Shown here: positions 1-64,000 of the stretch, piece by piece
Position numbering within the stretch: position 1 is the stretch's first letter
Layout: each line of letters begins with the position of its first letter
Notes under the pieces: generated by a model
What the model was told of the DNA's origin: nothing
The model's input: only the letters and a program-made list of their open reading frames with translations
The model's database searches: none
Program-made: the position numbers and the translations under genes
Source: Cryoendolithus antarcticus
Lineage: Eukaryota > Ascomycota > Dothideomycetes > Cladosporiales > Cladosporiaceae
DNA: 64,000 nucleotides
Direction of reading: 5' to 3'
Assembly (NCBI GenBank): GCA_002077065.1
Contig: NAJO01000027.1
Span: forward strand, 674,231 to 738,230

Positions 1-166
1 GGAAGCTGCTGTGGCGGAAGCTGAGAAGGGGGTCGAAGGAACCAAGAAGATGGAGGCGCAGCTTGGGCGGAGTGCGTATCTAGACGAGAGCACCACACAA
101 GGTGTTCCTGATCCGGGTGCATATGGGTTACTGGTATTGTTGAAAGCAATGAGTAGTGCCGCTTGA
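1..166 (+). CDS. Dihydroxyacetone kinase, C-terminal end of the DhaL domain (partial)
   Basis: The frame starting at base 2 stays open to a TGA at 164-166. It reads as the end of a DhaL (DAK2) domain, with KKMEAQLGRSAYL followed by GVPDPGAYGLLVLLKAM. The 'LGRxxY...DPGA' pattern is the conserved ADP/phosphate-binding end of ATP-dependent dihydroxyacetone kinases, which phosphorylate dihydroxyacetone or glyceraldehyde with ATP in the cytosol. Only about 54 residues lie in the window, so whether the full gene is a DhaK-DhaL fusion, as usual in fungi, cannot be seen. A second DhaK-type gene lies 4.5 kb downstream, which makes a local C3/C4 sugar theme plausible. The family call is secure; substrate is not. 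Confidence 0.8.
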   Translation, partial: EAAVAEAEKGVEGTKKMEAQLGRSAYLDESTTQGVPDPGAYGLLVLLKAMSSAA

Positions 167-511
167 GAGATCAGTCACTGCTTGCAGGGAATTGCAGTGT
201 TGGGGTGGAGAAGTTTGACCGAGGTGCTGCATATGCTACTGGCGTTGACGCGCTGTATTCGGTCGAAATTGTACTGGTAGTGAAGTTACTCCGGATGCTG
301 TACTGTTGATGTCATGTCAAGCCTCCAAGTCAGCGACTGAGAGCGAATGCGTGCTATCGCTGCTCTTCAAAGCCCAGGTCTCCTAGACATGGCCACGGTA
401 GATGCAGCCACCGTCGCGTGTGTCAGTGCCTGCGGCACTACACAGCTGTGGGACCCTCACAGTTCTGCATTGTCGATCACGAGTCCTCTCGTTGAATGTT
501 CGCCAGCTTCA
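167..511. other. Intergenic, convergent 3' regions
   Basis: This lies between the end of the dihydroxyacetone kinase and the 3' end of the F-box-like gene on the other strand. Only short overlapping frames without recognisable content are present. I see no RNA gene or repeat. Confidence 0.5.
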
Positions 512-1480
512 TCAGGTGATCAATCTCGGCATCGACAAAGCTGAACGCACAATTTCGGAGCATCTGGAATCGCCAGACGACACAAAGCGGTATCTTTGAC
601 CCTGCTGCTTCCACTCGACATCGAGCTGATCAATGCCGCGTAGCTCGAGAAGAGCTTGTACCCCGTTCGTGATCCACAATGGTGCCCAATCGCCAATAAG
701 TCTTGGCCGGTCAAACCTCAACGTGAGCATAGACAACTTCTCGCAAGAGGCCAGCAAAGCGAAAGAGATTGCGTCGCATCGTTGACCACATGCTACATCG
801 ACAGAGCACAATAGCTGGCGTCCTGAGTGTCCGATCTGTCTGAGGAAAAGGTATAGGTCTCGTGAGGAGGTAAAAGCATAGGTCACGTTGCGGAAGAGTA
901 GATCAAGAGCCTCCGCATGGATGGCTTTGCAAGTCGAGAGCAATCTTGACAGCGTGAGATCGCGATGTCCAGGTCGATGAAGACCACGCTCGGTGATCAT
1001 GCGGTTCGAGTCGCGGTTGAGCTGGACCATCTTCGTAACGGGACTTGCTGGAGGGATGATGTATGAGTATATCTGTAGCCGCAATTCTGCTGGAAGGGTG
1101 AAGAGACCGCTGGATTGAGGTGTGTCTGACGCAGGCGGAGCTGCCTTTCGCTCCCATCGATCCCGAACTTTCGCGAAGTCGTAGCGACCAATGTCTGGCT
1201 TGAGGGATTCGAACGGGAATCGCAGCTGTAGGTGAGTGCACTTCGGGTGATGTAATGAGAGTCTTCCATTCGTGAGATCGACCATTGGCCCTTCCAAGAT
1301 AGCGACGCTGGTCGCTTTCGGCACAAATCTGCTGCACTCGATGCATCGGGAACCGTCTTCGAGGCTTTCGAGTGGCGGTCTGTCGCAGGTGTGGCCCATT
1401 GATGCCAACTGGCGGCTTGAGGTGATGTTGGAGTTCCAGTGCGGGAGAAACGTCTCGAGGCGGGTGGCGTAGGTGGACAT
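512..1480 (-). CDS. F-box/2EXR-like hypothetical protein
   Basis: Single exon, 322 aa, starting at a true ATG (1478-1480). Around residues 126-145 the protein carries LFTLPAELRLQIYSYII, the typical fungal F-box-like/2EXR opening, and later LLSTCKAIHAEALDLLF, the second helix usually seen in these proteins. Such proteins are very numerous in Dothideomycetes and are presumed substrate adaptors for SCF ubiquitin ligases or simply protein-binding modules. Two CxxC pairs near the N terminus (CDRPP..C.EC) could bind metal, but this is weak. Nothing in the neighbourhood indicates a partner. Family-level call only. Confidence 0.65.
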   Translation of the reverse strand: MSTYATRLETFLPHWNSNITSSRQLASMGHTCDRPPLESLEDGSRCIECSRFVPKATSVAILEGPMVDLTNGRLSLHHPKCTHLQLRFPFESLKPDIGRYDFAKVRDRWERKAAPPASDTPQSSGLFTLPAELRLQIYSYIIPPASPVTKMVQLNRDSNRMITERGLHRPGHRDLTLSRLLSTCKAIHAEALDLLFRNVTYAFTSSRDLYLFLRQIGHSGRQLLCSVDVACGQRCDAISFALLASCEKLSMLTLRFDRPRLIGDWAPLWITNGVQALLELRGIDQLDVEWKQQGQRYRFVSSGDSRCSEIVRSALSMPRLIT

Positions 1481-2411
1481 GGTGGTATAGTGAGAGTCGT
1501 GAGGGTACTTGAAGGCTTGCTCGTGCCGGTGTTTGGTGGCAGTGTTACTGCGCCTACCGTAGATGTCTTTATGATGGTATCTTGATGCCTATGAGATCGC
1601 GCAAGCCGCGACTCGGGCAATTGGGTTGAAGCAGGCAATGCGTGTGGTGGCACTGCTGATACCTTTGCAGCCTGATGATCCAGTCAGCTGTCTACATCAG
1701 CATCACAGCGAGTTGCCCATGTGCCTTTCGTCGAGCATGTCTTGATGTGTGCTGGTGATGAGTTGTGGTAGTGTTCCATAGCAGCAGAGTTCGATGTCTG
1801 GAGAGGAGTGGAGTGGAGCGCGGGTGCGTCCGACACGACCTCACGTCTTGGCAGTTGGCCCTATGGAGAAGGTACACGACAGATATACAGTGGCCGCCTC
1901 CGCGGCGATACATGCAGAGCCAATCGCTTGACGCGGTAAGTGAGTTTCGTCTTCGGTGTCGTGATTCGCGCGTGGAAGTCAGAATTCGGTTTCTGTGCGG
2001 ATGTCAAAGTTTCACGTGCTCTTTCCGCTTTCGGTCAGCAAGAATCTTTTCTTTGGGTCCATGACCAATGGTCTCTTTCTATGTCTTCGATGAAAGAGCT
2101 ATCGCAGGAGAGATGTGGAGATGCTGTGCGAGGCTGTTAGCGGCGGCCCGCGCTGCGGATCCGGGTTCTGGCATGGTGTGCAAGGAATTTCCCTCAGAGC
2201 GCCCCTCCACGACCCCGCGGCCATTTGGAAAGCTGCAAAGCATGCAAGGGTCAGCAGAATACGTATCGAAGGCTTCTGATACGTTGTGCTGCGCTGTGTG
2301 TCATCTGTGGAGACTGGCAACGCCCACAGACCTCCAAACCCTCCCGTAGGGTCCCCTTGTCCATTCTCGACTTATTACATGTACGACTATGACGTCGCTG
2401 GGCTCAACAAT
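1481..2411. other. Intergenic, promoter side of the F-box-like gene and tRNA 5' flank
   Basis: About 930 bases with only short frames on both strands, none resembling a known protein. The right part is the 5' flank of the tRNA gene. No clear motif beyond that. Confidence 0.4.
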
Positions 2412-2566
2412 GGCCCAGTGGTCTAGTGGTATGATTTTCGCTTCGGAGATTCTCCAGGAGCTCTGCTCCCAAGATTGCGAGAGGCCCCGGGTTCAAAGTC
2501 AGTACATACCGAGAATCCCTCCACCCTCATCCTTCACTAACGACTCGCTTAGTCCCGGCTGGGCCC
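2412..2566 (+). tRNA. tRNA-Pro(CGG) gene with two insertions (anticodon-loop intron and a T-loop insert)
   Basis: The acceptor stem GGCCCAG (2412-2418) pairs perfectly with CTGGGCC (2559-2565), leaving discriminator C2566. The D-arm (GGTCTAGTGGTATGAT) is the usual proline form. The anticodon stem TTCGC (2437-2441) pairs with GCGAG (2477-2481) around TTCGGA, giving anticodon CGG at 2444-2446. A 28-nt intron (2448-2475) sits at the canonical 37/38 position. The T-stem CCGGG (2487-2491) pairs with CCCGG (2554-2558), but the T-loop TTCAAA-T is interrupted after its sixth base by 55 nt (2498-2552). That insert begins GTCAGT, contains CACTAACG and ends TTAG, like the spliceosomal introns of this genome. 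A TTTT run follows near 2580. Position 37 is A rather than the usual G of proline tRNAs. It could be a functional gene with an extra intron, or a disrupted pseudogene. Confidence 0.8.
2498..2552 (+). other. 55-nt spliceosomal-intron-like insert inside the tRNA T-loop
   Basis: The insert lies between T-loop positions 59 and 60. It starts GTCAGT, the same donor as the intron of the Zn2Cys6 gene at 12.3 kb. It has a CTAAC branch-type motif about 14 bases before the end and ends TTAG. Its length matches the 48-69 nt introns of most genes here. Removing it restores a perfect T-arm and acceptor stem. Fungal tRNA introns known to me sit only at 37/38, so the position is anomalous. Confidence 0.65.
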
Positions 2567-3955
2567 GTCCACACGTTGTTCTTTTGCGCTTCCTGTGCCT
2601 CCTGAGTGTGGTCTAAACCTTTGCGCAATCGTTGGCCAGATGGGGCATCCATGTGTGCAGCCATCGGAGTTCCCACGGTTGAGTGCACCTTCATTTTGGC
2701 TGCTCCACTTCCCCTACGATCCTTTGAGCAGTGGCGAGCAGTGAACATGAGTCTGCTTCAATGTTTCACAGGCGTTACAGCGCAGGCTACAGCTTGTACG
2801 AATATCAGCTTAGGGCGCGGGGAATCCCACAAAGCCGACACGGAAGGGTCGGAAGCCCATTGAACGAGGAATGTCACCGCTCCATGATCAACATGCTGCC
2901 GCATGAGGCACGCAAGCGCACTTCGAACAAGGCGACTTGGCTCGAGCGCTCCCCGATCTTCAACGGACTTCCAGCCTGGAGTATCCTATGTCACCCTGGG
3001 ATGCCTGACCATTCGTTCACCCCAGTTTTCGGCAGCGAGCGAATTCAGTTGCTATCTGCATAATCTTATAGAACACGGCAGTCGTTGGCGGCATCACTGG
3101 ACTACAAATGCTCTGCAGGTCGGTAGCATCTGTTGCTGCTGGCGCTGCTGGCAGCAGCCGCTGGCCACGATATTACAGTCAGTGTCCGAAGAGTAACACT
3201 CTCCGGCCGGCAACGTCAGCTCGCTGTCGACATTATCAGGACGGTGCTACGTAGACAAGCTACCACTCGGCTCACCAACATCCAGAAAGTCATGCCATCT
3301 CTAGTTCTGCGTCCTGAGAGTCCAGGGGATACACACTCGAACCTGGGCCCTCTCGCAACCTTGGAAGCAGAGGTCCTAGGATCTGGGCATTACCAGTAAC
3401 GGCAGAACATAGATATTCATATTTTGTGGGAGCACTGACATGGTATGTCCTGACAGCGCCAATACATACTTTGCACACCGGGATACTGCTCGCTCACAAG
3501 CATGATACCCCGAGCAGATAGTCTGTTGTACCAATGAGTCGTCATAATGGGGGCTGCGATACTGAGAGTGTGTGCTCTGACCCCCGACGTTACCGTCAAG
3601 CTCCCATCCCTCACGACACCACGGTCTAATCCAAATGCTCCTATATTTGTCGTCTCTACGCCGACTGCCATGGTACGGAGGGCTGTTATGACACAAGGCA
3701 TCACTATACGCAGGGCGAAGCCATATTCACGCTACACTCACGTCAGTGACTGCTTCTTTACAGTCATTATGTATTATGCTCCTAACGAAAGGTAGGGAGT
3801 CGCAGCTTCGGACAGCTGTGACCCCAACAATAGATGGATCGCACCTTCCTCATGCCTCGAGCAAATCAAGTTGTTGGTAATGCCCGCCACTTTCAACACA
3901 ACTTACACTACTGTACTACATCCTGCTCCCCAGACAAGGCCATGATCCCGAAGCC
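2567..3955. other. Intergenic, no supported gene
   Basis: About 1.4 kb holding only short overlapping frames with no family resemblance, codon pattern or repeat that I can recognise. The start contains the T-run likely to end the tRNA transcript. Confidence 0.4.
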
Positions 3956-4517
3956 ATGGATCAAGCAACCACTGCCCATATTATAAGTATGGAGGAAGAC
4001 ACGATATACAGGCGACAGTTCCTTACCGCAGCCGCTCTCATGGATGCGTACAAGTGCCACGAATGCCTTATGAACGCTCGCGCCAACCTCGTTGATCCGT
4101 TTTTGCCCCTATCCTGGCAGTCGAAGAACATGCCTCTGGTTGCAGCTTCTCACGACGAGTGGTATCCTACGGAGCGTGAGCGCAATTGCATAGAGAAGCT
4201 GAACGTCGCCACCGAGCGGCTCATTGATCCGGAAGTAACATCCCGGCGACTGGGCGTCGCTTCTCAGTATACTCACGGATCTTGAAGAGGTTCGACGGCA
4301 GCAGATCGAGCAGGCGCCTGAGGAGATAGATCCGTATTACTGTCTCCATAGCGAAGTTAAGCCCGACGAAGAAAAAGACGAAGACGTGGAGCGCGACGGT
4401 AGCGAGGGAGGCAACGCTGACGGCAATGTGATGAGCGAGGATGTAGAGCTGGAGCAAGAGGAAACGGATTCGCTCAAGGAAAGGGTGACTGCACTCCCTC
4501 GCAGATTCTCGGAGTGA
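3956..4517 (+). pseudogene. Frameshifted copy of a lineage-specific orphan family (paralog of the gene at 6659-7279)
   Basis: Translation from ATG 3956 gives a segment aligning with the intact paralog: shared features are KNM.LVAA..D.WYP.ER and TERL.DP. The first frame stops at 4283-4285, but homology continues in the +1 frame, where DWASLLSILTDLEE matches the paralog's DRAAMADIRVGLDE. That frame then runs on through an acidic tail to a stop at 4515-4517. The switch lies near 4240-4255, with no obvious intron signals, so I read it as a frameshifted relic; a very small unusual intron is the alternative. The family consists of short Dothideomycete proteins of unknown function. Orientation is opposite to the paralog. 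Confidence 0.6.
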
Positions 4518-4628
4518 TCGGTGGTCTCCATTTTTCGGTGGCTGGGCAAACACAGAATTAAACAGCCAAAGGCAAGTCTACATTGTCCCAAGAGCATTTT
4601 CCGTCTGGCCGAGCTACGAATCAGAAGA

Positions 4629-5804
4629 TCACTGCCGCCACGCCACTACGTCTACTCGCGAGTCCCACAGATCCAGTGCCTCCTTCCTCGTATTCGCCTC
4701 ACCACTATCAGGTGGTAGCCTCCACACTGTGATTCCGACACCACTCATCTTCAAGCTCGTTACCAAAGGACCCAGCGTCAGCCGACTGACCTTAAAACCA
4801 CGCTTCTCCAGATCCGCCACGGCCAGCTCTGCAAACCTCGCAAGCACCTCATCGCTTGTACTGCCCAGCGAGTTGAGCAGAAGGACGACCTCGTTGTCCT
4901 CCTTGGGATTTGTAGATGCAGAGAACGGGATGAAGGCTCGATCCTTGTCAGAGATGTCGAGGAGCAAATCTAGCATTTGCGATGTCAGAGCCTCGGGCGA
5001 CGGAACAGGCGAGATCTGCCGAAGACCCGGTTCGCCGTGTGCGCCCATGCCCAGCTCTATCGTGGCTGGCGGGAGAACTTGCAGGTCTGTGAGAGTAGCA
5101 TTGGGCAGAGCGACGCTGTGGCCGAGTCAGCATTGCACCTGGGACGTCAACGTATCAGGGGATTTGTACCGATCAAACGCAACACCAATCGTCCCCACAT
5201 TCGCCGCCACATACTCCATCACCTCGCTCACCCTCTCCAGCCCCTCCCCTCGCTCAGCCAATGCACACGCAGACTTCAGCGCCACCAAATGCCCACTCAA
5301 CCCTCTCCGCCCAACCTTTCCGCCCTTCTTTCTCCCCACTGCCACATCATCTCCCACGGGGGTAAAGTGGACATTATATCCCGCGGCCTGCGCCCTCGTA
5401 ATGGCAAGCCCAGCATTCAATATATCCCCCGTGTAGTTCCCACACACCACCAGCGTTCCCTTACTCTGCTTCCCGCCCTTCGGCTGACATAGCTTGATCG
5501 CCTCGAAGATCTGGGCTGCCGTTGGCGAAGCGAAGATGTTTCCTGAAACGTAGGCGGAAAGGTAGTTGTGGCCTACGAAGCCGCCGAACATGGGCTCGTG
5601 GCCACCGCCGGCGAAGCCGATTGTCGTTACATGATCGGCGCTGAAAGCTTCGAGGTCGTTGCGATAGATTGTTTTATAGGCGGCGTTGTAGGAGAGGTCG
5701 GGTTTCAGGTAGGTCAAGCCAGTAAGGGCTTCATTGATGGCGTCGCTCGGGTTGTTGATGAAGTGAAAGGTCTCTTTCGCCGTGGTCTGGGTGGCAGTGG
5801 ACAT
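4629..5804 (-). CDS. DhaK-domain dihydroxyacetone/erythrulose kinase-like protein lacking DhaL
   Basis: Two exons: 5170-5804 and 4629-5115, joined across a 54-nt intron (GTACAA...CTGAC...ACAG). The 373-aa product reads GVAFDR|VALPNA at the join. The start is ATG 5802-5804; the longer open frame upstream begins at TTG. It is a DAK1/DhaK domain: GFAGGGHEP in the Gly-rich segment and GMGAHGEPG near residue 245, whose His is the one that covalently binds dihydroxyacetone in the family. There is no DhaL ATP-binding half, which fungal Dak proteins normally carry fused, so it may act with another DhaL, be a non-kinase, or use a different C3/C4 ketose. Neighbouring RhaM-like and threonate-dehydrogenase-like genes support sugar or sugar-acid catabolism. 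Confidence 0.8.
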
Positions 5805-6658
5805 AGGGGCGACGATACAAAAGGAAAAGGAGGCAGTTTGGAACAAGCAGTGGAAGATTGAGGTTTAGTCGGGACAGATGAGAGGCAGAGGAAGACCGGA
5901 AAGCTTCGTGCAGTGCATAAGCGAACGTGAATACTCGCGTAATACTTACCGGTTCATTGACTATAGCTGACCGTCCGTGTCCGTCGACGTACTACGAGGT
6001 CTACTGCGAAAGCTCTGCGGGGTTGAGTGATGTAGCTGATCGGGAAGGGAACTGGTGGGCAGGTCGAGTGGATTGGTGCCGGATTGCCCAAATAGTAATC
6101 CCGAGGTCAAGGACGACGGTTGCGAGGAGCTGCCACATTGGTAGGTTGCACCAATGTCAAGAGTCCACTAGAATTGATAGCTTTCGTAGACGCGGTAGCT
6201 CATCTGCTGAAAGCCCGGATGACAAGTTGGCATGCTCTTCACGCGTGCCATATCTTGCTAAATTGGCAGCACTAGGAGTACTGGGATAGTATGAGAGAAG
6301 GGAATGAGCCTGTATCAGACTGCTTTTGACTATGATACAGATGCGTAGTCTCATGGCAGTCACACATCGCGACCCATTTGAAACCGCCAACGAAATCTGT
6401 CCCGCTGTGCCCCAGTCGGAAACAGCCCTTCGAGTATTGTCCATGTCTCTCCGCGAGCACGGACGAGGACCCCCAGCTGGGCGATTGAGTAAGGTGCCAA
6501 CTCGCTATCGGTTCAGAAGATAGTGGAATGACAGACTTCGCTCCCATCGCTGGACGCTAATTATGGCCAAAATTAATCACGGGTGATAGACCAGAGAATG
6601 CGGCGGCTTGACCGAGTATGCCATTTCGCTGCGATTGAGAAAGATCCCGTCCATCAGC
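5805..6658. other. Intergenic, upstream of the DhaK gene
   Basis: About 850 bases containing the promoter of the DhaK gene and the 3' flank of the orphan gene. Only short frames on both strands, none with recognisable content. Confidence 0.4.
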
Positions 6659-7279
6659 TTATTGGAGGCGATATGGTAGATCGGGTCCTGACGCCACGGG
6701 AGACGTGCCTTGGACGACAGACTGGACAGCACCGACCTCGGCTGGGGATCCCATGGTCGCAAGAGCATCGTCAAGAGTTGCAGACGGGGCGGGCTGCGAG
6801 TCTGCGAGAGTAGCCTGAGCATAAGGCAGTACAGTGGCATCTGCTTCAACACAGTCCGCAGACACCGAATCATAACCCTCAGCATTATCCCCATCCTCGT
6901 CCACCTCGTCGCCACTGCCATCTCGAATGCGGTCTTGATCCACTGGATCAGGCGCTTGGGATTTCAAGATCGCTTGCAGCTCGTCCAATCCCACTCGAAT
7001 GTCCGCCATTGCCGCTCGATCTTCGTCATCATCCGGGTCGCAGAGTCGTTCGGTGTGCTTCCACCATCCCTCAATCTCAAGACGCATACGTTCAGCCGGG
7101 TACCAATCGTCCAATGCTGCGGCGACGAGTAGCATATTCTTCATTCGCCAATATCGAGGGATGTAAATATCGGCGAGGTTTTCTTGTGCGGCCGCAATGC
7201 CTTCTTCCCATTGATCTGCTTTGATCAAGGCCACGGCAGCCGTGTACTCCTTCTTGAAGCGTGAGAGATCGGCTGCCAT
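6659..7279 (-). CDS. Orphan Dothideomycete protein (intact paralog of 3956-4517)
   Basis: The open frame extends to 7450 but begins there with GTG; the first ATG is 7277-7279, giving 206 aa (MAADLSRFKKEY...). The N-terminal half is helical with an RxKNMLLVAAALDDWYPAER core. It is followed by an acidic, low-complexity tail (DEVDEDGDNAE) and a hydrophilic C terminus. Residues encoded upstream of the ATG (QIVQPLQILQDSVHE) look coding, so an additional 5' exon is possible. It resembles short acidic-tailed proteins I associate with this fungal class, but no function is known to me. A degraded copy lies in inverted orientation 2.7 kb away, on the other side of the DhaK gene. Confidence 0.55.
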   Translation of the reverse strand: MAADLSRFKKEYTAAVALIKADQWEEGIAAAQENLADIYIPRYWRMKNMLLVAAALDDWYPAERMRLEIEGWWKHTERLCDPDDDEDRAAMADIRVGLDELQAILKSQAPDPVDQDRIRDGSGDEVDEDGDNAEGYDSVSADCVEADATVLPYAQATLADSQPAPSATLDDALATMGSPAEVGAVQSVVQGTSPVASGPDLPYRLQ

Positions 7280-7446
7280 TGCTGATGCTGCGGTTTCGTG
7301 GACGGAGTCTTGTAAGATTTGGAGTGGTTGGACTATCTGCAGGATTTCGCGATGAGAGGTATAGCTGAGTTTCTCGCCGTTCCCGCAGAGGCAGGTGCGA
7401 TGCAAGTAGAGGCTCAAACCAAAATCTACAGCACATCCAATCCAGC

Positions 7447-7803
7447 TCACTCAATCCACATCAACTCCTCCAGCCCCCTCCACCACCCCTTCGCATCCAC
7501 ACTCCCAGTGCTACCCTCCACGAACGTCTTCTGCATCGCATCGGTCTCCTTCCACCACCTCCGCACCTCCTCGTTGGCCTGCATCTTCTCCATATCCGCC
7601 TCCCAGTCGCTGCCGGTGTACTTCATGACTGCGAACAGCATCATGGTCGGCTCATCGAGGAAGATACTGTAGTCTACGATATTGCAGTCCTTGATTTGCT
7701 TGAGCACTGCAGGCCAGATGGCTGCGTGGAGAGCTTTGTAGGCCTCGAGAGAGGAGCGGCGGAGACGGATCGTCTGGGCGATGCGGCGAGGTGGGTTGGC
7801 CAT
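7447..7803 (-). CDS. L-rhamnose mutarotase-like protein
   Basis: Single exon, 118 aa, close to the length of bacterial RhaM (about 104). It begins with an ATG at 7801-7803 and reads RIAQTIRLRRSSLEAYKALHAAIWPAVL, then NIVDYSIFLDE and TGSDWEADMEKM. This is the DUF718/RhaM fold: a small dimeric ferredoxin-like barrel that interconverts alpha and beta anomers of L-rhamnose. The conserved Tyr and His of the first helix (YKALH) are present. In fungi such proteins are often unassigned and may act on other sugars. It is transcribed away from the dehydrogenase gene across a shared 540-base interval, suggesting joint control. Family call strong; substrate inferred. Confidence 0.88.
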   Translation of the reverse strand: MANPPRRIAQTIRLRRSSLEAYKALHAAIWPAVLKQIKDCNIVDYSIFLDEPTMMLFAVMKYTGSDWEADMEKMQANEEVRRWWKETDAMQKTFVEGSTGSVDAKGWWRGLEELMWIE

Positions 7804-8343
7804 GGCGAATACCTACTAATGCCCGTGGGTGTGGTAGAGCTCAAAATCACCAAGACCTTGTCAGCGAAATACACGCCCTCATCGGCTGCTCGGATCATCA
7901 ATGCCCCGAACGCGCTCTCGTACTGTCGGCACTCCATCCGTTTAACCTCCTGTACGCATCAACATCATCAACCCATTGGATGTCACGAGTAAGTATATGA
8001 TGGTATGCGGCCATCGATCTCACCTCATCATACTATGCGCCTGGTTTGTTGAGCAGAGTGTGCAGCAAGATCCCCCAACCTCACTCGAACGCATTCGCCG
8101 CACTTACGTTCATCCGATTGCTTGTTCCACTGGCAACTCTGGCGGTAAATCTGCTCGGGTGAAGTGGACGTCACTTCTCGGGATATGAAGATATAGGTGG
8201 CATGTGAAGGCTCAATCTGATCGATGGATGCTTCACCACTCTCATCATTAATCGAAATTCTCACTACATTCTCCTTCATCGACGTGCCATCACTGTCTCA
8301 TGATCTAGCGAGCAACTTCATTCCCCACTACCTCACTCACAGC
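7804..8343. promoter_or_regulatory. Divergent promoter region between the RhaM-like and dehydrogenase genes
   Basis: This 540-base interval separates two head-to-head genes of probable sugar metabolism. An ATG at 8224 is in frame with the dehydrogenase and would add 40 residues. I see no defined binding site; co-regulation is an inference from the arrangement. Confidence 0.4.
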
Positions 8344-9627
8344 ATGACTTCAGCAAAGCCAACGATCGCCTTTGCCGGCCTAGGCGCGATGGGCGGCGGC
8401 ATGGCAAAGAATCTTGTTAAGAATGGCTTCACGGTCTACGGTTTCGATGTGTATCAACCACTCGTCGACAGCTTCGTACAAGCTGGTGGTAAAGCGGCCA
8501 AGACGCCTCGAGAAGCCGCCTCAAATGCAGACTTCTTTGTATCAATGGTCGCAAACGCCGCACAGAATGCTGCACTACTTTTCGACGGCGACGACGCAGC
8601 TATACAAGGTCTGAAACGCGACACGACGTTCATCCTCTGTTCCACGTGCCCCCCAGCCTTTGCCATCGAACTACGAGCTCGCCTCGACAAGGACTTCTCT
8701 CGATCTGATGTCAAGCTCCTAGATTGCCCCGTCTCAGGCGGTACAATCCGCGCAGCAGACGGTACTCTGTCGATCTTCTCTTCCGGCCCAGACGCAGATC
8801 TCGACAATGCAGCTGCAGTCCTGGAGACAATGTCCGGCAACCTCTACCGCATGGGCGAGATCAGCAACGGCACGAAAACAAAGACGATCCACCAACTCCT
8901 CGCAGCAACAAACATCATCTCAGCCTCCGAAGCCATGGGTCTTGCAGCAACTGTAGGTCTCAATACCCAGGCAGTCATGGAACACGTCAACAAATCCGAC
9001 GCAGCATCCTTCATGTTCGAGAATCGCGCCCCCCACATGCTAAAGAACGACTGGCACCCTTACTCCGCCCTTGCAATCATCCTCAAAGATGCCGGCATTG
9101 TCACTGACACCGCGCGGAAAGAACAATGGCCTACTCCTCTTGCATCAACAGCCGAGAACGAGTATCTTCGAGGCGTGCAAGCTGGGTTTCTCCGCGATGA
9201 TGATGCAAAGCTTGTGCAACTCTACCTGCCCAAGTCACAAGGCGACCTCGTAGCCAAGTGCGTAGATGCAGATGTCATGATGACTGCCTCGCATCAAGTA
9301 AGTAAAGACACGATCGTCGAGCTACTCTCCGGTATCCACCTCGCGGCTTCCGTAGAAGGCATGGCGTTCTGCAAGAAGCTTGGAGTGGATTCGAAGACGA
9401 TGTACGAGATCATTTCCAAAGCTGCCGGCTGGAACGCGATGTTCACGAAGTGCATACCTGCAATGCTGGAGAAGGACTCGTGGAGTCTGGCGGATTGCAA
9501 GGAGGCTGTAGAGGTGGGGAAGAAGCTGGCGGAGGCGGTGAAGAAGTGTAGTCAGATTAATTACCCTTGTCCTATGGCTGCTAGTGCGCTGCAGCAGTTC
9601 TCGTTTGCTGTGCAGGAGAAGAAGTAG
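8344..9627 (+). CDS. 3-hydroxyisobutyrate/L-threonate dehydrogenase-like oxidoreductase with duplicated C-terminal domain
   Basis: The protein is 427 aa from ATG 8344; an in-frame ATG at 8224 would add 40 residues without family similarity. Residues 1-165 are a Rossmann domain (IAFAGLGAMGGGMAKNL). They are followed by LLDCPVSGGT, the substrate loop, and by SNGTKTKTIHQLLAATN with the catalytic lysine of the beta-hydroxyacid dehydrogenases. About 140 residues beyond the usual end form a second helical NAD-binding-11-type domain (SGIHLAASVEGMAFCKKLGV). The same double arrangement occurs at the front of fungal fusion proteins that continue into a four-carbon-acid kinase and aldolase; here those parts are absent. 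Probable NAD(P)-dependent oxidation of a C4 sugar acid such as threonate or erythronate. Confidence 0.85.
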   Translation: MTSAKPTIAFAGLGAMGGGMAKNLVKNGFTVYGFDVYQPLVDSFVQAGGKAAKTPREAASNADFFVSMVANAAQNAALLFDGDDAAIQGLKRDTTFILCSTCPPAFAIELRARLDKDFSRSDVKLLDCPVSGGTIRAADGTLSIFSSGPDADLDNAAAVLETMSGNLYRMGEISNGTKTKTIHQLLAATNIISASEAMGLAATVGLNTQAVMEHVNKSDAASFMFENRAPHMLKNDWHPYSALAIILKDAGIVTDTARKEQWPTPLASTAENEYLRGVQAGFLRDDDAKLVQLYLPKSQGDLVAKCVDADVMMTASHQVSKDTIVELLSGIHLAASVEGMAFCKKLGVDSKTMYEIISKAAGWNAMFTKCIPAMLEKDSWSLADCKEAVEVGKKLAEAVKKCSQINYPCPMAASALQQFSFAVQEKK

Positions 9628-10536
9628 ATGGAATCTGTATAGACTGTACGCGACTCTTCGATCAATCTACACGTTCACAAGCTCAATACAACCCCAGAAC
9701 TTGTCCTTCATGTCGAGCTAATGCATTACCATCCAGGGCCTCGATCGCCGCCTCCTCTGCGACCAATACCGCAGGTTCGTCATCGTGTCTTGCCATCGTA
9801 GCAACCCCCGTATCGTGGCTGCGACTGTACTCGACCTCCATCTTGATGCGCCACTCGGATCAGTCTAATGATTGCTTAGCCTGGGAATTCGTCGTCAGCA
9901 CTTGTCCCGTCATCCGGTGCAGCAGTGGCAACGTGGCACTCTGCCGTGGAGGCCGGAATTTCCAGCGAGTAGCATGTCGCCACCTTCCTGCGCACGCGCG
10001 CGCTGTGCGGTCAATTTTGATAATGCTGCCAGAGATTACCGAGAACGCCGAGTGAAAGCGATCTGGTTTTGATGAAGGTCGTGGAAGAAGCATCGGAACT
10101 TCGTCCATGCAATGGTCCCGAAGGGACTGCAATGGCTGTACAACCGATGATATAGGCATCTTGGGCGGGTGATCATGATCGCAGATGTACTGATTGAAGC
10201 AAGAGGTTCTCGAAGCCGAAGCGAGTCGATTGATGAGCACGTTTGGAGTCGAGATTGGTGCCATCGTGATCTCGAAATGAGTGCCATATTGCGTGTCCCT
10301 TCCGTACTAGACCGGCCTTCGACAAATTCTGCAGCTGTGATGTCCATTTGAGATCAGCTAAAGTGGCGAACCAGATTTCAGACATAGCGAAGAGTTCGGA
10401 TCCTTCTTTGAATCTACTGATAGAGCGACTCGTCTTTCTCCGATGTACAGCATGATTGTGTGCACAGCCGCAAATGTGTCGATATGTGCACAAGCGATCG
10501 AGCCGGATTATCGAGAAAACCTAAGCGATACCACAT
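9628..10536. other. Intergenic, convergent ends; one small open frame
   Basis: About 900 bases between two converging genes. On the minus strand a 52-codon frame runs from ATG 9839-9841 to a stop at 9683-9685 (MEVEYSRSHDTG...EEAAIEALDG). Its composition is coding-like, but it has no recognisable family and no clear upstream exon. Other frames are unremarkable. Confidence 0.3.
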
Positions 10537-12508
10537 TCAGCTCTGCAGGTCGCCCCAGTGGTCAAGCAGGTCTTTCGCTCTCCACTTCGTAGCCCACCCC
10601 ATCTCGCGTTCCATCCTCTCGTACAACTCCAGAATCGCTCGATGCTCACTCGTATGACTCATCAGCTGTCCAGCAATCCATATAGGCTGCGTTGCGTTGC
10701 TCCAGCAGGCATGGTTGCTATTGCTCATGCTGATTGCACAGACTTGTCGTGCGTGCCAGAGCATTGACCGAGGCTTGGTGGACAAATGTAGAGATGCGGG
10801 CTTGTGCTTGAGCATGAGCAGTGCGGCTGTGTGGTAAAGTTGATTCCCGGAGATGGCTGGGCAATTAGGGTACATGACTGTAGGGAAAGTCGATGGCGGA
10901 TCGGAATGCTCAGCGGGTATCACCAGGATAGGCTTCAGCTCTTGCGGCCGATTGCGGTACCAGGTCTCGATATGATCGAAGAGCTCGAGCCAGTGACTGA
11001 CGTATTGCTTGTGCGTGTACACGAAATTAGGATCCTGATGGCGTTGTTCCCAGCGACCGAAGCGGCACAGCAGCTCGACGACTCTGCCAAGCAAGTACTC
11101 AATGTGATTTGCTTTAGTGTCGCAATTGTCTTTCGCTTGCAGCAGACGGACATCCTCAGCCAAAGCGCCGCCGCCAATCCACTTTGACATCGGTATCAGA
11201 GTCTGCTCTAGCGAGATCAGACCACCACAGACATCCATGCGTGCGAAACACCAGAAAATGGCTTGCTCTGCGCCGCCGCAGATGCCAGTGATACCAAGAG
11301 CTTGTATCAGTGCGGCACAGCCATCAAGATGTCGGCGCCATGCCTTAGGCGAGCAACTTAGCATCTCCAGTACGCACAGCACGACTGAAGATGCCAACAC
11401 TACAGTCGTGCGCTGCGCAAGTGCTGGCGAAAGCAAGTGAATCGCATGCTGATAAAGAGCCAGACTGGTCGCCAGCTCCAACTTGTGCTCTTTGAGCTCG
11501 ATCTGCCGTGCCGACAGTGCCAGCATAGAGTACTTGAGATGTTCGACATCCTTCGCCCAGATCGGTAGGACCAGCTCAAAGTGCCGATTGATGTCAAACT
11601 TATCGAGCCAGGGCGCAACTTCGCTGATGTAGTTCTGCCAGAGGACATACTCCTGGGCAGGTGACAGTTGCGCAAGTCTTCGCGACTCCTCGTCAATATC
11701 AGTAATTCCGATGACAGGCCCATCGTGTAGCATCTGCAATGCTTCGGCAGTGGCATCGACAGAGGCACGCCGTGAAGGCACACAAGACTGGACACGCGAT
11801 GGCACAGTCGAGCGAGCTGTGTCCATCAACTTTGACCGCAGCTCTACATGCAGCTCCTGATACTGCGATCCTGGCACAAAGATGCCATCCTCGAACGTCG
11901 AGTCGCTAAAGTGTGGTGACAAGAATGTGCTGCCCGTGAAGTCAAAGAAGTCAACCCCAAGCGAGTGTGACGATGTGATCTCCGGTAGCGGGAACACTGG
12001 GCTCGGTAGATCCAGGATTGCTTTCGGAGGGAAGTCTTGTAGTTGAGGACTGATAAGCTCTGTCACGACTTCATCAAGGCTTTCTGGAAGGGGCTCGGGC
12101 GTAGGCACTTCGGTGATATAGTCGCGCGCAATCTCTGCCGTGATGTCGACAATCTGGAAGACCTTGCTGTTGCTTGAAGGCCGGAAGAGCGAACGATACT
12201 CATCGCCCACGGTCTGCGCATTCTCCGGGCGGAAGGTGACCTTGATGCCCTGTGATCTGCATGTTAGCTGAATGTCGTTCACTGAGGCTGCTCAAACTGA
12301 CCCATTCACACTTCTCGCTCCGGGCCTGACATCCTTCGCATGTCGGCTTCGTCTCAGAACATTTTCGCCTCTTCCGGCGACAGTTCATACACCCATTCCG
12401 GCTGCGCTTCTTCCCAGAAGTCGGGAGCTTGCCAGTCGCCTGCTCCGGGGGTGTGCTACTCTCTTTGATGACTTCGTCCGCGCTATCCGTCCCTTCTGAT
12501 ACGGCCAT
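10537..12508 (-). CDS. Zn2Cys6 transcription factor with fungal_trans_2-type domain
   Basis: Two exons, 12302-12508 and 10537-12249, with a 52-nt intron (GTCAGT...GCTAAC...ACAG) just after the zinc cluster; 639 aa. The binuclear cluster CX2CX6CX6CX2CX6C spans residues 40-67, preceded by basic KKRSRNG. The remainder matches the DUF3468/fungal_trans_2 activator class, with a region near LSPAQEYVLWQNYISEVAPWLDKFD and an HFELVLPIWA segment. It presumably binds CGG-type half sites in the nucleus. It lies beside the sugar-enzyme genes and could be their regulator, but no direct evidence supports that. Confidence 0.88.
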
Positions 12509-13546
12509 GCTGCCATGTTGATGTTAGTCGCCTAGCGGCAATGTCTTGCTGGTCTAGCAATGTGTGCATGGAGGGGAAGCTTGCTCTGCGGTTGCCCGGC
12601 TCTAGACCGAGGGTGGCGGAAACTTTGGCATGTCTCATCAAGCTGCGTTCAACGCTCGCGTCTACCTTTCATCAATGATAACTGACATGAGCGAACTCCA
12701 CGATGCACGCTGCGCAAGTTGACTCTAGACGATGATGTGCTCGTTCACGAGAGTCATTTTCGGCGTGGTTCCGTGCTCGTGGTCAAGGGTACCGTACACC
12801 TCGTGGGAGTGACTTTATCATCCCTTCGACACCCTACACCGTGGCCATCTAAAGCAAGCTGCACCAGCGGTACCTTGAAATGTAACCCTTCCAAGTCTCT
12901 TGATCCACGTCTCGCCACGCTGGACGAGTCTTGCGCGACGCCTGGCGGCCAATTCTTCCGCGAGCGATCATCGACAGAGGCAATGAAAGAGCATTTACCG
13001 ATACGCCGACCGCCATGTGCACGTGAGAAGGCGAGACACCGTGGTAGGCGATTTTTTACATGCGTCATCTATTCTGTTCTTACATGTGGTTCGTGGATAA
13101 CAGCAGGGCTCTTCTGACAGCTCCGCCGGCTGTCATGCTGTACGGCAATGACAGTGGCAGTTCGATATCTTATGACTTCCATCATCAGGACAGTCCACAT
13201 CACGCGTGGCCTCATACAGTTTTTACCATCAGCAATGTGCTGCTGATGTGAAACTGGAGGTATTGCAGACATATTTCGTAGTCAGTGATGACGAGATCAG
13301 TGAAGACAACGTCCTCATTGGATCTGCAACGACGCACTAACCCTCGAGCTGAGTTGCTGTGCATCACTTGTTCGCTGACATCGGTGTAGCGTTCTTTCTG
13401 CTCGAGACAGTAAGTTGTCCTGTCCACTTCCGTTGCTCAGACATACCCCTTCACTTGAACTTTGTTCGGTGGCACACCGTGAGGAGAGGACCTCACACCG
13501 ACACCATCACACCAACACCACTCACTCACACACATACACCAGCAGC

Positions 13547-13873
13547 ATGGCTGCATCACTGTACACCGTGATTGTCGGTAACCTCATTCTTTCCCCCTTC
13601 ACTCTCCCTCCGGACGTCGCCTCCTCATTTGCCGCCTTCACTCCCACCGGGGTCACTTCCGCCTTCGTCACCGTCTCCGCCTCCCTCATTCTCCCCGGCC
13701 TCAGTGGCACAGATCCTGACTACCACCCGAAAGAGAAGTCTGGATTTTGCGGACCTCGCGCAGAAGATGGCGTAAAGAGCGCTTCTCACGGACGTCATGG
13801 GAGAGCTTTGTACTTCCGCAGCCGAGTCTATCGTAGCACAACCTCCACCTCGAATCTCCGGAGAAGCAGATAG
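13547..13873 (+). CDS. Possible small hypothetical protein
   Basis: A 108-codon frame starts at ATG 13547 after a pyrimidine- and CA-rich leader that looks like a fungal 5' UTR. Its first 50 residues are hydrophobic and rich in A, V, S and P; the rest is basic. An alternative model would splice from GTAACC after codon 10 to the CAG before TGGCACAG near 13711 and read RKRSLDFADLAQKMA. I recognise no family. Reported only because the start context is good; it could be noncoding. Confidence 0.2.
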   Translation: MAASLYTVIVGNLILSPFTLPPDVASSFAAFTPTGVTSAFVTVSASLILPGLSGTDPDYHPKEKSGFCGPRAEDGVKSASHGRHGRALYFRSRVYRSTTSTSNLRRSR

Positions 13874-14483
13874 CATCGTCCCCCGGCAACTAGTCGCTTC
13901 TCCATCTCACGGACGCAGTACTAAGGCCGTCCACTGCCATAGCCAGACTGGTGCGAGCGTTGCCCACATCATACGCACTCGGAATGGCAAATGACTTCAC
14001 ACTGGACGACCGAGTCCTCACGGACGTCTTGATAGCGCTCTCCACTGTCACGGTCAGGCTTATGGGTGCATTCCTGATGTTCCAGACATGTGGAAGAGCC
14101 GAAACACTCACCGCAACACATACATTACAAGACTCTAATCGACAGGACCCATTCATCGTCCAGCAGTCCCCCGCCTCCAGCCTTACATGGACCTGATCGT
14201 CTCTGGACCATTCGTCGCAAGACATGAGCTGTCTGACCACAGCCTTCACTCGTTCAATGTTCACGTGATCAAGCATCTTCAGGCTCTTCAGGGCTCGGCC
14301 CATCACTATGAAATGTCTCAGCTGTCGGTCCGTCCAGGGGCGACTCACTTCGACTACTGCTCACCTCCACTGCTGTCCACCTCCACTGCTGTCCACCTCC
14401 ACTGCTGCTCACCTCAACTGCTGCTTACTGCAACTACTATTCACCTCAGATACTGCCCATCGCAATGCTGCTCACTGCAACTG

Positions 14484-14659
14484 CTGACCACACGCTGCTC
14501 GTCACACGCTGCTTATCGCAAGTTAATTATCGCAAGTTGCTCACCACACGCTGCTCACCACACGCTTCTCACCACACGCTGCTCACCACACGCTGCTCAG
14601 CACACGCTGCTCAGCACACGCTTCTCACCACACGCTGCTCACCACACGCTGCTTACCAC
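14484..14659 (+). repeat. 14-nt minisatellite (CTCACCACACGCTG unit)
   Basis: From 14540 to 14651 there are eight head-to-tail 14-mers of CTCACCACACGCTG, varying only at two or three positions. Four more diverged 14-mers precede them (14484-14539), and a partial one follows. Because 14 is not a multiple of three, the array translates as a 14-residue repeat in every frame. That explains the long open frames across it without implying a protein. Related but less regular CTGCTGTCCACCTCCA-type units extend upstream to about 14358. Confidence 0.9.
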
Positions 14660-16847
14660 TTGGCCAATCTCATCATCCCAGACACAGATTACCTTGCGCG
14701 CTTCATAAAGCTGCTCAGCGCCCATACTCCGCAAAGCTGGTTCTTGCAAGACGCTCCTTGCACTGCTTGCAAGCTATGGCTAATTCGCTACACCACAGGA
14801 CCTCATCTATGCAAGAACGACTCCAGAGACTTATAGAGTAGCCTGCAATCCGTATACATTCCGCTCACAGTGTTGTAGTCTCTTCAAGTGTCTGGGATAC
14901 AGGCAACGGTCATATCAAGCCAGCCGTGACAGTGAGCACGGCCAAGCATCGCTCTTGGAGTCTCTGGGTCTAGCCGAGCGAGCAGTAGCAATCCCGCCCT
15001 CTCTTCTCCGCATTGCACTACAAACACGCTCTTACAGGTGCCTTGATAGCAGCACAGGAAACTTCCAGGGTACTCGAGAAGCGGTCAAATCTCGCTGTCA
15101 TCGCACTCATCCGCGAGCTCAAGTACTGCCCGAGAAGTCGACCCAATGCCCTTGCTGGAAGACTACCGGCACGCTCCACCCTCTAGAACCGATTGCTACA
15201 GTGACAAACAGAGCACATGCCAAAAGACGACGACGTGTCGTACATGCTCAATGATCTCTCGGCAAAGTCTCTTCGCTTCGTGCCCATCGGCTATCGCAAC
15301 TATCTTGATGCCACCACCATCGGTCTGCGACTTGGTGGGAGCGACGTTTGACGCTACATTCCTGCAACGCTTCTCCGGAGCTCATTGCCGACATTATTGA
15401 CAGTCGCAACTTGATAGGTACGACCACTACCGATCTGCGATTTCTGGCGAGCATCGCTGTACTCTGGATCTTGAGCGACATTTTCCGAGACGAGCTTGGT
15501 CACATCGGACTATCGCAGCTTCAGAGTGTGAACACTGACGGCCTGTGATCCGCGGAGAGCCAGTCTGCGCGCAAATCCTGTCGAAGATCTCTCCTGGGCA
15601 CACAGTACCTTCGATCCACTGCCGCAGCTATTTTTTCATGACTCCTGCCGGGATATGGAAATCTAGAGAGCGAAACTGTGCTGTGGTGTCTGTGCGGAAA
15701 CTCTCCTGAACCCGCTTCGCGACGACCGGCTGCCACAGCTTACTCGACATGATCATCACCGCCCGCAGCTTCGGGAAACCAAATCAACATCCTGATCTCT
15801 GCACGACAGCTGCCACAATCGCTGCCACTTACCCTATCCACGTACTTGGGACAGAGGCTTGTCTGCTTTCTCGTGCGTCACGCTCCTGCGCTGTCATACA
15901 TGCCGTCCGGCAGCAGGATTAGCATCCCGGGCTCAGGAGAGACAGAATCCGAGTCCTTCGCATGCCGCAACTACTTGCTGCTTCTCCCGAATGTGTCAGA
16001 ACGGTACATTGTCGTCGCGGACATACTTGCACGAGCACTGCCAGCCATCCAGCCATCTGAAGACGTGGAGTCCATTGATCTGGTCGGATGGAAGACTCAG
16101 CGCTCCGGAACTGAAGCAGATCGAAGCATTTCCACTTTCATTGTTGCGTCTGCTGCCGCTTTACGAAGCTCTCTTGGGTGTCTTACTGCCAGATGTAAGT
16201 TCGCACCTGAGTGGGTATCGGCACTGGGTTCCTGGCCGCACAACGCTGCTCTCAGTCTGTTCCGTTCCTTACCCAGTCCACGCCACTGCTGCGACGCCTT
16301 CACCTCCCGGAAGTCATTAAAACAGAACGACTGCCCTCATGCTTTCATCGGAGTGGTACCAGACAGCAGCCTCAGATGGTCAGGAGCTGTCTCAAGATTG
16401 CGTCTCCTCCAGTCTGGCTGAATATGGAGCTGTGGAATATGAAATGCCGCTGATGTACCCCACAACAGACTCCGCCAACTATCACTACAAATCACCACCA
16501 TCGCCACGCATGCCGTCACGACCAGTGCAATCGACGTTGAATTAAGATGTGCGGTTGTAGCGTCATCGTGTAAAGATCTTGACGCCTGCTGACGGCGTTC
16601 GTTGCTATGATAAGTTACGCTATCGACAGAGGGCAGTGCATATGCTGCTTTGCCAGAAACGACGGTGAAGTCGACTTGACGGCAGTAGCTGCGAGGTAAG
16701 CACGATTGAGATGCAGTTTGTGACGTGGTGGGTGGGGCGGCAACTACACTGGTTCATCCAAGGGACGATATTACAGACTTACTGATTTCGAGGGGCTGGA
16801 TGGACGCACAACCATGACAGAGCATCTCGCTAAACAGTCGTTCTCCA

Positions 16848-19800
16848 TCAGGCCTTGACATCCTCCTCAGTCCCGAGCACACCCACAGCCCAATTCAGCC
16901 GCGCATTAGGTTTCGACTTCAAGAACCTGCGATCGCCTTCGTCTCCCGCTTCAGGCTCAGAATTCGGATCGACCCTTTCCCAACTCCCGTTCAGCCTCGG
17001 GTCGTCGCTGCTCTGCGGTCTGAGAACGCGCGTATACGGCGGCCCTCGCGGAGGTATAGCTTCGGCAGCTTTGACCCACGCCGTTTCGCAGCCGTTGGCG
17101 ATCAGTTCCGCGCTTCCCCAGCCCGTCCGCAGGGCAATACCGTATATCCGCATGGCAGTGTCGTGGCGTTGATCGGGTCGCATGTACTGCACTGCAGCGA
17201 AGAATGATGGCATGCAGCTTTCGGACAAAGCGGCGCCGAGGGTAGGATTCAGAGGCTGGTTGGCAGGGCTCGTATTCATCCCAGCAGTAATAGCGCCTAT
17301 CTCATTGGCGAAGAAGGCGGTCTCTGGCGCGGCGATCGCGGCAGCAGCGTGCGCAGCAGGATGCATGTGGGGATGTGAACGGATCGCGATGATCACAGCC
17401 ATGTTATAGACGGCCCAGAGGAGTGCAATGTCGTAGCGCTGGTATGTTTTGGCAGGACCAAATGGCGTATCGAATGGCATATGGAGGTCTGGACCAAGAG
17501 GCTGGAAAGCTTCGATGTTAAGAGCCGCAGCGTACTCCTGGAGAGCGGCACGAATGCGGCCATACTCTGCCAGAGCAGCTTCGGTTGCGACTCGCAGGTC
17601 GATCGGTGAAGACGCGTGCTCTTGCTTGGGAGTAAATGCATAGTGTGCTGGGTTATATGATGCTGGCATCTGGACGTTGGTCCTGGGCGGAGGTGCCATA
17701 CCGAAGAACATCGGACCTGCTTGAGGTGGTGGCGGAGCTGCAGATTCCGGCGTAGGTGGTGGCTGCGGTGGACGTGGTATATTCATTCCCGGCGCTGGTA
17801 TCCATTGTCCGCCATTTTGCTCCATCTGCTTCAGCTTCCGGGCTCGATCTCTGGAAGAGAAGTCGGCAATCCGACCGAGAAGTAGGATGAGGTGATCGAA
17901 GGAGCCGTAGATGGCATCTGGTCGACCAAGAGGAGCGCGTGGTGGACAATCAGCCCATCGATTATAGTCCATGCTGCGAACGCAAGTCAGCTTTAGTCCA
18001 TTCGCCAGGTGAATAGGACTACATACAGCAACGCATTGCCGCTCACCACACTCTGGTAAGCATCTTGCTTAGCATACCACCAGAACAGGTCCTTCAAGAT
18101 CTCAAACTTGGCAATATCAAGCTCTTCAGGTATAGCTGATCGCGGCGACTCGAAATGACCCGCATCGTCGTAGCGTACTTGTCGTCCCACAAAGCGGCTC
18201 ACCATAGTCTCGTCCACATCGTCCATCTGATCCAGCAAGTCAACGCCACTGCTGAGGCTGGTGAATATGGAGTTTCTCCGACCATTCTGTTGCTCGTTTG
18301 CCCACTTCTCCCTCTTCATCCGTCTAAATTGCCTGGTCATGCCAATGAAGTCCGTCTCGACGAACAGTTGCTTAGCACCGGCCAAATGCCTGTTCCACTT
18401 CACATGGTCGGCGGTCATTAGCTCATAGAAGCCTAGTAGCATGGACGCAGCGATTGTGGTGACCTGTAATCGCCTTTTGGGGTCCTTCGATCCGACCGAC
18501 TTGTGGATCCTCTTGAGTGACCACATGTAGTGCTGCAGCGAAGGTGTGGTTGCCCCACCTTGCAGACGGGCAATATGGAGACTCGCAAGCGCTAGCATCG
18601 CATGTAGAAGCCCTTGGTTGCGCAAAGCCGCCATCGGCATCGTATACGTCCATAGTCCCTGCTGCGAGAATGGCACCGAGCCCTCTGTGAATAAGACCGA
18701 AGAGCTTACGGGATGTCTCTCGAACGTCGACAGACTTGGACCAGTGGCGGAGATGAAATGAGCGAAGACACGTGCCGTTGCAGGGTTCCGCAACGGGTTG
18801 GCGACTTCATCCACACGATAATGATCAAGCATCCCATTTTCCAGAAAGGTGTCGTATCGTCGGATTTGCATGTTCTGCTCGTTCATGCGATTGTTGTGCA
18901 ACATCCGCTGTAACATGCGCTGTGGCCTGTGGTTGGTCGTGATTGCTGTCGAGGACTCAAACTCCATCTCTTCATCGGACTGAACATCGTAATAGTCATC
19001 GTCCTGGACTTCCACGGCTGCGTCGGTGAGGAGCTGGGTGGGTGTATGATGTCGTAGAGGCTGCGCCGTAAAGTCGTGGTACTCAGCATCAGGTACGTAG
19101 GCCGGTCCCGCGACTGGAGCATAAATCACTTGGTCCGATCGCGCATATGTGACCGGGGTCTGAATACTAGGTGGCAGATCGATCGGTCGGCTCAGCTCGG
19201 GTCGCGGCGTATACGACAGTGCCTCCCATGGCTTCTGGGGTCCTTGCCTAGTGGAGGCTGGCGTTTGCGGTGCAGGCTGAAGTCGAGGCTGTAGATTAGT
19301 GGCGACTCGAGGCTGCGCCCGGGCGGCTTGAGACGAGGGTACCGCAGGCGTTCTGTCGTTGGAGGCTAGAATCGCTGATTGAGGTGGAGCTCCTGTCAAA
19401 TGAGGATTGTAGCCAGCCATAACATGAGGCGGTATCTGGTACTGCACATGGCTCTGCCTGCGTGCTGAGCCACTATCTGTCCACCCTACATTGGCCGTGC
19501 CATCGTGCATAGGCTGCCCTAATACATATGCTCCGTTTGGCATGGGTGGTCCCGATTGAGCAGTAACCTGCTGGCCGTACATGTGAGATGGATTGCCCAT
19601 ATCTTGTCCATGCACGCCATTCATGCCATGCATCTGCTGCTGCGGCGTCGCAAAGACGTGCTGGTATGTCGCCGGATCGACGTGTCGCACTGGTTGGTCC
19701 AATGGCCTTGGACGAAGCTGAGTGTACATTCCCGGATCATGAGCGTACGTTCCGTTTGGCATCGCCTGGTAGGCCATAGGCTGCCCAGGCCCAGGCATTG

Positions 19801-20113
19801 CCTGAAAGACAATGTGAGCTCCTCCATTGGGGGCTGCTTGGTAGTCGAGGAAGTTTGGCGGCTTGAACACTACGCGCTGGCTGTAGCCCTCGCAGTGTCG
19901 TTTAGATTTGATGCAATTCTTGCACACCATGCGCTCCTCGCCGCACTTGATGCGCCGTTTGCGACATGTCAAGCAACCAGATTTAGTGCGTTTCCGCGAT
20001 AGTTTGGCCTTCAAGGCGGCCTCTGCCTGGCTGGTGTCGACGCCGTCGGGCGCCTGGGTGAAATTGACATCCTCAGTGGCCTCAGGTGCAGTCACCGAGG
20101 TCATGCTTTGCAT
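16848..20113 (-). CDS. Large Zn2Cys6 transcription factor with Q/P-rich linker
   Basis: Two exons, 18027-20113 and 16848-17973, joined over a 53-nt intron (GTATGT...GCTGAC...CGCAG) so that NALL runs into MDYNRWADCP; 1070 aa. The zinc cluster CX2CX6CX6CX2CX6C lies at residues 47-74 (CLTCRKRRIKC start) with a basic approach. Residues about 90-400 are low complexity, rich in Q, P, M and G. The C-terminal part carries the DUF3468-type regulatory region (LHAMLALASLHIARLQGG, ELMTADHVKWNRHLAGAK). The family includes Sordaria/Neurospora Pro1- and Aspergillus-type developmental regulators as well as metabolic ones, so the targets cannot be named. A long 1.86-kb upstream region is consistent with a regulated gene. 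Confidence 0.88.
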
Positions 20114-21972
20114 ACCGGGTGCCAGCGCATCTACAACGCGCAGTCATAAGCACGGTCATAAGGCTCCTTAAGGCGCAGTCAATCCCGCAGTGTTCGCAGC
20201 ATTATCTCGAATGTTTGCGACCATGCGGCGTCGGATGTATCACAAGCTCCAGATCATCGGCGAGTCCGGTAGGGCTGTCGTGAGACACAGCAGCAGTGTA
20301 TCGACGACACGCGGTGATAGCTCCAATCGAGTGATCGAGGCGTTTCGTCGATGCAGCGCGTTGATTCTATCCTGCAGCCTTCCTGACAATGTGCTTCTCC
20401 GAGGCTTGTTGGAGGAGGGGAGTTGTTATTTGACTTCTACCCGAGCACGAGGAGTGGAGTTCGCCGGTCGACGGATCACGCCGCCGTCGTCCTGCCACGT
20501 GGAACGTCGATGAGCTTATTCAGACGACAGGACGCTTTGTTTGGGAAGAGATCAGCAACTTGAGAAGGGAAGGTAACATTGCTATAGCGATCTTCGTCGT
20601 CATTGGCAAGACTTCAACATTTTTTGTGGTTCCGCCCATGCACGGGCATGTTTTTGGACCAGGGTCCGAAAGTGTTCCCCTCTCTCCAGCCCATGAGGCT
20701 TGTGCGTTTCTCGATTCACACCAATATTGTTCGTGCCCGCTCGCCGCACCGCCACGCTATGTCCCCTCTACGAACCACGACTCGTCGTTGCGCTATGTTT
20801 GAACACGCTAAGGGCTGGCGATATTGGGTTCATTGCGTCAGTGGTACTTTATGTCGCGTGGTGTCCAGTATCCACAGCTTGTACCCTGCTGCACGTTGGC
20901 ATAGAGTAATGCAATTACGGACTGATATATTGCTTTGAGTGCAAACCTACCAGACTTGCTCATATTGCGCTCGCATTTGAGAATGCTAACGTACGTCGCA
21001 CCGCGACCACGTCGAGGTTGTCGCACTGGCACGGAGAGAGATCACAGTATCGTCAGCCATGTGGCCGGGCGTGGGATTGCTCAGTGTCACGAAATGCGCC
21101 AAAACGCCCTATCTTGAGCAGCTGCTCAAGCGGCTAGACTTGCACCCATGCAACCTCATATATCTTGCACGCGTCGGCTCGCCTGGCCGCGCATGGGGAA
21201 CTGTCGCTCTTCGACTGATCGGGCAGCTCCCTGGGCCCGAGGCAGTGGTAAGTCGGTAGAGTTTTATGTCGGCAGCGGAGAAGGTTGGAGACAGTTGCAG
21301 CCGGGGTGCGGCTTGCGCTGTCACGTTGCTGTTGATCTATGTCAATCTTGCTACCTCACGTACGGGGTCTCGCGTCGCGCTCGAGCATCCGAAACTGATG
21401 AGGCTCGGACCCCTCATAATCGCCCGATGTGCCCAACCCCACGCATGCCGATTCCAGGTCCTCAGCAGCGCGCGCACAGCTCTCGATTTGGCAACAGCAT
21501 CCCGGGAACGTGGGAGAGATGGCGTGACGATGGCGCCGATCAGTCAAGGAACTGCCTGCTCACGGCCCGGAATCTTTTTCCGGGGGGGTTTGCCAAATTG
21601 TGGCTGGCTGGCTAGATGTAATCGACAGCTCGGCCGCAAGCTATTTTGTAAAGTGCTCTCTGCCTGCGTCGCGACTTCTTGACTGCATTGCCTGTTATGG
21701 GCTTGTCTGCGATGCGGTGCCGTGCGGAGACACGCGGCTCGCATGAGCGGAGCCCTGGGTTGTACCGATGGCCGTACTTTTTGTATCACGCAGCAGCAAT
21801 AAATGTCTTCTGCACTTGGCTACCACACTGGAATCGGGACACTCACACTTCCCGCGACTCAATCAATTTTCGCAACAAAAGCCACGAATATTGACGAAGT
21901 CGCACAGACTATTGCAGTCTGGCGCATAAAGATGACCAAGATCGGCCGATCAATGTGAAAATATATGAGCAC
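20114..21972. promoter_or_regulatory. Long intergenic region upstream of the Zn2Cys6 gene
   Basis: About 1.86 kb between the start of the regulator gene and the 3' end of ORC4, both on the minus strand. Only short frames occur. The part next to 20113 should hold the regulator's promoter and leader. I see no repeat, RNA gene or conserved site. Confidence 0.4.
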
Positions 21973-24009
21973 TCAGATCTCCTTACACCACCTTCCCCAC
22001 CCGCCCAAGTCAGCTCCACTCTCCCCAATCTCCTCCAGCCCAACATCAGCCCGTCCTGCTCCATCACCACCGCCCTCAGCAATGATCAACCCGGCGTCCA
22101 GCAGACTCCGCCATGCATCTCGCGCTACCTCACGTCCCCAGATCTTTGCTGCTCCGCCCATCGCTCCAGAGGCAGCGGCTTGTAGCTTCGCCTTGGAAGC
22201 AAGCGCCTTGTATTCCTCGTAGACGAGGTTGAAGCTGACCAACTCGGTTGAGTGGATGGCCGTCTGGCGAGCAGCGCAGACTATGAGAGCGAGCTCAAGT
22301 GTCGAAAGAGTAGACAGGAGCACGAGCTTGTTGTCCGGTGGTGAGAGATTAGGTCTGGTGAGCAGTGACTGGACGAATATGGAGCTAAGCTCTTTCGAAT
22401 CCGTGACTTCAAGATCCAATGTTGCTAGTGGGTACAGCATAGACGTCAGAAAGGTAGGTATGGACTTGTCTGTATAGTACATTCGCCTTAGCGTCGCGTC
22501 CAGCCCAGGTGAGGAAAGCATAGTCAATATGGCGTGGTTCCAAGCCGCGATGCAGGAGTTCAGAGGGCGTTGTGGCGATCTTTGGGACTTGCGCTCCTGG
22601 TCACAGACCTTGCTCAGTGCCACACTCTCACCTTCGCTGAGTTGCTCAATGTTGAGCGTCAAGGCAGCTTTGCAGACATCCAGGAAGGCGTTGTAGCTTT
22701 TCGACAGACTGAGATGCACGAAGCGATGGCTGAACCGACTCTTCACTCGCTTCTCCAGTGTTTCGGCCACCTCAATCCTCGTTGTCAGCCCAAGGACCGC
22801 TATCGGCGCTTTTCGGCTCTGGGCAATATCGAAGAGGTTGTACAGCAGCGTCTGCCGAGGGTGTGAAGCGAACAACTCGAACTCATCAAGAATGAAGATG
22901 ATACTCTTGGTCACTTGGCCTTCCTCTTGTTTCTGTCCTAGCTCTGCAGGTGTGGACAGGAGAGCCAACAAAGTCGTGAGCGTGTCCGCATAATTTCTCG
23001 ACACACCTTCTTCACCTTCGAGGTCCATCTCACGACCAAGCTGCCGCCAGATCTCCCGTAGAGCAATTTTGTCATCTGTATGTATGAAGCCGTTCAACCT
23101 CACTACATGGAAGTCATCGTCATGCTGTGCCGTGTGCTCGTGCAGTATCTGGTTCACCATTGCAGTCTTCCCGCTACCTCGTGCCCCAATTAGGAGCATG
23201 CTGTTGCTTTCTCCCGACAGTATCGTCTGGCTGATCACCGTGTTCACTTTCGTGTACTCCTCATCTAGATTCGTGACAAGAATCGGCCGCTTGCTTGTGC
23301 ATCGCTCCATGGCAATTCTTTGGAAAATCGGTAGCCCATAAACAGTACCTTCAGTCCCAATCATAACCTCCGAAGCTTGGGCTGGCGCTGGCTTCGCGGG
23401 TGTGACAACCGGCTGACTCTCGCTCGGCGCTGACTTCGCCAGAGTAGCGGTCCCATGCAAGCCGTGTTTTGCTCCTTTCGTCGGCGTAGCAGACGGATCC
23501 TGCACAGCAATAGAACGCGCACTTCGGACCTTCGGCTGGGTAGATTTGACCGGCGTAGGCGTCCCAACATCTCGAATGCTGTCGTCCGTAGCAACTGCCT
23601 CCCGTCCCTTGACAGTCTCACCTCGCGGCTTCGTAAATGCCTTAAAGAACCCAGGCTTCGGCTTTGTCGGCGTTGTTCCCTGCGGCGCAGACTTTGCAGG
23701 ACTGCTCTGATCTGTCCTTGGCGTCCCATTTGCCAGCTTCGTTGGCGTAGCATCATGTTTCAATAGCTCTGCCGGAGTGCTTTCAGCACTTCTCTGTGCA
23801 CCCCTCTTCGGTGCGGCATCTGTCTTCACAGCAATGACAGGACTGCTCTCCGCAGTTCTCTGCGCCGCTCGCTTCGCCTTCAATCGCTCGAGAGCACTTT
23901 CGGGAGTCTTCCGCAGTGCCACGGTGACGGTGTCGCCGCCGTCGGAGTATCTGGCGGGCAGAGCAATCTTCCGCCGTTTGGAGGCTCTGGGTGAGTCCGT
24001 GTCGTCCAT
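21973..24009 (-). CDS. ORC4: Origin recognition complex subunit 4
   Basis: Single exon, 678 aa, from ATG 24007-24009; the longer frame starts at TTG. The first about 225 residues are basic and disordered with repeated A/S/T-P motifs, plausible CDK sites. The AAA+ core follows: IFQRIAMERCTSKRPI, Walker A LLIGARGSGKTAM at about residue 270, Walker B IIFILDEFELF at about 370, then sensor-type VLGLTTRIEVAETLEKRVKSRFSHRFV, which is diagnostic for Orc4. A winged-helix C terminus ends WGRWCKEI. Orc4 is part of the nuclear complex that marks replication origins and loads MCM helicase. The N-terminal tail is long for the family, which is common in filamentous fungi. Confidence 0.95.
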   Translation of the reverse strand: MDDTDSPRASKRRKIALPARYSDGGDTVTVALRKTPESALERLKAKRAAQRTAESSPVIAVKTDAAPKRGAQRSAESTPAELLKHDATPTKLANGTPRTDQSSPAKSAPQGTTPTKPKPGFFKAFTKPRGETVKGREAVATDDSIRDVGTPTPVKSTQPKVRSARSIAVQDPSATPTKGAKHGLHGTATLAKSAPSESQPVVTPAKPAPAQASEVMIGTEGTVYGLPIFQRIAMERCTSKRPILVTNLDEEYTKVNTVISQTILSGESNSMLLIGARGSGKTAMVNQILHEHTAQHDDDFHVVRLNGFIHTDDKIALREIWRQLGREMDLEGEEGVSRNYADTLTTLLALLSTPAELGQKQEEGQVTKSIIFILDEFELFASHPRQTLLYNLFDIAQSRKAPIAVLGLTTRIEVAETLEKRVKSRFSHRFVHLSLSKSYNAFLDVCKAALTLNIEQLSEGESVALSKVCDQERKSQRSPQRPLNSCIAAWNHAILTMLSSPGLDATLRRMYYTDKSIPTFLTSMLYPLATLDLEVTDSKELSSIFVQSLLTRPNLSPPDNKLVLLSTLSTLELALIVCAARQTAIHSTELVSFNLVYEEYKALASKAKLQAAASGAMGGAAKIWGREVARDAWRSLLDAGLIIAEGGGDGAGRADVGLEEIGESGADLGGWGRWCKEI

Positions 24010-24434
24010 GCTCAAGAGTGTCAGCTACTCCGAATGATCATGGGACTTGAGCAATGATGTGTAGAAGTCATGCTGGTGTGCCCGGAGGTGTGCAACATGA
24101 ATCCAGATGTAGAAGTCCGGATCGCCTGCAATCACTCTTGAATTGGGAAGTCGCGAACGCGCTCCACACACGACGTCACGTGCGCAGACCAATCACTTTC
24201 TCTATTACATCGAGATCTGGTGACTGCGTTGATCGAATCATGAGATCGCTCAGGCGTTGCTATCGCTCAGTAGTGACAGTGAGACTATCAGATCCGACTC
24301 TATTGGAATGCTAACATACTTTCGGTGACACAGCAATGGCACTTTCGTTTGCTGCAGCCATGACTAAAAGCATCATGAGACAATGGTGATATCTGATGTA
24401 AAGCTCGTGTCTGCGTAGACACCTTGTCTCATGC
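24010..24434. other. Intergenic, ORC4 promoter and carboxylesterase 3' flank
   Basis: 425 bases between two minus-strand genes. Nothing recognisable beyond the presumed ORC4 promoter. Confidence 0.4.
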
Positions 24435-26631
24435 TCACTGCCGAGTCTCATAATAATTCAACGGCAATCCCAAAGCATCACACTGCGCCTCACTGTTCCC
24501 AGCAAACACCCACTCGCTCGCCTCAAAAGCAGGCCATTCCAGTACTCTCGTCTCCTGATTATGCGCTGTGTAAGGCGTCCACTGACTCCCACTAGCCGCA
24601 ATAGCGTCCAACGTGTTGGTGAAGCCCTTGGCCTTCAGGAAGCCAAGATCCGGGTTCGGGTTATGCGTCCTCACGAAGCTCGCCCAGGTATCCAACGTGA
24701 ATTGCTCGAACGGAATGTCCAGATCATCTCGCGGCGCGAGACCGTTGAATGCCAGACTGCCGAAGACGTAGTAGAGCTCTCCCGAGTGACACTTGAAGTA
24801 CTCATTCCTTGGGTCTCCGAGTGGGTGCTCGGCGCTTGGTGCAGGCACACAGACAGGTGCATTTGGCGAGTAAAAGCTCAGCTGATATGAACGATTGAAC
24901 TCGTAAAAGTAGATCTCAGGGAATACCGAGTGAAGTGCAGCAGAGTAAGCTGATGCCAAGTCAAGGCAGCGAAATTGAGCGTCTGTCGAGATCAGGGCGG
25001 AGGTGTTGAAGACGTTCAGAGTGGCGTTAGCCGAAGTGGGCTCCGGGAAGATGGTTGTGAGTGATGCAATATGGACTGATGTCACGACGCTAAGACCCTG
25101 GCTCGCAATGAACTCGGTCAGAGTGTCATTGACAAGCGGGTAGGAGATGAAGGCTGCACCGTCGTCACGCATGAGGCCCATCATCACTGGTACATTCGCT
25201 GTGGGGCCTTTACCCGTGACTTCGAGTTCGGAGGTCGTGAGGTAGGTGCCGTCAACGACAAGGAAACGAGCGACTGCCGTGAGGTTTGCGATTGCGTGAG
25301 GATCGAGAGTTCGCAGGCAGTCCACTTGAGAAGTGGCGTTCAAGCAGCCGGTCGCATTCAAGACTGGCTCAGCGGCTGCGACGACCTCTTCTGTGATGTT
25401 ATACCACTCGCCATAAGTCGTAGCATACGCTTCGCCAGCGAGATTGCTCTGCGGGACAGCAGCAGCGTACTTCCCGATTGCCTTGGGGCTTGCAAGGAGT
25501 GCACGCACACTGGCGGCACCAGCAGACTGCCCGGCGATAGTGATACGATTGGCATCACCGCCGAAAGCAGCGATGTGGGAGTGTACCCATTCGAGTGCAG
25601 TAATCTGATCGGCGAGACCAAAGTTGCCATTCGTGACCCCATCCTCGAGAGCCAGGAAGCCAAGTGTGCCGAGCCTGTAATTGATAGTGACAACTACAAT
25701 GTCGCCTCTGCTCGCGAACGCGCCACCATCGAAGGTAGGATCTGAGCCAGTGCCACCGGTGAATGCTCCACCGTGCATCCAGAACAGGACCGGCTTGAGG
25801 TTTCCACTTGACGTCTTCGCGTCTAGCCAGCCATGACCCCAGCCGTTGCCTTCTGAGCTTTGGTTGCCAGGCAGATACGGTGTCCAAACGTTCAGGAACA
25901 AACAGTCTTCCGATCCCACGCCGCCAGCCTGAACACACTGAGGGCCAAAGTCTAGCGCACTGTACGAGCCTGTAGCGTCCAGTGGAGTGCTATACGTGAA
26001 GCGTTCGGGCTGATTGGCATATTTGATACCTAGGAAGCGGAAGCTGTGCTTGTCGCGAAATCCGGTGATCTCTTGCCCTGCAGAATCGATAGTAGTCTGC
26101 CACTCGGTACTGTTGGGGTTATAAGTGGCATTGCTCAAGGGTGCACTGTTCGTGCACAGAGCCGGATGTTGAGCGTTCCAGCTGGCAGATGTCTGCTTGC
26201 CGGCGCTGTCTATGACTTTGCATCCACGTCCTTGACCCTCGGCAATCCAGTAGGGTCCCTGCCGACCCTCATACGCCAGGTACTCCAGAAGACTGACATC
26301 TCCAGGGCTCCATAGCTGCTCGCCAAGAGCTGAGCAAGCCTGTTGTGCTTGTGCTTCAGACACTGCAGCGCCGGTGACGATAATGCTGTCGGTTCTGCTT
26401 GAGGTATTGCCTGGCTGAGGTCAGTAGGGGCCCACGCTATGCAGTCCCTGAATGAGTCCAGGCGATCAATCTACCATAGAGATCATCGTGCGTTACAATG
26501 GTAAGACCAGAGCCTGCAGACTGCTGGGCCGGTCCATGATGCCAGCCCTGGCCACCTTGCCATGGTTGACCGGGTGGATGAGCTACAGCCACGCCGGCGA
26601 GCGTCAGGCTCAACGCAAGAGAGGAACGCAT
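24435..26631 (-). CDS. Secreted type-B carboxylesterase with Cys-containing N-terminal domain
   Basis: Two exons, 26475-26631 and 24435-26410, over a 64-nt intron (GTAGAT...TACTGAC...CCAG); 710 aa. MRSSLALSLTLAGVAVAHP is a signal peptide. Residues about 55-130 form an extra domain with the feel of a C-type-lectin-like fold (AQQACSALGEQLWSP...YWIAEGQ). The alpha/beta hydrolase follows: SEDCLFLNVWTP, WMHGGAFTGG oxyanion region, GQSAGAAS nucleophile near residue 345. The C-terminal half carries many N-glycosylation sequons. Such enzymes hydrolyse esters outside the cell, such as lipids, plant esters or xenobiotics; the substrate is unknown. The lectin-like reading is tentative. Confidence 0.9.
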
Positions 26632-27312
26632 CTCGTGGAAGAAACTTGAAGAGCACTGAATCGAGAGGACAAAGGAGATGCAGGAACAAGAAGATAGATA
26701 GCTTTGTATACTCACCCGGCTTGCTTGATCGAGAAAAGCTTTACCACGTGCGGGTCACATTGCTACGGTGAAAGGAGGCTAGGACGCATGGTGACGACTT
26801 GGACGGCAGACATCGTATTTCCCAGCCATCGGCAGTCGACTTTCGAGCCTGGTGCAGGTGTGAGGAGTCGAGCAGGATGAAGAAATTGGGAGGTACGGTG
26901 CAACCAACCCCACAGATTCTCCGCAAGGCTCGCTCTCCGCACGTGCGGTTTTAGCCGAGATCGAATAGAACGGCATTGACTTCACCGTTAACTTCAGGAA
27001 CGCGCTCGCTGACTTCACGATGATCAGTCTCCTGAAAGTATTGACCGCACCACGACAGTGAATGCCTTGTCGAAGTGCTGTCGGGAGACACGATGAAAAG
27101 GACAAATTTGCTGGCCCTGTAATTATACCTCTCGTCGACGGATTAAAGTTGAGGAAAGCATCGCGGCGTAGTCAATGGTAGCATGGGAAACCTTCGGACT
27201 TCTGAGAGATGCGAGAGTTGCGTTGCCATACCGAAGTAAGAGTTTCTCCGTCGGCCTCATGGCTGGAGCCGCAGCTTAATTCGATCAATTTTCGATCTCG
27301 TAATCCCTCCTG
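26632..27312. other. Intergenic, carboxylesterase promoter
   Basis: About 680 bases upstream of the esterase and downstream of the disordered-protein gene. Only short frames without recognisable content. Confidence 0.4.
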
Positions 27313-29334
27313 TTACCGCCAACCCTGACTGCTACTCCTGTGGTCCTCCGCACTCATACTCTCGAAGCTCATCTCCCACTCATCCACCTCCTCGAATTTC
27401 TGCCGCACAGTTTCGAGCTCCTTGCTCTGCACCAGCCCGCTTACAGTCGCGGTGGTATCGTGCAGACCTGTGACTTCCTCATGCTCCTCCTGCACATCGT
27501 AATCTTCGTTCTCCTTGTCAGCCGCTGCAGGGGCAGCTGCTTTGCGACCGTACGTCCTGGCAGGTTTCGCAGACTTGTTGGCTGCTGCAGTAGACTTGCG
27601 AGCTGAAAGTGGTGCTCGTGATGGTCGGACTTTAGCTTTCGTCTTCTTGCTTTTGACTGGCGTGGCTTTCACAGTCCGTCTTCGTCTGGCGCCGCGGTTC
27701 CCGGTGTCTGCTTCCTCATCTACTTCGGTCTCATCTACCTCTTCGCTGTCAGACGGTATGTCATACTCAGTTTGCTTTGCTCTCGAACGAGGCGGTGCTT
27801 TCCGCTTCGGCAACAGTGACTGCAGGGTTGCCGTCGAGACGGTCTTTGCTTTGGTCTTAATTTGAGGAGCTCGTGCTCGTGGAGGTGGCGAGACTTGTGT
27901 CAATGGATCGGCATATACATCTGTACCCTGCGTACTTGATTCGGCAGGTGGAGTCGGACTGCTGACGGGGTCTGCTAGTGTAGCGTGATGCACTTCGTAC
28001 TCTGCGTCCAGAGGATTGGACGGGAGGTCATCATCCTGGTCGAGCTGCTGCTCCTCGGTGGACGGTATGGCAAGCTCAGCACGCGACAGCGCTGGTTGCT
28101 TCGTAGATGAGGGTGGTTCGGTAGGTGGCGTGGACGACGGTGCTGGTGATGAGTTCAGGACCTGAATGTCAGATGTGGCCTGAAGTGGGAGTGGTGAATG
28201 TCGCCGAGCTGATGACGGGACCTGCTCTGGCAGGTAGATCTCGTCGTCGTACGAGTGATGCTCGGTCTCCTGTTCACCACGCGACTTATGTCGCTTCGAT
28301 CTCAGCGAACCAAGTGACGAGCCTCTGCCTTCGACCTGGTCTGACTTCCGCTTCTTGGTAATTGCAGTCGACACACGTGCAGCGGCCTTGAGAGGGGTCG
28401 AGCTACGAGGTGCCTTGCTCGCCCTTTCCGCCTTTGCCAGATGCGCAGGCGTTCCCTCGGCCTCGGGAGCGAAGTCCCCTTCATCGCCACTCTCAATATT
28501 AACATCGAACACACTTGGATCCTCCTCGACTTGCGGACGAGCGTGCAAGAGAGATGGTCGTGCACTTGCCGTGCGGTTCTGCACCATTGCGAGCATGCTG
28601 CCCTGTCGCGGTCTGCGCTTGAAGTTCTTCAGCGCGAGCACACTATGCTCCGCTGCTGGTGTAGGCTGCGCTCGTAAAACAGAAGAAGGAGCAGCGACCG
28701 ACGTGCGTTTGTGCACTGACTGCAGCTTGCCAGGAGGTGGAGGCGAGGGCGATATCGAGAACTCCGAACGCTCTTGGACAGCGCCTTCAGGTCTTCTCTG
28801 CCCCGGTAGCGGATCTGATGATGTTTCGATAGCTTCGACTTCGTGCTGTGCGATTCTCGGCCCTGCAGTCCTACCTTTACGAGCAGGCTGTGCGGGCTTC
28901 TTCACGCTTGGTAGCGATCTCCTTGCTGTGCCGCCGCGTGGCGCATCCCGTGCCATGCTCAGCTGTCGACGCCTGGGCTTCGCAGTAGCAGGCAGTAGGC
29001 TGTCGCTTTTGGCCAGCTCGTCCGTCGTCATTGTAGGATCAGTCAGTAGGACCGCAGCTCCAGCCTCCCGTGCCTCCTCTGGCGCATCGCTCGTGCCAAG
29101 CCCACCAGCCATAACCAGCGTCGCCTCATCTTGCGCCAGGCCACGGCGCCCTCCACGTCGTGGCGTCACTGCATCCTTCACGAAGTCTCCGTGGTCGCTT
29201 TCAAGTGCCGCACCCCTTGCGCGTGTTGTCTTGGTGACATTTGTCTTTTCCTTGAGTGCCGTTCGCGTCTTCACTGATGGCTTCGTTGCTGTCGTGATTG
29301 GGGCTGCGACGGGTGCTCCGCGCAGTCGAGCCAT
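27313..29334 (-). CDS. Conserved disordered basic nuclear protein, function unknown
   Basis: Single exon, 673 aa, ATG 29332-29334. Nearly all low complexity and charged, with many R/K-S/T-P and SP sites and basic clusters such as KKRKSDQ and RSKRHKSR that look like nuclear localisation signals. The one distinctive block is ALKNFKRRPRQGSMLAMVQ, followed by an acidic DFAPEAEGTP segment at about residues 235-300. I remember the same block in other fungal hypothetical proteins without a function. The C terminus (ETVRQKFEEVDEWEMSFES) is predicted helical. Chromatin or kinetochore association would be a guess. It shares a 356-base divergent promoter with the CobW gene. Confidence 0.6.
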   Translation of the reverse strand: MARLRGAPVAAPITTATKPSVKTRTALKEKTNVTKTTRARGAALESDHGDFVKDAVTPRRGGRRGLAQDEATLVMAGGLGTSDAPEEAREAGAAVLLTDPTMTTDELAKSDSLLPATAKPRRRQLSMARDAPRGGTARRSLPSVKKPAQPARKGRTAGPRIAQHEVEAIETSSDPLPGQRRPEGAVQERSEFSISPSPPPPGKLQSVHKRTSVAAPSSVLRAQPTPAAEHSVLALKNFKRRPRQGSMLAMVQNRTASARPSLLHARPQVEEDPSVFDVNIESGDEGDFAPEAEGTPAHLAKAERASKAPRSSTPLKAAARVSTAITKKRKSDQVEGRGSSLGSLRSKRHKSRGEQETEHHSYDDEIYLPEQVPSSARRHSPLPLQATSDIQVLNSSPAPSSTPPTEPPSSTKQPALSRAELAIPSTEEQQLDQDDDLPSNPLDAEYEVHHATLADPVSSPTPPAESSTQGTDVYADPLTQVSPPPRARAPQIKTKAKTVSTATLQSLLPKRKAPPRSRAKQTEYDIPSDSEEVDETEVDEEADTGNRGARRRRTVKATPVKSKKTKAKVRPSRAPLSARKSTAAANKSAKPARTYGRKAAAPAAADKENEDYDVQEEHEEVTGLHDTTATVSGLVQSKELETVRQKFEEVDEWEMSFESMSAEDHRSSSQGWR

Positions 29335-29690
29335 CGTGATTCCTCAGCGCATCTATGTCTCAGCCTAGTGATAGCGATTGGCGATTGGACGCAGATTTCG
29401 ATCGAGACAAGGCAATGTTCATTTCGATGACGGAGTCGCGTCTGGCACGCGTCGAACAACAAGCCTCGAAATCGCCAAGACTTTGCATTCTCGCGGGGTC
29501 ACATGAGCACTACAACACTTCACTCTTCCTTCCTTCATTCACAACGATCAGGCGACATTCGACTTACATAGACGTTGACCCGTCCACAGCCTCTGTCGCC
29601 TCCGTGTTAGATACAGGCCATTAGCTGCGGCGGTATCAAGTGGAGTGGCATCTACATGACCCCCAAGATCGAACGAGGAGCAGCACAACA
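29335..29690. promoter_or_regulatory. Divergent promoter between the disordered nuclear protein and CobW GTPase genes
   Basis: 356 bases between two outward-facing starts (29334 minus, 29691 plus). No specific site recognised. Confidence 0.45.
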
Positions 29691-31052
29691 ATGGAAGACA
29701 GTGACGACGAAGTACCAGACCTGGTCGACGAAGGTGGCGCTCCAAGCAGTATTGATGCCCAGGTAGATGATGAGAATCTGCCCAAGGTACCTATTACTAT
29801 CATCACAGGTACGTCTCAATCCTTCGCTTTCCCTATACGTCTCTATCTCTCCTTGCCTATTCCGTCACACTTCCCGCACGCACTGAGTCTCGTAATCGTT
29901 GGGTCTGGCACCCAGAGTTACCCGGCGGTACAAATCAGCAGGTAGGTAGCGCGAACTAAATAACAACCATACCCCCTTTGCCACTAACACCCCAACCCAG
30001 GCTACCTCGGCGCCGGTAAATCCACTCTTCTTCAACACATCCTCACAGCCCAACACTTCAAGAAAATCGCTGTCATCCTCAATGAGTTCGGCGATACAGC
30101 GTCCCTCGAAAAGCCCATCTCAATCTCGCAAGGTTCGACGCAAGTCTCCGAATGGCTCAATCTAGCCAACGGATGCATCTGCTGCTCTGTCAAAGATACT
30201 GGTGTAGCTGCTCTTGAATCACTAATGGAGCGGCGAGGAGCGTTCGACTACATACTGCTTGAGACTACCGGCTTAGCCGACCCGGGGAACATTGCGCCGA
30301 TCTTCTGGCTCGACGATGCGCTCGGAAGTTCGATTTATCTGGATGGCATCGTGACGATGGTTGATGCTAAGAACTTATTGAGGGAGCTTCATCAGCCTGT
30401 AGGAGACGAAGAGGTTGTCGATGAGCATCAGGGTCACGATCATACTGGGCCGAAGCTTTCGGTGGCGCATTTGCAGATCTCGCATGCGGATGTGGTGATC
30501 GTTAACAAGACTGATCTTGTTTCTCCTGCTGAGTTAGTGGTCGTGGAAGAGAGGGTGCGGAGTATCAATAGCCTGGCGAGAGTCCACAAGACTACCCACG
30601 GTATCGTCCCATCTCTGTCGGGACTTGTGCTAGATCTGGCGGCTTATTCGAGCGTTACGTCCGATAGCCTGGATTTTGCAGCGAAAGGACATAGTCATCT
30701 GGACTCATCCATCGGGACTGTGACGGTCACACTTCCGCCACTGTATGAAGCTGGACTAGTAGCACTAGATAAATGGCTCAGGGCGGTGCTCTGGGATAGT
30801 CGACTTCCAGGACACGAGAATATCACCGGCTGGGAGATGCATCGGACGAAAGGACGAGTTGGCACAACAGACGGCAAGGTGAAGATGCTACAGGGCGTGA
30901 GAGAAATCTTCGACCTGATAGATGATCCGGAGGGAGACGCTGCAGAGGAAGGGAGCAGGATTGTGTTCATCGGGAAGCACGTCGGCGGAAGTGAGATTGT
31001 AGAGAGCTTCCAACGTAGTCTTGATGCGTCTCTAGCTCAGCAGAGCTCCTGA
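29691..31052 (+). CDS. CobW/COG0523 family metal-chaperone GTPase (Zng1-like)
   Basis: Two exons, 29691-29808 and 30001-31052; 389 aa. The 192-nt intron, long for this genome, splits the Walker A motif: [15 protein letters not shown]. Then come [11 protein letters not shown], the metal-binding [10 protein letters not shown] near residue 98, [24 protein letters not shown] as the guanine-specificity motif, and a His-rich insert (DEHQGHDH). The C-terminal CobW domain ends with [11 protein letters not shown]. An acidic leader ([16 protein letters not shown]) is typical of eukaryotic ZNG1, which transfers zinc to methionine aminopeptidase 1 in the cytosol. The role in this fungus is inferred. Confidence 0.92.
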
Positions 31053-31216
31053 CCTCCAACTCCGGTCAACTTCATACAGATAGTTGTTGCTCAATTGAGG
31101 ATTAGGACCGCCCACGTGACCCTAATTCCTTACCGTGGTGGAGGTGCTCTCGAAGCTCATGCTGGTCGATGTTGGCGCGTTCTCACCCTCTCGCACGAGA
31201 CAGCGTCGAGTTCAGC

Positions 31217-32929
31217 TCAGGCCACCCTCTCGCGATAGAACACAGTAATCATCCCGCGATCTCCAGTCCCCACCAGCCATTTTCCATCCGCGCTCCAGCT
31301 CAATTGGTTTGTAGCAAAGTGCTCTTTCGAACTCAGAGTAGTGTCTGCCAAGACTTCGAGATGCGGCTTGAGAGGTGTGAAGGGGTCATCGAGCATGAAG
31401 CGCCGTCCGCCAGGATTTACTGCCGCATTAGAGACAGAGGTCGAGGTCGGTGCGGCGGGTGTCGTGTTGAGAGATGGGGAGGAAGTGTTGGGAGGACCTG
31501 GCATACGATCAGTATGTGGAGTGAGGTAAGCGTAGGTAGTTACGTACCCGTGCCTTCGCTGCTCGCAACACTGGACTCCCGTCGCAATCCACCCAGACGA
31601 TCTAAACCGCTCGCGCGGCCTCTAGACTTCTTCGGCCTGCCACGTACGCTCTTAGTGCCACGGGTAGGATTTGGGTACTCTCCCGGCTCTTCGCCTTCCT
31701 CGCAACGCTGCAGATCCCAGAACAGATACTTCGACTCCTCTGTGCCCATGACCAGTATCGGCCGCGTATCAGTCTCGAGTCTGTGCAGAAACCCGAAGCG
31801 GTGGTAGAAGCGTGATGTGTGGTCAGTCTTGAATGTGAGGAGACGATAAATGCCGCGTGATTCTGGTGCGTGATGGAACGCAGACCTCGTGTATAGACCT
31901 GGGTATGGCACGGCCGGCTTCTCCGGGACTGGACCATCTGAGTCGAAGCCGTCGATCTGCCAGAGCAGAATCTCGTTCTTGACGCTTTTGTCGTTACTTC
32001 CTCGTGCTGCACGAGACAGTATGAGATCGCCATACCAGTCTAGACTGTCGACGAAGTTGAAGTGCACTTCTTCAGTAATGAAAGCTGGATAAGTAATGAG
32101 GAGTGGCTCTTGATCTCTTGCATACGCTTCATCGACCTCGACCTCCGTTGGGATGGCCCAGAGTGCGATAGCAGTGTCCATAGCACTGGAGAGCAACCAG
32201 CGGCCGTTAGGGTGGAAGGCTAGGGCCAGCAGCGGCTGCTTGTGACCTTGCCCAGCTAGGATCGCTATGCATGGTTGCTTCTCGTACTTTGCGTTCAGAT
32301 TCCAAAGACGGACTGTGTAGTCCTCTGATGCAGAGGCAATGATTGACGGTCTTGTTGGACACGTCTGCAGATCGTTGATCGCTTTTCCGTGGCCGGAGAT
32401 CGTACGGGCGACCTCGTCGTGTTCAACGTCGTATACTAGAACGGACTTTGGCATGAGACCTGCAGCGCAGAGGAGAGGTCTCCCATGGTGGTTCTCGGTC
32501 CAGCAGATGCTGTTCAGGCTTCGTGCTGGATCTGCATCACGCCACCAGCGTATGATCTCGAACGGCGGGTCCGCGTTCAGTTTCGTGCGGCACACGAAGA
32601 CCTACTACCCGTGAGCAATGATCTCCAACTTCTTTGGCGCTTCACTTACGTTGCGCCCACCGACTAGTGCGAAGACTGAGTCGCCGTCAGGGGATTCGTG
32701 CGGCCAGAAGCGCACATCAAATATTTCTTGATCTGAAAGGATATGAGGTCAGCATTAGGTTGATAAGTACCACAGGAACTAAGCGATGGGAATTCGTACT
32801 CGCTTCTGCGTCTCCTGTCGCCTGTCGATTACATCGATGTCAGTGACCCTTCTCCATATAACGCCCCACCCGTTGACAACTCACGCCCAACTTCCCACAC
32901 CACAGAATCGAAGGAAACACCTCAGGCAT
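31217..32929 (-). CDS. EED: EED/ESC-type WD40 subunit of Polycomb repressive complex 2
   Basis: Five exons reconstructed by hand: 32885-32929, 32800-32821, 32650-32732, 31548-32601, 31217-31497. All four introns (63, 67, 48 and 50 nt) have GT...AG ends and branch motifs; the joined frame is 494 aa. Family signatures: QEIFDVRFWP, VFALVGGRNVFVCR, GHGKAINDLQTCP...IASASEDYTVRLWNL, FITEEVHFNFVDSLDWYGD, and a C-terminal DPFTPLKPHLEVL...NQLSWSADGKWLVGTGD. EED reads H3K27me3 through its WD40 cage and stimulates the methyltransferase EZH2/KMT6; this suggests facultative heterochromatin in this fungus. A basic linker (SVRGRPKKSRGR) before the last exon resembles an AT hook. The first exon (15 codons) and the 22-nt second exon are the least certain parts. 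Confidence 0.88.
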
Positions 32930-35085
32930 CCTCGCCTTGCCTCATACTCCTCCACTACAGCACCACCTCACGTCGTAGCCTCTCAACCTGCATCCAAAGT
33001 CACTTCCCAACGAGGCGGCACCTACGTTACACGCAAACGTTCGGTTCCAAGTCCACGGCGTGGTTGCAGCGAAGCGACGCGGTAATGTGCCGCTACATGC
33101 AGCGCGCTCGAAGCGTGGTAGTTCTTGAGGATAGGGACCGGGTGTGACGTGTGGGTGCAGCGGAATCGGCGATGGGAATTATCAGAGTAGAGGGCGGTGG
33201 GCTGATGGATTGAGCTTTCTTCGGGCTTGGCGGTGAGGCATCTGGATGGCAACGACGGGAGTGCACAATAAAGTCATAGTACACTTTTCATTTACTGATC
33301 GTTGTAGCGGCGGCAATGTGGTTACTTGTTGGTCCATGGGGTTGATCAGTAAGGTACATGTAGAAGCTAGAAGCACAGTGACAGTCGGACCTGAGGCCGG
33401 GCCCGCTATGGAATTATTATTGTTGCGACTTTCTCTCAAGCCTGAGTCACCACAAGTAACGCCGATGTCCGCAGTGGTTCGACCTTTCGCCGCGGTCAGG
33501 CCACCGCATCGCTGATCGAGCCTGGTTGGCGTCTACTCCACCTGAACAGGCAATTGCTGGTGATTGCTTCGCCTTGGACGTGCGTTGACTCGTGAGATTA
33601 ATGATACGGACTCGGAGTAACACTCCGCCAGCGGCTCTTGGGTCCCGACGGGTCTTCCCTGATTGCAACCTAACTTTATTGGGGTAGGGAAAAGGACCTG
33701 ATCACTCAAATCCCTCTCAGATGGACGAAAGTCTCCTGCTGGAGACGGTATGATGTGGGCCTTCACATTATTGTCATCGAACGGACTGGGTGAACGGTCT
33801 CGCTACTCGGTCAGTCATTCTCAGTACCATGCCTATGCTCGGCATGCGCCCACTACCGGGTCCCGGCATCTCCTCTGTTCCACGGCGGTGACGTTTCCAG
33901 GGCGCACACGGGGTTCATCTCGAATGCCGTAAGCGAAAGCACCGTGAGGTACTGATAGGAGCACATGGCACGGGGATTTTATCAACAAGGCCGGGCTGCG
34001 ATTAGGCGAACTTGAACCTGCAGTCAGCATTGGGAGTCCCTGCCGCGGTCTGAGGCGACTTGCGGGGTGCATGCTCGTGTTGAGGCGAGTGTGGTTTGAC
34101 GAGAGACGTGGACAGGCGTGGACAAGGACGAGACAGGGAAATATCGAGCTGAATGTTGGAAGGCTTACCGCTACATCGTTGGAAGGGCAGTTGCGTGTAC
34201 CAACGGACTTGTCGATCATCGGTGGAAGCAGTGATACCAACTCGCTGTTGCGCAGAGTCTAGAGCATTTGCCACCCAAAACTGGTGACATTGCCTAGATT
34301 CGGTACCGAAGCGAGGATCGCTCCATTACTTTATCGCGGCGCCGTAGAGCAGGAAGAAGCATACTTCAATAGCAGTGAACGAGGTGAAATACAGACACTC
34401 GGCAGTCCTTCGGGGTCGCCACGGATGATTTCTTTCGTGCAGAGCGTGGTAGTGGAGACAAAGATAGCCGTTTAGTGCGCTCACGACCCCAGGAGCAAGG
34501 TGCCGCCGTTTCCTGCCTCGCACAGACCCTGCCTCTGTCTTGCATCAGCCTCTGAACTCGCATTGCACTTGTGCACAGTAGTCACACCTTGCACTGGGAG
34601 TACCATACGACTGATTGAAGGACCATCTCGACTGCCCTACCTCGCCATTGCTCTGTTCTTTGGTCTTCACCCGCTCGGAATCGCGCGACCGCCGCTTCAT
34701 ACTCCGCAACGACATCACGACCGCACCTCTGTCGCATAATACCCTCACCGATCTCTACTACGACTGCACGACCTCACGATACACTGGTAGTGGCATTACG
34801 ATAAAGTCATTCTCTCATACTGCTGTGAGGGCGCTGCAGACGTAGTGATAGAAGCGAACCCCGCCGTACTGATACAGCAGACCATCTGCGTCGTCTGCAT
34901 CTATACGAGCTTGTCGCCTCCCGACACCAAGGCTTATCAGCGCGCGAGGACTACTGCAATACCGTCCGAAGCGGCTTGCGGTCACATCGGTGGGCTCCTC
35001 ATGAGGGCAGGCGAACCCGCCAGACCGTCTTTTGTCGAGAGGTAGCGGTGTTATTAGACACTGCGAAACGATCACAACCGCCACA
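32930..35085. promoter_or_regulatory. Long divergent intergenic region between EED and the PAS gene
   Basis: About 2.15 kb between two outward-facing genes. Only short frames; no tRNA, repeat or RIP-type bias. A leader sequence probably lies just before 35086. Confidence 0.4.
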
Positions 35086-36834
35086 ATGGAGACCACATTC
35101 ATCTCAATCCATGGTATGGCGGTTTGATAAGACGAACCTATGAGTCAGTGAGCTGACACTGTGCAGACCTTACGCCCAATGCCCGGATATTATACTCCTC
35201 AGATTCCGTCATAGACATACTCGGCTACACGCCAGATGAAATTGTCAATCATTCGGCGTGGGACTTCTTCCACAAAGATGAACTCCCCTACGCAAAGAAG
35301 TTCCATGAGCGGAAGGTCAACATGGACAACGCTGCAGTTTTGGCATATTGCAGTGTCAAAACAAAGAAGGGGGACTGGGTAGGCTGCGAGTGCTGTTTCA
35401 CGATAGTGTACGATGTCATGATCGTGTGCACGAGTATATACCAGCGCGGAGGGAAAGCAGAAGGTCAGTTATGGCAAGACTTGAGGTGGTTGGTATCCGT
35501 ATTGACTGAAGCCAGGCCGAGCACTTGCAGCACCCATAGTACGGCGAATGTTCGCGAACTCTCCCAAGGACCCTCGATACCACATGTTGTCGCACATCTC
35601 GGCAAAGTTCACACAGCCTTCGAAGGCTCAAATACACGAGCCTCGGGCAGCGCTCTTCCTCAACCGCTTCACGCGGACACTAACGATCATGTACGCGACT
35701 AACGGTTTGGAGGAGATCATTGGCATACCCGCAGAAGCGATGCGAGGCAGAAGCTTCTACTACTGTATAGCAGAGAACTGCTTACAAGACGCCGTGAAGT
35801 GTTTAGAAAACGCAAAGGGTAACGACTCAATCGCCTACCTACGCTTCTGGTTCCGGGACCCACGGATAGACGACCCCGCGCCTGACCCTATAGATGACAG
35901 CGATGATGAGATGACCACCGAAATGTCGGAGGACATGAGCGAAGGCGGCGTAGGGCTCGTCCGACATGATGGCTCCTCCGCGGGTAGTAGCCACAGCAAC
36001 AACTCGAACGCGATAGACATGGACCTTGACGACTCCGACGAGTATCGCGATCCGAACTCCAGAACTTCATCAGGAGACAGCACGCGCGCCTCAGACACGC
36101 ATGAAGCGATCTTCGGCCACGCTCGCGAATCCGACTCCTCCACATCCTCCGCCGTACCATCACCGGAACGACAGAATGCTTTTCCAGCACGTGCGACCAT
36201 AGACCCAATCGAACTGGAAGCAGTCATATCCTGTGCTTCAGACGGGCTCGTAGTCTGTCTCCGCCGCGCACGACCCATGATACCGCACCCTGCTCATCGA
36301 CCATCGAAGCCCATGTACGCGAATGGCATGTTTGCTGCACCCTGGGCTGCGCAGCCTGTACTGCCACCTCTCGAGGCACGACCACGAGCTGGATTTGGCA
36401 CTGGATTTGCACCTTCCCTTGGACCGATGGGCGCAAGGCACGACAGCCCTCAACGCGCTGGCGGACCAGAGAGCCACGACTTCATGGCTGCGATCCGGGA
36501 CCAAGCGATCTTCGCATGGGCACTGACAGGGATCAACGGCACATTGGCAGATGTATCGCTGGGGCAACCTGTGGGTTCCGCTACGCCAGTAGATGGGTTC
36601 CCGGTCTGGGCTAGTGACGCGAGGAACCGGGCCAACGCCGCGAATGCAGAGAGCAATGGCAGTGGGAAGATGGAAGGAAGTGCTGGTGTGAGTGCAGAGA
36701 GAGGGTGGCAGACCAGACTATTCGGCGATCCAGGACTGGCGAGAGTGAACGTCAATGGAGCCGGTGGTGGATATGGAAATGGGAATGGGAATGGGAATGG
36801 CAACGGATATGGACAGGGAGGGTACTTCCGATGA
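35086..36834 (+). CDS. PAS-domain protein
   Basis: Three exons, 35086-35113, 35167-35463 and 35516-36834, with 53- and 52-nt introns (CTGAC branch motifs in both); 547 aa. The first PAS domain is residues about 12-110: ARILYSSDSVIDILGYTPDEIV through CCFTIVYDVMIVCTSIY. A second PAS-like segment at about 145-210 reads IMYATNGLEEIIGIPAEAMRG. The flavin-binding Cys motif of LOV domains is absent, so it is not a blue-light receptor of the WC-1 kind by sequence. The middle is acidic and disordered; the tail contains a Gly-Asn repeat encoded by a GGGAAT microsatellite (36775-36800). Probably a signalling or transcription partner; specific role unknown. Confidence 0.8.
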
Positions 36835-37354
36835 GAAAGCAGCTGGAGATGAGGCATCTAAGGTGACCGAAGTAGAAGAACTGAGAAAAAGTATTGTGAG
36901 AGTCCGAATGAGCAGACGACGCCGGCCACTGGACTGGAACACCGCGACAGCATTGCTCGCGGTTGCGGTCGCCTGAACGGCACCGGCGTAAGGCGGAAGG
37001 CGCTAGTCGATGATGGGAACATGAAAGAAGCGAATTTGCACCGGCGCAACACAGGGCTCGGCTGGGCAAATGGAGGATATACCAAGCATGTTTATTCTGG
37101 CGTATTTCATGAACACGAGCTTGTAATGGGCGGGCATGTAGTCGTAAGAAGCGCTACGAGGCCACGCCCAGCTGGACAGGACAGGTTGGTGAGGAACGAA
37201 GGGAGACAGGAGAAATGAGGTTCACGAGAGTGGAGAGGAGATGTGGAGGAGGAAGCAGATAACGTATGCATCGAGAACATGGAAGCATATGAGAATTAAG
37301 CAGGAAACGATCGGGTCTGTTGAGTCTTTTCGACGGGTCTATTGATCTGAGTGT
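36835..37354. other. Intergenic, convergent 3' regions
   Basis: 520 bases between the PAS gene and the MFS transporter, both ending here. Only short frames. Confidence 0.4.
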
Positions 37355-39125
37355 CTATGCAGTGCTCTTCTCCACTTCCTTCGCATCTGCCTTGGCGTTC
37401 TTCACTCTGATCTGCTCCTGCATCCTCACCCGTCTCTGCTCCCTCCATCCCGGTCCCCACTTTCCGAGCACCCAGAGCGTTGGCGTCGTGATCGCTACAA
37501 CCCCGGCAACAAACGTGAAGCACCACCCCACGCCCATTGCCTCGATCATCTGGATCACTACTGCCGTCGCCCCGGCGCCCATAAGACACCTCACCAAGTT
37601 ATTGGCAGACGTCGCCGTTGCTGGGCTGAGCGGGTAGAAGTCAATGAGCATTACGCTCATGGCGTTGAATGCCGAGGTGAGGTTGAGGCCGATGATGAAC
37701 TGGAGGATCAAAGAGACGGGAAGAGGAGCATGGTATTGCATCGCCCAGCCATACGCCAACAGCGCCGCCGTTCCAACCAACACGAACGGCAGCGCGATCG
37801 CGATTCTCACTTGCTCCAAGGGAAAGTGCTGCAAGTTGTTCGCCTTGCCTTTGACAATCACATAACCGATCTTCGCGGCCGTCTGTCGGAACTTCCAGTC
37901 CATCAGCCGTCCGCTTAGAGGTTGGGCTAGAAGGCAGCCGAAGCCGAAGGGTATGAAGCAGAGGCCGATCTGAAGGGGGTCGTAGTTGTAGGGTGCGAGT
38001 TGAAGGAGGTAGGGAAAGGAGGCCATGACGTCGTAGAAGGCGGAGTAGATGAGGGAGTTGTAGATCAGGAGGAGGGCGACGTCTTTCTCGAGGAGGAGTG
38101 GGAGGACCTTCAATGGATTCGGGAAACGAAGCTTCTGCCGTGGAGGGAGGCTGGTGGTGTTGGGTGGGTGGCGATGAGTCTGGACGATGTTCAACAGAGA
38201 CTTGTTCCAGCCTTGAGGTGGGATCGAGCCGTTGCCCACGACGTTCCGGCCGGTTTCCGGGAAAGTCGTGAGGAATGGGACGAGGAACGTCGCTGCGAGA
38301 ATCACGAGAAACCAGAAAATCCAGCGCCAGGAGGTGTATTGGGCAAAGAGTCCGCCGATGATTGGAGCCAGGGGTGGGGCTATCATGGGACCACAATTCG
38401 CCCATGCCATCCTGGAGATTGTTAGTCGATGCATATAACGTGGTGACCAAAGTAGATGTCGTGACATACCAGATACCTCGATCGGCACTCGTGGCCACGT
38501 CAGCCACCACCCCTGAAGCCAAGGCGATCGTCCCTGAGCTCCCGCTGCTCTGCAAGCACCGCAAGACTAACAATGCCGCAAAGGTTTTACAATTTGCCAG
38601 TCCAATGCAAGCTCCCAAGTAGACCGTGAACGCAATCATATACGCGGGTCTTCGTCCAGCCATGTCGCTCAGGTCGCCGAATATTGTTGGCGCTAGGCCT
38701 TGAAAGATCATATATGTTGTTAGAGTGAGATTGATGTTGCTAGGAGTGACGTGGAAGTCGTCGGCGAGAGTGTTGAGCGCGGGAAAGTAGATGTTGGCGG
38801 ATAGAGGCGAGAAGAAGCCGGCCATTGCGACCATGGCTACGATGTAGGTTTTCTGACGATGGGTGAAGATGGACCATTGTGGCGTTTCCGTGCGGGCGAG
38901 GGCGAGTTCGGGGTCGAGGTTCGCCGTCTTTGGGTCATCGTTACTGTGAATGGATGCGATGGCATCACGCTCGACTTGCTCTTGAGCTTCATGGCTGCTG
39001 TTTGAAGTCTCGATCTTTTCAAGGCTAGACTTGTCGTCGGATGTCGGATCTGTGCCCACCGCTGGTCGTTCGTCCAGCGATGGTTGGCCCGTTCTGCTTG
39101 ATACTTTTGCTTCAGTCTCGCTCAT
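37355..39125 (-). CDS. MFS drug:H+ antiporter-1 family transporter
   Basis: Two exons, 38470-39125 and 37355-38411, over a 58-nt intron (GTATGT...GACTAAC...CCAG); 570 aa. An about 90-residue polar N terminus precedes twelve predicted membrane helices. Motif A reads FGDLSDMAGRRPAY between helices 2 and 3. The antiporter motif region ANCGPMIAPPLAPIIGG (motif C, the proline/glycine signature of DHA1 exporters) lies just after the splice join, and WRWIFWFL follows. This places it with fungal polyspecific exporters of the Flu1/Qdr/Dtr type at the plasma membrane. Substrate unknown; no biosynthetic cluster surrounds it. Confidence 0.9.
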
Positions 39126-39551
39126 ATCGTGTTGGGATCAAGAGGGTCCTCTCGAGGTATTGGTTGCGATTGAGAAAGCTCAGATGGCGGACCTCGGAGT
39201 ATTATATAGAGGGAAGTTGGCGACAGTGAGAAGAAGTGGTATGGTCTTACCTGCTAACCCCGTGCCTATAGTCATCTCTTGGGAGCCTACCGCTACATAC
39301 CGCACTGACGATGTTGATGCGATATCGTGCAGCGCTCGCCCCATCCCCGTGCCGTAAAGCCGAGCGAAAGAGTTGCTACAAGAGGACCTGGCCGTCGTCG
39401 GCAACTTAAAAGCCGATCACTTGGCCGCAGTCGGATGCAGCTTGGCAGCATACTATGCAAGACTTATGCACGTAGATGCAACGTCACTTACAGCGGTCCA
39501 TAGGGATATGTATGCGGTCACGGGCGAGCATTCCACCCTACACAGTCAAAC
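39126..39551. promoter_or_regulatory. Divergent promoter between the MFS and syntaxin genes
   Basis: 426 bases between two outward-facing starts. No specific site recognised. Confidence 0.4.
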
Positions 39552-40634
39552 ATGACCGACCTCCGCCCCGCCCTAAACGATCTCCTCACCTCCCGCTCCG
39601 CTGCTCCCATTATCCACCAACCGTACGACCTCACGCGCATCAACGCCTTCCTCCAAGACGCCTACAATCTCCACGCCCGCATTGCAGACCTGACCCGCAC
39701 CCTGCGCCAGATCCGCCCATCATATCTCTCCACAGCCGCTCCCGCTCGCAGACGCATAGCCGGCAGCAACCATGACCGGAGTCAGCCTCTCACGAACCAG
39801 GAGCGGGAGAATTTTGATGCGGAGAGCAAAGCACTACTCAGGCAGCTGAATGCTGCGATCGCGAAGATTAGGCAGGCGGAGGATGCGAGGCGGAAGACTG
39901 TGGATGTTGTTGCGCTGAGTAAGCGTGCTAAGGGCGGGCTAGGGGCGCTGGGACGTTGGGCAGCGGGCGGTGCGGTGACTGCTAAGTCGCTGGATGAGGA
40001 GCTGGAGGAGGCGAGGGAGAAGAGTATAGCTGGGTTTCGGGAGGGCGTGATCTTGTTCTTGCAGGAACGGCTGAGAGATGCTGGGGGGTTGCAGAGTGAA
40101 ATGATGGAGATAAGGCTGGGACGGGAGGTGGAGCGGAGTAAGAGTGTGTTGTATAAGAGTCGGGGTGGAGTCGGAGGGGTGCCATACGTCGAGGAGGATG
40201 AGCCATCTGGCATGAATGGCTATGGCGCGAGGAGCGGCGCGAATCATGCACGGCAGCAGAGCAAAGGGGGTCGCTCTGCGAATGGCATCTCGAACGCCGA
40301 GACAGAGGAGCTCACGCAAGACCAACTTCAGGTCTTCGCCTCTGAGAACGCTGACCTATTGAAACACTACGAAGATCAACTCGACCAGATCGCGCAGGCC
40401 GAGCGGAGCATCCTCGACATCTCAGAACTGCACTCCCAACTCCACGCGAACTTGGAAGTGCAGAGCGAGCACATCCAACAGCTTATCGAGGACAGCTATC
40501 TCACGTCCGAGAATCTAGGGAAGGGCAACCAGGAGCTCAAGCGGGCAAGTGAGAGGCGGAGTACGGCGGCAGCGGTGTTTTGGGGCACCGTGGGGTTCTG
40601 CTCCTTTCTCGTGGTGTGGGATCTGGTGTTCTAG
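39552..40634 (+). CDS. Syntaxin-18/Ufe1-type ER SNARE
   Basis: Single exon, 360 aa. The N-terminal helical domain contains INAFLQDAYNLHARIADLTRTLRQIRPSYLS, characteristic of the syntaxin-18 family. The SNARE helix near residues 255-320 (LLKHYEDQLDQIAQAERSILDISELHSQL...HIQQLIEDS) has the Qa-SNARE glutamine layer. A single C-terminal tail anchor (AAAVFWGTVGFCSFLVVWDLVF) ends the protein. Ufe1/Stx18 receives Golgi-to-ER COPI vesicles and acts in ER fusion together with Sec20, Use1 and Sec22. The gene converges with the SnoaL-like gene, leaving only 78 bases between stops. Confidence 0.88.
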   Translation: MTDLRPALNDLLTSRSAAPIIHQPYDLTRINAFLQDAYNLHARIADLTRTLRQIRPSYLSTAAPARRRIAGSNHDRSQPLTNQERENFDAESKALLRQLNAAIAKIRQAEDARRKTVDVVALSKRAKGGLGALGRWAAGGAVTAKSLDEELEEAREKSIAGFREGVILFLQERLRDAGGLQSEMMEIRLGREVERSKSVLYKSRGGVGGVPYVEEDEPSGMNGYGARSGANHARQQSKGGRSANGISNAETEELTQDQLQVFASENADLLKHYEDQLDQIAQAERSILDISELHSQLHANLEVQSEHIQQLIEDSYLTSENLGKGNQELKRASERRSTAAAVFWGTVGFCSFLVVWDLVF

Positions 40635-40712
40635 TGTGTGTCAATGTAGTATACCTGACGTCGTGTACGCTCTCCATGACCCGCCAATCAGCCATCGGGA
40701 GAGCAAGAATAA

Positions 40713-41251
40713 CTACTCCCCATCCATCACCCCTTCCTCCCCGAGCCGTCCCATGAACACCGTCTCCCGCTTGTCAATCAGCCATCTCCCTGTAGCCCCG
40801 GGCAGTACATCCTCGGCCGCATCAGCTTTCACTCTGACAAAGTGATCAACATACCTTCCCCAAGCCGTCACCTGCTGCCCCTTCCACTTTCCCTGCCCGA
40901 AGTGAATTCCAGTAAAATACGTCGTCGTCTCAGCCGTCTTTCCATCAGCCGCCATCTCGATGGTTTGCGTAGTCAGAGCGTGCTGGGATGTGATGTGCTT
41001 CAATCTGTATCATTCATTAGCGATCAGAGTACTGGATAATACACACTCTCAACGCACCGATCAGAGATCTTCGCCTGTATGGCTTCCACTCCTTCGAGAG
41101 CTGGGCCGAATGGATACTTGGCTACTACATTTTCAGTGAAGACTCGGGCCAGCAGGCTGAAGTCTTTCGTGTCAAGTGCTACGCAGTAGCGGGACAGGGT
41201 GTTGCGGATGGCTTCGTAGTCGATCGCGGACTGATTTGTTAGCGATGACAT
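40713..41251 (-). CDS. SnoaL-like/NTF2-fold protein
   Basis: Two exons, 41058-41251 and 40713-41004, over a 53-nt intron (GTGCGT...GCTAATG...ACAG); 161 aa. The start is ATG 41249-41251 (MSSLTNQSAIDYEAI); the longer frame begins with GTG. AIRNTLSRYCVALDTKDFSLLARVFTENV is the classic opening of the SnoaL_4 fold. The second exon gives KHITSQHAL, then TTYFTGIHFG, VTAWGRYVDHFVR and WLIDKRETVFMG, matching the cone-shaped alpha+beta barrel of about 140 residues. Members include dehydratases, cyclases and many uncharacterised proteins. No associated pathway is evident here. Confidence 0.85.
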
Positions 41252-41710
41252 GTCGGCGGCTGATATGCGAGGTGGCCACGGTGGGATGCTGGAGTACGAG
41301 TGTTCTCGATGGTGTCTTTGTAGATTGGCAGTCAGTGTGATTGCGTTGAGTACCACAAGATCCGCAAGGGTCGATCAGAGAAAGTATCCTGCAGTTATCA
41401 ATGGCCCTCGACAGTATGGCTTACTCGCATAATCACCCGATGTATCTTGGAAGTGATCGGAAACGGGGACGGAGTGGGCAGAGAAGAAGCATAATCAAAG
41501 CTACTCCATGCAAACGATGCGCGTCAATGGTCGTTCGGGAGACAATGTACGCATATTAAAGCCATGATTCTTCTCTCTACTCGATTCGCCGGGAGTTATG
41601 TCTATAGTGCTTTTGCATAAAGCAAAGCGTTCAAAATGCTTATGCCTCCATTCATACCCTGTAGTCGCTGGCCACTTTCCCCGATGTTCGTCTCATCGTG
41701 TACTCAGCCC
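41252..41710. other. Intergenic
   Basis: 459 bases between the SnoaL-like start and the aspartate aminotransferase stop, both minus strand. Nothing recognisable beyond a presumed promoter. Confidence 0.4.
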
Positions 41711-43064
41711 CTACTTCGACGTCTCCCTCACAACAGCATCCACGCTATCCGCGAAGTAATCCACATTATTCGTATTCAACCCAGCCATGCTGATCCGCCC
41801 ATTCTTCGTCATATACACATGGTACTTCTCCCTCAGCCTCTGCACCTGTGCCTCGTTCAGCCCAGTGAACGAGAACATCCCAATCTGGTCCGTGATGTGG
41901 TTCCACGTCCCCGGCGTCTTCTTCTCCTCCAGCTTCGTGCGCAGCGCCTTGCGCATCTCCTTGATGCGACCGGACATTGTACGAAGATCCTCTTCCCATT
42001 GTGCGAAGAGTTCCTTGTCGTTGAGAATCAGGGACGCGATACGAGCGCCATATGCAGGCGGGTTTGAGATCTCAGAGCGTTGGAGGATGGCAAGCTGCGA
42101 GCCGACGCGGGAGGTGGTCTCTTGTGCGTGCGAGCCAGGCGATGTGACGAAGTGGAAGGCACCTGCACGCTCACCGTAGAGGCCAAAGTTCTTGGCGTAG
42201 GACTGGCAAATCACGAGCTCAAAGCCTTGCTCGACGAAGTAGCGGATTGCCCAGGCGTCGGTGCTGAGGGAGCCGGAAGCGAAGCCTTGGTAGGCACAGT
42301 CGAAGAAGGGAAAGAGGGACTTCTCCTTCATGATTGTGGAGATCTGCTTCCACTGGTCCTGCGTTGGGTCGACACCAGTGGGGTTGTGTGCACAGGCGTG
42401 GAGGAGGATGATGCTGCCCTCAGTGGCAGACTTGAGTGAAGAGACCATGCCGTCGAAGTCGAGACCCTTGGTCTCCTTGCTGAAGTAGGGGTACGTCTTG
42501 ATTGGGAGATTGACATTACTGAAGATCTGGTTGTGATTCGCCCATGTAGGCGAGCTGACGTGGATGGCCTTCGACTCTGAGTTCGAGGGAGTATAGAACT
42601 TCGACAGGAAGAGACCGCCGAGATGCACTGCACCAGTACCGGAGACAGTCTGGAGGGAGACGACCCGCTTCTCTGAGATTGCTGGCGAGTCGTCACCAAG
42701 GACGAGCTTTTGGGATGCTGTGGTGAAGTTGGCGAGTCCAGCAATGGGGAGGTATTCGTGATTGAGGTTGGGATCATCACGAAGTCTGTCGTCGGCCTTC
42801 TTCACCACTGGAAGAACCCATGGCTTCGCATTGTTGTCTCTGTATGCGCCGATACCCAGATCAACTTTCTTTGAGTCCTCATCCTTGCGGTATGCTGCCA
42901 TCAGCCCGAACTGGACATTATCAGCCTCGTTCAATGAGCTCTGAACGCTCCGAACATACCAAAGGATCCTCGGGTGCCTGCTGCACCGCGCCAAAGGCGC
43001 TCTGTATTCCATTGCCCCCCATCTGTGCGGTGATTTGATGTAGACGTTGATGTGAAGATGACAT
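41711..43064 (-). CDS. Aspartate aminotransferase
   Basis: Two exons, 42960-43064 and 41711-42910, over a 49-nt intron (GTATGT...GCTGATA...CCAG), joining APEDPL to FGLMAAYRKD; 434 aa from ATG 43062-43064. It is a PLP fold type I enzyme: VDLGIGAYRD, substrate loop region GTGAVHLGG, HNPTGVDPT, FFDCAYQGFASG, and SYAKNFGLYGERAG with the PLP-binding lysine near residue 273; GRISMAGLN near the end holds the substrate-binding arginine. It interconverts aspartate/2-oxoglutarate and oxaloacetate/glutamate. No clear mitochondrial presequence, so probably the cytosolic isoform. Confidence 0.95.
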
Positions 43065-44843
43065 TGCGGCGAAAGTTGACTGGAGCTCTGATTCACAAAA
43101 TCTGGGGTAGGGCGATCGCCCGCTGAGCCGCAATGTCCGGCAATCGGATGCCGAGCCGGTGAGCGGTGGAGTGAGCGGGAGTGGGTTCGGTTATATGGGT
43201 CGGCGAAGCAATACACAGGTAACGGTTTCTCGCAGCTAACAAGACACAACGCGAGAAGGGAGCTGTGAGACCAGGGAGTCTTTCTTATACAGCCGCTTGA
43301 TATACTCGATATGGTCTAGTCAGGTACAGAATATGTGTGCCGAGGCACGCGGCTGGTTGAACATATTCGTGCCGCCACTGCGTCTACCTGATTGACATAC
43401 CTCACCGCTGCTCATACCTGACTATCCGAGGTGATAAGGACGGCACTAGAGCGCCGTCGAGAAGCAGCAGGTCCCCAAAGTCGTAGCTTTTGATGTGTCG
43501 TGAGTAGGAACGAAATGCCTGCCGTGCCCTCGCTACCCAAAGTTTCGATGATTCTGATAGCGCTATTATGCGCACCGCGAGTGCAACTTCACGCCTTGCC
43601 GAGTCGTGAGGGAGCCATCCTTTCGGCCATGCGTGGCTTGCAAAGTTCTATTGCTGTCGGAGTTACCCTGGTTTACCACTAGAAGGTGCGACGCGATCAG
43701 GAGCATTGGGGCAATGAAGCCTCGTCAATGGACTTTGGGTAGCCGTCTTCCTGATTCGTCTGCGAATCACGACTGCTTGTCTAGACTGCGGTCGCGAAGC
43801 CGTCTGCATAGAAGATGGAGAGAAAAGATATGAATTAGGTTACCGGCGACGAGATTGGCACCGGCGGCTGGCGAAGTTCATACGCGATGAATACTTTGGC
43901 AGTCAAGAAAGCATACTAGATGAGGCTGATGGCGTTTAAGCGTGGTAATCACTCACGCAAATGTCTGTTATCTCGTACGCTCAGCTACACTGCGCTGCGA
44001 ATAACGTTCAGCTACCGCGCGATCACTGAGAAACAACAAGATTATCGCCATAGATTCACCCTGCGAAAGACCGTGACGGTCGATTATGTCTCGAATAAAG
44101 ATTGACCAATCGGGATGCGATATATAGATGCTCAGGCGATTGTGTACGCTGCTGAGACCTCTGAGCATGCGAAGTGACGAAGGTGCGCTCGAATTCGGCG
44201 GAACAAGAGGATGGTGTGTAGGAACTCGATCTCGCGTGCGGTGAGGGAGCGGTTTCTCTCTTGGCAGCCCAGAAGGGCAAGTGCGGTTCGCGTGGGGAGT
44301 CTATCAACACCACATCTCATCGTTATCGATATCGATATCTCGTATTCATCGAAGATTCGACAAAGACTATCAAGCATCACCGTTCAGGCATCAAGTCTGC
44401 GAAGCATCGGCTCCAAGGCTACGCGATGCAATCCCGCGCGACCCCGGAGCCTAGTCCATGCTACACTCGCGACTCAGCAAATCACAGCTACTCTACCTGC
44501 TGCACACTCCACATCATCGACATTCACTACCTGCCTGATCAGACGACGGCTTGTAGATCAATAACGAAGACTCGACCTTAGCATTGCGCTTGCAGTGAGA
44601 AGGGCAGGTGCTAGCTGTAATTCCTTCGTATCTTGGAGCGCGCAAGGGACTGCATGCTTCGCGTCATGACCTGGGATGTGATGCGCAAGCTTTCGCTGGA
44701 TTGCTTGAGCGACGCATGGGTTCCTTGGGAGTGATATATGTAGGTTCGAGTTCGAATGGGGTTGTATCCCGTTCATCACCGCTTCTTACCTGCGTGGTAA
44801 GCTTTCATATTTCCTACCAATTCTCTATTAAGTGGACGCCAAT
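43065..44843. promoter_or_regulatory. Divergent intergenic region between aminotransferase and carboxypeptidase genes
   Basis: About 1.8 kb with only short frames. No RNA gene or repeat found; an ATCGAT/ATATCG-rich stretch at 44325-44345 is the only visible oddity. Confidence 0.4.
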
Positions 44844-46765
44844 ATGTTGTTCGGGAAAGAGCTCGTAGCTGCCCTAGGCTTCTCCTCTCTTGCCACGGCA
44901 CTAGGTGGCGAAGACGTGTTCAAGCGCGCGCAGCGACCCAAGCCTGTGATCGAGAAACGAGTGGCCAACCAGCCCTTCAAGAGCGAGAAGCTGCAGAAGC
45001 GAGCGTTCAACTTCCTGAACGCCAACACCGAGAAGTTCGCCGTCAATGGTACCGCTGTTCCAGATGTGCCCTTCGACGTGGGCGAGTCGTACGCTGGACT
45101 CCTGCCCATCTCTGGTGCAGCCAATGAGACGCGCGAACTGTTCTTCTGGTTCTTCCCGACTACGAACCCTGTCTGCCGAGAGGAAATCACAATCTGGTGA
45201 GAAAATGGAAGGAAAGTTTCTCATATCGATTGATCTTGACTGACTCTGCTATACAGGTTCAATGGAGGTCCAGGATGCAGTTCGCTTAGTGGTCTACTGA
45301 CTGAGAATGGTCCTTTCACTTGGGAGGGTGCGTCGATCCTGTCATCAAACCTGCTGTTGACAGAGCTAACGTATTGCATGTAGCTGGCACACTTGCACCA
45401 GTTCAGAACCCATACACTTGGGTAAGTTTCACGGTGACGAGGTTGCATGGAGCAAGTGTTGTTCTCTAACATATTGCTTAGGTCAACCTCACCAACATGA
45501 TGTGGGTTGAGCAACCAATCGGCGTCGGCTATACACAGGGCGTGCCGAATATCACCAACGAAGTTGAGCTCGGTCAAGAGTTCGTGGGCTTCTATAAGCA
45601 ATTCGTCGAGGCCTTCGGTGTTCAAGGGTATGTCCTTTCGCTCGCTTCACTCACTTCACCTGCTTGATTTCAAGGCTCGTCACTAATACTTATTAGCTGG
45701 GACTTATACCTCACTGGCGAATCCTATGCGGGATTCTACGTCCCATACATCGCAGATTCCTTTATCACTACTGCCGATCCTGATATGCCACTCAAAGGCA
45801 TTGCCATCAATGACCCCATCATCGGCGACGGCACCAATCAGCAAGACGTCGTCATCGGTCCTTACCTCGCATACTGGCAGAACGTTCTCTATTTAAACGA
45901 GTCTTTCATCGATCGCTACAATGAAAGGGATCTTCAGTGTGGCTACCCGCAGTATCTGGAGAAGTACCTGACCTTCCCACCGCCCCAGGAAGCCTTCCCG
46001 GTTTTGCCAAAGCCCAGTCGCGCCAACAACTACTCTTGCGATCAATTCGACAATGCGTACGGTGCTATCCTGGAAGTTAATCCTTGTTTCAACATCTACC
46101 ACATCACCGAGACATGCCCGCACCCGTACTCGGTGCTGGGAAAGGTCAACTCCGGCGACTATGTTCCCATTGGCGCGCAGATCTACTTCAACCGAACTGA
46201 CGTCAAGGCTGCGATCCACGCCCCCTTGACATCGAACTGGCTACAGTGCAAGAACGGTGTCTTCCGCAATTCGACCTCGAACCGCACGGTCAATGATCAG
46301 AGTCTTGGGCCAGCCCAGAACGGCGTCCTTCAACGTGTGATCGAGTACACGAACAATACCATCATCGGCAGCGGTAACCTCGACATGCTGTTGAACACGA
46401 ACGGAACCTTGCTCGCCATTCAGAACATGACCTGGAACGGCCGTCAGGGCCTGCAAGCGTACCCGGATATTCCATTCTACACCCCCGATCATCCTGAGTA
46501 CAACGGTGGCGCTCTCGCAGGATCCGGGTATCTGGGCTCGTGGGGCGTAGAGCGAGGCTTGACGTTCTATCAAGTGCAACTTGCTGGACATGAGTTGCCG
46601 GGCTATGCTCCTGGGGCGGCTTACAGGGCTATTGAGCTGTTGCTTGGAAGGATTAAGTCGCTGAGTCAGACCGGAAGCTTTACTACGCAGAGTGGGAACT
46701 TCAGTGGGACAACACCTTTGTACAGGAGAGATAATGGCTTTGGAGGAGTAATGCCGAGTATTTGA
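44844..46765 (+). CDS. Secreted serine carboxypeptidase (S10)
   Basis: Five exons: 44844-45196, 45257-45327, 45384-45421, 45482-45627 and 45697-46765, with introns of 60, 56, 60 and 69 nt; 558 aa. The start is ATG 44844-44846 ([19 protein letters not shown]), a signal peptide; the longer frame starts at GTG. S10 signatures: [15 protein letters not shown] at the oxyanion site, [28 protein letters not shown] with the nucleophile near residue 211, and [10 protein letters not shown] with the catalytic His near residue 500. Many N-glycosylation sites follow. It removes C-terminal residues from peptides, outside the cell or in the vacuole. The closest type is the fungal carboxypeptidase S1 group, not Kex1, since no C-terminal membrane anchor is present. 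Confidence 0.93.
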
Positions 46766-47592
46766 CGGGGCGAGAGCCAGGCGGTGTTGTCTGGCTGAGA
46801 TGCACTGCAATGCGTAGCCCATGATCTAAGGGTCTCAGGCGTATGTTGAGCGCAGATAGATTCGTACTCCTACGCCATTTTCACACCCGATTGCGACATC
46901 CGCCATGTTTCTCCTCGTGACCGTATCAATCTCATAATGCCGAGCGAAGAGAAGAAGCTGTAAGCTGCAGGCAAGTGCAGTCGCGTCAAAGTCCAGATCG
47001 CCTCTAGAATCTTGCCTTCGGCCCACCATGCTTGGCAAAGAGGGTTCACGAAGAGCACGCCAGACTTCAATGCCATTGGCTCAGTTAGCACGTCAAAGCC
47101 ACCCTGCCTTGATACCTATCTATCTCTTCCTCGCACTTTCCACCATCGATACCGCGTCAAACACGCATCAATCTCCCGCCCACACGTGTCAATGGCGCCT
47201 ACATCCCTCCATCCCCCGCCTTGTCCCCCGCCCACGTCCGCCAAGGCTGGCGCGGCCGCTGAGGCTCATCGCGTGTCTTGTCATCTCTTGCCGACCAACA
47301 AGATGCACAAGAACATGCCGCGGGCTTGCAGCGCTGAGCCTCTTGGCCTTCACGCTATCATGGATTCTATCTTATCGCTGTGGCGATCCTACGTAGCTGC
47401 AGTGCTACTCCACAGCTCTGATGGACTGGGTTGTCACCGCGGGTAGGGTTTAAAGGTAGACATTCAGTCGCGTGCGCCAATTCCTTGCTTCGTCTCGTGG
47501 TCTGATCGATTGCGCTCTCATTTGTGTTGCTTCATCCTTTTTCCAACTTTGAGAGAGACCTCAGCCTCAGCGGCTACCGCCAATTGAGCATC
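46766..47592. other. Intergenic, permease promoter
   Basis: About 830 bases between the carboxypeptidase stop and the permease start on the same strand. Short frames only. A pyrimidine-rich stretch at about 47,190-47,240 probably belongs to the promoter or leader. Confidence 0.4.
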
Positions 47593-49489
47593 ATGGCAGG
47601 CGAGAAAGACTTTGAAGTTGGCGCGGCCAGCTACCAGTCTACGGGCTACCGCCGAGGTAGCGTGAAAGACATCGAAGAGAAGCAGCGGATGGGCAAAGGC
47701 GCAGATCTTGATCTGCCTATGTACGACGATGTTGAGCGAGACCAATCGGAAGTTGCCAACATCAGCGGTATTCGCGACCAGACGCACAGAAAGCTGCGGC
47801 CAAGACACATCCAGCTCATCGGGTAGGCCACCAAGACGGTTCGAGCTGGAAACAATTACTGACCAGATCAGTATCGGAGGCACAATCGGCACAGCGCTCT
47901 ACGTTCAAATCGGCAGAGGTCTGCTCAATGGCGGACCCGGCAGCCTCTTCATCGCCTTCAGCTTCTGGTGCACGATCATCCTGTGCGTCACGCTCTGCAT
48001 GGCCGAAATGGTTACCTACCTCCCGATCTCCTCGCCCTTCATCCGCTTCGCTGGTCGCTACGTTGATGAAGCATTCGGATTCGCCGCTGGCTGGAACTTC
48101 TTCGTCTTCGAGGCCATCCTCGTGCCATTTGAGATCACAGCATGCAATGTCATCATACACTACTGGTCAGACATTGTGCCTGCGGGCGGCATCATTGCAA
48201 TCACGATCATTCTATACGCTGTGCTGAACCTGCTTGCTGTCAAGTGGTACGGCGAGAGCGAGTTCTGGGCTGCGCTGGGCAAGGTGTTGCTTATCATTGG
48301 CTTGATTATCTACACGTTCATCACCATGCTGGGTGGTAATCCGCTCAAGGATCGATATGGCTTCCGCTACTGGAACGACCCCGGAGCGTTCGCCGAGCTA
48401 TACTACGAAGGGACCCTCGGCCGATTCTGTGGCTTCCTCAACTGCCTGATCCAAGCGTCCTTCACGATCGCTGGACCGGACTACGTCTCCATGGCTGCTG
48501 GAGAGGCCGAGAACCCCCGAGTCGTTATGCCAAAAGCCTTCAACGCTGTGTTCTACCGCTTGACAACGTTCTTCGTCCTCGGTAGTCTGTGTGTTGGCAT
48601 TGTAGTACCACACAACGATCCTGAGCTCACTGCAGCGTTCAAGAACGGGGAGCCTGGCGCTGCAGCTTCGCCATACGTCGTCTCGATGAACAGACTCCGG
48701 GTACAGGTGTTGCCGGACATCGTGAACGCGCTGGTGCTCGCTTCCGCCTTCTCCGCAGGTAATAGCTATGTGTACTGCGCCTCGCGATCGCTCTTCGGCC
48801 TGGCGCTCGAGGGAAAGGCTCCGAAGATCTTGACAAAGTGAGTCTACAGACGTCGGCTACTCTTCGCAAGTGTTATATACTGACTCCTCGGTAGGACCAA
48901 TCGCCAGGGTGTTCCATACTACTGCGTTGGCGTCGTGCTTGCCATCGCTCTCCTTGCCTTCCTTCAAGTCAGCAGCGGAAGCGCCACAGTCCTGAACTGG
49001 TTTGTCTCGCTCGTGACCGCTTCGCAACTCATCAATTTCGCTGTCATGTGCCTGACTTTCCTCTTCTGGCGGCGAGCACTCATGGCGCAAGGCATCTCCC
49101 GCGATACCTTACCATATAAGGCCATCCTACAGCCCGGCGCAGCGTACGTCGGTCTCGCATTCTGCAGCGTAATGGCGTTCGTGGGAGGCTATCCTGTATT
49201 CCTGCCTGGCAACTGGGATGTCCCCACTTTCATCTTCAGCTACTTCATGATTGCGCTTACCCCGATTCTGTTCGTGGTGTGGAAGATTCTCAAGAAGACC
49301 AAGATCAGGAAGCCGCATGAGGTCGATCTTAGGGGAGAGGTTGCGTCGATTGATGAGTACACGAGGCTGTTCGTGCCGAAGCCGCCGAGGTAAGTTGCCA
49401 CCTATGCGTGCACAGAGATGGACAGGTACTGACTTTGCGATCACAGGAACGCCTTCGACAAGTGGTTCAACAAGATCTTTGGAGGGTAG
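47593..49489 (+). CDS. Amino-acid permease (YAT/AAT family, APC superfamily)
   Basis: Four exons, 47593-47822, 47872-48837, 48895-49389 and 49447-49489, with introns of 49, 57 and 57 nt; 577 aa. A hydrophilic N terminus leads to KLRPRHIQLIGIGGTIGTALYVQIG, the first-helix signature of fungal amino-acid permeases. AFGFAAGWNFFVFEAILVPFEITA marks helix 3, and FTIAGPDYVSMAAGEAENPR is the conserved loop after helix 6. About twelve helices are visible and the protein ends FDKWFNKIFGG. It imports amino acids with protons at the plasma membrane; specificity is not readable. It lies downstream of the secreted carboxypeptidase, a sensible functional pair, though each has its own promoter. Confidence 0.92.
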
Positions 49490-49997
49490 ACAGATTGATA
49501 GAGCGGGGATTCCCCCTCTCGCCGAGGCCGGTGGTTCTGGGCGGGCAGGTCGAAGCCATGCTGATCGCGTGTATTATGACAACGATACTCGACATGTAGC
49601 ACACCCTACAGTTGTTTGATCATACTTCGCGTCTCCTCGGAGCTGCCAAATGATCCTCTGCCGTTTCGTCCTCTGATGTCTTCAACCATAGAGGCAAGCA
49701 AATGTAATCATGAATTGGCCGACGTCTCGGAGCTCTGTAGCTGTACCTTATTCCCTCCTCAAGCACTCGGCCAGAGCCAGTATGTTGTCAAATCTCGCTT
49801 TGTGTGGTGGTATCTGAGATCGATCTTAATCGATCGTGAATTTACAAAATATCGCCCATGACATCATCAGGTACAGTCGCGCCTGCTGTCGCGTCCTGAG
49901 TGGAAGTGATCTGTGACTTTCGAATTTTGTACCGAGCATTTCTCTCGTACTTTCGTATGCCTTTCTCGGAGGCTTTCTGGTCTCAAAGCCTGGCAAG
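49490..49997. other. Intergenic, RAD4 promoter
   Basis: 508 bases between two plus-strand genes; no feature recognised. Confidence 0.4.
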
Positions 49998-52900
49998 ATG
50001 CCGCCCTGGGTGTCGCGGAAGCGATCACGCAGCGCTTCGCCTGGCCAAGCGCCACCAGCGAAGAAGCAGAAGTCCACGAACGGGAAAGTGAGGGTGAAGG
50101 CAGAAAAGCCCACGCTGTTCGACGACGCTGCCGCACTGGAGAAGCCAAAATCGGCCGAGAAGAGCAAGAAGTTCCTCAAATCGCTCGCCAAGGAGGATAC
50201 TGTCGACTCGGACCTTAGCGATGCGGACAGCGATGAATTCGAGGATGTGCCCGCAGCGAACGGGCATAAGCGTGATACCGACAGCGACGATGAAGCAACT
50301 GATGGTAGCGAGGATGAAGACGAGGGCATGGACTGGGAGAGTGCTGTCCGGGAGACTGGAGCGTCAAGCATCATCGAAGAGCCCGAGATCGGCGATATCT
50401 CCGTCTCCATGAACGACGATGGCTCATACGTCCAGCCTGAGGTCAATCTGGCGACTGGCAAGAAAGGGCCGTCGAAGCGAGAACGGCAGGTCAGAATCCA
50501 GACGCACTGTCTGCATGTGCAAGCCCTCATGTGGCACAATACCCTACGGAATTCATGGCTGAACGACATGACGCTGCAGAAGCAGCTTGTGGACGATCTG
50601 CCTCAAGGTGTGAAGAAGGAGTTCACGCGATGGAGAGAGGCGATGGGCATGCTCAGTAAGGAAGAGCTGGAGGCGAAGAAAAGGGCTGCGGTTGCGAAGC
50701 ACAAGGCTGCAGCTAAAAGGGGCCGGAGGAGCACGGAGAGTATTGCTGGTAGAGACTGGAGCTACAGCGCGGATCATCCTGAGCAGGGCAGGGTGGACCT
50801 CAGTCATGGAGATCCTCTATTGCGGCTGCTCAAGGTGCTTACAGCGTACTGGAGGAAACGGTTCACGATCACGGCGCCGGGGGTCAGGAAGCAGGGCTAC
50901 AAGCCGTTGAGGCGATTGCGAGATGAGATGAAGGCTTGGGATAAGAATCGCAACGAGGCTGATGACTTCGGCGAGCGGATCCCAACATTGGCTGGGTTCA
51001 GAAAACTTGCGACCGAATACGAAGGATCGCGAGATGTTGGGAGTCAGCTTTTTGTTGTTTTGCTAAGAGGTCTCGGCTTGGAGGCACGCATGGTGGCAAA
51101 TTTGCAGCCGGCAGGTATCGGATGGAGCAAAGCGGAAGAGGCAGCACCCAAACGCGTGAAGGGAAAGACTCCCCAGAAGGCCGAGCCTGCAGATGACACC
51201 GAATCAGATGCGAAGCCGAAGAAGAAGCTTGCACCGCCAAAGCTCAAGAGTGCGCTGACACCGGCGCAAGCAAAGAAAGGCGCGGGTGAGGAGAAGCCCA
51301 AGAGGAAGTCTGCCCGAGGCGACAAGTCGAAACCCATCAGCCTCGACGACTCTGACAGTCCGCTCTCGAGTGCGCCAGAAGCAGAGGACCAAGCAGAGAG
51401 CAGCGAAAGCGATATATCGATCATTGATGTGACGCCGATGCCCAAGAAGAAGCCAACTAGGAAGTACGATCGGGATATGAGCTTCCCGAACTACTGGGCA
51501 GAAGTCATGTCGCCTGTTTCGAACAAGTACGTCCCTGTTGATCCGGTGATTCTATCGACGATAGCATCTACAGACGACTTGCTCCAGTCGTTCGAGCCTC
51601 GAGGCAAGAAAGCAGAGCTCTCAAAACAAGTCATATGCTATACTCTCGCCTACTCAGCAGACGGCTCAGCCAAAGACGTGACAGTCCGCTACCTCAAGCG
51701 CCATCAACTCCCAGGCAAGACGAAAGGCGTTCGCATGCCCGCCGAGAAGATCCCGATTCACAACCGCAAAGGCAAAGTAATCCGGTATGAAGAGTATGAC
51801 TGGTTCCGTACCCTAATCAGCCTCTACGGCCGGCCCGAGAAGAAGCGTACAGCAGCCGACGATCTCGAAGACCAGACAGACCTTAAGCCGTTCAAAGCCA
51901 ACAAGGAAGCCAAAGAAGTCGAGAAGGAGTCCTTGCAGTGGTATAAGCAATCCGCGGAGTTCGTGCTCGAGCAGCACCTCCGCCGCGAGGAAGCACTGAT
52001 CCCAGGCGCCGAGTCGGTGAAATCGTTCACAGCTGGCAAAGGCGACAAGGCGAAAGAGTTCCCTGTCTTCCGTCGCGAGGATGTGGTGGCGTGCAAGACT
52101 GTCGAGTCATGGCACAAAGATGGGCGGGCTATCAAGCATGGCGAGCATCCTTTCAAGCACGTCCCTATGCGCGCTGTCACATTGATCAGGAAGCGCGAGA
52201 TGGAGGACGCGCTGCGCGAGACTGGGGAAAAGCTGACGCAGGGGCTGTACTCGATCGATCAGACTGACTGGATCATTCCGCCACCAATCGAAAACGGCGT
52301 GATACCGAAGAACGCATTTGGCAATATGGACGTGTATGTCCCCACCATGGTGCCGAAAGGCGCCGTGCATCTACCTCTCAAGGGCAGCGCGAAGCTTTGC
52401 AGACGACTCCAGATCGATTACGCCGAAGCATGCACAGGCTTCGAGTTCGGTAAGCAGCGTGCCGTGCCTGTTCTCACTGGCGTCGTAGTTGCGAAAGCGC
52501 ACGAGGGCATCGTCAGAGATGCGTGGCGGACAGAGCAGGCTGAAGTCAAGCGCAAGGAGGACACCAAGCGGACTGCTGTGGCTTTGCATTGGTGGCGAAA
52601 GATGGTGATGGGACTGCGGATTGTGGAGAGGATGAAGATCGACTATGCCAATGAGGGTGGCCCGGCCGGCAAGGAAGTCAATCCGTTCATCGATCGGTCG
52701 ATGCGCGCTGCGAAGGTCAAGGACGAGGAAGAGGACGACACGCAGGTTGCTGCGGAAGATGAGGAGATGGCCGGTGGCTTCTTCAGACCTGGTCTGCATG
52801 TCGAAGAGGTTCCTCAGCGCGCTCCGAAACGACACGTCCACGAGGGAGAGCCCGAATCGGACGGCGAAGGTGGAGGCGGCTTCATTGCGGACGACGACGA

Positions 52901-53483
52901 CGCTAATATGGGCGGTGGCTTCTTGGCCGAGGAGGACGCAGCGCTCAGTGTCAAGCCCAAAGCACCGAGCTACGCGCCTGTTACGCCCATCTCGCTCCAG
53001 TCTTTGCACAAGACCACTGACGGCGTCTCTGACGAATCTGAGGAGTCTGGCGAAGACGCGGAAACAGCACTTCCAGCAAAAGTGCGCCCCAAACCCGCCA
53101 AGCCTACCGAAGTAATCCGAAAAGCACCTCAAAAGTCTACCACCAAGTCGAAACCCAAGCCCAGGGCGAAGAAATCAGTCGCCCTGCCTTTGAGCGACGA
53201 AGACCCAGCCTCACTCTCCGACCTGTCGGACCTGTCCAGCGCGGTCACAGCCACGTCACTGAAGCCTGCTTCTTTGCCGAAGGTGGTCATCACGCCTCTC
53301 AAGGGTAAGGTCAAGACACCAATGGTCAGGATCAGGTCAACACCGTTGAAGAGTCCTTACTTCAGCAGTCAGGGCGAGGTAGATGAGGACGAATCGGAGC
53401 AGGAGCATGAGGAGGATGGGGAGACGGAGGAAGAGATCGTGAAGCCAAGGACTACTACCGCGAGAACGAGAGAGAGAGCTTGA
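49998..53483 (+). CDS. RAD4: Rad4/XPC DNA-damage recognition protein
   Basis: Single exon, 1161 aa. An acidic/basic disordered N terminus is followed by the Rad4 transglutaminase-like domain, which is interrupted by a long charged insert at about residues 370-490. The domain resumes at SFPNYWAEVMSPVSNKYVPVDP (about 494) and leads to the three beta-hairpin domains. BHD1 begins FPVFRREDVVACKTVESWHKDGR (about 687), BHD2/3 hold NAFGNMDVYVPTMVPKGAVHLP (about 771) and CTGFEFGKQRAVPVLTGVVVA. The C-terminal 250 residues are acidic and low complexity. Rad4-Rad23 opens DNA at helix-distorting lesions to start global-genome nucleotide excision repair. Longer than yeast Rad4 (754 aa), mainly because of disordered tails. 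Confidence 0.95.
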   Translation: MPPWVSRKRSRSASPGQAPPAKKQKSTNGKVRVKAEKPTLFDDAAALEKPKSAEKSKKFLKSLAKEDTVDSDLSDADSDEFEDVPAANGHKRDTDSDDEATDGSEDEDEGMDWESAVRETGASSIIEEPEIGDISVSMNDDGSYVQPEVNLATGKKGPSKRERQVRIQTHCLHVQALMWHNTLRNSWLNDMTLQKQLVDDLPQGVKKEFTRWREAMGMLSKEELEAKKRAAVAKHKAAAKRGRRSTESIAGRDWSYSADHPEQGRVDLSHGDPLLRLLKVLTAYWRKRFTITAPGVRKQGYKPLRRLRDEMKAWDKNRNEADDFGERIPTLAGFRKLATEYEGSRDVGSQLFVVLLRGLGLEARMVANLQPAGIGWSKAEEAAPKRVKGKTPQKAEPADDTESDAKPKKKLAPPKLKSALTPAQAKKGAGEEKPKRKSARGDKSKPISLDDSDSPLSSAPEAEDQAESSESDISIIDVTPMPKKKPTRKYDRDMSFPNYWAEVMSPVSNKYVPVDPVILSTIASTDDLLQSFEPRGKKAELSKQVICYTLAYSADGSAKDVTVRYLKRHQLPGKTKGVRMPAEKIPIHNRKGKVIRYEEYDWFRTLISLYGRPEKKRTAADDLEDQTDLKPFKANKEAKEVEKESLQWYKQSAEFVLEQHLRREEALIPGAESVKSFTAGKGDKAKEFPVFRREDVVACKTVESWHKDGRAIKHGEHPFKHVPMRAVTLIRKREMEDALRETGEKLTQGLYSIDQTDWIIPPPIENGVIPKNAFGNMDVYVPTMVPKGAVHLPLKGSAKLCRRLQIDYAEACTGFEFGKQRAVPVLTGVVVAKAHEGIVRDAWRTEQAEVKRKEDTKRTAVALHWWRKMVMGLRIVERMKIDYANEGGPAGKEVNPFIDRSMRAAKVKDEEEDDTQVAAEDEEMAGGFFRPGLHVEEVPQRAPKRHVHEGEPESDGEGGGGFIADDDDANMGGGFLAEEDAALSVKPKAPSYAPVTPISLQSLHKTTDGVSDESEESGEDAETALPAKVRPKPAKPTEVIRKAPQKSTTKSKPKPRAKKSVALPLSDEDPASLSDLSDLSSAVTATSLKPASLPKVVITPLKGKVKTPMVRIRSTPLKSPYFSSQGEVDEDESEQEHEEDGETEEEIVKPRTTTARTRERA

Positions 53484-53874
53484 GGCATAGAGCAGGTGAC
53501 ATCGCAGTTCCCTCGCTACATAGGTCGACGCGCTTGCTAGCCTGTCTGCTAGACGGCGAGTATAGCATAGCTAGTTGCTGTAGATGATCCAGCCTGTCAT
53601 GTAGTGGGCAGAGAGAGCTGTCTTCGTCAACCGCGCCTTGGTACTGCATCTTTCTGTCTCGAGTATCAGCGGGCGTTGCTTTCTCGTCACGCGAATCTAT
53701 CTTACCATCGTGAAGGCTTTGCTGCAGACGATTTGCCCTAGCCGGCAGTCGTGTTTCCCCCGATTTTTTCTCAGAATGTATTTCCCGGTACTTCTCGTGC
53801 TCAGGTTTTTGAGGTCAATCGAGCTGCCTCTACCAGTTACCCACGTCGATTTTTGCTGATCTCAATGGGTACGC
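53484..53874. other. Intergenic, convergent 3' regions
   Basis: 391 bases between the stops of RAD4 and URA5. Nothing recognised. Confidence 0.4.
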
Positions 53875-54606
53875 TCAGTCCTCCGTCCCATACTTCTCAT
53901 AATACCCCTCCATCAGCTTCACCTCCTGATCCCGTCCCATCCCCCTCATTCCCTCAATAATATCCCCAAGCGTCAGCACAGCCAGAACCGGCACGCCCGT
54001 CTGCTTCCTCACAGCCCCGATAGCACTGCCCCTCACCGTCCCATCATCCCCCTTCCCCTCCTTCTCGCTCGCACTAGGCATCTTCTCCTGCCTGTTCACC
54101 GCAATGATGATACCCACCAGCGTCCCGCCTTGAGCTTGGATAATGCTCAACGCTTCCTGGATAGCGGTGCCGGCTGTCATTACGTCGTCTATGACTACGA
54201 CGCGTTTGCCCTTGAGTGATTCGCCGACCATGAGCCCGCCTTCGCCGTGATCTTTGACTTCTTTGCGATTAAAGGCGTACCCCACCTCCCCCCACCGCGT
54301 CTCATCGATCCCCGCTAGCTTCTCTACTGTCGTCGCCGCGAGCGGGATGCCTTTGTACGCTGGCCCAAATAGCACATCGAAACCCCATTTCTCCTCCTCG
54401 TGCTCCTTCGCGTAGGTGTCTAGGGTCTGCGCATAGGCTGAGGAGATTGCGCGGATCAGGCGGGCCCGTGAGAAAAGCCCGCAGTTGAAGAAGTAGGGCG
54501 ATTGGCGGCCGGACTTCAGCGTGAAGGTGCCGAAGGTTAGGATGTTGGAGGCGAGGCAGAGGGATATGAGGTCGGATTTCCAGGGAGGGATGGAAGGAGG
54601 GGCCAT
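53875..54606 (-). CDS. URA5: Orotate phosphoribosyltransferase
   Basis: Single exon, 243 aa, ATG 54604-54606. FTLKSGRQSPYFFNCGLF and the FGPAYKGIPLA loop are diagnostic. The PRPP-binding motif VVVIDDVMTAGTA lies near residues 133-146. The enzyme transfers phosphoribose from PRPP to orotate to form OMP in pyrimidine synthesis, in the cytosol as a homodimer. A Lys/Glu/Gly-rich insert (SASEKEGKGDDG) between strand and helix is slightly longer than in yeast. No sign of fusion to OMP decarboxylase, as expected for fungi. Confidence 0.96.
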   Translation of the reverse strand: MAPPSIPPWKSDLISLCLASNILTFGTFTLKSGRQSPYFFNCGLFSRARLIRAISSAYAQTLDTYAKEHEEEKWGFDVLFGPAYKGIPLAATTVEKLAGIDETRWGEVGYAFNRKEVKDHGEGGLMVGESLKGKRVVVIDDVMTAGTAIQEALSIIQAQGGTLVGIIIAVNRQEKMPSASEKEGKGDDGTVRGSAIGAVRKQTGVPVLAVLTLGDIIEGMRGMGRDQEVKLMEGYYEKYGTED

Positions 54607-55092
54607 GGCTGAAGAACGTAGTGTAATTGACGGGAGGAGGGTGAGAGATATCGGAGCAAAGTCAACGCTCTCGCTGACAAGCTAATGCGATACTTGTGGG
54701 CACGTCCAGGATCACAGCACCTTAAGTAACGACATGATTGCCACGGAGAAGAGTATACACAAAAGCCAAGATACTCTACACCTCTCCACCCGCTACTGCC
54801 ACCTCTGCCTCCCAGACACCGAGCGTGCACCTCACTGCCCACCACAACCCCTTACACACCGCCCAGCACAACGCTTCCAGCACCCTAAACAGTCCCTCAT
54901 TCATGAGTTCATTGAAGCCAAGCATGGCTTGGAGCTTCGCACAAGTATGTTGATTACGCTCGGCCGGACAGAACGCCAACACCAACAGAATCCACAAAGC
55001 CCAACAACAACGACCCGCGTCGATGCAACACCACAGACAATGCCATGACGGCGATCCGCGTAGCTTTCACGCAACTCGGTCGATGGCAACAC
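54607..55092. other. Intergenic, URA5 promoter
   Basis: 486 bases between two minus-strand genes; short frames only. Confidence 0.4.
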
Positions 55093-57361
55093 CTAGTTAC
55101 TATATGCCTTATCGATCTCCGACTTGTACTTCTCCAGCAGTCCCTTCCTGTTCAGTTTCTGCGCCGACGTTACCAGGCCCTATACCGCTTTGTCAGTATT
55201 CCGCATCATCACTTGACTTCACCTGCGCATCTTCACTTACATTCTGCGGCGTCCACTCCTCAGCCGTCAACACCACACCCTCGATCAACTCAATCCCGCT
55301 AAGTCCGCCCTTGCGACCCACATTTTGCATCTCCTTAATGACGATCCCGTTCAGCTTGTTGTTATGCGCCAGCTCCTCGTTGCTGTTGCCCGCGATTCCA
55401 TTGGACTTGGCCAGCTCCTTGAGGGCGTTCTCGTTCGGGAAGACGATGGCAATCGGCTTGTTCTTGTCCGATGCAGCGTAGACGCAGATATTACCCACCA
55501 CAGGGCAAGAGCGGTACGTAGACTCCAGCTTCTCCAGCGCAATGTACTCTCCATTCAGCGTCTTGACCAAGTTCTTCTTCCGGTCGATGATGCGGAGATT
55601 GCCCATGGAATCAAATTCGCCGATGTCGCCTGTCTTGAAGTATCCGTCATCAGTGAACGACTCCTTCGTCTCCTCGGGGAGGTCGAGGTAGCCCTTCGCG
55701 ACACAGTCGCCGCGGATCCAGATCTCGCCTTGAGGCGGCTTGTTGGTGCTGAAGTAGCCTGCGTCCGGGAAATCGACAAGCTTAGCTTCCACCGCTCCAG
55801 TCAGCTCGCCGAGCGCAGTATCAGTCCAAGACAGCGGGTCCATAACGGCACCCATGGCAGCAGTTTCAGTCAAGCCATATCCGCCGATCATAGGTGCGAT
55901 GCACATGGAGATGAATCGCTGCGTGTCCTTTGCAATGGGCCCGCCGCCATTCAAGCAGATGCGCAGCTTGCCTCCAGTAGCTTCTTGAATCTTCTTGAAG
56001 ACTACCGTGTCGACTATGTTTGTGCCCATGCTGGCGAGAGGGAGGTAGCTCGCGTTGTCCATCATGAAGGACTTGGCGCTCAGGGCGCCCCAGAACATGT
56101 TCTTGACGATGGGGTTCATCTTGCTGACCTTGGCCATGATGCCCTTCTTGACTGTCTCCCAGACTGCCGGCACACCGACGAGGATGGTCGGCTTGAACTC
56201 GGCGATGTCGCCGCGGCAGTTGCGCATGCTGGCATCGGAGATGGTCTTGGGGTTGCCGTAGCCCATGGTTCCGCCCCACCAGAGGCAGGCGGTCTCGAAG
56301 ACGAACTCTAGGATGTGAGCCAGAGGGAGGTAGGTGAGCAGACCATCGCCTGGGCCGAGGTAGGGGCCGACGACTACGTCGACACCGGCAATGGCGGCGA
56401 CGACATTCTTGTGTGTGAGAAGAACGCCCTTGGGCGTGCCGGTTGATCCGGAGGTGTACATGATGCAGCAAAGGTCGTCGGGCTTGGGCGCCACAGGCTC
56501 GGAAGGGTTGGTCTTGCCAGACTCGATGAAGTCGGTGAAGCTCTGCACAGTCAAGTGCGGGTGCGCCTCCTTCAGCTTCTCGATATCAGTCTTCACCTTC
56601 GCTCGGTCGATGTTCGCAGTCGGCGTATCGTCGTCGTTGTAAATTACATGCTGGATTGCCTTTGCCTCGTTGAGTGGCTTGATGAGCTTGACGATCAGAT
56701 GCGGGTCCAAGAAGATCGCCTTGGCTTTGGTCTGCATCAGACTATGCTTCAAACCCTCCTCGCCCAGTGTATCATAGGCAGTCACAATCGGCATACTCTG
56801 GCTCATAGCGCCATGCGCCATGCCCAGCCAGTACGGATGGGTCGCAGCAAACAAATGCACTCTGTCCTCTGCCTTCATACCCAGATGCCTCAAAGCATAG
56901 CCAGCATTCAGAGCGAGCTGCTCGTACTCGACAAATGACATGTACGTGTAAGGGCTGAGCTCGTAGTACATCCACTTCTTATCCACCTCGGTCTCCTTGC
57001 CGTCCACAATCTTCTTGATCTTCTTCGTCTCCTCGTGCATCTGAATGAGCTTTCTCTTGCCGACAGCCTTTGCATTGCCATACTCGGCTGTGGATTTGCG
57101 GAGGATCTCGTAGATGGTTGTCACATCTGGGCCGAGTGTAGACTTGAGCTTGTCGACGGTGCGCACGTTGCGACGGGGAATGGTCTCGCCTTCCTTCTTT
57201 GTGTGGCCGGGAACTTCGACTGTGAAGGGCGGTTTCTTGTAGATCTTTGGCTGTGGGACCATCGTCTTCAAGTCTTTGCGGTCCATTACGTTGGCCATGG
57301 TGGGCGATGTTGGGGTGACGTTTGCTGCGTGGGTTGGGTGGGGTAATGAGTCCAGCGACAT
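55093..57361 (-). CDS. Long-chain acyl-CoA synthetase (Faa1/Faa4 type)
   Basis: Two exons, 55241-57361 and 55093-55179, over a 61-nt intron (GTAAGT...ACTGAC...TATAG). The last exon restores the family's expected ending, EEWTPQNGLVTSAQKLNRKGLL, then YKSEIDKAYSN; 735 aa. The AMP-binding motif YTSGSTGTPKGV is near residue 300. GYGLTETAAMG and the DGYFKTGDIGEFDSMGNLRIIDRKKN fatty-acyl/CoA switch region follow. It activates C12-C18 fatty acids with ATP and CoA at ER, lipid-droplet or peroxisome membranes. An internal ATG (MANVMDRKD) 21 residues in could be the real start. Unspliced reading ends early at SSDDAEY. Confidence 0.95.
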
Positions 57362-57733
57362 GCGCTGAATGGGAGGGTCGTAAAGTCGTCAGTCGTGCAG
57401 AGGATAGTGGTCGTCGCTATGTGAGGTGGTTGTTGTGATGTGCAGTAATAGTGAAGGTGCAGGTCTGTTACCGCTCACTCTTGCTGCAGTTGCTGGAGGC
57501 CTGCTGCGGCTGCCGTGTGATGACATGGGCGGGAGCTTGGACCCTGCCCACCTCACACCCACAACCACCACGCTGCCACTCACCAACCCACACACCCGGC
57601 CGCGGCTGGAACTACCGGACGTACCATCAAGTACCAAGTACCAAATGCCGAGATGTTTTGTATCTACATACCTGAGGTAAGTGTCTATGAGATACATCGC
57701 CACCATGGTAATTGATCATCATCATCATCAGCA
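57362..57733. other. Intergenic
   Basis: 372 bases between two minus-strand genes, including an (ATC)n-like microsatellite at about 57716-57736. No gene seen. Confidence 0.45.
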
Positions 57734-59878
57734 TCATGCAACGCCCAGCTCCTCCAAGAACGGCTTGGTACTCGGCTTTCTCCCAAGGAACGCCTCGAGC
57801 GTCTGCATCTCATCCTGGCTCCCACCCTTCTCAAGCACCATATGCCTGTACCGCCTCCCCTCCTTCCCATCCATCGGATCCTTCTTGAACACCGAGTAGA
57901 ACATGTCGGTGCTGTACACCTGGCTGCTGAGGTAGCCGTAGTACCCCGCATCATAGCCACCGATCAAGTGACCGAATGTCGCTTGGCCGTTACCCCAGTT
58001 GTAGTCTTCGCCAAGCGCTTCAGGACCATCGATGTGGCTGATCTCTTTGCGGAGGCGGTTGTAGAGTGCGCTGGCATCGAGGTCTTCGATCGCGGCGTGG
58101 CTCTTGGGTTCGTGGACGCTCATGTCGAACATGCCGAAGTGGAGTTGGCGAAGGTTGAACAGTGCGTCATTGATGTGGCGGGTGCTGATGATGCTCTGAA
58201 TGAGATCGTCGGGCATAGTTTCGGCGGGAAGCTTGTCGGTGTTCGCGGATGCCTTGTGGGCTGCCGCGTAGTCATCGGAGAGGTAGGACCAGTGCTTGCT
58301 CAAGCCCGCGATCTGTGAAGGCGTCCAACACCAATTCTCGAGCATCTGGCTGGGAGCTTCGACAAAGTCGCGGACTGTTGATGTGCCATGGAAGCGCGAG
58401 TAGATCGTCCTTGAGACCAAGTCGTGGATGCCGTGACCCAGCTCGTGGAAGAGTGTGACCACCTCGTCGTGCTTCAACAAGCTGGGCTTCTTTGGTGTCG
58501 GCTTCGAGAAGTTGCAAACAAGAGCGGTTGCAGGATATCTTCGAGTGCCATTCTCGTTGATGAAGCCAGGCTGCAAGTTGAAGTTCGCGGCATGGCCATA
58601 CTTTCCATCTCGCGGGTGCAGATCGAGATACAGGTAGCCCACGAAGCTAGATCCTTCAGCCTCGTCGTCCCAGACCGAGAAGACCTGGACGTCTTGGTGC
58701 CATACAATATCATCGCCCTTGCCCGTCTCTGATATCGCAGCACGATCTTCGCCATCGATCTTGACGAAGTGTAGACCAAACAGCTCCTCGAAGATCTTGA
58801 GCATGCCTTCTATACTGCTCTGCAGCGGAAAGTACTCGGCGATCTTATTCTGATCAAGCTGGAAGTCCCTCTCGAGCATGAGCGTGTCGTAGAATCGATG
58901 ATCCCACAAGAAGTACTGATCTGCTTCACCAGTCTCAGCCTTCTTCAGCTCCTTCAACTTCGCGATTTCCTTGTCACCACCCGGCGCAAGTCGCTTCTTC
59001 AGATCTCCGAGGAAGTCATCGACAGTCGCTGGTGTCTTTGCCATCTTGTCCTCGATGCGGAACGTGGCATGGTCTGGGTAGCCGAGTAGTCGAGCAGCCT
59101 CGTCTCGTAAGACGATCGCTTCCTTGAACAGCTCGACGTTCGCGTTGCACTTGTTCTCGTTCCCGAGGAAGACCTTTTTCCGCGTCGCCTGCACCTTGCA
59201 GTACTTTTGCGTCGGGAACAGGTCCGGGTACTTGAACGTCAAGAACATCTTCCCTGCATTCTCGCCTTCGCCCTTCTTCAATCCACTCGTAACGTCCTCG
59301 GGCACGCCATCGAGTTCCTCCGGCGTAAACCATATCCCTCCAGACTCTTCGTTCAAGTTCTTCTGGAATGTGATACTCAACTCTGACAACCGCTTCTTGA
59401 TAGCCTTGAAGCGATCCCTCTTCTCGCCCGCCGGAATGCCCAGACCCATGCGAACATAGCTCTTATGATCCTTCTCCAGTAGCCTCCGACTCTCAGCGTC
59501 GAGCGTCGAGTCATCTTTCTGCTTCTTAAAGACTGAATTTACCAGCCCAAAGATATCCTCTCTCATGCTCGCCTCGATGGAGTACTCGTCCATCTTCTTC
59601 TCCGTCTCCGTACTGGCATCTCGTAACTTCGCGTCTGTAGATACAGCTTGGTAGAAGCCAATGATGTGCGATTCGAGACTCATCTCGTTGTCATCCTGCG
59701 CCATGGGGAGCAGTACATCCTTGAACTGTGCACGCTCGGGCTTTACCTCGGCAACAATCCGATCGATGAGGCCTTTGCTCTTCGACAACAGCCTGTCCGT
59801 ATCCTTCATCAGACTTTCCGGCGTATGCGTAAACAAGGGCGGCGCTTGAGGCGGCTTCTTGAACTTCGCCGGCGCCAT
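57734..59878 (-). CDS. M3 metallopeptidase, saccharolysin/thimet oligopeptidase type
   Basis: Single exon, 714 aa, ATG 59876-59878. The zinc site HELGH lies near residue 478 with the third ligand in EAPSQMLENWCW about 35 residues later. FVGYLYLDLHPRDGKYGHAA and the C-terminal GYDAGYYGYLSSQVYSTDMF are typical of the thimet oligopeptidase/neurolysin/Prd1 branch. These enzymes cleave peptides up to about 17 residues in the cytosol or mitochondrial intermembrane space. The frame stays open upstream for 86 codons without an ATG and encodes a basic, leucine-rich stretch lacking acidic residues (see findings). From the annotated ATG the protein would be cytosolic. Confidence 0.95.
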   Translation of the reverse strand: MAPAKFKKPPQAPPLFTHTPESLMKDTDRLLSKSKGLIDRIVAEVKPERAQFKDVLLPMAQDDNEMSLESHIIGFYQAVSTDAKLRDASTETEKKMDEYSIEASMREDIFGLVNSVFKKQKDDSTLDAESRRLLEKDHKSYVRMGLGIPAGEKRDRFKAIKKRLSELSITFQKNLNEESGGIWFTPEELDGVPEDVTSGLKKGEGENAGKMFLTFKYPDLFPTQKYCKVQATRKKVFLGNENKCNANVELFKEAIVLRDEAARLLGYPDHATFRIEDKMAKTPATVDDFLGDLKKRLAPGGDKEIAKLKELKKAETGEADQYFLWDHRFYDTLMLERDFQLDQNKIAEYFPLQSSIEGMLKIFEELFGLHFVKIDGEDRAAISETGKGDDIVWHQDVQVFSVWDDEAEGSSFVGYLYLDLHPRDGKYGHAANFNLQPGFINENGTRRYPATALVCNFSKPTPKKPSLLKHDEVVTLFHELGHGIHDLVSRTIYSRFHGTSTVRDFVEAPSQMLENWCWTPSQIAGLSKHWSYLSDDYAAAHKASANTDKLPAETMPDDLIQSIISTRHINDALFNLRQLHFGMFDMSVHEPKSHAAIEDLDASALYNRLRKEISHIDGPEALGEDYNWGNGQATFGHLIGGYDAGYYGYLSSQVYSTDMFYSVFKKDPMDGKEGRRYRHMVLEKGGSQDEMQTLEAFLGRKPSTKPFLEELGVA

Positions 59879-60307
59879 GGTGGATGTCGTGAGTGGTCTT
59901 GACGAAGCTATCGGACGAGCTATAGGAAAGCTGAATGGTGCTTTCGGGAGTGTGAGTTGGGTTACTGCGGTCCGAAGACGGGGCGCTAGATGGTAGAGAG
60001 CCAGGATCGAGACGAGGGAGAGGAGGAGAAGGAGGAAGGGACGCCGGCGAAGAGGGGATTGGGAGCCGAGGGGAGCCAGGATTGAGTTGGAGGGTGACTC
60101 AGGAGGATGTGTGGTGGTACGAGAGGGATGGAGCGGTCAGAAGAGGATGTCAATAAGGAAGCTGAGCGTGTGATCCTTCCAATGTAGCTGCATTGACTAG
60201 CGCTGACTCGGGGGACGTGCACACATGGAAGTGAGGGTTCACGGCTCGACTTTGAAGGCGTTCAGGACAACTAACATCTCACCTGGTCACTGGCAGAGAT
60301 TATTGGC
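59879..60307. promoter_or_regulatory. Divergent promoter between the M3 peptidase and Fhit-like genes
   Basis: 429 bases between two outward-facing starts. The part next to the peptidase is very pyrimidine-rich on the minus strand, as expected for a fungal 5' leader. Confidence 0.45.
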
Positions 60308-60924
60308 ATGACCATGCCGCCATTCCCAGGCCGCACGATTCACTTCGGCAGCTTCAACGTGACCTCCCAGGTCTGCATACAGCATGCGCTACCACTGCAC
60401 CTACGACGAAGCTGAGTACAAGGTAGGTCTTCCATACAACTCCTCACTCCTTTGCGCTCGTGAATCTCAAGCCTCTCCTCCCTGGTCATGTTCTCGTCTC
60501 GCCACTGCGGGTCAAACCTCTCCTCGCGGACCTCTCACATGAAGAACTCTCGGACCTCCTCCTCACGGTGACCCGCGTTCAGAAGACTCTCAAACGACTC
60601 TACAAGGCGGATGCGTTCAATGTCGCGATACAAGACGGCGAGCCGGCGGGACAGAGCGTGAAGCATGTACACTGTCATGTCATCCCACGATTGAAGGACG
60701 ATGCCGGGGGCGATGACAAGGTGCATGAGTGGCTCAAGGGCGAGGAGGGGAATGTCGGCAAGCACCAAGGTGAGGTCGAGGGAGGTCAGAGGAACGCGGG
60801 CGAATGGGCCAAGGATGATGAGAGGAAACCGAGGACGATGGAGGTGATGCAGGAAGAGGCGAAGTGGCTTCGCTCGGAGATAGAGAGGGATGCGAGTGAT
60901 GGCGCGCCTCCGGGGAGATTGTGA
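60308..60924 (+). CDS. HIT-family hydrolase, Fhit-like (diadenosine polyphosphate hydrolase)
   Basis: Two exons, 60308-60370 and 60427-60924, over a 56-nt intron (GTCTGC...GCTGAG...GGTAG); 186 aa. The join gives GSFNVTSQVFHTTPHSFALVNLKPLLPGHVLV, the classic Fhit opening. The histidine triad QSVKHVHCHVIPR lies near residues 96-108. Fhit/Hnt2 splits Ap3A into AMP and ADP through a His-AMP intermediate. The C-terminal 60 residues are charged, longer than yeast Hnt2's core. A second in-frame ATG two codons downstream could be used. It is the last gene before the mutated subtelomere-like block, which begins within about 100 bases of its stop. Confidence 0.92.
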
Positions 60925-61627
60925 ACAGCCACATTAACGACGTTCGTTTTGCTCGATCGACTCCCTTGTCGACCCTATAGCTGTCTCGTCCGTCGCGCGC
61001 ACCCTACGCATATACGAGCGCCGGCCTACTATTCCTATAAGTTAGTAGAACTAGTTCTTCTCCTCTAAGAGGACTACTACTAAGTAGATAGTAGCCTAGT
61101 AGTAGATTTCCTAGAAACTTAGTAACTTTCTTTAGATATAACTCTATATTCTTTACTATATTCTTACCTCTATTAAAGTACTTATATAGTATAGTACCCG
61201 GGTTAGTAAATCTTCTAGTTAGTAGATCTCTATAGCTAGATAAATAAGGCGTATTAGAGATATCTAGTAGGTTAGTAGAGTTCTCCTTACTATTCTCTAT
61301 CTTCTTAAGATCTATCTCTATAATACTATCTTCTAGGCTAGTATTAAAGAATAGAAGACTACTATAGCGTTCTAGTTCTATCTTAGTTAGTAGATTAGAG
61401 AATAGGTCCTTAACTATATCTATCTTAATAGGTATACTATCTAGAGTAATAGTATCTCTATCGATATTCTTTATAGGCTTATAAGTACTTATATTCTTAA
61501 AGTTATAGAACTTAAGCTTATTACGAAGTAGATATAGTTCGCTAAAGTAGTTATTCGAGCTAATAGTTAGGTTAGAATCTATAAAGTTAGTAAGAGTTAG
61601 ACTACTACCTTCTATTCATAATCCTAA

Positions 61628-61720
61628 AATAGGATTAGGTTAATCCTATTTATAGCCCTATATAAATTTTCCGGAAGGGTTAGGGTTAGAGGGTTAATCC
61701 TATTTAGTTAATCCTATTTA
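61628..61720 (+). repeat. Three TTAATCCTATTTA repeats, a short inverted repeat and TTAGGG-like units
   Basis: TTAATCCTATTTA occurs at 61640-61652, 61694-61706 and 61708-61720. The first copy is also the right arm of the inverted repeat AATAGGATTA/TAATCCTATT (61628-61637 and 61641-61650, 3-nt spacer). Between copies one and two lies GGGTTAGGGTTAG (61678-61690), matching the usual fungal telomere unit TTAGGG. The group sits about 300 bases upstream of the relic coding region and could mark an element boundary. Confidence 0.7.
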
Positions 61721-62039
61721 TGTCCCGCGGTCGCATATACTCGATATTAATATAAAAGATAGCGGGAGATATCGCTATTCGTTCGCTATAATCTATAGTA
61801 CCGTATAACGTCGCGTTAAGCTTTAATATAATACGGTAGAATAGGCGAAATAGAAGTAAAGTTCCTTCTAAAGTATAGGGTATAGGGTCGAGGGTTAGGG
61901 TCTATAGCGAAATAAGTCTACTAACGCGTAAGGTTCGTATTCGCGTTACGCGTCTAGATATTTATCTATACTCTAAATCTAAAGGGATAGAAGTAACTAT
62001 ATAGGAAATATATATAGCTACCGCCCGTATTAGATAGTA

Positions 62040-64000
62040 GAGATAGACCTATTTAGTAAGATCCTTATATACCGGCCGGAGTACTACGTAATTATCTATA
62101 AGAGGTATAAGTATACTATTAATCCTAACTAGGTTACCGGGTATATTAAGGTTAACTATAGTAGTATTACTAAGCGGGAACGTAAGGAGATCGTCCGGAC
62201 TATCGCTAGTCTAGTAGGTCTCGCGTAGGATTTAGACTAGGTTAGATATCCCGATATATATAGCGTAGTAGTAAGTAGACTACCCGTATATTAGAATAGA
62301 TTAAGATATATAGTAGAAGTAGATAGGAGGGTATATAACCGTACCTACCGGGAGAGAAGTAGTATTTAGAGGCATTACTAGGCGGAGTACGATTAGGAGA
62401 ACCTACGGGAGCGAGGTAGGCCTATAACCGATACCGATTAGAGTTAAATATAGGTAGGTAAGTAACTATACTAGTAGTTCTTTAAGAGCGGTACTTAGAA
62501 GCGGTATTTCCCCGTCTAGGCTATTCCGGAGATTAGCTACGTAGCCGTAGTCGATCTAGTCTAGTAGGCTAACTCGTAGATAGACGGATTATTTAAGAAA
62601 TTCGAGGAGGCTAGCGAGTAGGATAGGAGCGAGCGGAGCCGGTACGAGCTAAACCCGTAGCTAGAATATACCGGATAGGAGAAATATATCGGTAGGTATA
62701 AGGTATAGGTTATCGACTAGGTACGGGAGTATAGAGAAGACGAGCCGGCGAAGGAGAGCGAGGAGGGAGAGCGGGGTAAAGGGGTAGAGGAGAGTAAGGA
62801 GGCGTTAAGGAAGGCGTATATTAGTACGATAGTATTAATTAGACGATCCTTTAACGCTAGCCGGGTTAAGATCGTAGGACGATATATAATATAGTACGTT
62901 TACCGACAGGAGAACGGGGCGCCTATAAGTAACCGGCCCTTCTATAGAAAGTAGAAGGTCGAGTTAATCCGGAAGTATATGGCTATATTCCTTAAGATAC
63001 TACGGTATATCTAGCGGACGGAAGCGGTTAGCGAACGGCCGGCGTATCGATTAATACCGGATTAGAAGCTAGCGTTAGTTAAGTTACGATATACCGTAAA
63101 GATAGAGGGCGAGAGGATAAGTACGAGAGAGAGGGTAGTAAATACTAGTCTAGAGTTCTAGATCGCTATATTTAGATACCCGCTAGGAGATAACGAGTAC
63201 GAGAGCGGATTACTAAGCGGACTAGCCGTACTAGGAGCCGGGGGAGAGAAGAACGGCTAGGTACCGGCGATTAACTATACGCCTATATTAGCCGCGGTAA
63301 TTACTACGTCGCGGGCTATAGTCTTACGCCGTACGTAGCGGACGCGAGAGGAATATATTACTATATAGGTATAGGACGGCGTAGATAAGGTTATCTTACG
63401 GTAGGGTACGCCGGTAATCTACGAGTTAGTATAGAAGGACGTAGCCGGGTTTATAACTATAACGGAATTCGGAGGTAGCCCGTAGCCTATAAATATAATC
63501 TATACGTAGAAGATATACGGTATAAAGATTAGGTATATAACTAACGCGGACGGTTAGATCGGCTAGAGTAGAGACGAGCCGGGTATAATCCTAGTACGGA
63601 AGATCTAGTTTAGTATAGGATAGATCCGGATAGTAGTATACGGATTACTAGATACCGTACGGGAGTAGTTAGCGGCGGATCTATTATATATACCGCCGAG
63701 GGTTAAGGAGTAGTAGCCGGAGGATCTACTATAGATTAAGATTAGCTAGATTGCCGATAACTATATAATAGCCGACGAGGGGTAGAGTTTCTTCTAGGAC
63801 GTACGTAATAAATAGCCGGTAGACGGACGGAAATAGATAGGATAGCGGTTATATACTAACGCTAATATACGGGAATAGTTTAACGTCGACGGGTCCGGCG
63901 GTACGTTAGACCCTAAGGCGGTAGAGACGTATCTACGTAAGGTAAAGCGGTAGAAGGAGACGATATTAGCGTTAGTCTATATATTAGGGTTAGGGTAGGG
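62040..64000 (+). pseudogene. RIP-inactivated telomere-linked RecQ helicase (TLH) relic, DUF3505 and upstream domains; continues beyond window
   Basis: One uninterrupted frame (codon starts at positions divisible by 3) carries many stops, almost all TAG, with two TAA near 62.45 kb. If TAG is read as an original CAG or TGG, the family pattern appears. First is the C2H2-like DUF3505 unit (PEYYVIIYKRYKYTINPNQVTGYIKV), with its Cys and His codons turned to Tyr. Next come LFKKFEEASEQDRSERSRY, SFNASRVKIVGRY, GDNEYESGLLSGLAVLG, YTPILAAVITTSRAIVLRR, KIYGIKIRYITNADG and GTLDPKAVETYLRKVKR near the end. These match the long N-terminal part of subtelomeric RecQ-like helicases of filamentous fungi. The helicase core would lie to the right. 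No frameshift seen. Confidence 0.85.

Follow-up and report, generated by a model that had tools for sequence, protein, structure and literature searches.

The tRNA-Pro(CGG) gene at positions 2412-2566 of the 64,000-nucleotide stretch of Cryoendolithus antarcticus DNA analysed here, referred to below as the window, is interrupted twice, and the second interruption falls within the T-loop. The question that this locus raises is whether such an insert can be removed from a tRNA precursor, and by what. A first-pass annotation had left two options: either the spliceosome is needed to process a Pol III transcript, or an intron-like insertion has disrupted the tRNA gene. The results presented here favor the former, with the splicing itself predicted from the DNA sequence: the gene very probably works, is transcribed by Pol III and has as its insert a spliceosomal intron of the U2 type (GT-AG). 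Inserts of this kind number at least 26 and interrupt at least 24 tRNA genes. Support comes from the lack of an intact Pro-CGG gene in the searches described below, from the intact motifs of a second interrupted copy, and from the additional interrupted genes, 23 in all with that copy included.

The tRNA-Pro(CGG) gene of the window

As delineated by ARAGORN on the spliced sequence and by direct reading, the gene consists of five pieces on the forward strand, three exons and two interruptions. Exon 1 (2412-2447), which is identical in the second copy, provides the 5' strand of the acceptor stem, the D arm, the 5' strand of the anticodon stem and the loop to position 37. It harbors an internal A box, TGGTCTAGTGG, at 2419-2429, read directly against the A-box consensus. 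An ordinary 28-nt intron of the tRNA endonuclease type follows at position 37/38 (2448-2475; 30 nt in the second copy). Exon 2 (2476-2497) extends from position 38 to T-loop position 59, and exon 3 (2553-2566) comprises T-loop position 60, the 3' strands of the T and acceptor stems and the discriminator C. Between them lies the 55-nt insert (2498-2552), assigned as a spliceosomal-type intron on the basis of excision tests and a homologous 54-nt insert in the second copy. It opens with a 5' splice site, GTCAGT (2498-2503), carries the branch-site motif CTAAC (2537-2541) with 12 nt after the branch A at 2540, and closes with a 3' splice site, TTAG (2549-2552). Given its position at 59/60 the insert is not a 37/38 intron, whereas 2448-2475 is. 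The first-pass annotation had drawn both interruptions and the 59/60 junction at precisely these coordinates, and the exon map and ARAGORN agree.

Neither the unspliced sequence nor that lacking the 37/38 intron alone was recognized as a tRNA by ARAGORN. Rfam detected no tRNA in the raw window at the gathering score and none at E-values up to 10 in 2350-2650, and the pattern GGTTCRANNCC had no match in the window. Once the 55-nt insert is excised, ARAGORN calls tRNA-Pro(CGG) with a score of 110.8. The stems had been said to pair perfectly after both removals; this is true of the acceptor stem (7/7 pairs) and the T stem (five pairs), but the anticodon stem contains one T-G wobble. When the boundaries were left free, four of 8,323 excisions of 40-80 nt tied as best, one of which is exactly GT..AG. 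Any slide of the GT..AG edges alters the mature sequence, as can be read directly, and the three shifted excisions are tied by ARAGORN. A total of 10,839 GT..AG excisions, 45-65 nt long and drawn from the entire window, yielded a sole tRNA at a score of at least 107, that of Pro-CGG, and 14,270 decoy TG..GA excisions yielded none at this threshold.

It is barely conceivable that the inserts are self-splicing. Group I and group II introns are known from the tRNA genes of bacteria and organelles, but self-splicing introns need more than the 51-58 nt that the inserts of this genome occupy. In addition, there was no such Rfam match in the window at the gathering score, and E-values up to 10 in 2350-2650 gave only an unrelated weak snoRNA match.

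The grammar and size of the insert had been likened to those of the protein-gene introns in the window, and the likeness is borne out. A search that required a branch motif predicted six introns of 49-57 nt, with a seventh candidate of 99 nt set aside, and their grammar is shared with the tRNA inserts (51-58 nt). The predicted intron at 12250-12301 on the minus strand begins with the very hexamer that opens the Pro-CGG insert, GTCAGT, and contains CTAAC. Pfam domains span the junctions of the introns at 48838-48894 and 41005-41057 (AA_permease and SnoaL_4), and the junction of that at 42911-42959 falls outside the Pfam domain.

Elsewhere in the window, the GC content drops from about 0.55 to 0.44-0.45 in 60001-64000, with a strong GC skew at the end. 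A 203-residue AT-rich open frame on the minus strand (61004-61615) has no Pfam match. This region is possibly a repeat-induced-mutation island or a mobile element.

With regard to transcription, the B box GGTTCAAAGTC at 2490-2500 matches eight of the nine specified positions of the B-box consensus, its final three bases being contributed by the insert. The first-pass annotation had the insert following straight after the GGTTCAAA of the B box; this holds in modified form, in that GGTTCAAA attains 8/9 together with the GTC of the intron. A TTTT at 2582-2585, read directly, is a probable Pol III terminator, and the surrounding sequence, TTGTTCTTTTGCGCTTC, is identical in the second copy. Direct reading revealed no strict TATA within 70 nt upstream of the gene.

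The second Pro-CGG gene lies on contig C61 and is diverged, its 120-nt flanks being 72% and 68% identical to those of the window gene, yet its mature exons are identical. Its insert, at the same site, measures 54 nt (GTAAGC...ACTAAC...AAAG) and, with an identity of 58% to that of the window, retains GT, CTAAC and AG. Intact Pro-CGG genes and a decaying insert in relatives had been counted among the marks of a pseudogene. Here the comparison was made with the second copy of the same genome rather than with a relative, and it shows identical mature exons and intact splice motifs. As for other Pro-CGG genes, neither a genome-wide D-arm pattern allowing one mismatch (11 matches) nor genome-wide DNA similarity (2 matches) disclosed a further one, intact or otherwise. 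Note that exon 1 of both copies contains a TTTT, a possible obstacle to Pol III. A decayed Pro-CGG 3' fragment followed by GTAAGTACC is also present on C61 (L044:575-618), in the opposite orientation to the second gene and approximately 1 kb away from it.

Interrupted tRNA genes across the genome

The survey covered the draft genome, 46.97 Mb in 149 contigs. An RF00005 search in which 63 of 986 candidates were scored, and which is not a census, provided at least 53 loci. The set was extended with D-arm patterns and a B-box pattern, and loci judged tRNA-like or new were followed up. Many of the pattern matches are due to chance; reversed-pattern controls also match (control versus real: 50 versus 66, 155 versus 67 and 17 versus 37 for the D arm, and 9 versus 46 for the B box). 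No Asn gene was identified from an anticodon-arm pattern, which gave 33 matches, all with one mismatch (control, 54). GT..AG excisions of 40-110 nt were applied at 151 loci (duplicates counted) and at 17 more, and paired GT..AG excisions at 42 loci, where they were convincing for L065 and L066 only. The census is thus partial and biased toward intact D arms or B boxes.

In this partial survey, at least 24 distinct tRNA genes representing 14 isoacceptors carry at least 26 inserts of 51-58 nt. The Pro-CGG insert of the window is accordingly not isolated, inserts of the same kind being found in 23 other tRNA genes, the second Pro-CGG copy among them. The set contains three genes for Lys-CTT, two each for Pro-CGG, Arg-TCT, Ile-AAT, Leu-TAA, Arg-TCG, Asp-GTC, His-GTG and Glu-TTC, and one each for Pro-AGG, Ala-CGC, Gly-TCC, Leu-CAG and Leu-TAG. 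Two of the three Lys-CTT genes (L065 and L066) hold two inserts each. The sites are 8/9, 51/52, 54/55, 56/57, 57/58, 59/60, 61/62, 63/64, 65/66, 68/69 and 69/70, in 15 gene-by-site combinations, and several of the genes, including Pro-CGG, also have a 37/38 intron. After splicing, the acceptor stem shows 7/7 pairs in 21 of the 24 genes and 6/7 in three, the Asp pair and Gly-TCC, whose intact paralogues have the same 6/7-paired acceptor. Some ARAGORN labels were revised on the basis of paralogues and anticodon loops: L131 was re-read as Asp-GTC instead of Phe(aaa), L136 as Leu-CAG instead of SeC(tca), L137 and L026 as Leu-TAG instead of Stop(tta), and L042 as Ala-CGC instead of Ala(tgc).

Excision of GT..AG restored a tRNA at 29 loci, which include five duplicates and two spurious cases and correspond to 22 genes, whereas with six decoy dinucleotide pairs the number restored was 3-7 per pair, out of 168 loci; many of the decoy restorations are the same true genes with other edges. 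The spurious loci, L054 and L119, were dropped since excisions at other dinucleotides also "restore" various tRNAs there. When the boundaries were freed (40-80 nt, about 8,200 excisions per locus), GT..AG was among the top ties, 1 to 8 in number, at 17 of the 20 loci covered by this test, L065, L066, L159 and L166 lying outside it. At the other three (L063, L064 and L067) a non-GT..AG excision outscores GT..AG by 1.3-2.2 in ARAGORN, and the intact paralogues agree with the GT..AG junction (Ile L017, and Leu L046 outside the 37/38 intron).

The GT and AG ends, present in 26/26 inserts by construction of the search, are not independent evidence, because discovery used GT..AG excision. The branch motif, on the other hand, played no part in finding the inserts. 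CTRAY occurs in 24 of the 26, with 9-12 nt after its A, whereas only 147 of 4,183 random GT..AG stretches of like length from the window contain it with 8-20 nt after the A. A GTNNG 5' site, the branch motif and YAG are found together in 22/26 inserts versus 35/4,183 random stretches. The deviants are L033, which ends in AAAG, L137 and L166, which lack CTRAY at the usual place, and L066, with a 5' site of GTACAT.

These signals bear on the possibility that a bulge-helix-bulge motif directs the tRNA splicing endonuclease to the inserts, an arrangement known from archaea and from the red alga Cyanidioschyzon merolae. A GT..CTRAY..AG grammar and a uniform length, here 51-58 nt, are not known as features of that class of introns. 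Admittedly, introns at positions other than 37/38, the D and T arms among them, and sometimes several per gene, are described for archaea, C. merolae and cryptophyte nucleomorphs, many of the nucleomorph introns having no defined motif (PMC4090602, PMC3978253), and eukaryotic endonucleases are reported as able to cut archaeal-type substrates (PMC4090602). Those introns, however, measure 3-24 nt in Guillardia theta and possess the bulge-helix-bulge in the others, whereas the inserts of C. antarcticus carry spliceosomal signals and for the most part fail a helix test in one register: the central 4-bp helix is complete in 1/26 (L138) and 3/4 paired in 4/26. Cleavage by the endonuclease is very unlikely, and removal by the spliceosome remains the preferred reading.

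Pol III signals are also present. TTTT occurs within 60 nt downstream of all 24 insert-bearing and all 62 intact genes used for comparison, as against 7.5% of random window stretches; four Glu-CTC genes outside this comparison are intact as well. A TATA lies within 70 nt upstream of 20/24 insert-bearing and 39/62 intact genes (random window stretches, 9.6%). No TTTT was found within the 26 inserts, where about one would be expected. With an insert in the T loop, the B box loses one to three of its nine specified positions, and in Leu-CAG and Leu-TAG it is reduced to 6/9 with no replacement core in the insert. The core GTTCRANNC is present inside 3 of 26 inserts (Ala-CGC and the Asp pair) versus 9 of 4,183 random stretches. 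The Ala-CGC insert splits the B box and brings its own core; the exon boxes of the Asp genes stay intact, and for this reason the insert-borne cores can be taken as suggestive only.

Several other loci were encountered. At L158 (C67:742820-743182), a 51-nt GTAAGT...TTCTAACC...CGCAG at locus positions 122-172 interrupts both the D arm and the A box near 11/12. This Val-TAC-like locus with a possible D-arm insert was left uncounted, as ARAGORN gave no good tRNA after excision. Long tRNA-like stretches with an A-box D arm like TGGTCTARTGGTA at the start and a distant B-box-like sequence (L036, L038, L040, L119 and L125) may be Pol III units, tRNA-like or SINE-like, that have decayed. The related loci L108, L111 and L114 display an upstream TATA, TGGTCTAGYGGTTA and downstream T runs; neither single nor double excision gave a tRNA there, and they may represent another Pol III RNA.

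Empty sites, sole copies and sequence conservation

For 14 of the 24 insert-bearing genes there is an intact paralogue from which the insert is cleanly absent. The whole spliced sequence is identical to that of the intact paralogue for Pro-AGG (L039), both Ile-AAT genes (L017) and Gly-TCC (L015), and it differs in the 37/38 intron only for both Leu-TAA genes (L046, L047), Leu-CAG (L048), Ala-CGC (L042), both Asp genes (L124, L133) and the Lys genes L065 and L066 (L099). The remaining two show one paired change each, in the acceptor stem for Leu-TAG L137 versus the intact L026, and in the anticodon stem for Lys L049 versus the intact L099; L049 also lacks a 37/38 intron. The Lys-CTT genes accordingly occur in three states: with no insert (L099), with that at 8/9 only (L049), and with inserts at both 8/9 and 68/69 (L065 and L066). 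Since introns are present at 15 gene-by-site combinations, they were probably gained repeatedly, and the absence of several from intact paralogues indicates that some of the gains (or losses) postdate a duplication of genes or of the genome.

Many tRNA genes are paired across different contigs with diverged flanks. The genome thus seems to hold two diverged copies, which suggests an old hybrid or whole-genome duplication. In nine pairs with inserts at the same site, not a single mature-exon difference was observed, and all differences between the spliced sequences fall in 37/38 introns. The flanks of these pairs (up to 120 nt, with one of only about 20-30 nt) are 46-79% identical. A separate gapped alignment gave 1,413 of 1,895 ungapped flank positions as identical, a figure inflated by the gapping. 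Within the inserts, the GT, branch and AG columns are identical at 88/90 positions and the columns outside these motifs at 355/446. The lack of mature-exon differences and the two paired stem changes are as expected for purifying selection on the exons while the insert is present, with gene conversion possible in some pairs. Indeed, the inserts of the Ile (98%), His (96%) and Arg-TCG (93%) pairs are nearly identical beside diverged flanks. This suggests gene conversion or a recent exchange in these pairs and may explain part of the exon identity.

Three isoacceptors besides Pro-CGG were encountered in interrupted form only. Searches with the spliced tRNAs as queries (73 nt for tRNA-His), in which the counts are lower bounds, returned two genes each for His-GTG, both interrupted at 59/60, Arg-TCT, both at 68/69, and Glu-TTC, both at 63/64. 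No intact His-GTG, Arg-TCT or Glu-TTC gene was found in the draft genome, where, given its draft state and the lower-bound counts, an intact copy could be missing. Two additional Glu-TTC matches, L169 (C129:96849-96890) and L170 (C78:197333-197376), are 42-44 nt in length and contain the 5' part only, with no tRNA there. To our knowledge, GTG is the only histidine anticodon in eukaryotes, so that removal of the insert is a necessity for the cell if no gene is missing from the draft.

It might be argued that the insert-bearing genes are pseudogenes hit by intron-like insertions, the tRNAs being supplied by intact copies elsewhere. Short insertions in the D or T arms of eukaryotic tRNA genes are described as mostly affecting one of many copies and as supposed pseudogenes (PMC4090602). 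Intact copies do exist for Pro-AGG, Ala-CGC, Gly-TCC, Ile, Asp, Lys, Leu-TAA, Leu-CAG and Leu-TAG, and decay is seen in the Pro-CGG fragment and in the truncated Glu-TTC 5' half of L169. Such an explanation is nonetheless highly improbable when set against the four isoacceptors for which the draft genome revealed no intact gene, the unchanged mature exons beside diverged flanks, the splice motifs retained while the remainder of the insert drifts, and the paired changes in the stems.

Proposed maturation pathway and implications

In the pathway proposed for these working genes, Pol III would transcribe exons and introns alike from the internal A and B boxes and stop at TTTT, the signals being observed and the transcription predicted from them. 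Still in the nucleus, the spliceosome would subsequently excise the intron of 51-58 nt, so that the T arm, the acceptor stem or the acceptor/D junction is restored, and RNase P and tRNase Z, together with the tRNA endonuclease where a 37/38 intron is present, would complete the tRNA. These three enzymes need a folded tRNA body, and thus the spliceosomal step should come first, with intron removal preceding the folding of the body. The last mature exon is as short as 4 nt in Pro-AGG, which counts against this explanation.

Introner-like elements are near-identical repeats, whereas the inserts are mutually dissimilar between gene families, those of different families showing no similarity at an E-value of 0.01 to one another, to the window or to the examined loci. 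That the inserts are copies of a mobile element of this type, which splices out wherever it has landed, is rather unlikely, even though many tRNA genes are affected here and introner-like elements are reported as multiple spliceosomal intron gains in related fungi of the Dothideomycetes (PMC4457414). It should be noted that such an origin does not conflict with spliceosomal removal.

The spliceosomal introns proposed for C. antarcticus have their closest likeness in those of the fission-yeast U6 snRNA and fungal U3 snoRNA genes, which are of the mRNA type with canonical splice sites, and the presence of which may vary between related species and even paralogues; U3 is termed a polymerase III gene in the same source (PMC5832005). 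There, however, one RNA species is concerned, whereas here there are 14 tRNA isoacceptors, two introns in each of two Lys genes and often a 37/38 intron as well. With genes that bear canonical 37/38 introns, cut by the Sen endonuclease, the present ones share ordinary tRNA bodies and, in several cases including Pro-CGG, the canonical intron itself; the inserts differ from it in position, in the GT..CTRAY..AG grammar and in their fixed size. Eukaryotic tRNA genes are limited to one intron according to the description of tRNAscan-SE 2.0, where the search for non-canonical introns is described for the archaeal mode (PMC8450103). Fungal genes for non-coding RNAs are thus already known to have spliceosomal introns; among the introns of tRNAs such a class looks new, no report of it having appeared in the titles and abstracts searched in the open-access literature.

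The introns of tRNAs and those of mRNAs are taught as separate worlds with separate enzymes. If the interpretation is true, mRNA-type introns in at least 24 tRNA genes tie the supply of tRNA to the spliceosome, which can then act broadly on compact Pol III transcripts. Given that some of the genes concerned are essential, the cell probably needs the spliceosome to produce certain essential tRNAs. It is likely, at a level of confidence somewhat below that for the introns themselves, that this fungus is obligately dependent on the spliceosome for translation. On that view the T arm or acceptor stem would be interrupted by a spliceosomal intron in its sole genes for tRNA-His, tRNA-Arg(UCU) and tRNA-Glu(UUC). 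These introns would add one more class to the nuclear tRNA introns, distinct from the endonuclease-cut and the self-splicing ones; they would have arisen by repeated gain, and in at least one gene the Pol III B box would have been rebuilt within the intron. The existence of sister copies that lack the introns would make the mechanism of intron gain testable. Finally, standard tRNA finders can miss essential tRNA genes, as ARAGORN missed Pro-CGG until the insert was excised, and other fungi may hide similar tRNA introns.
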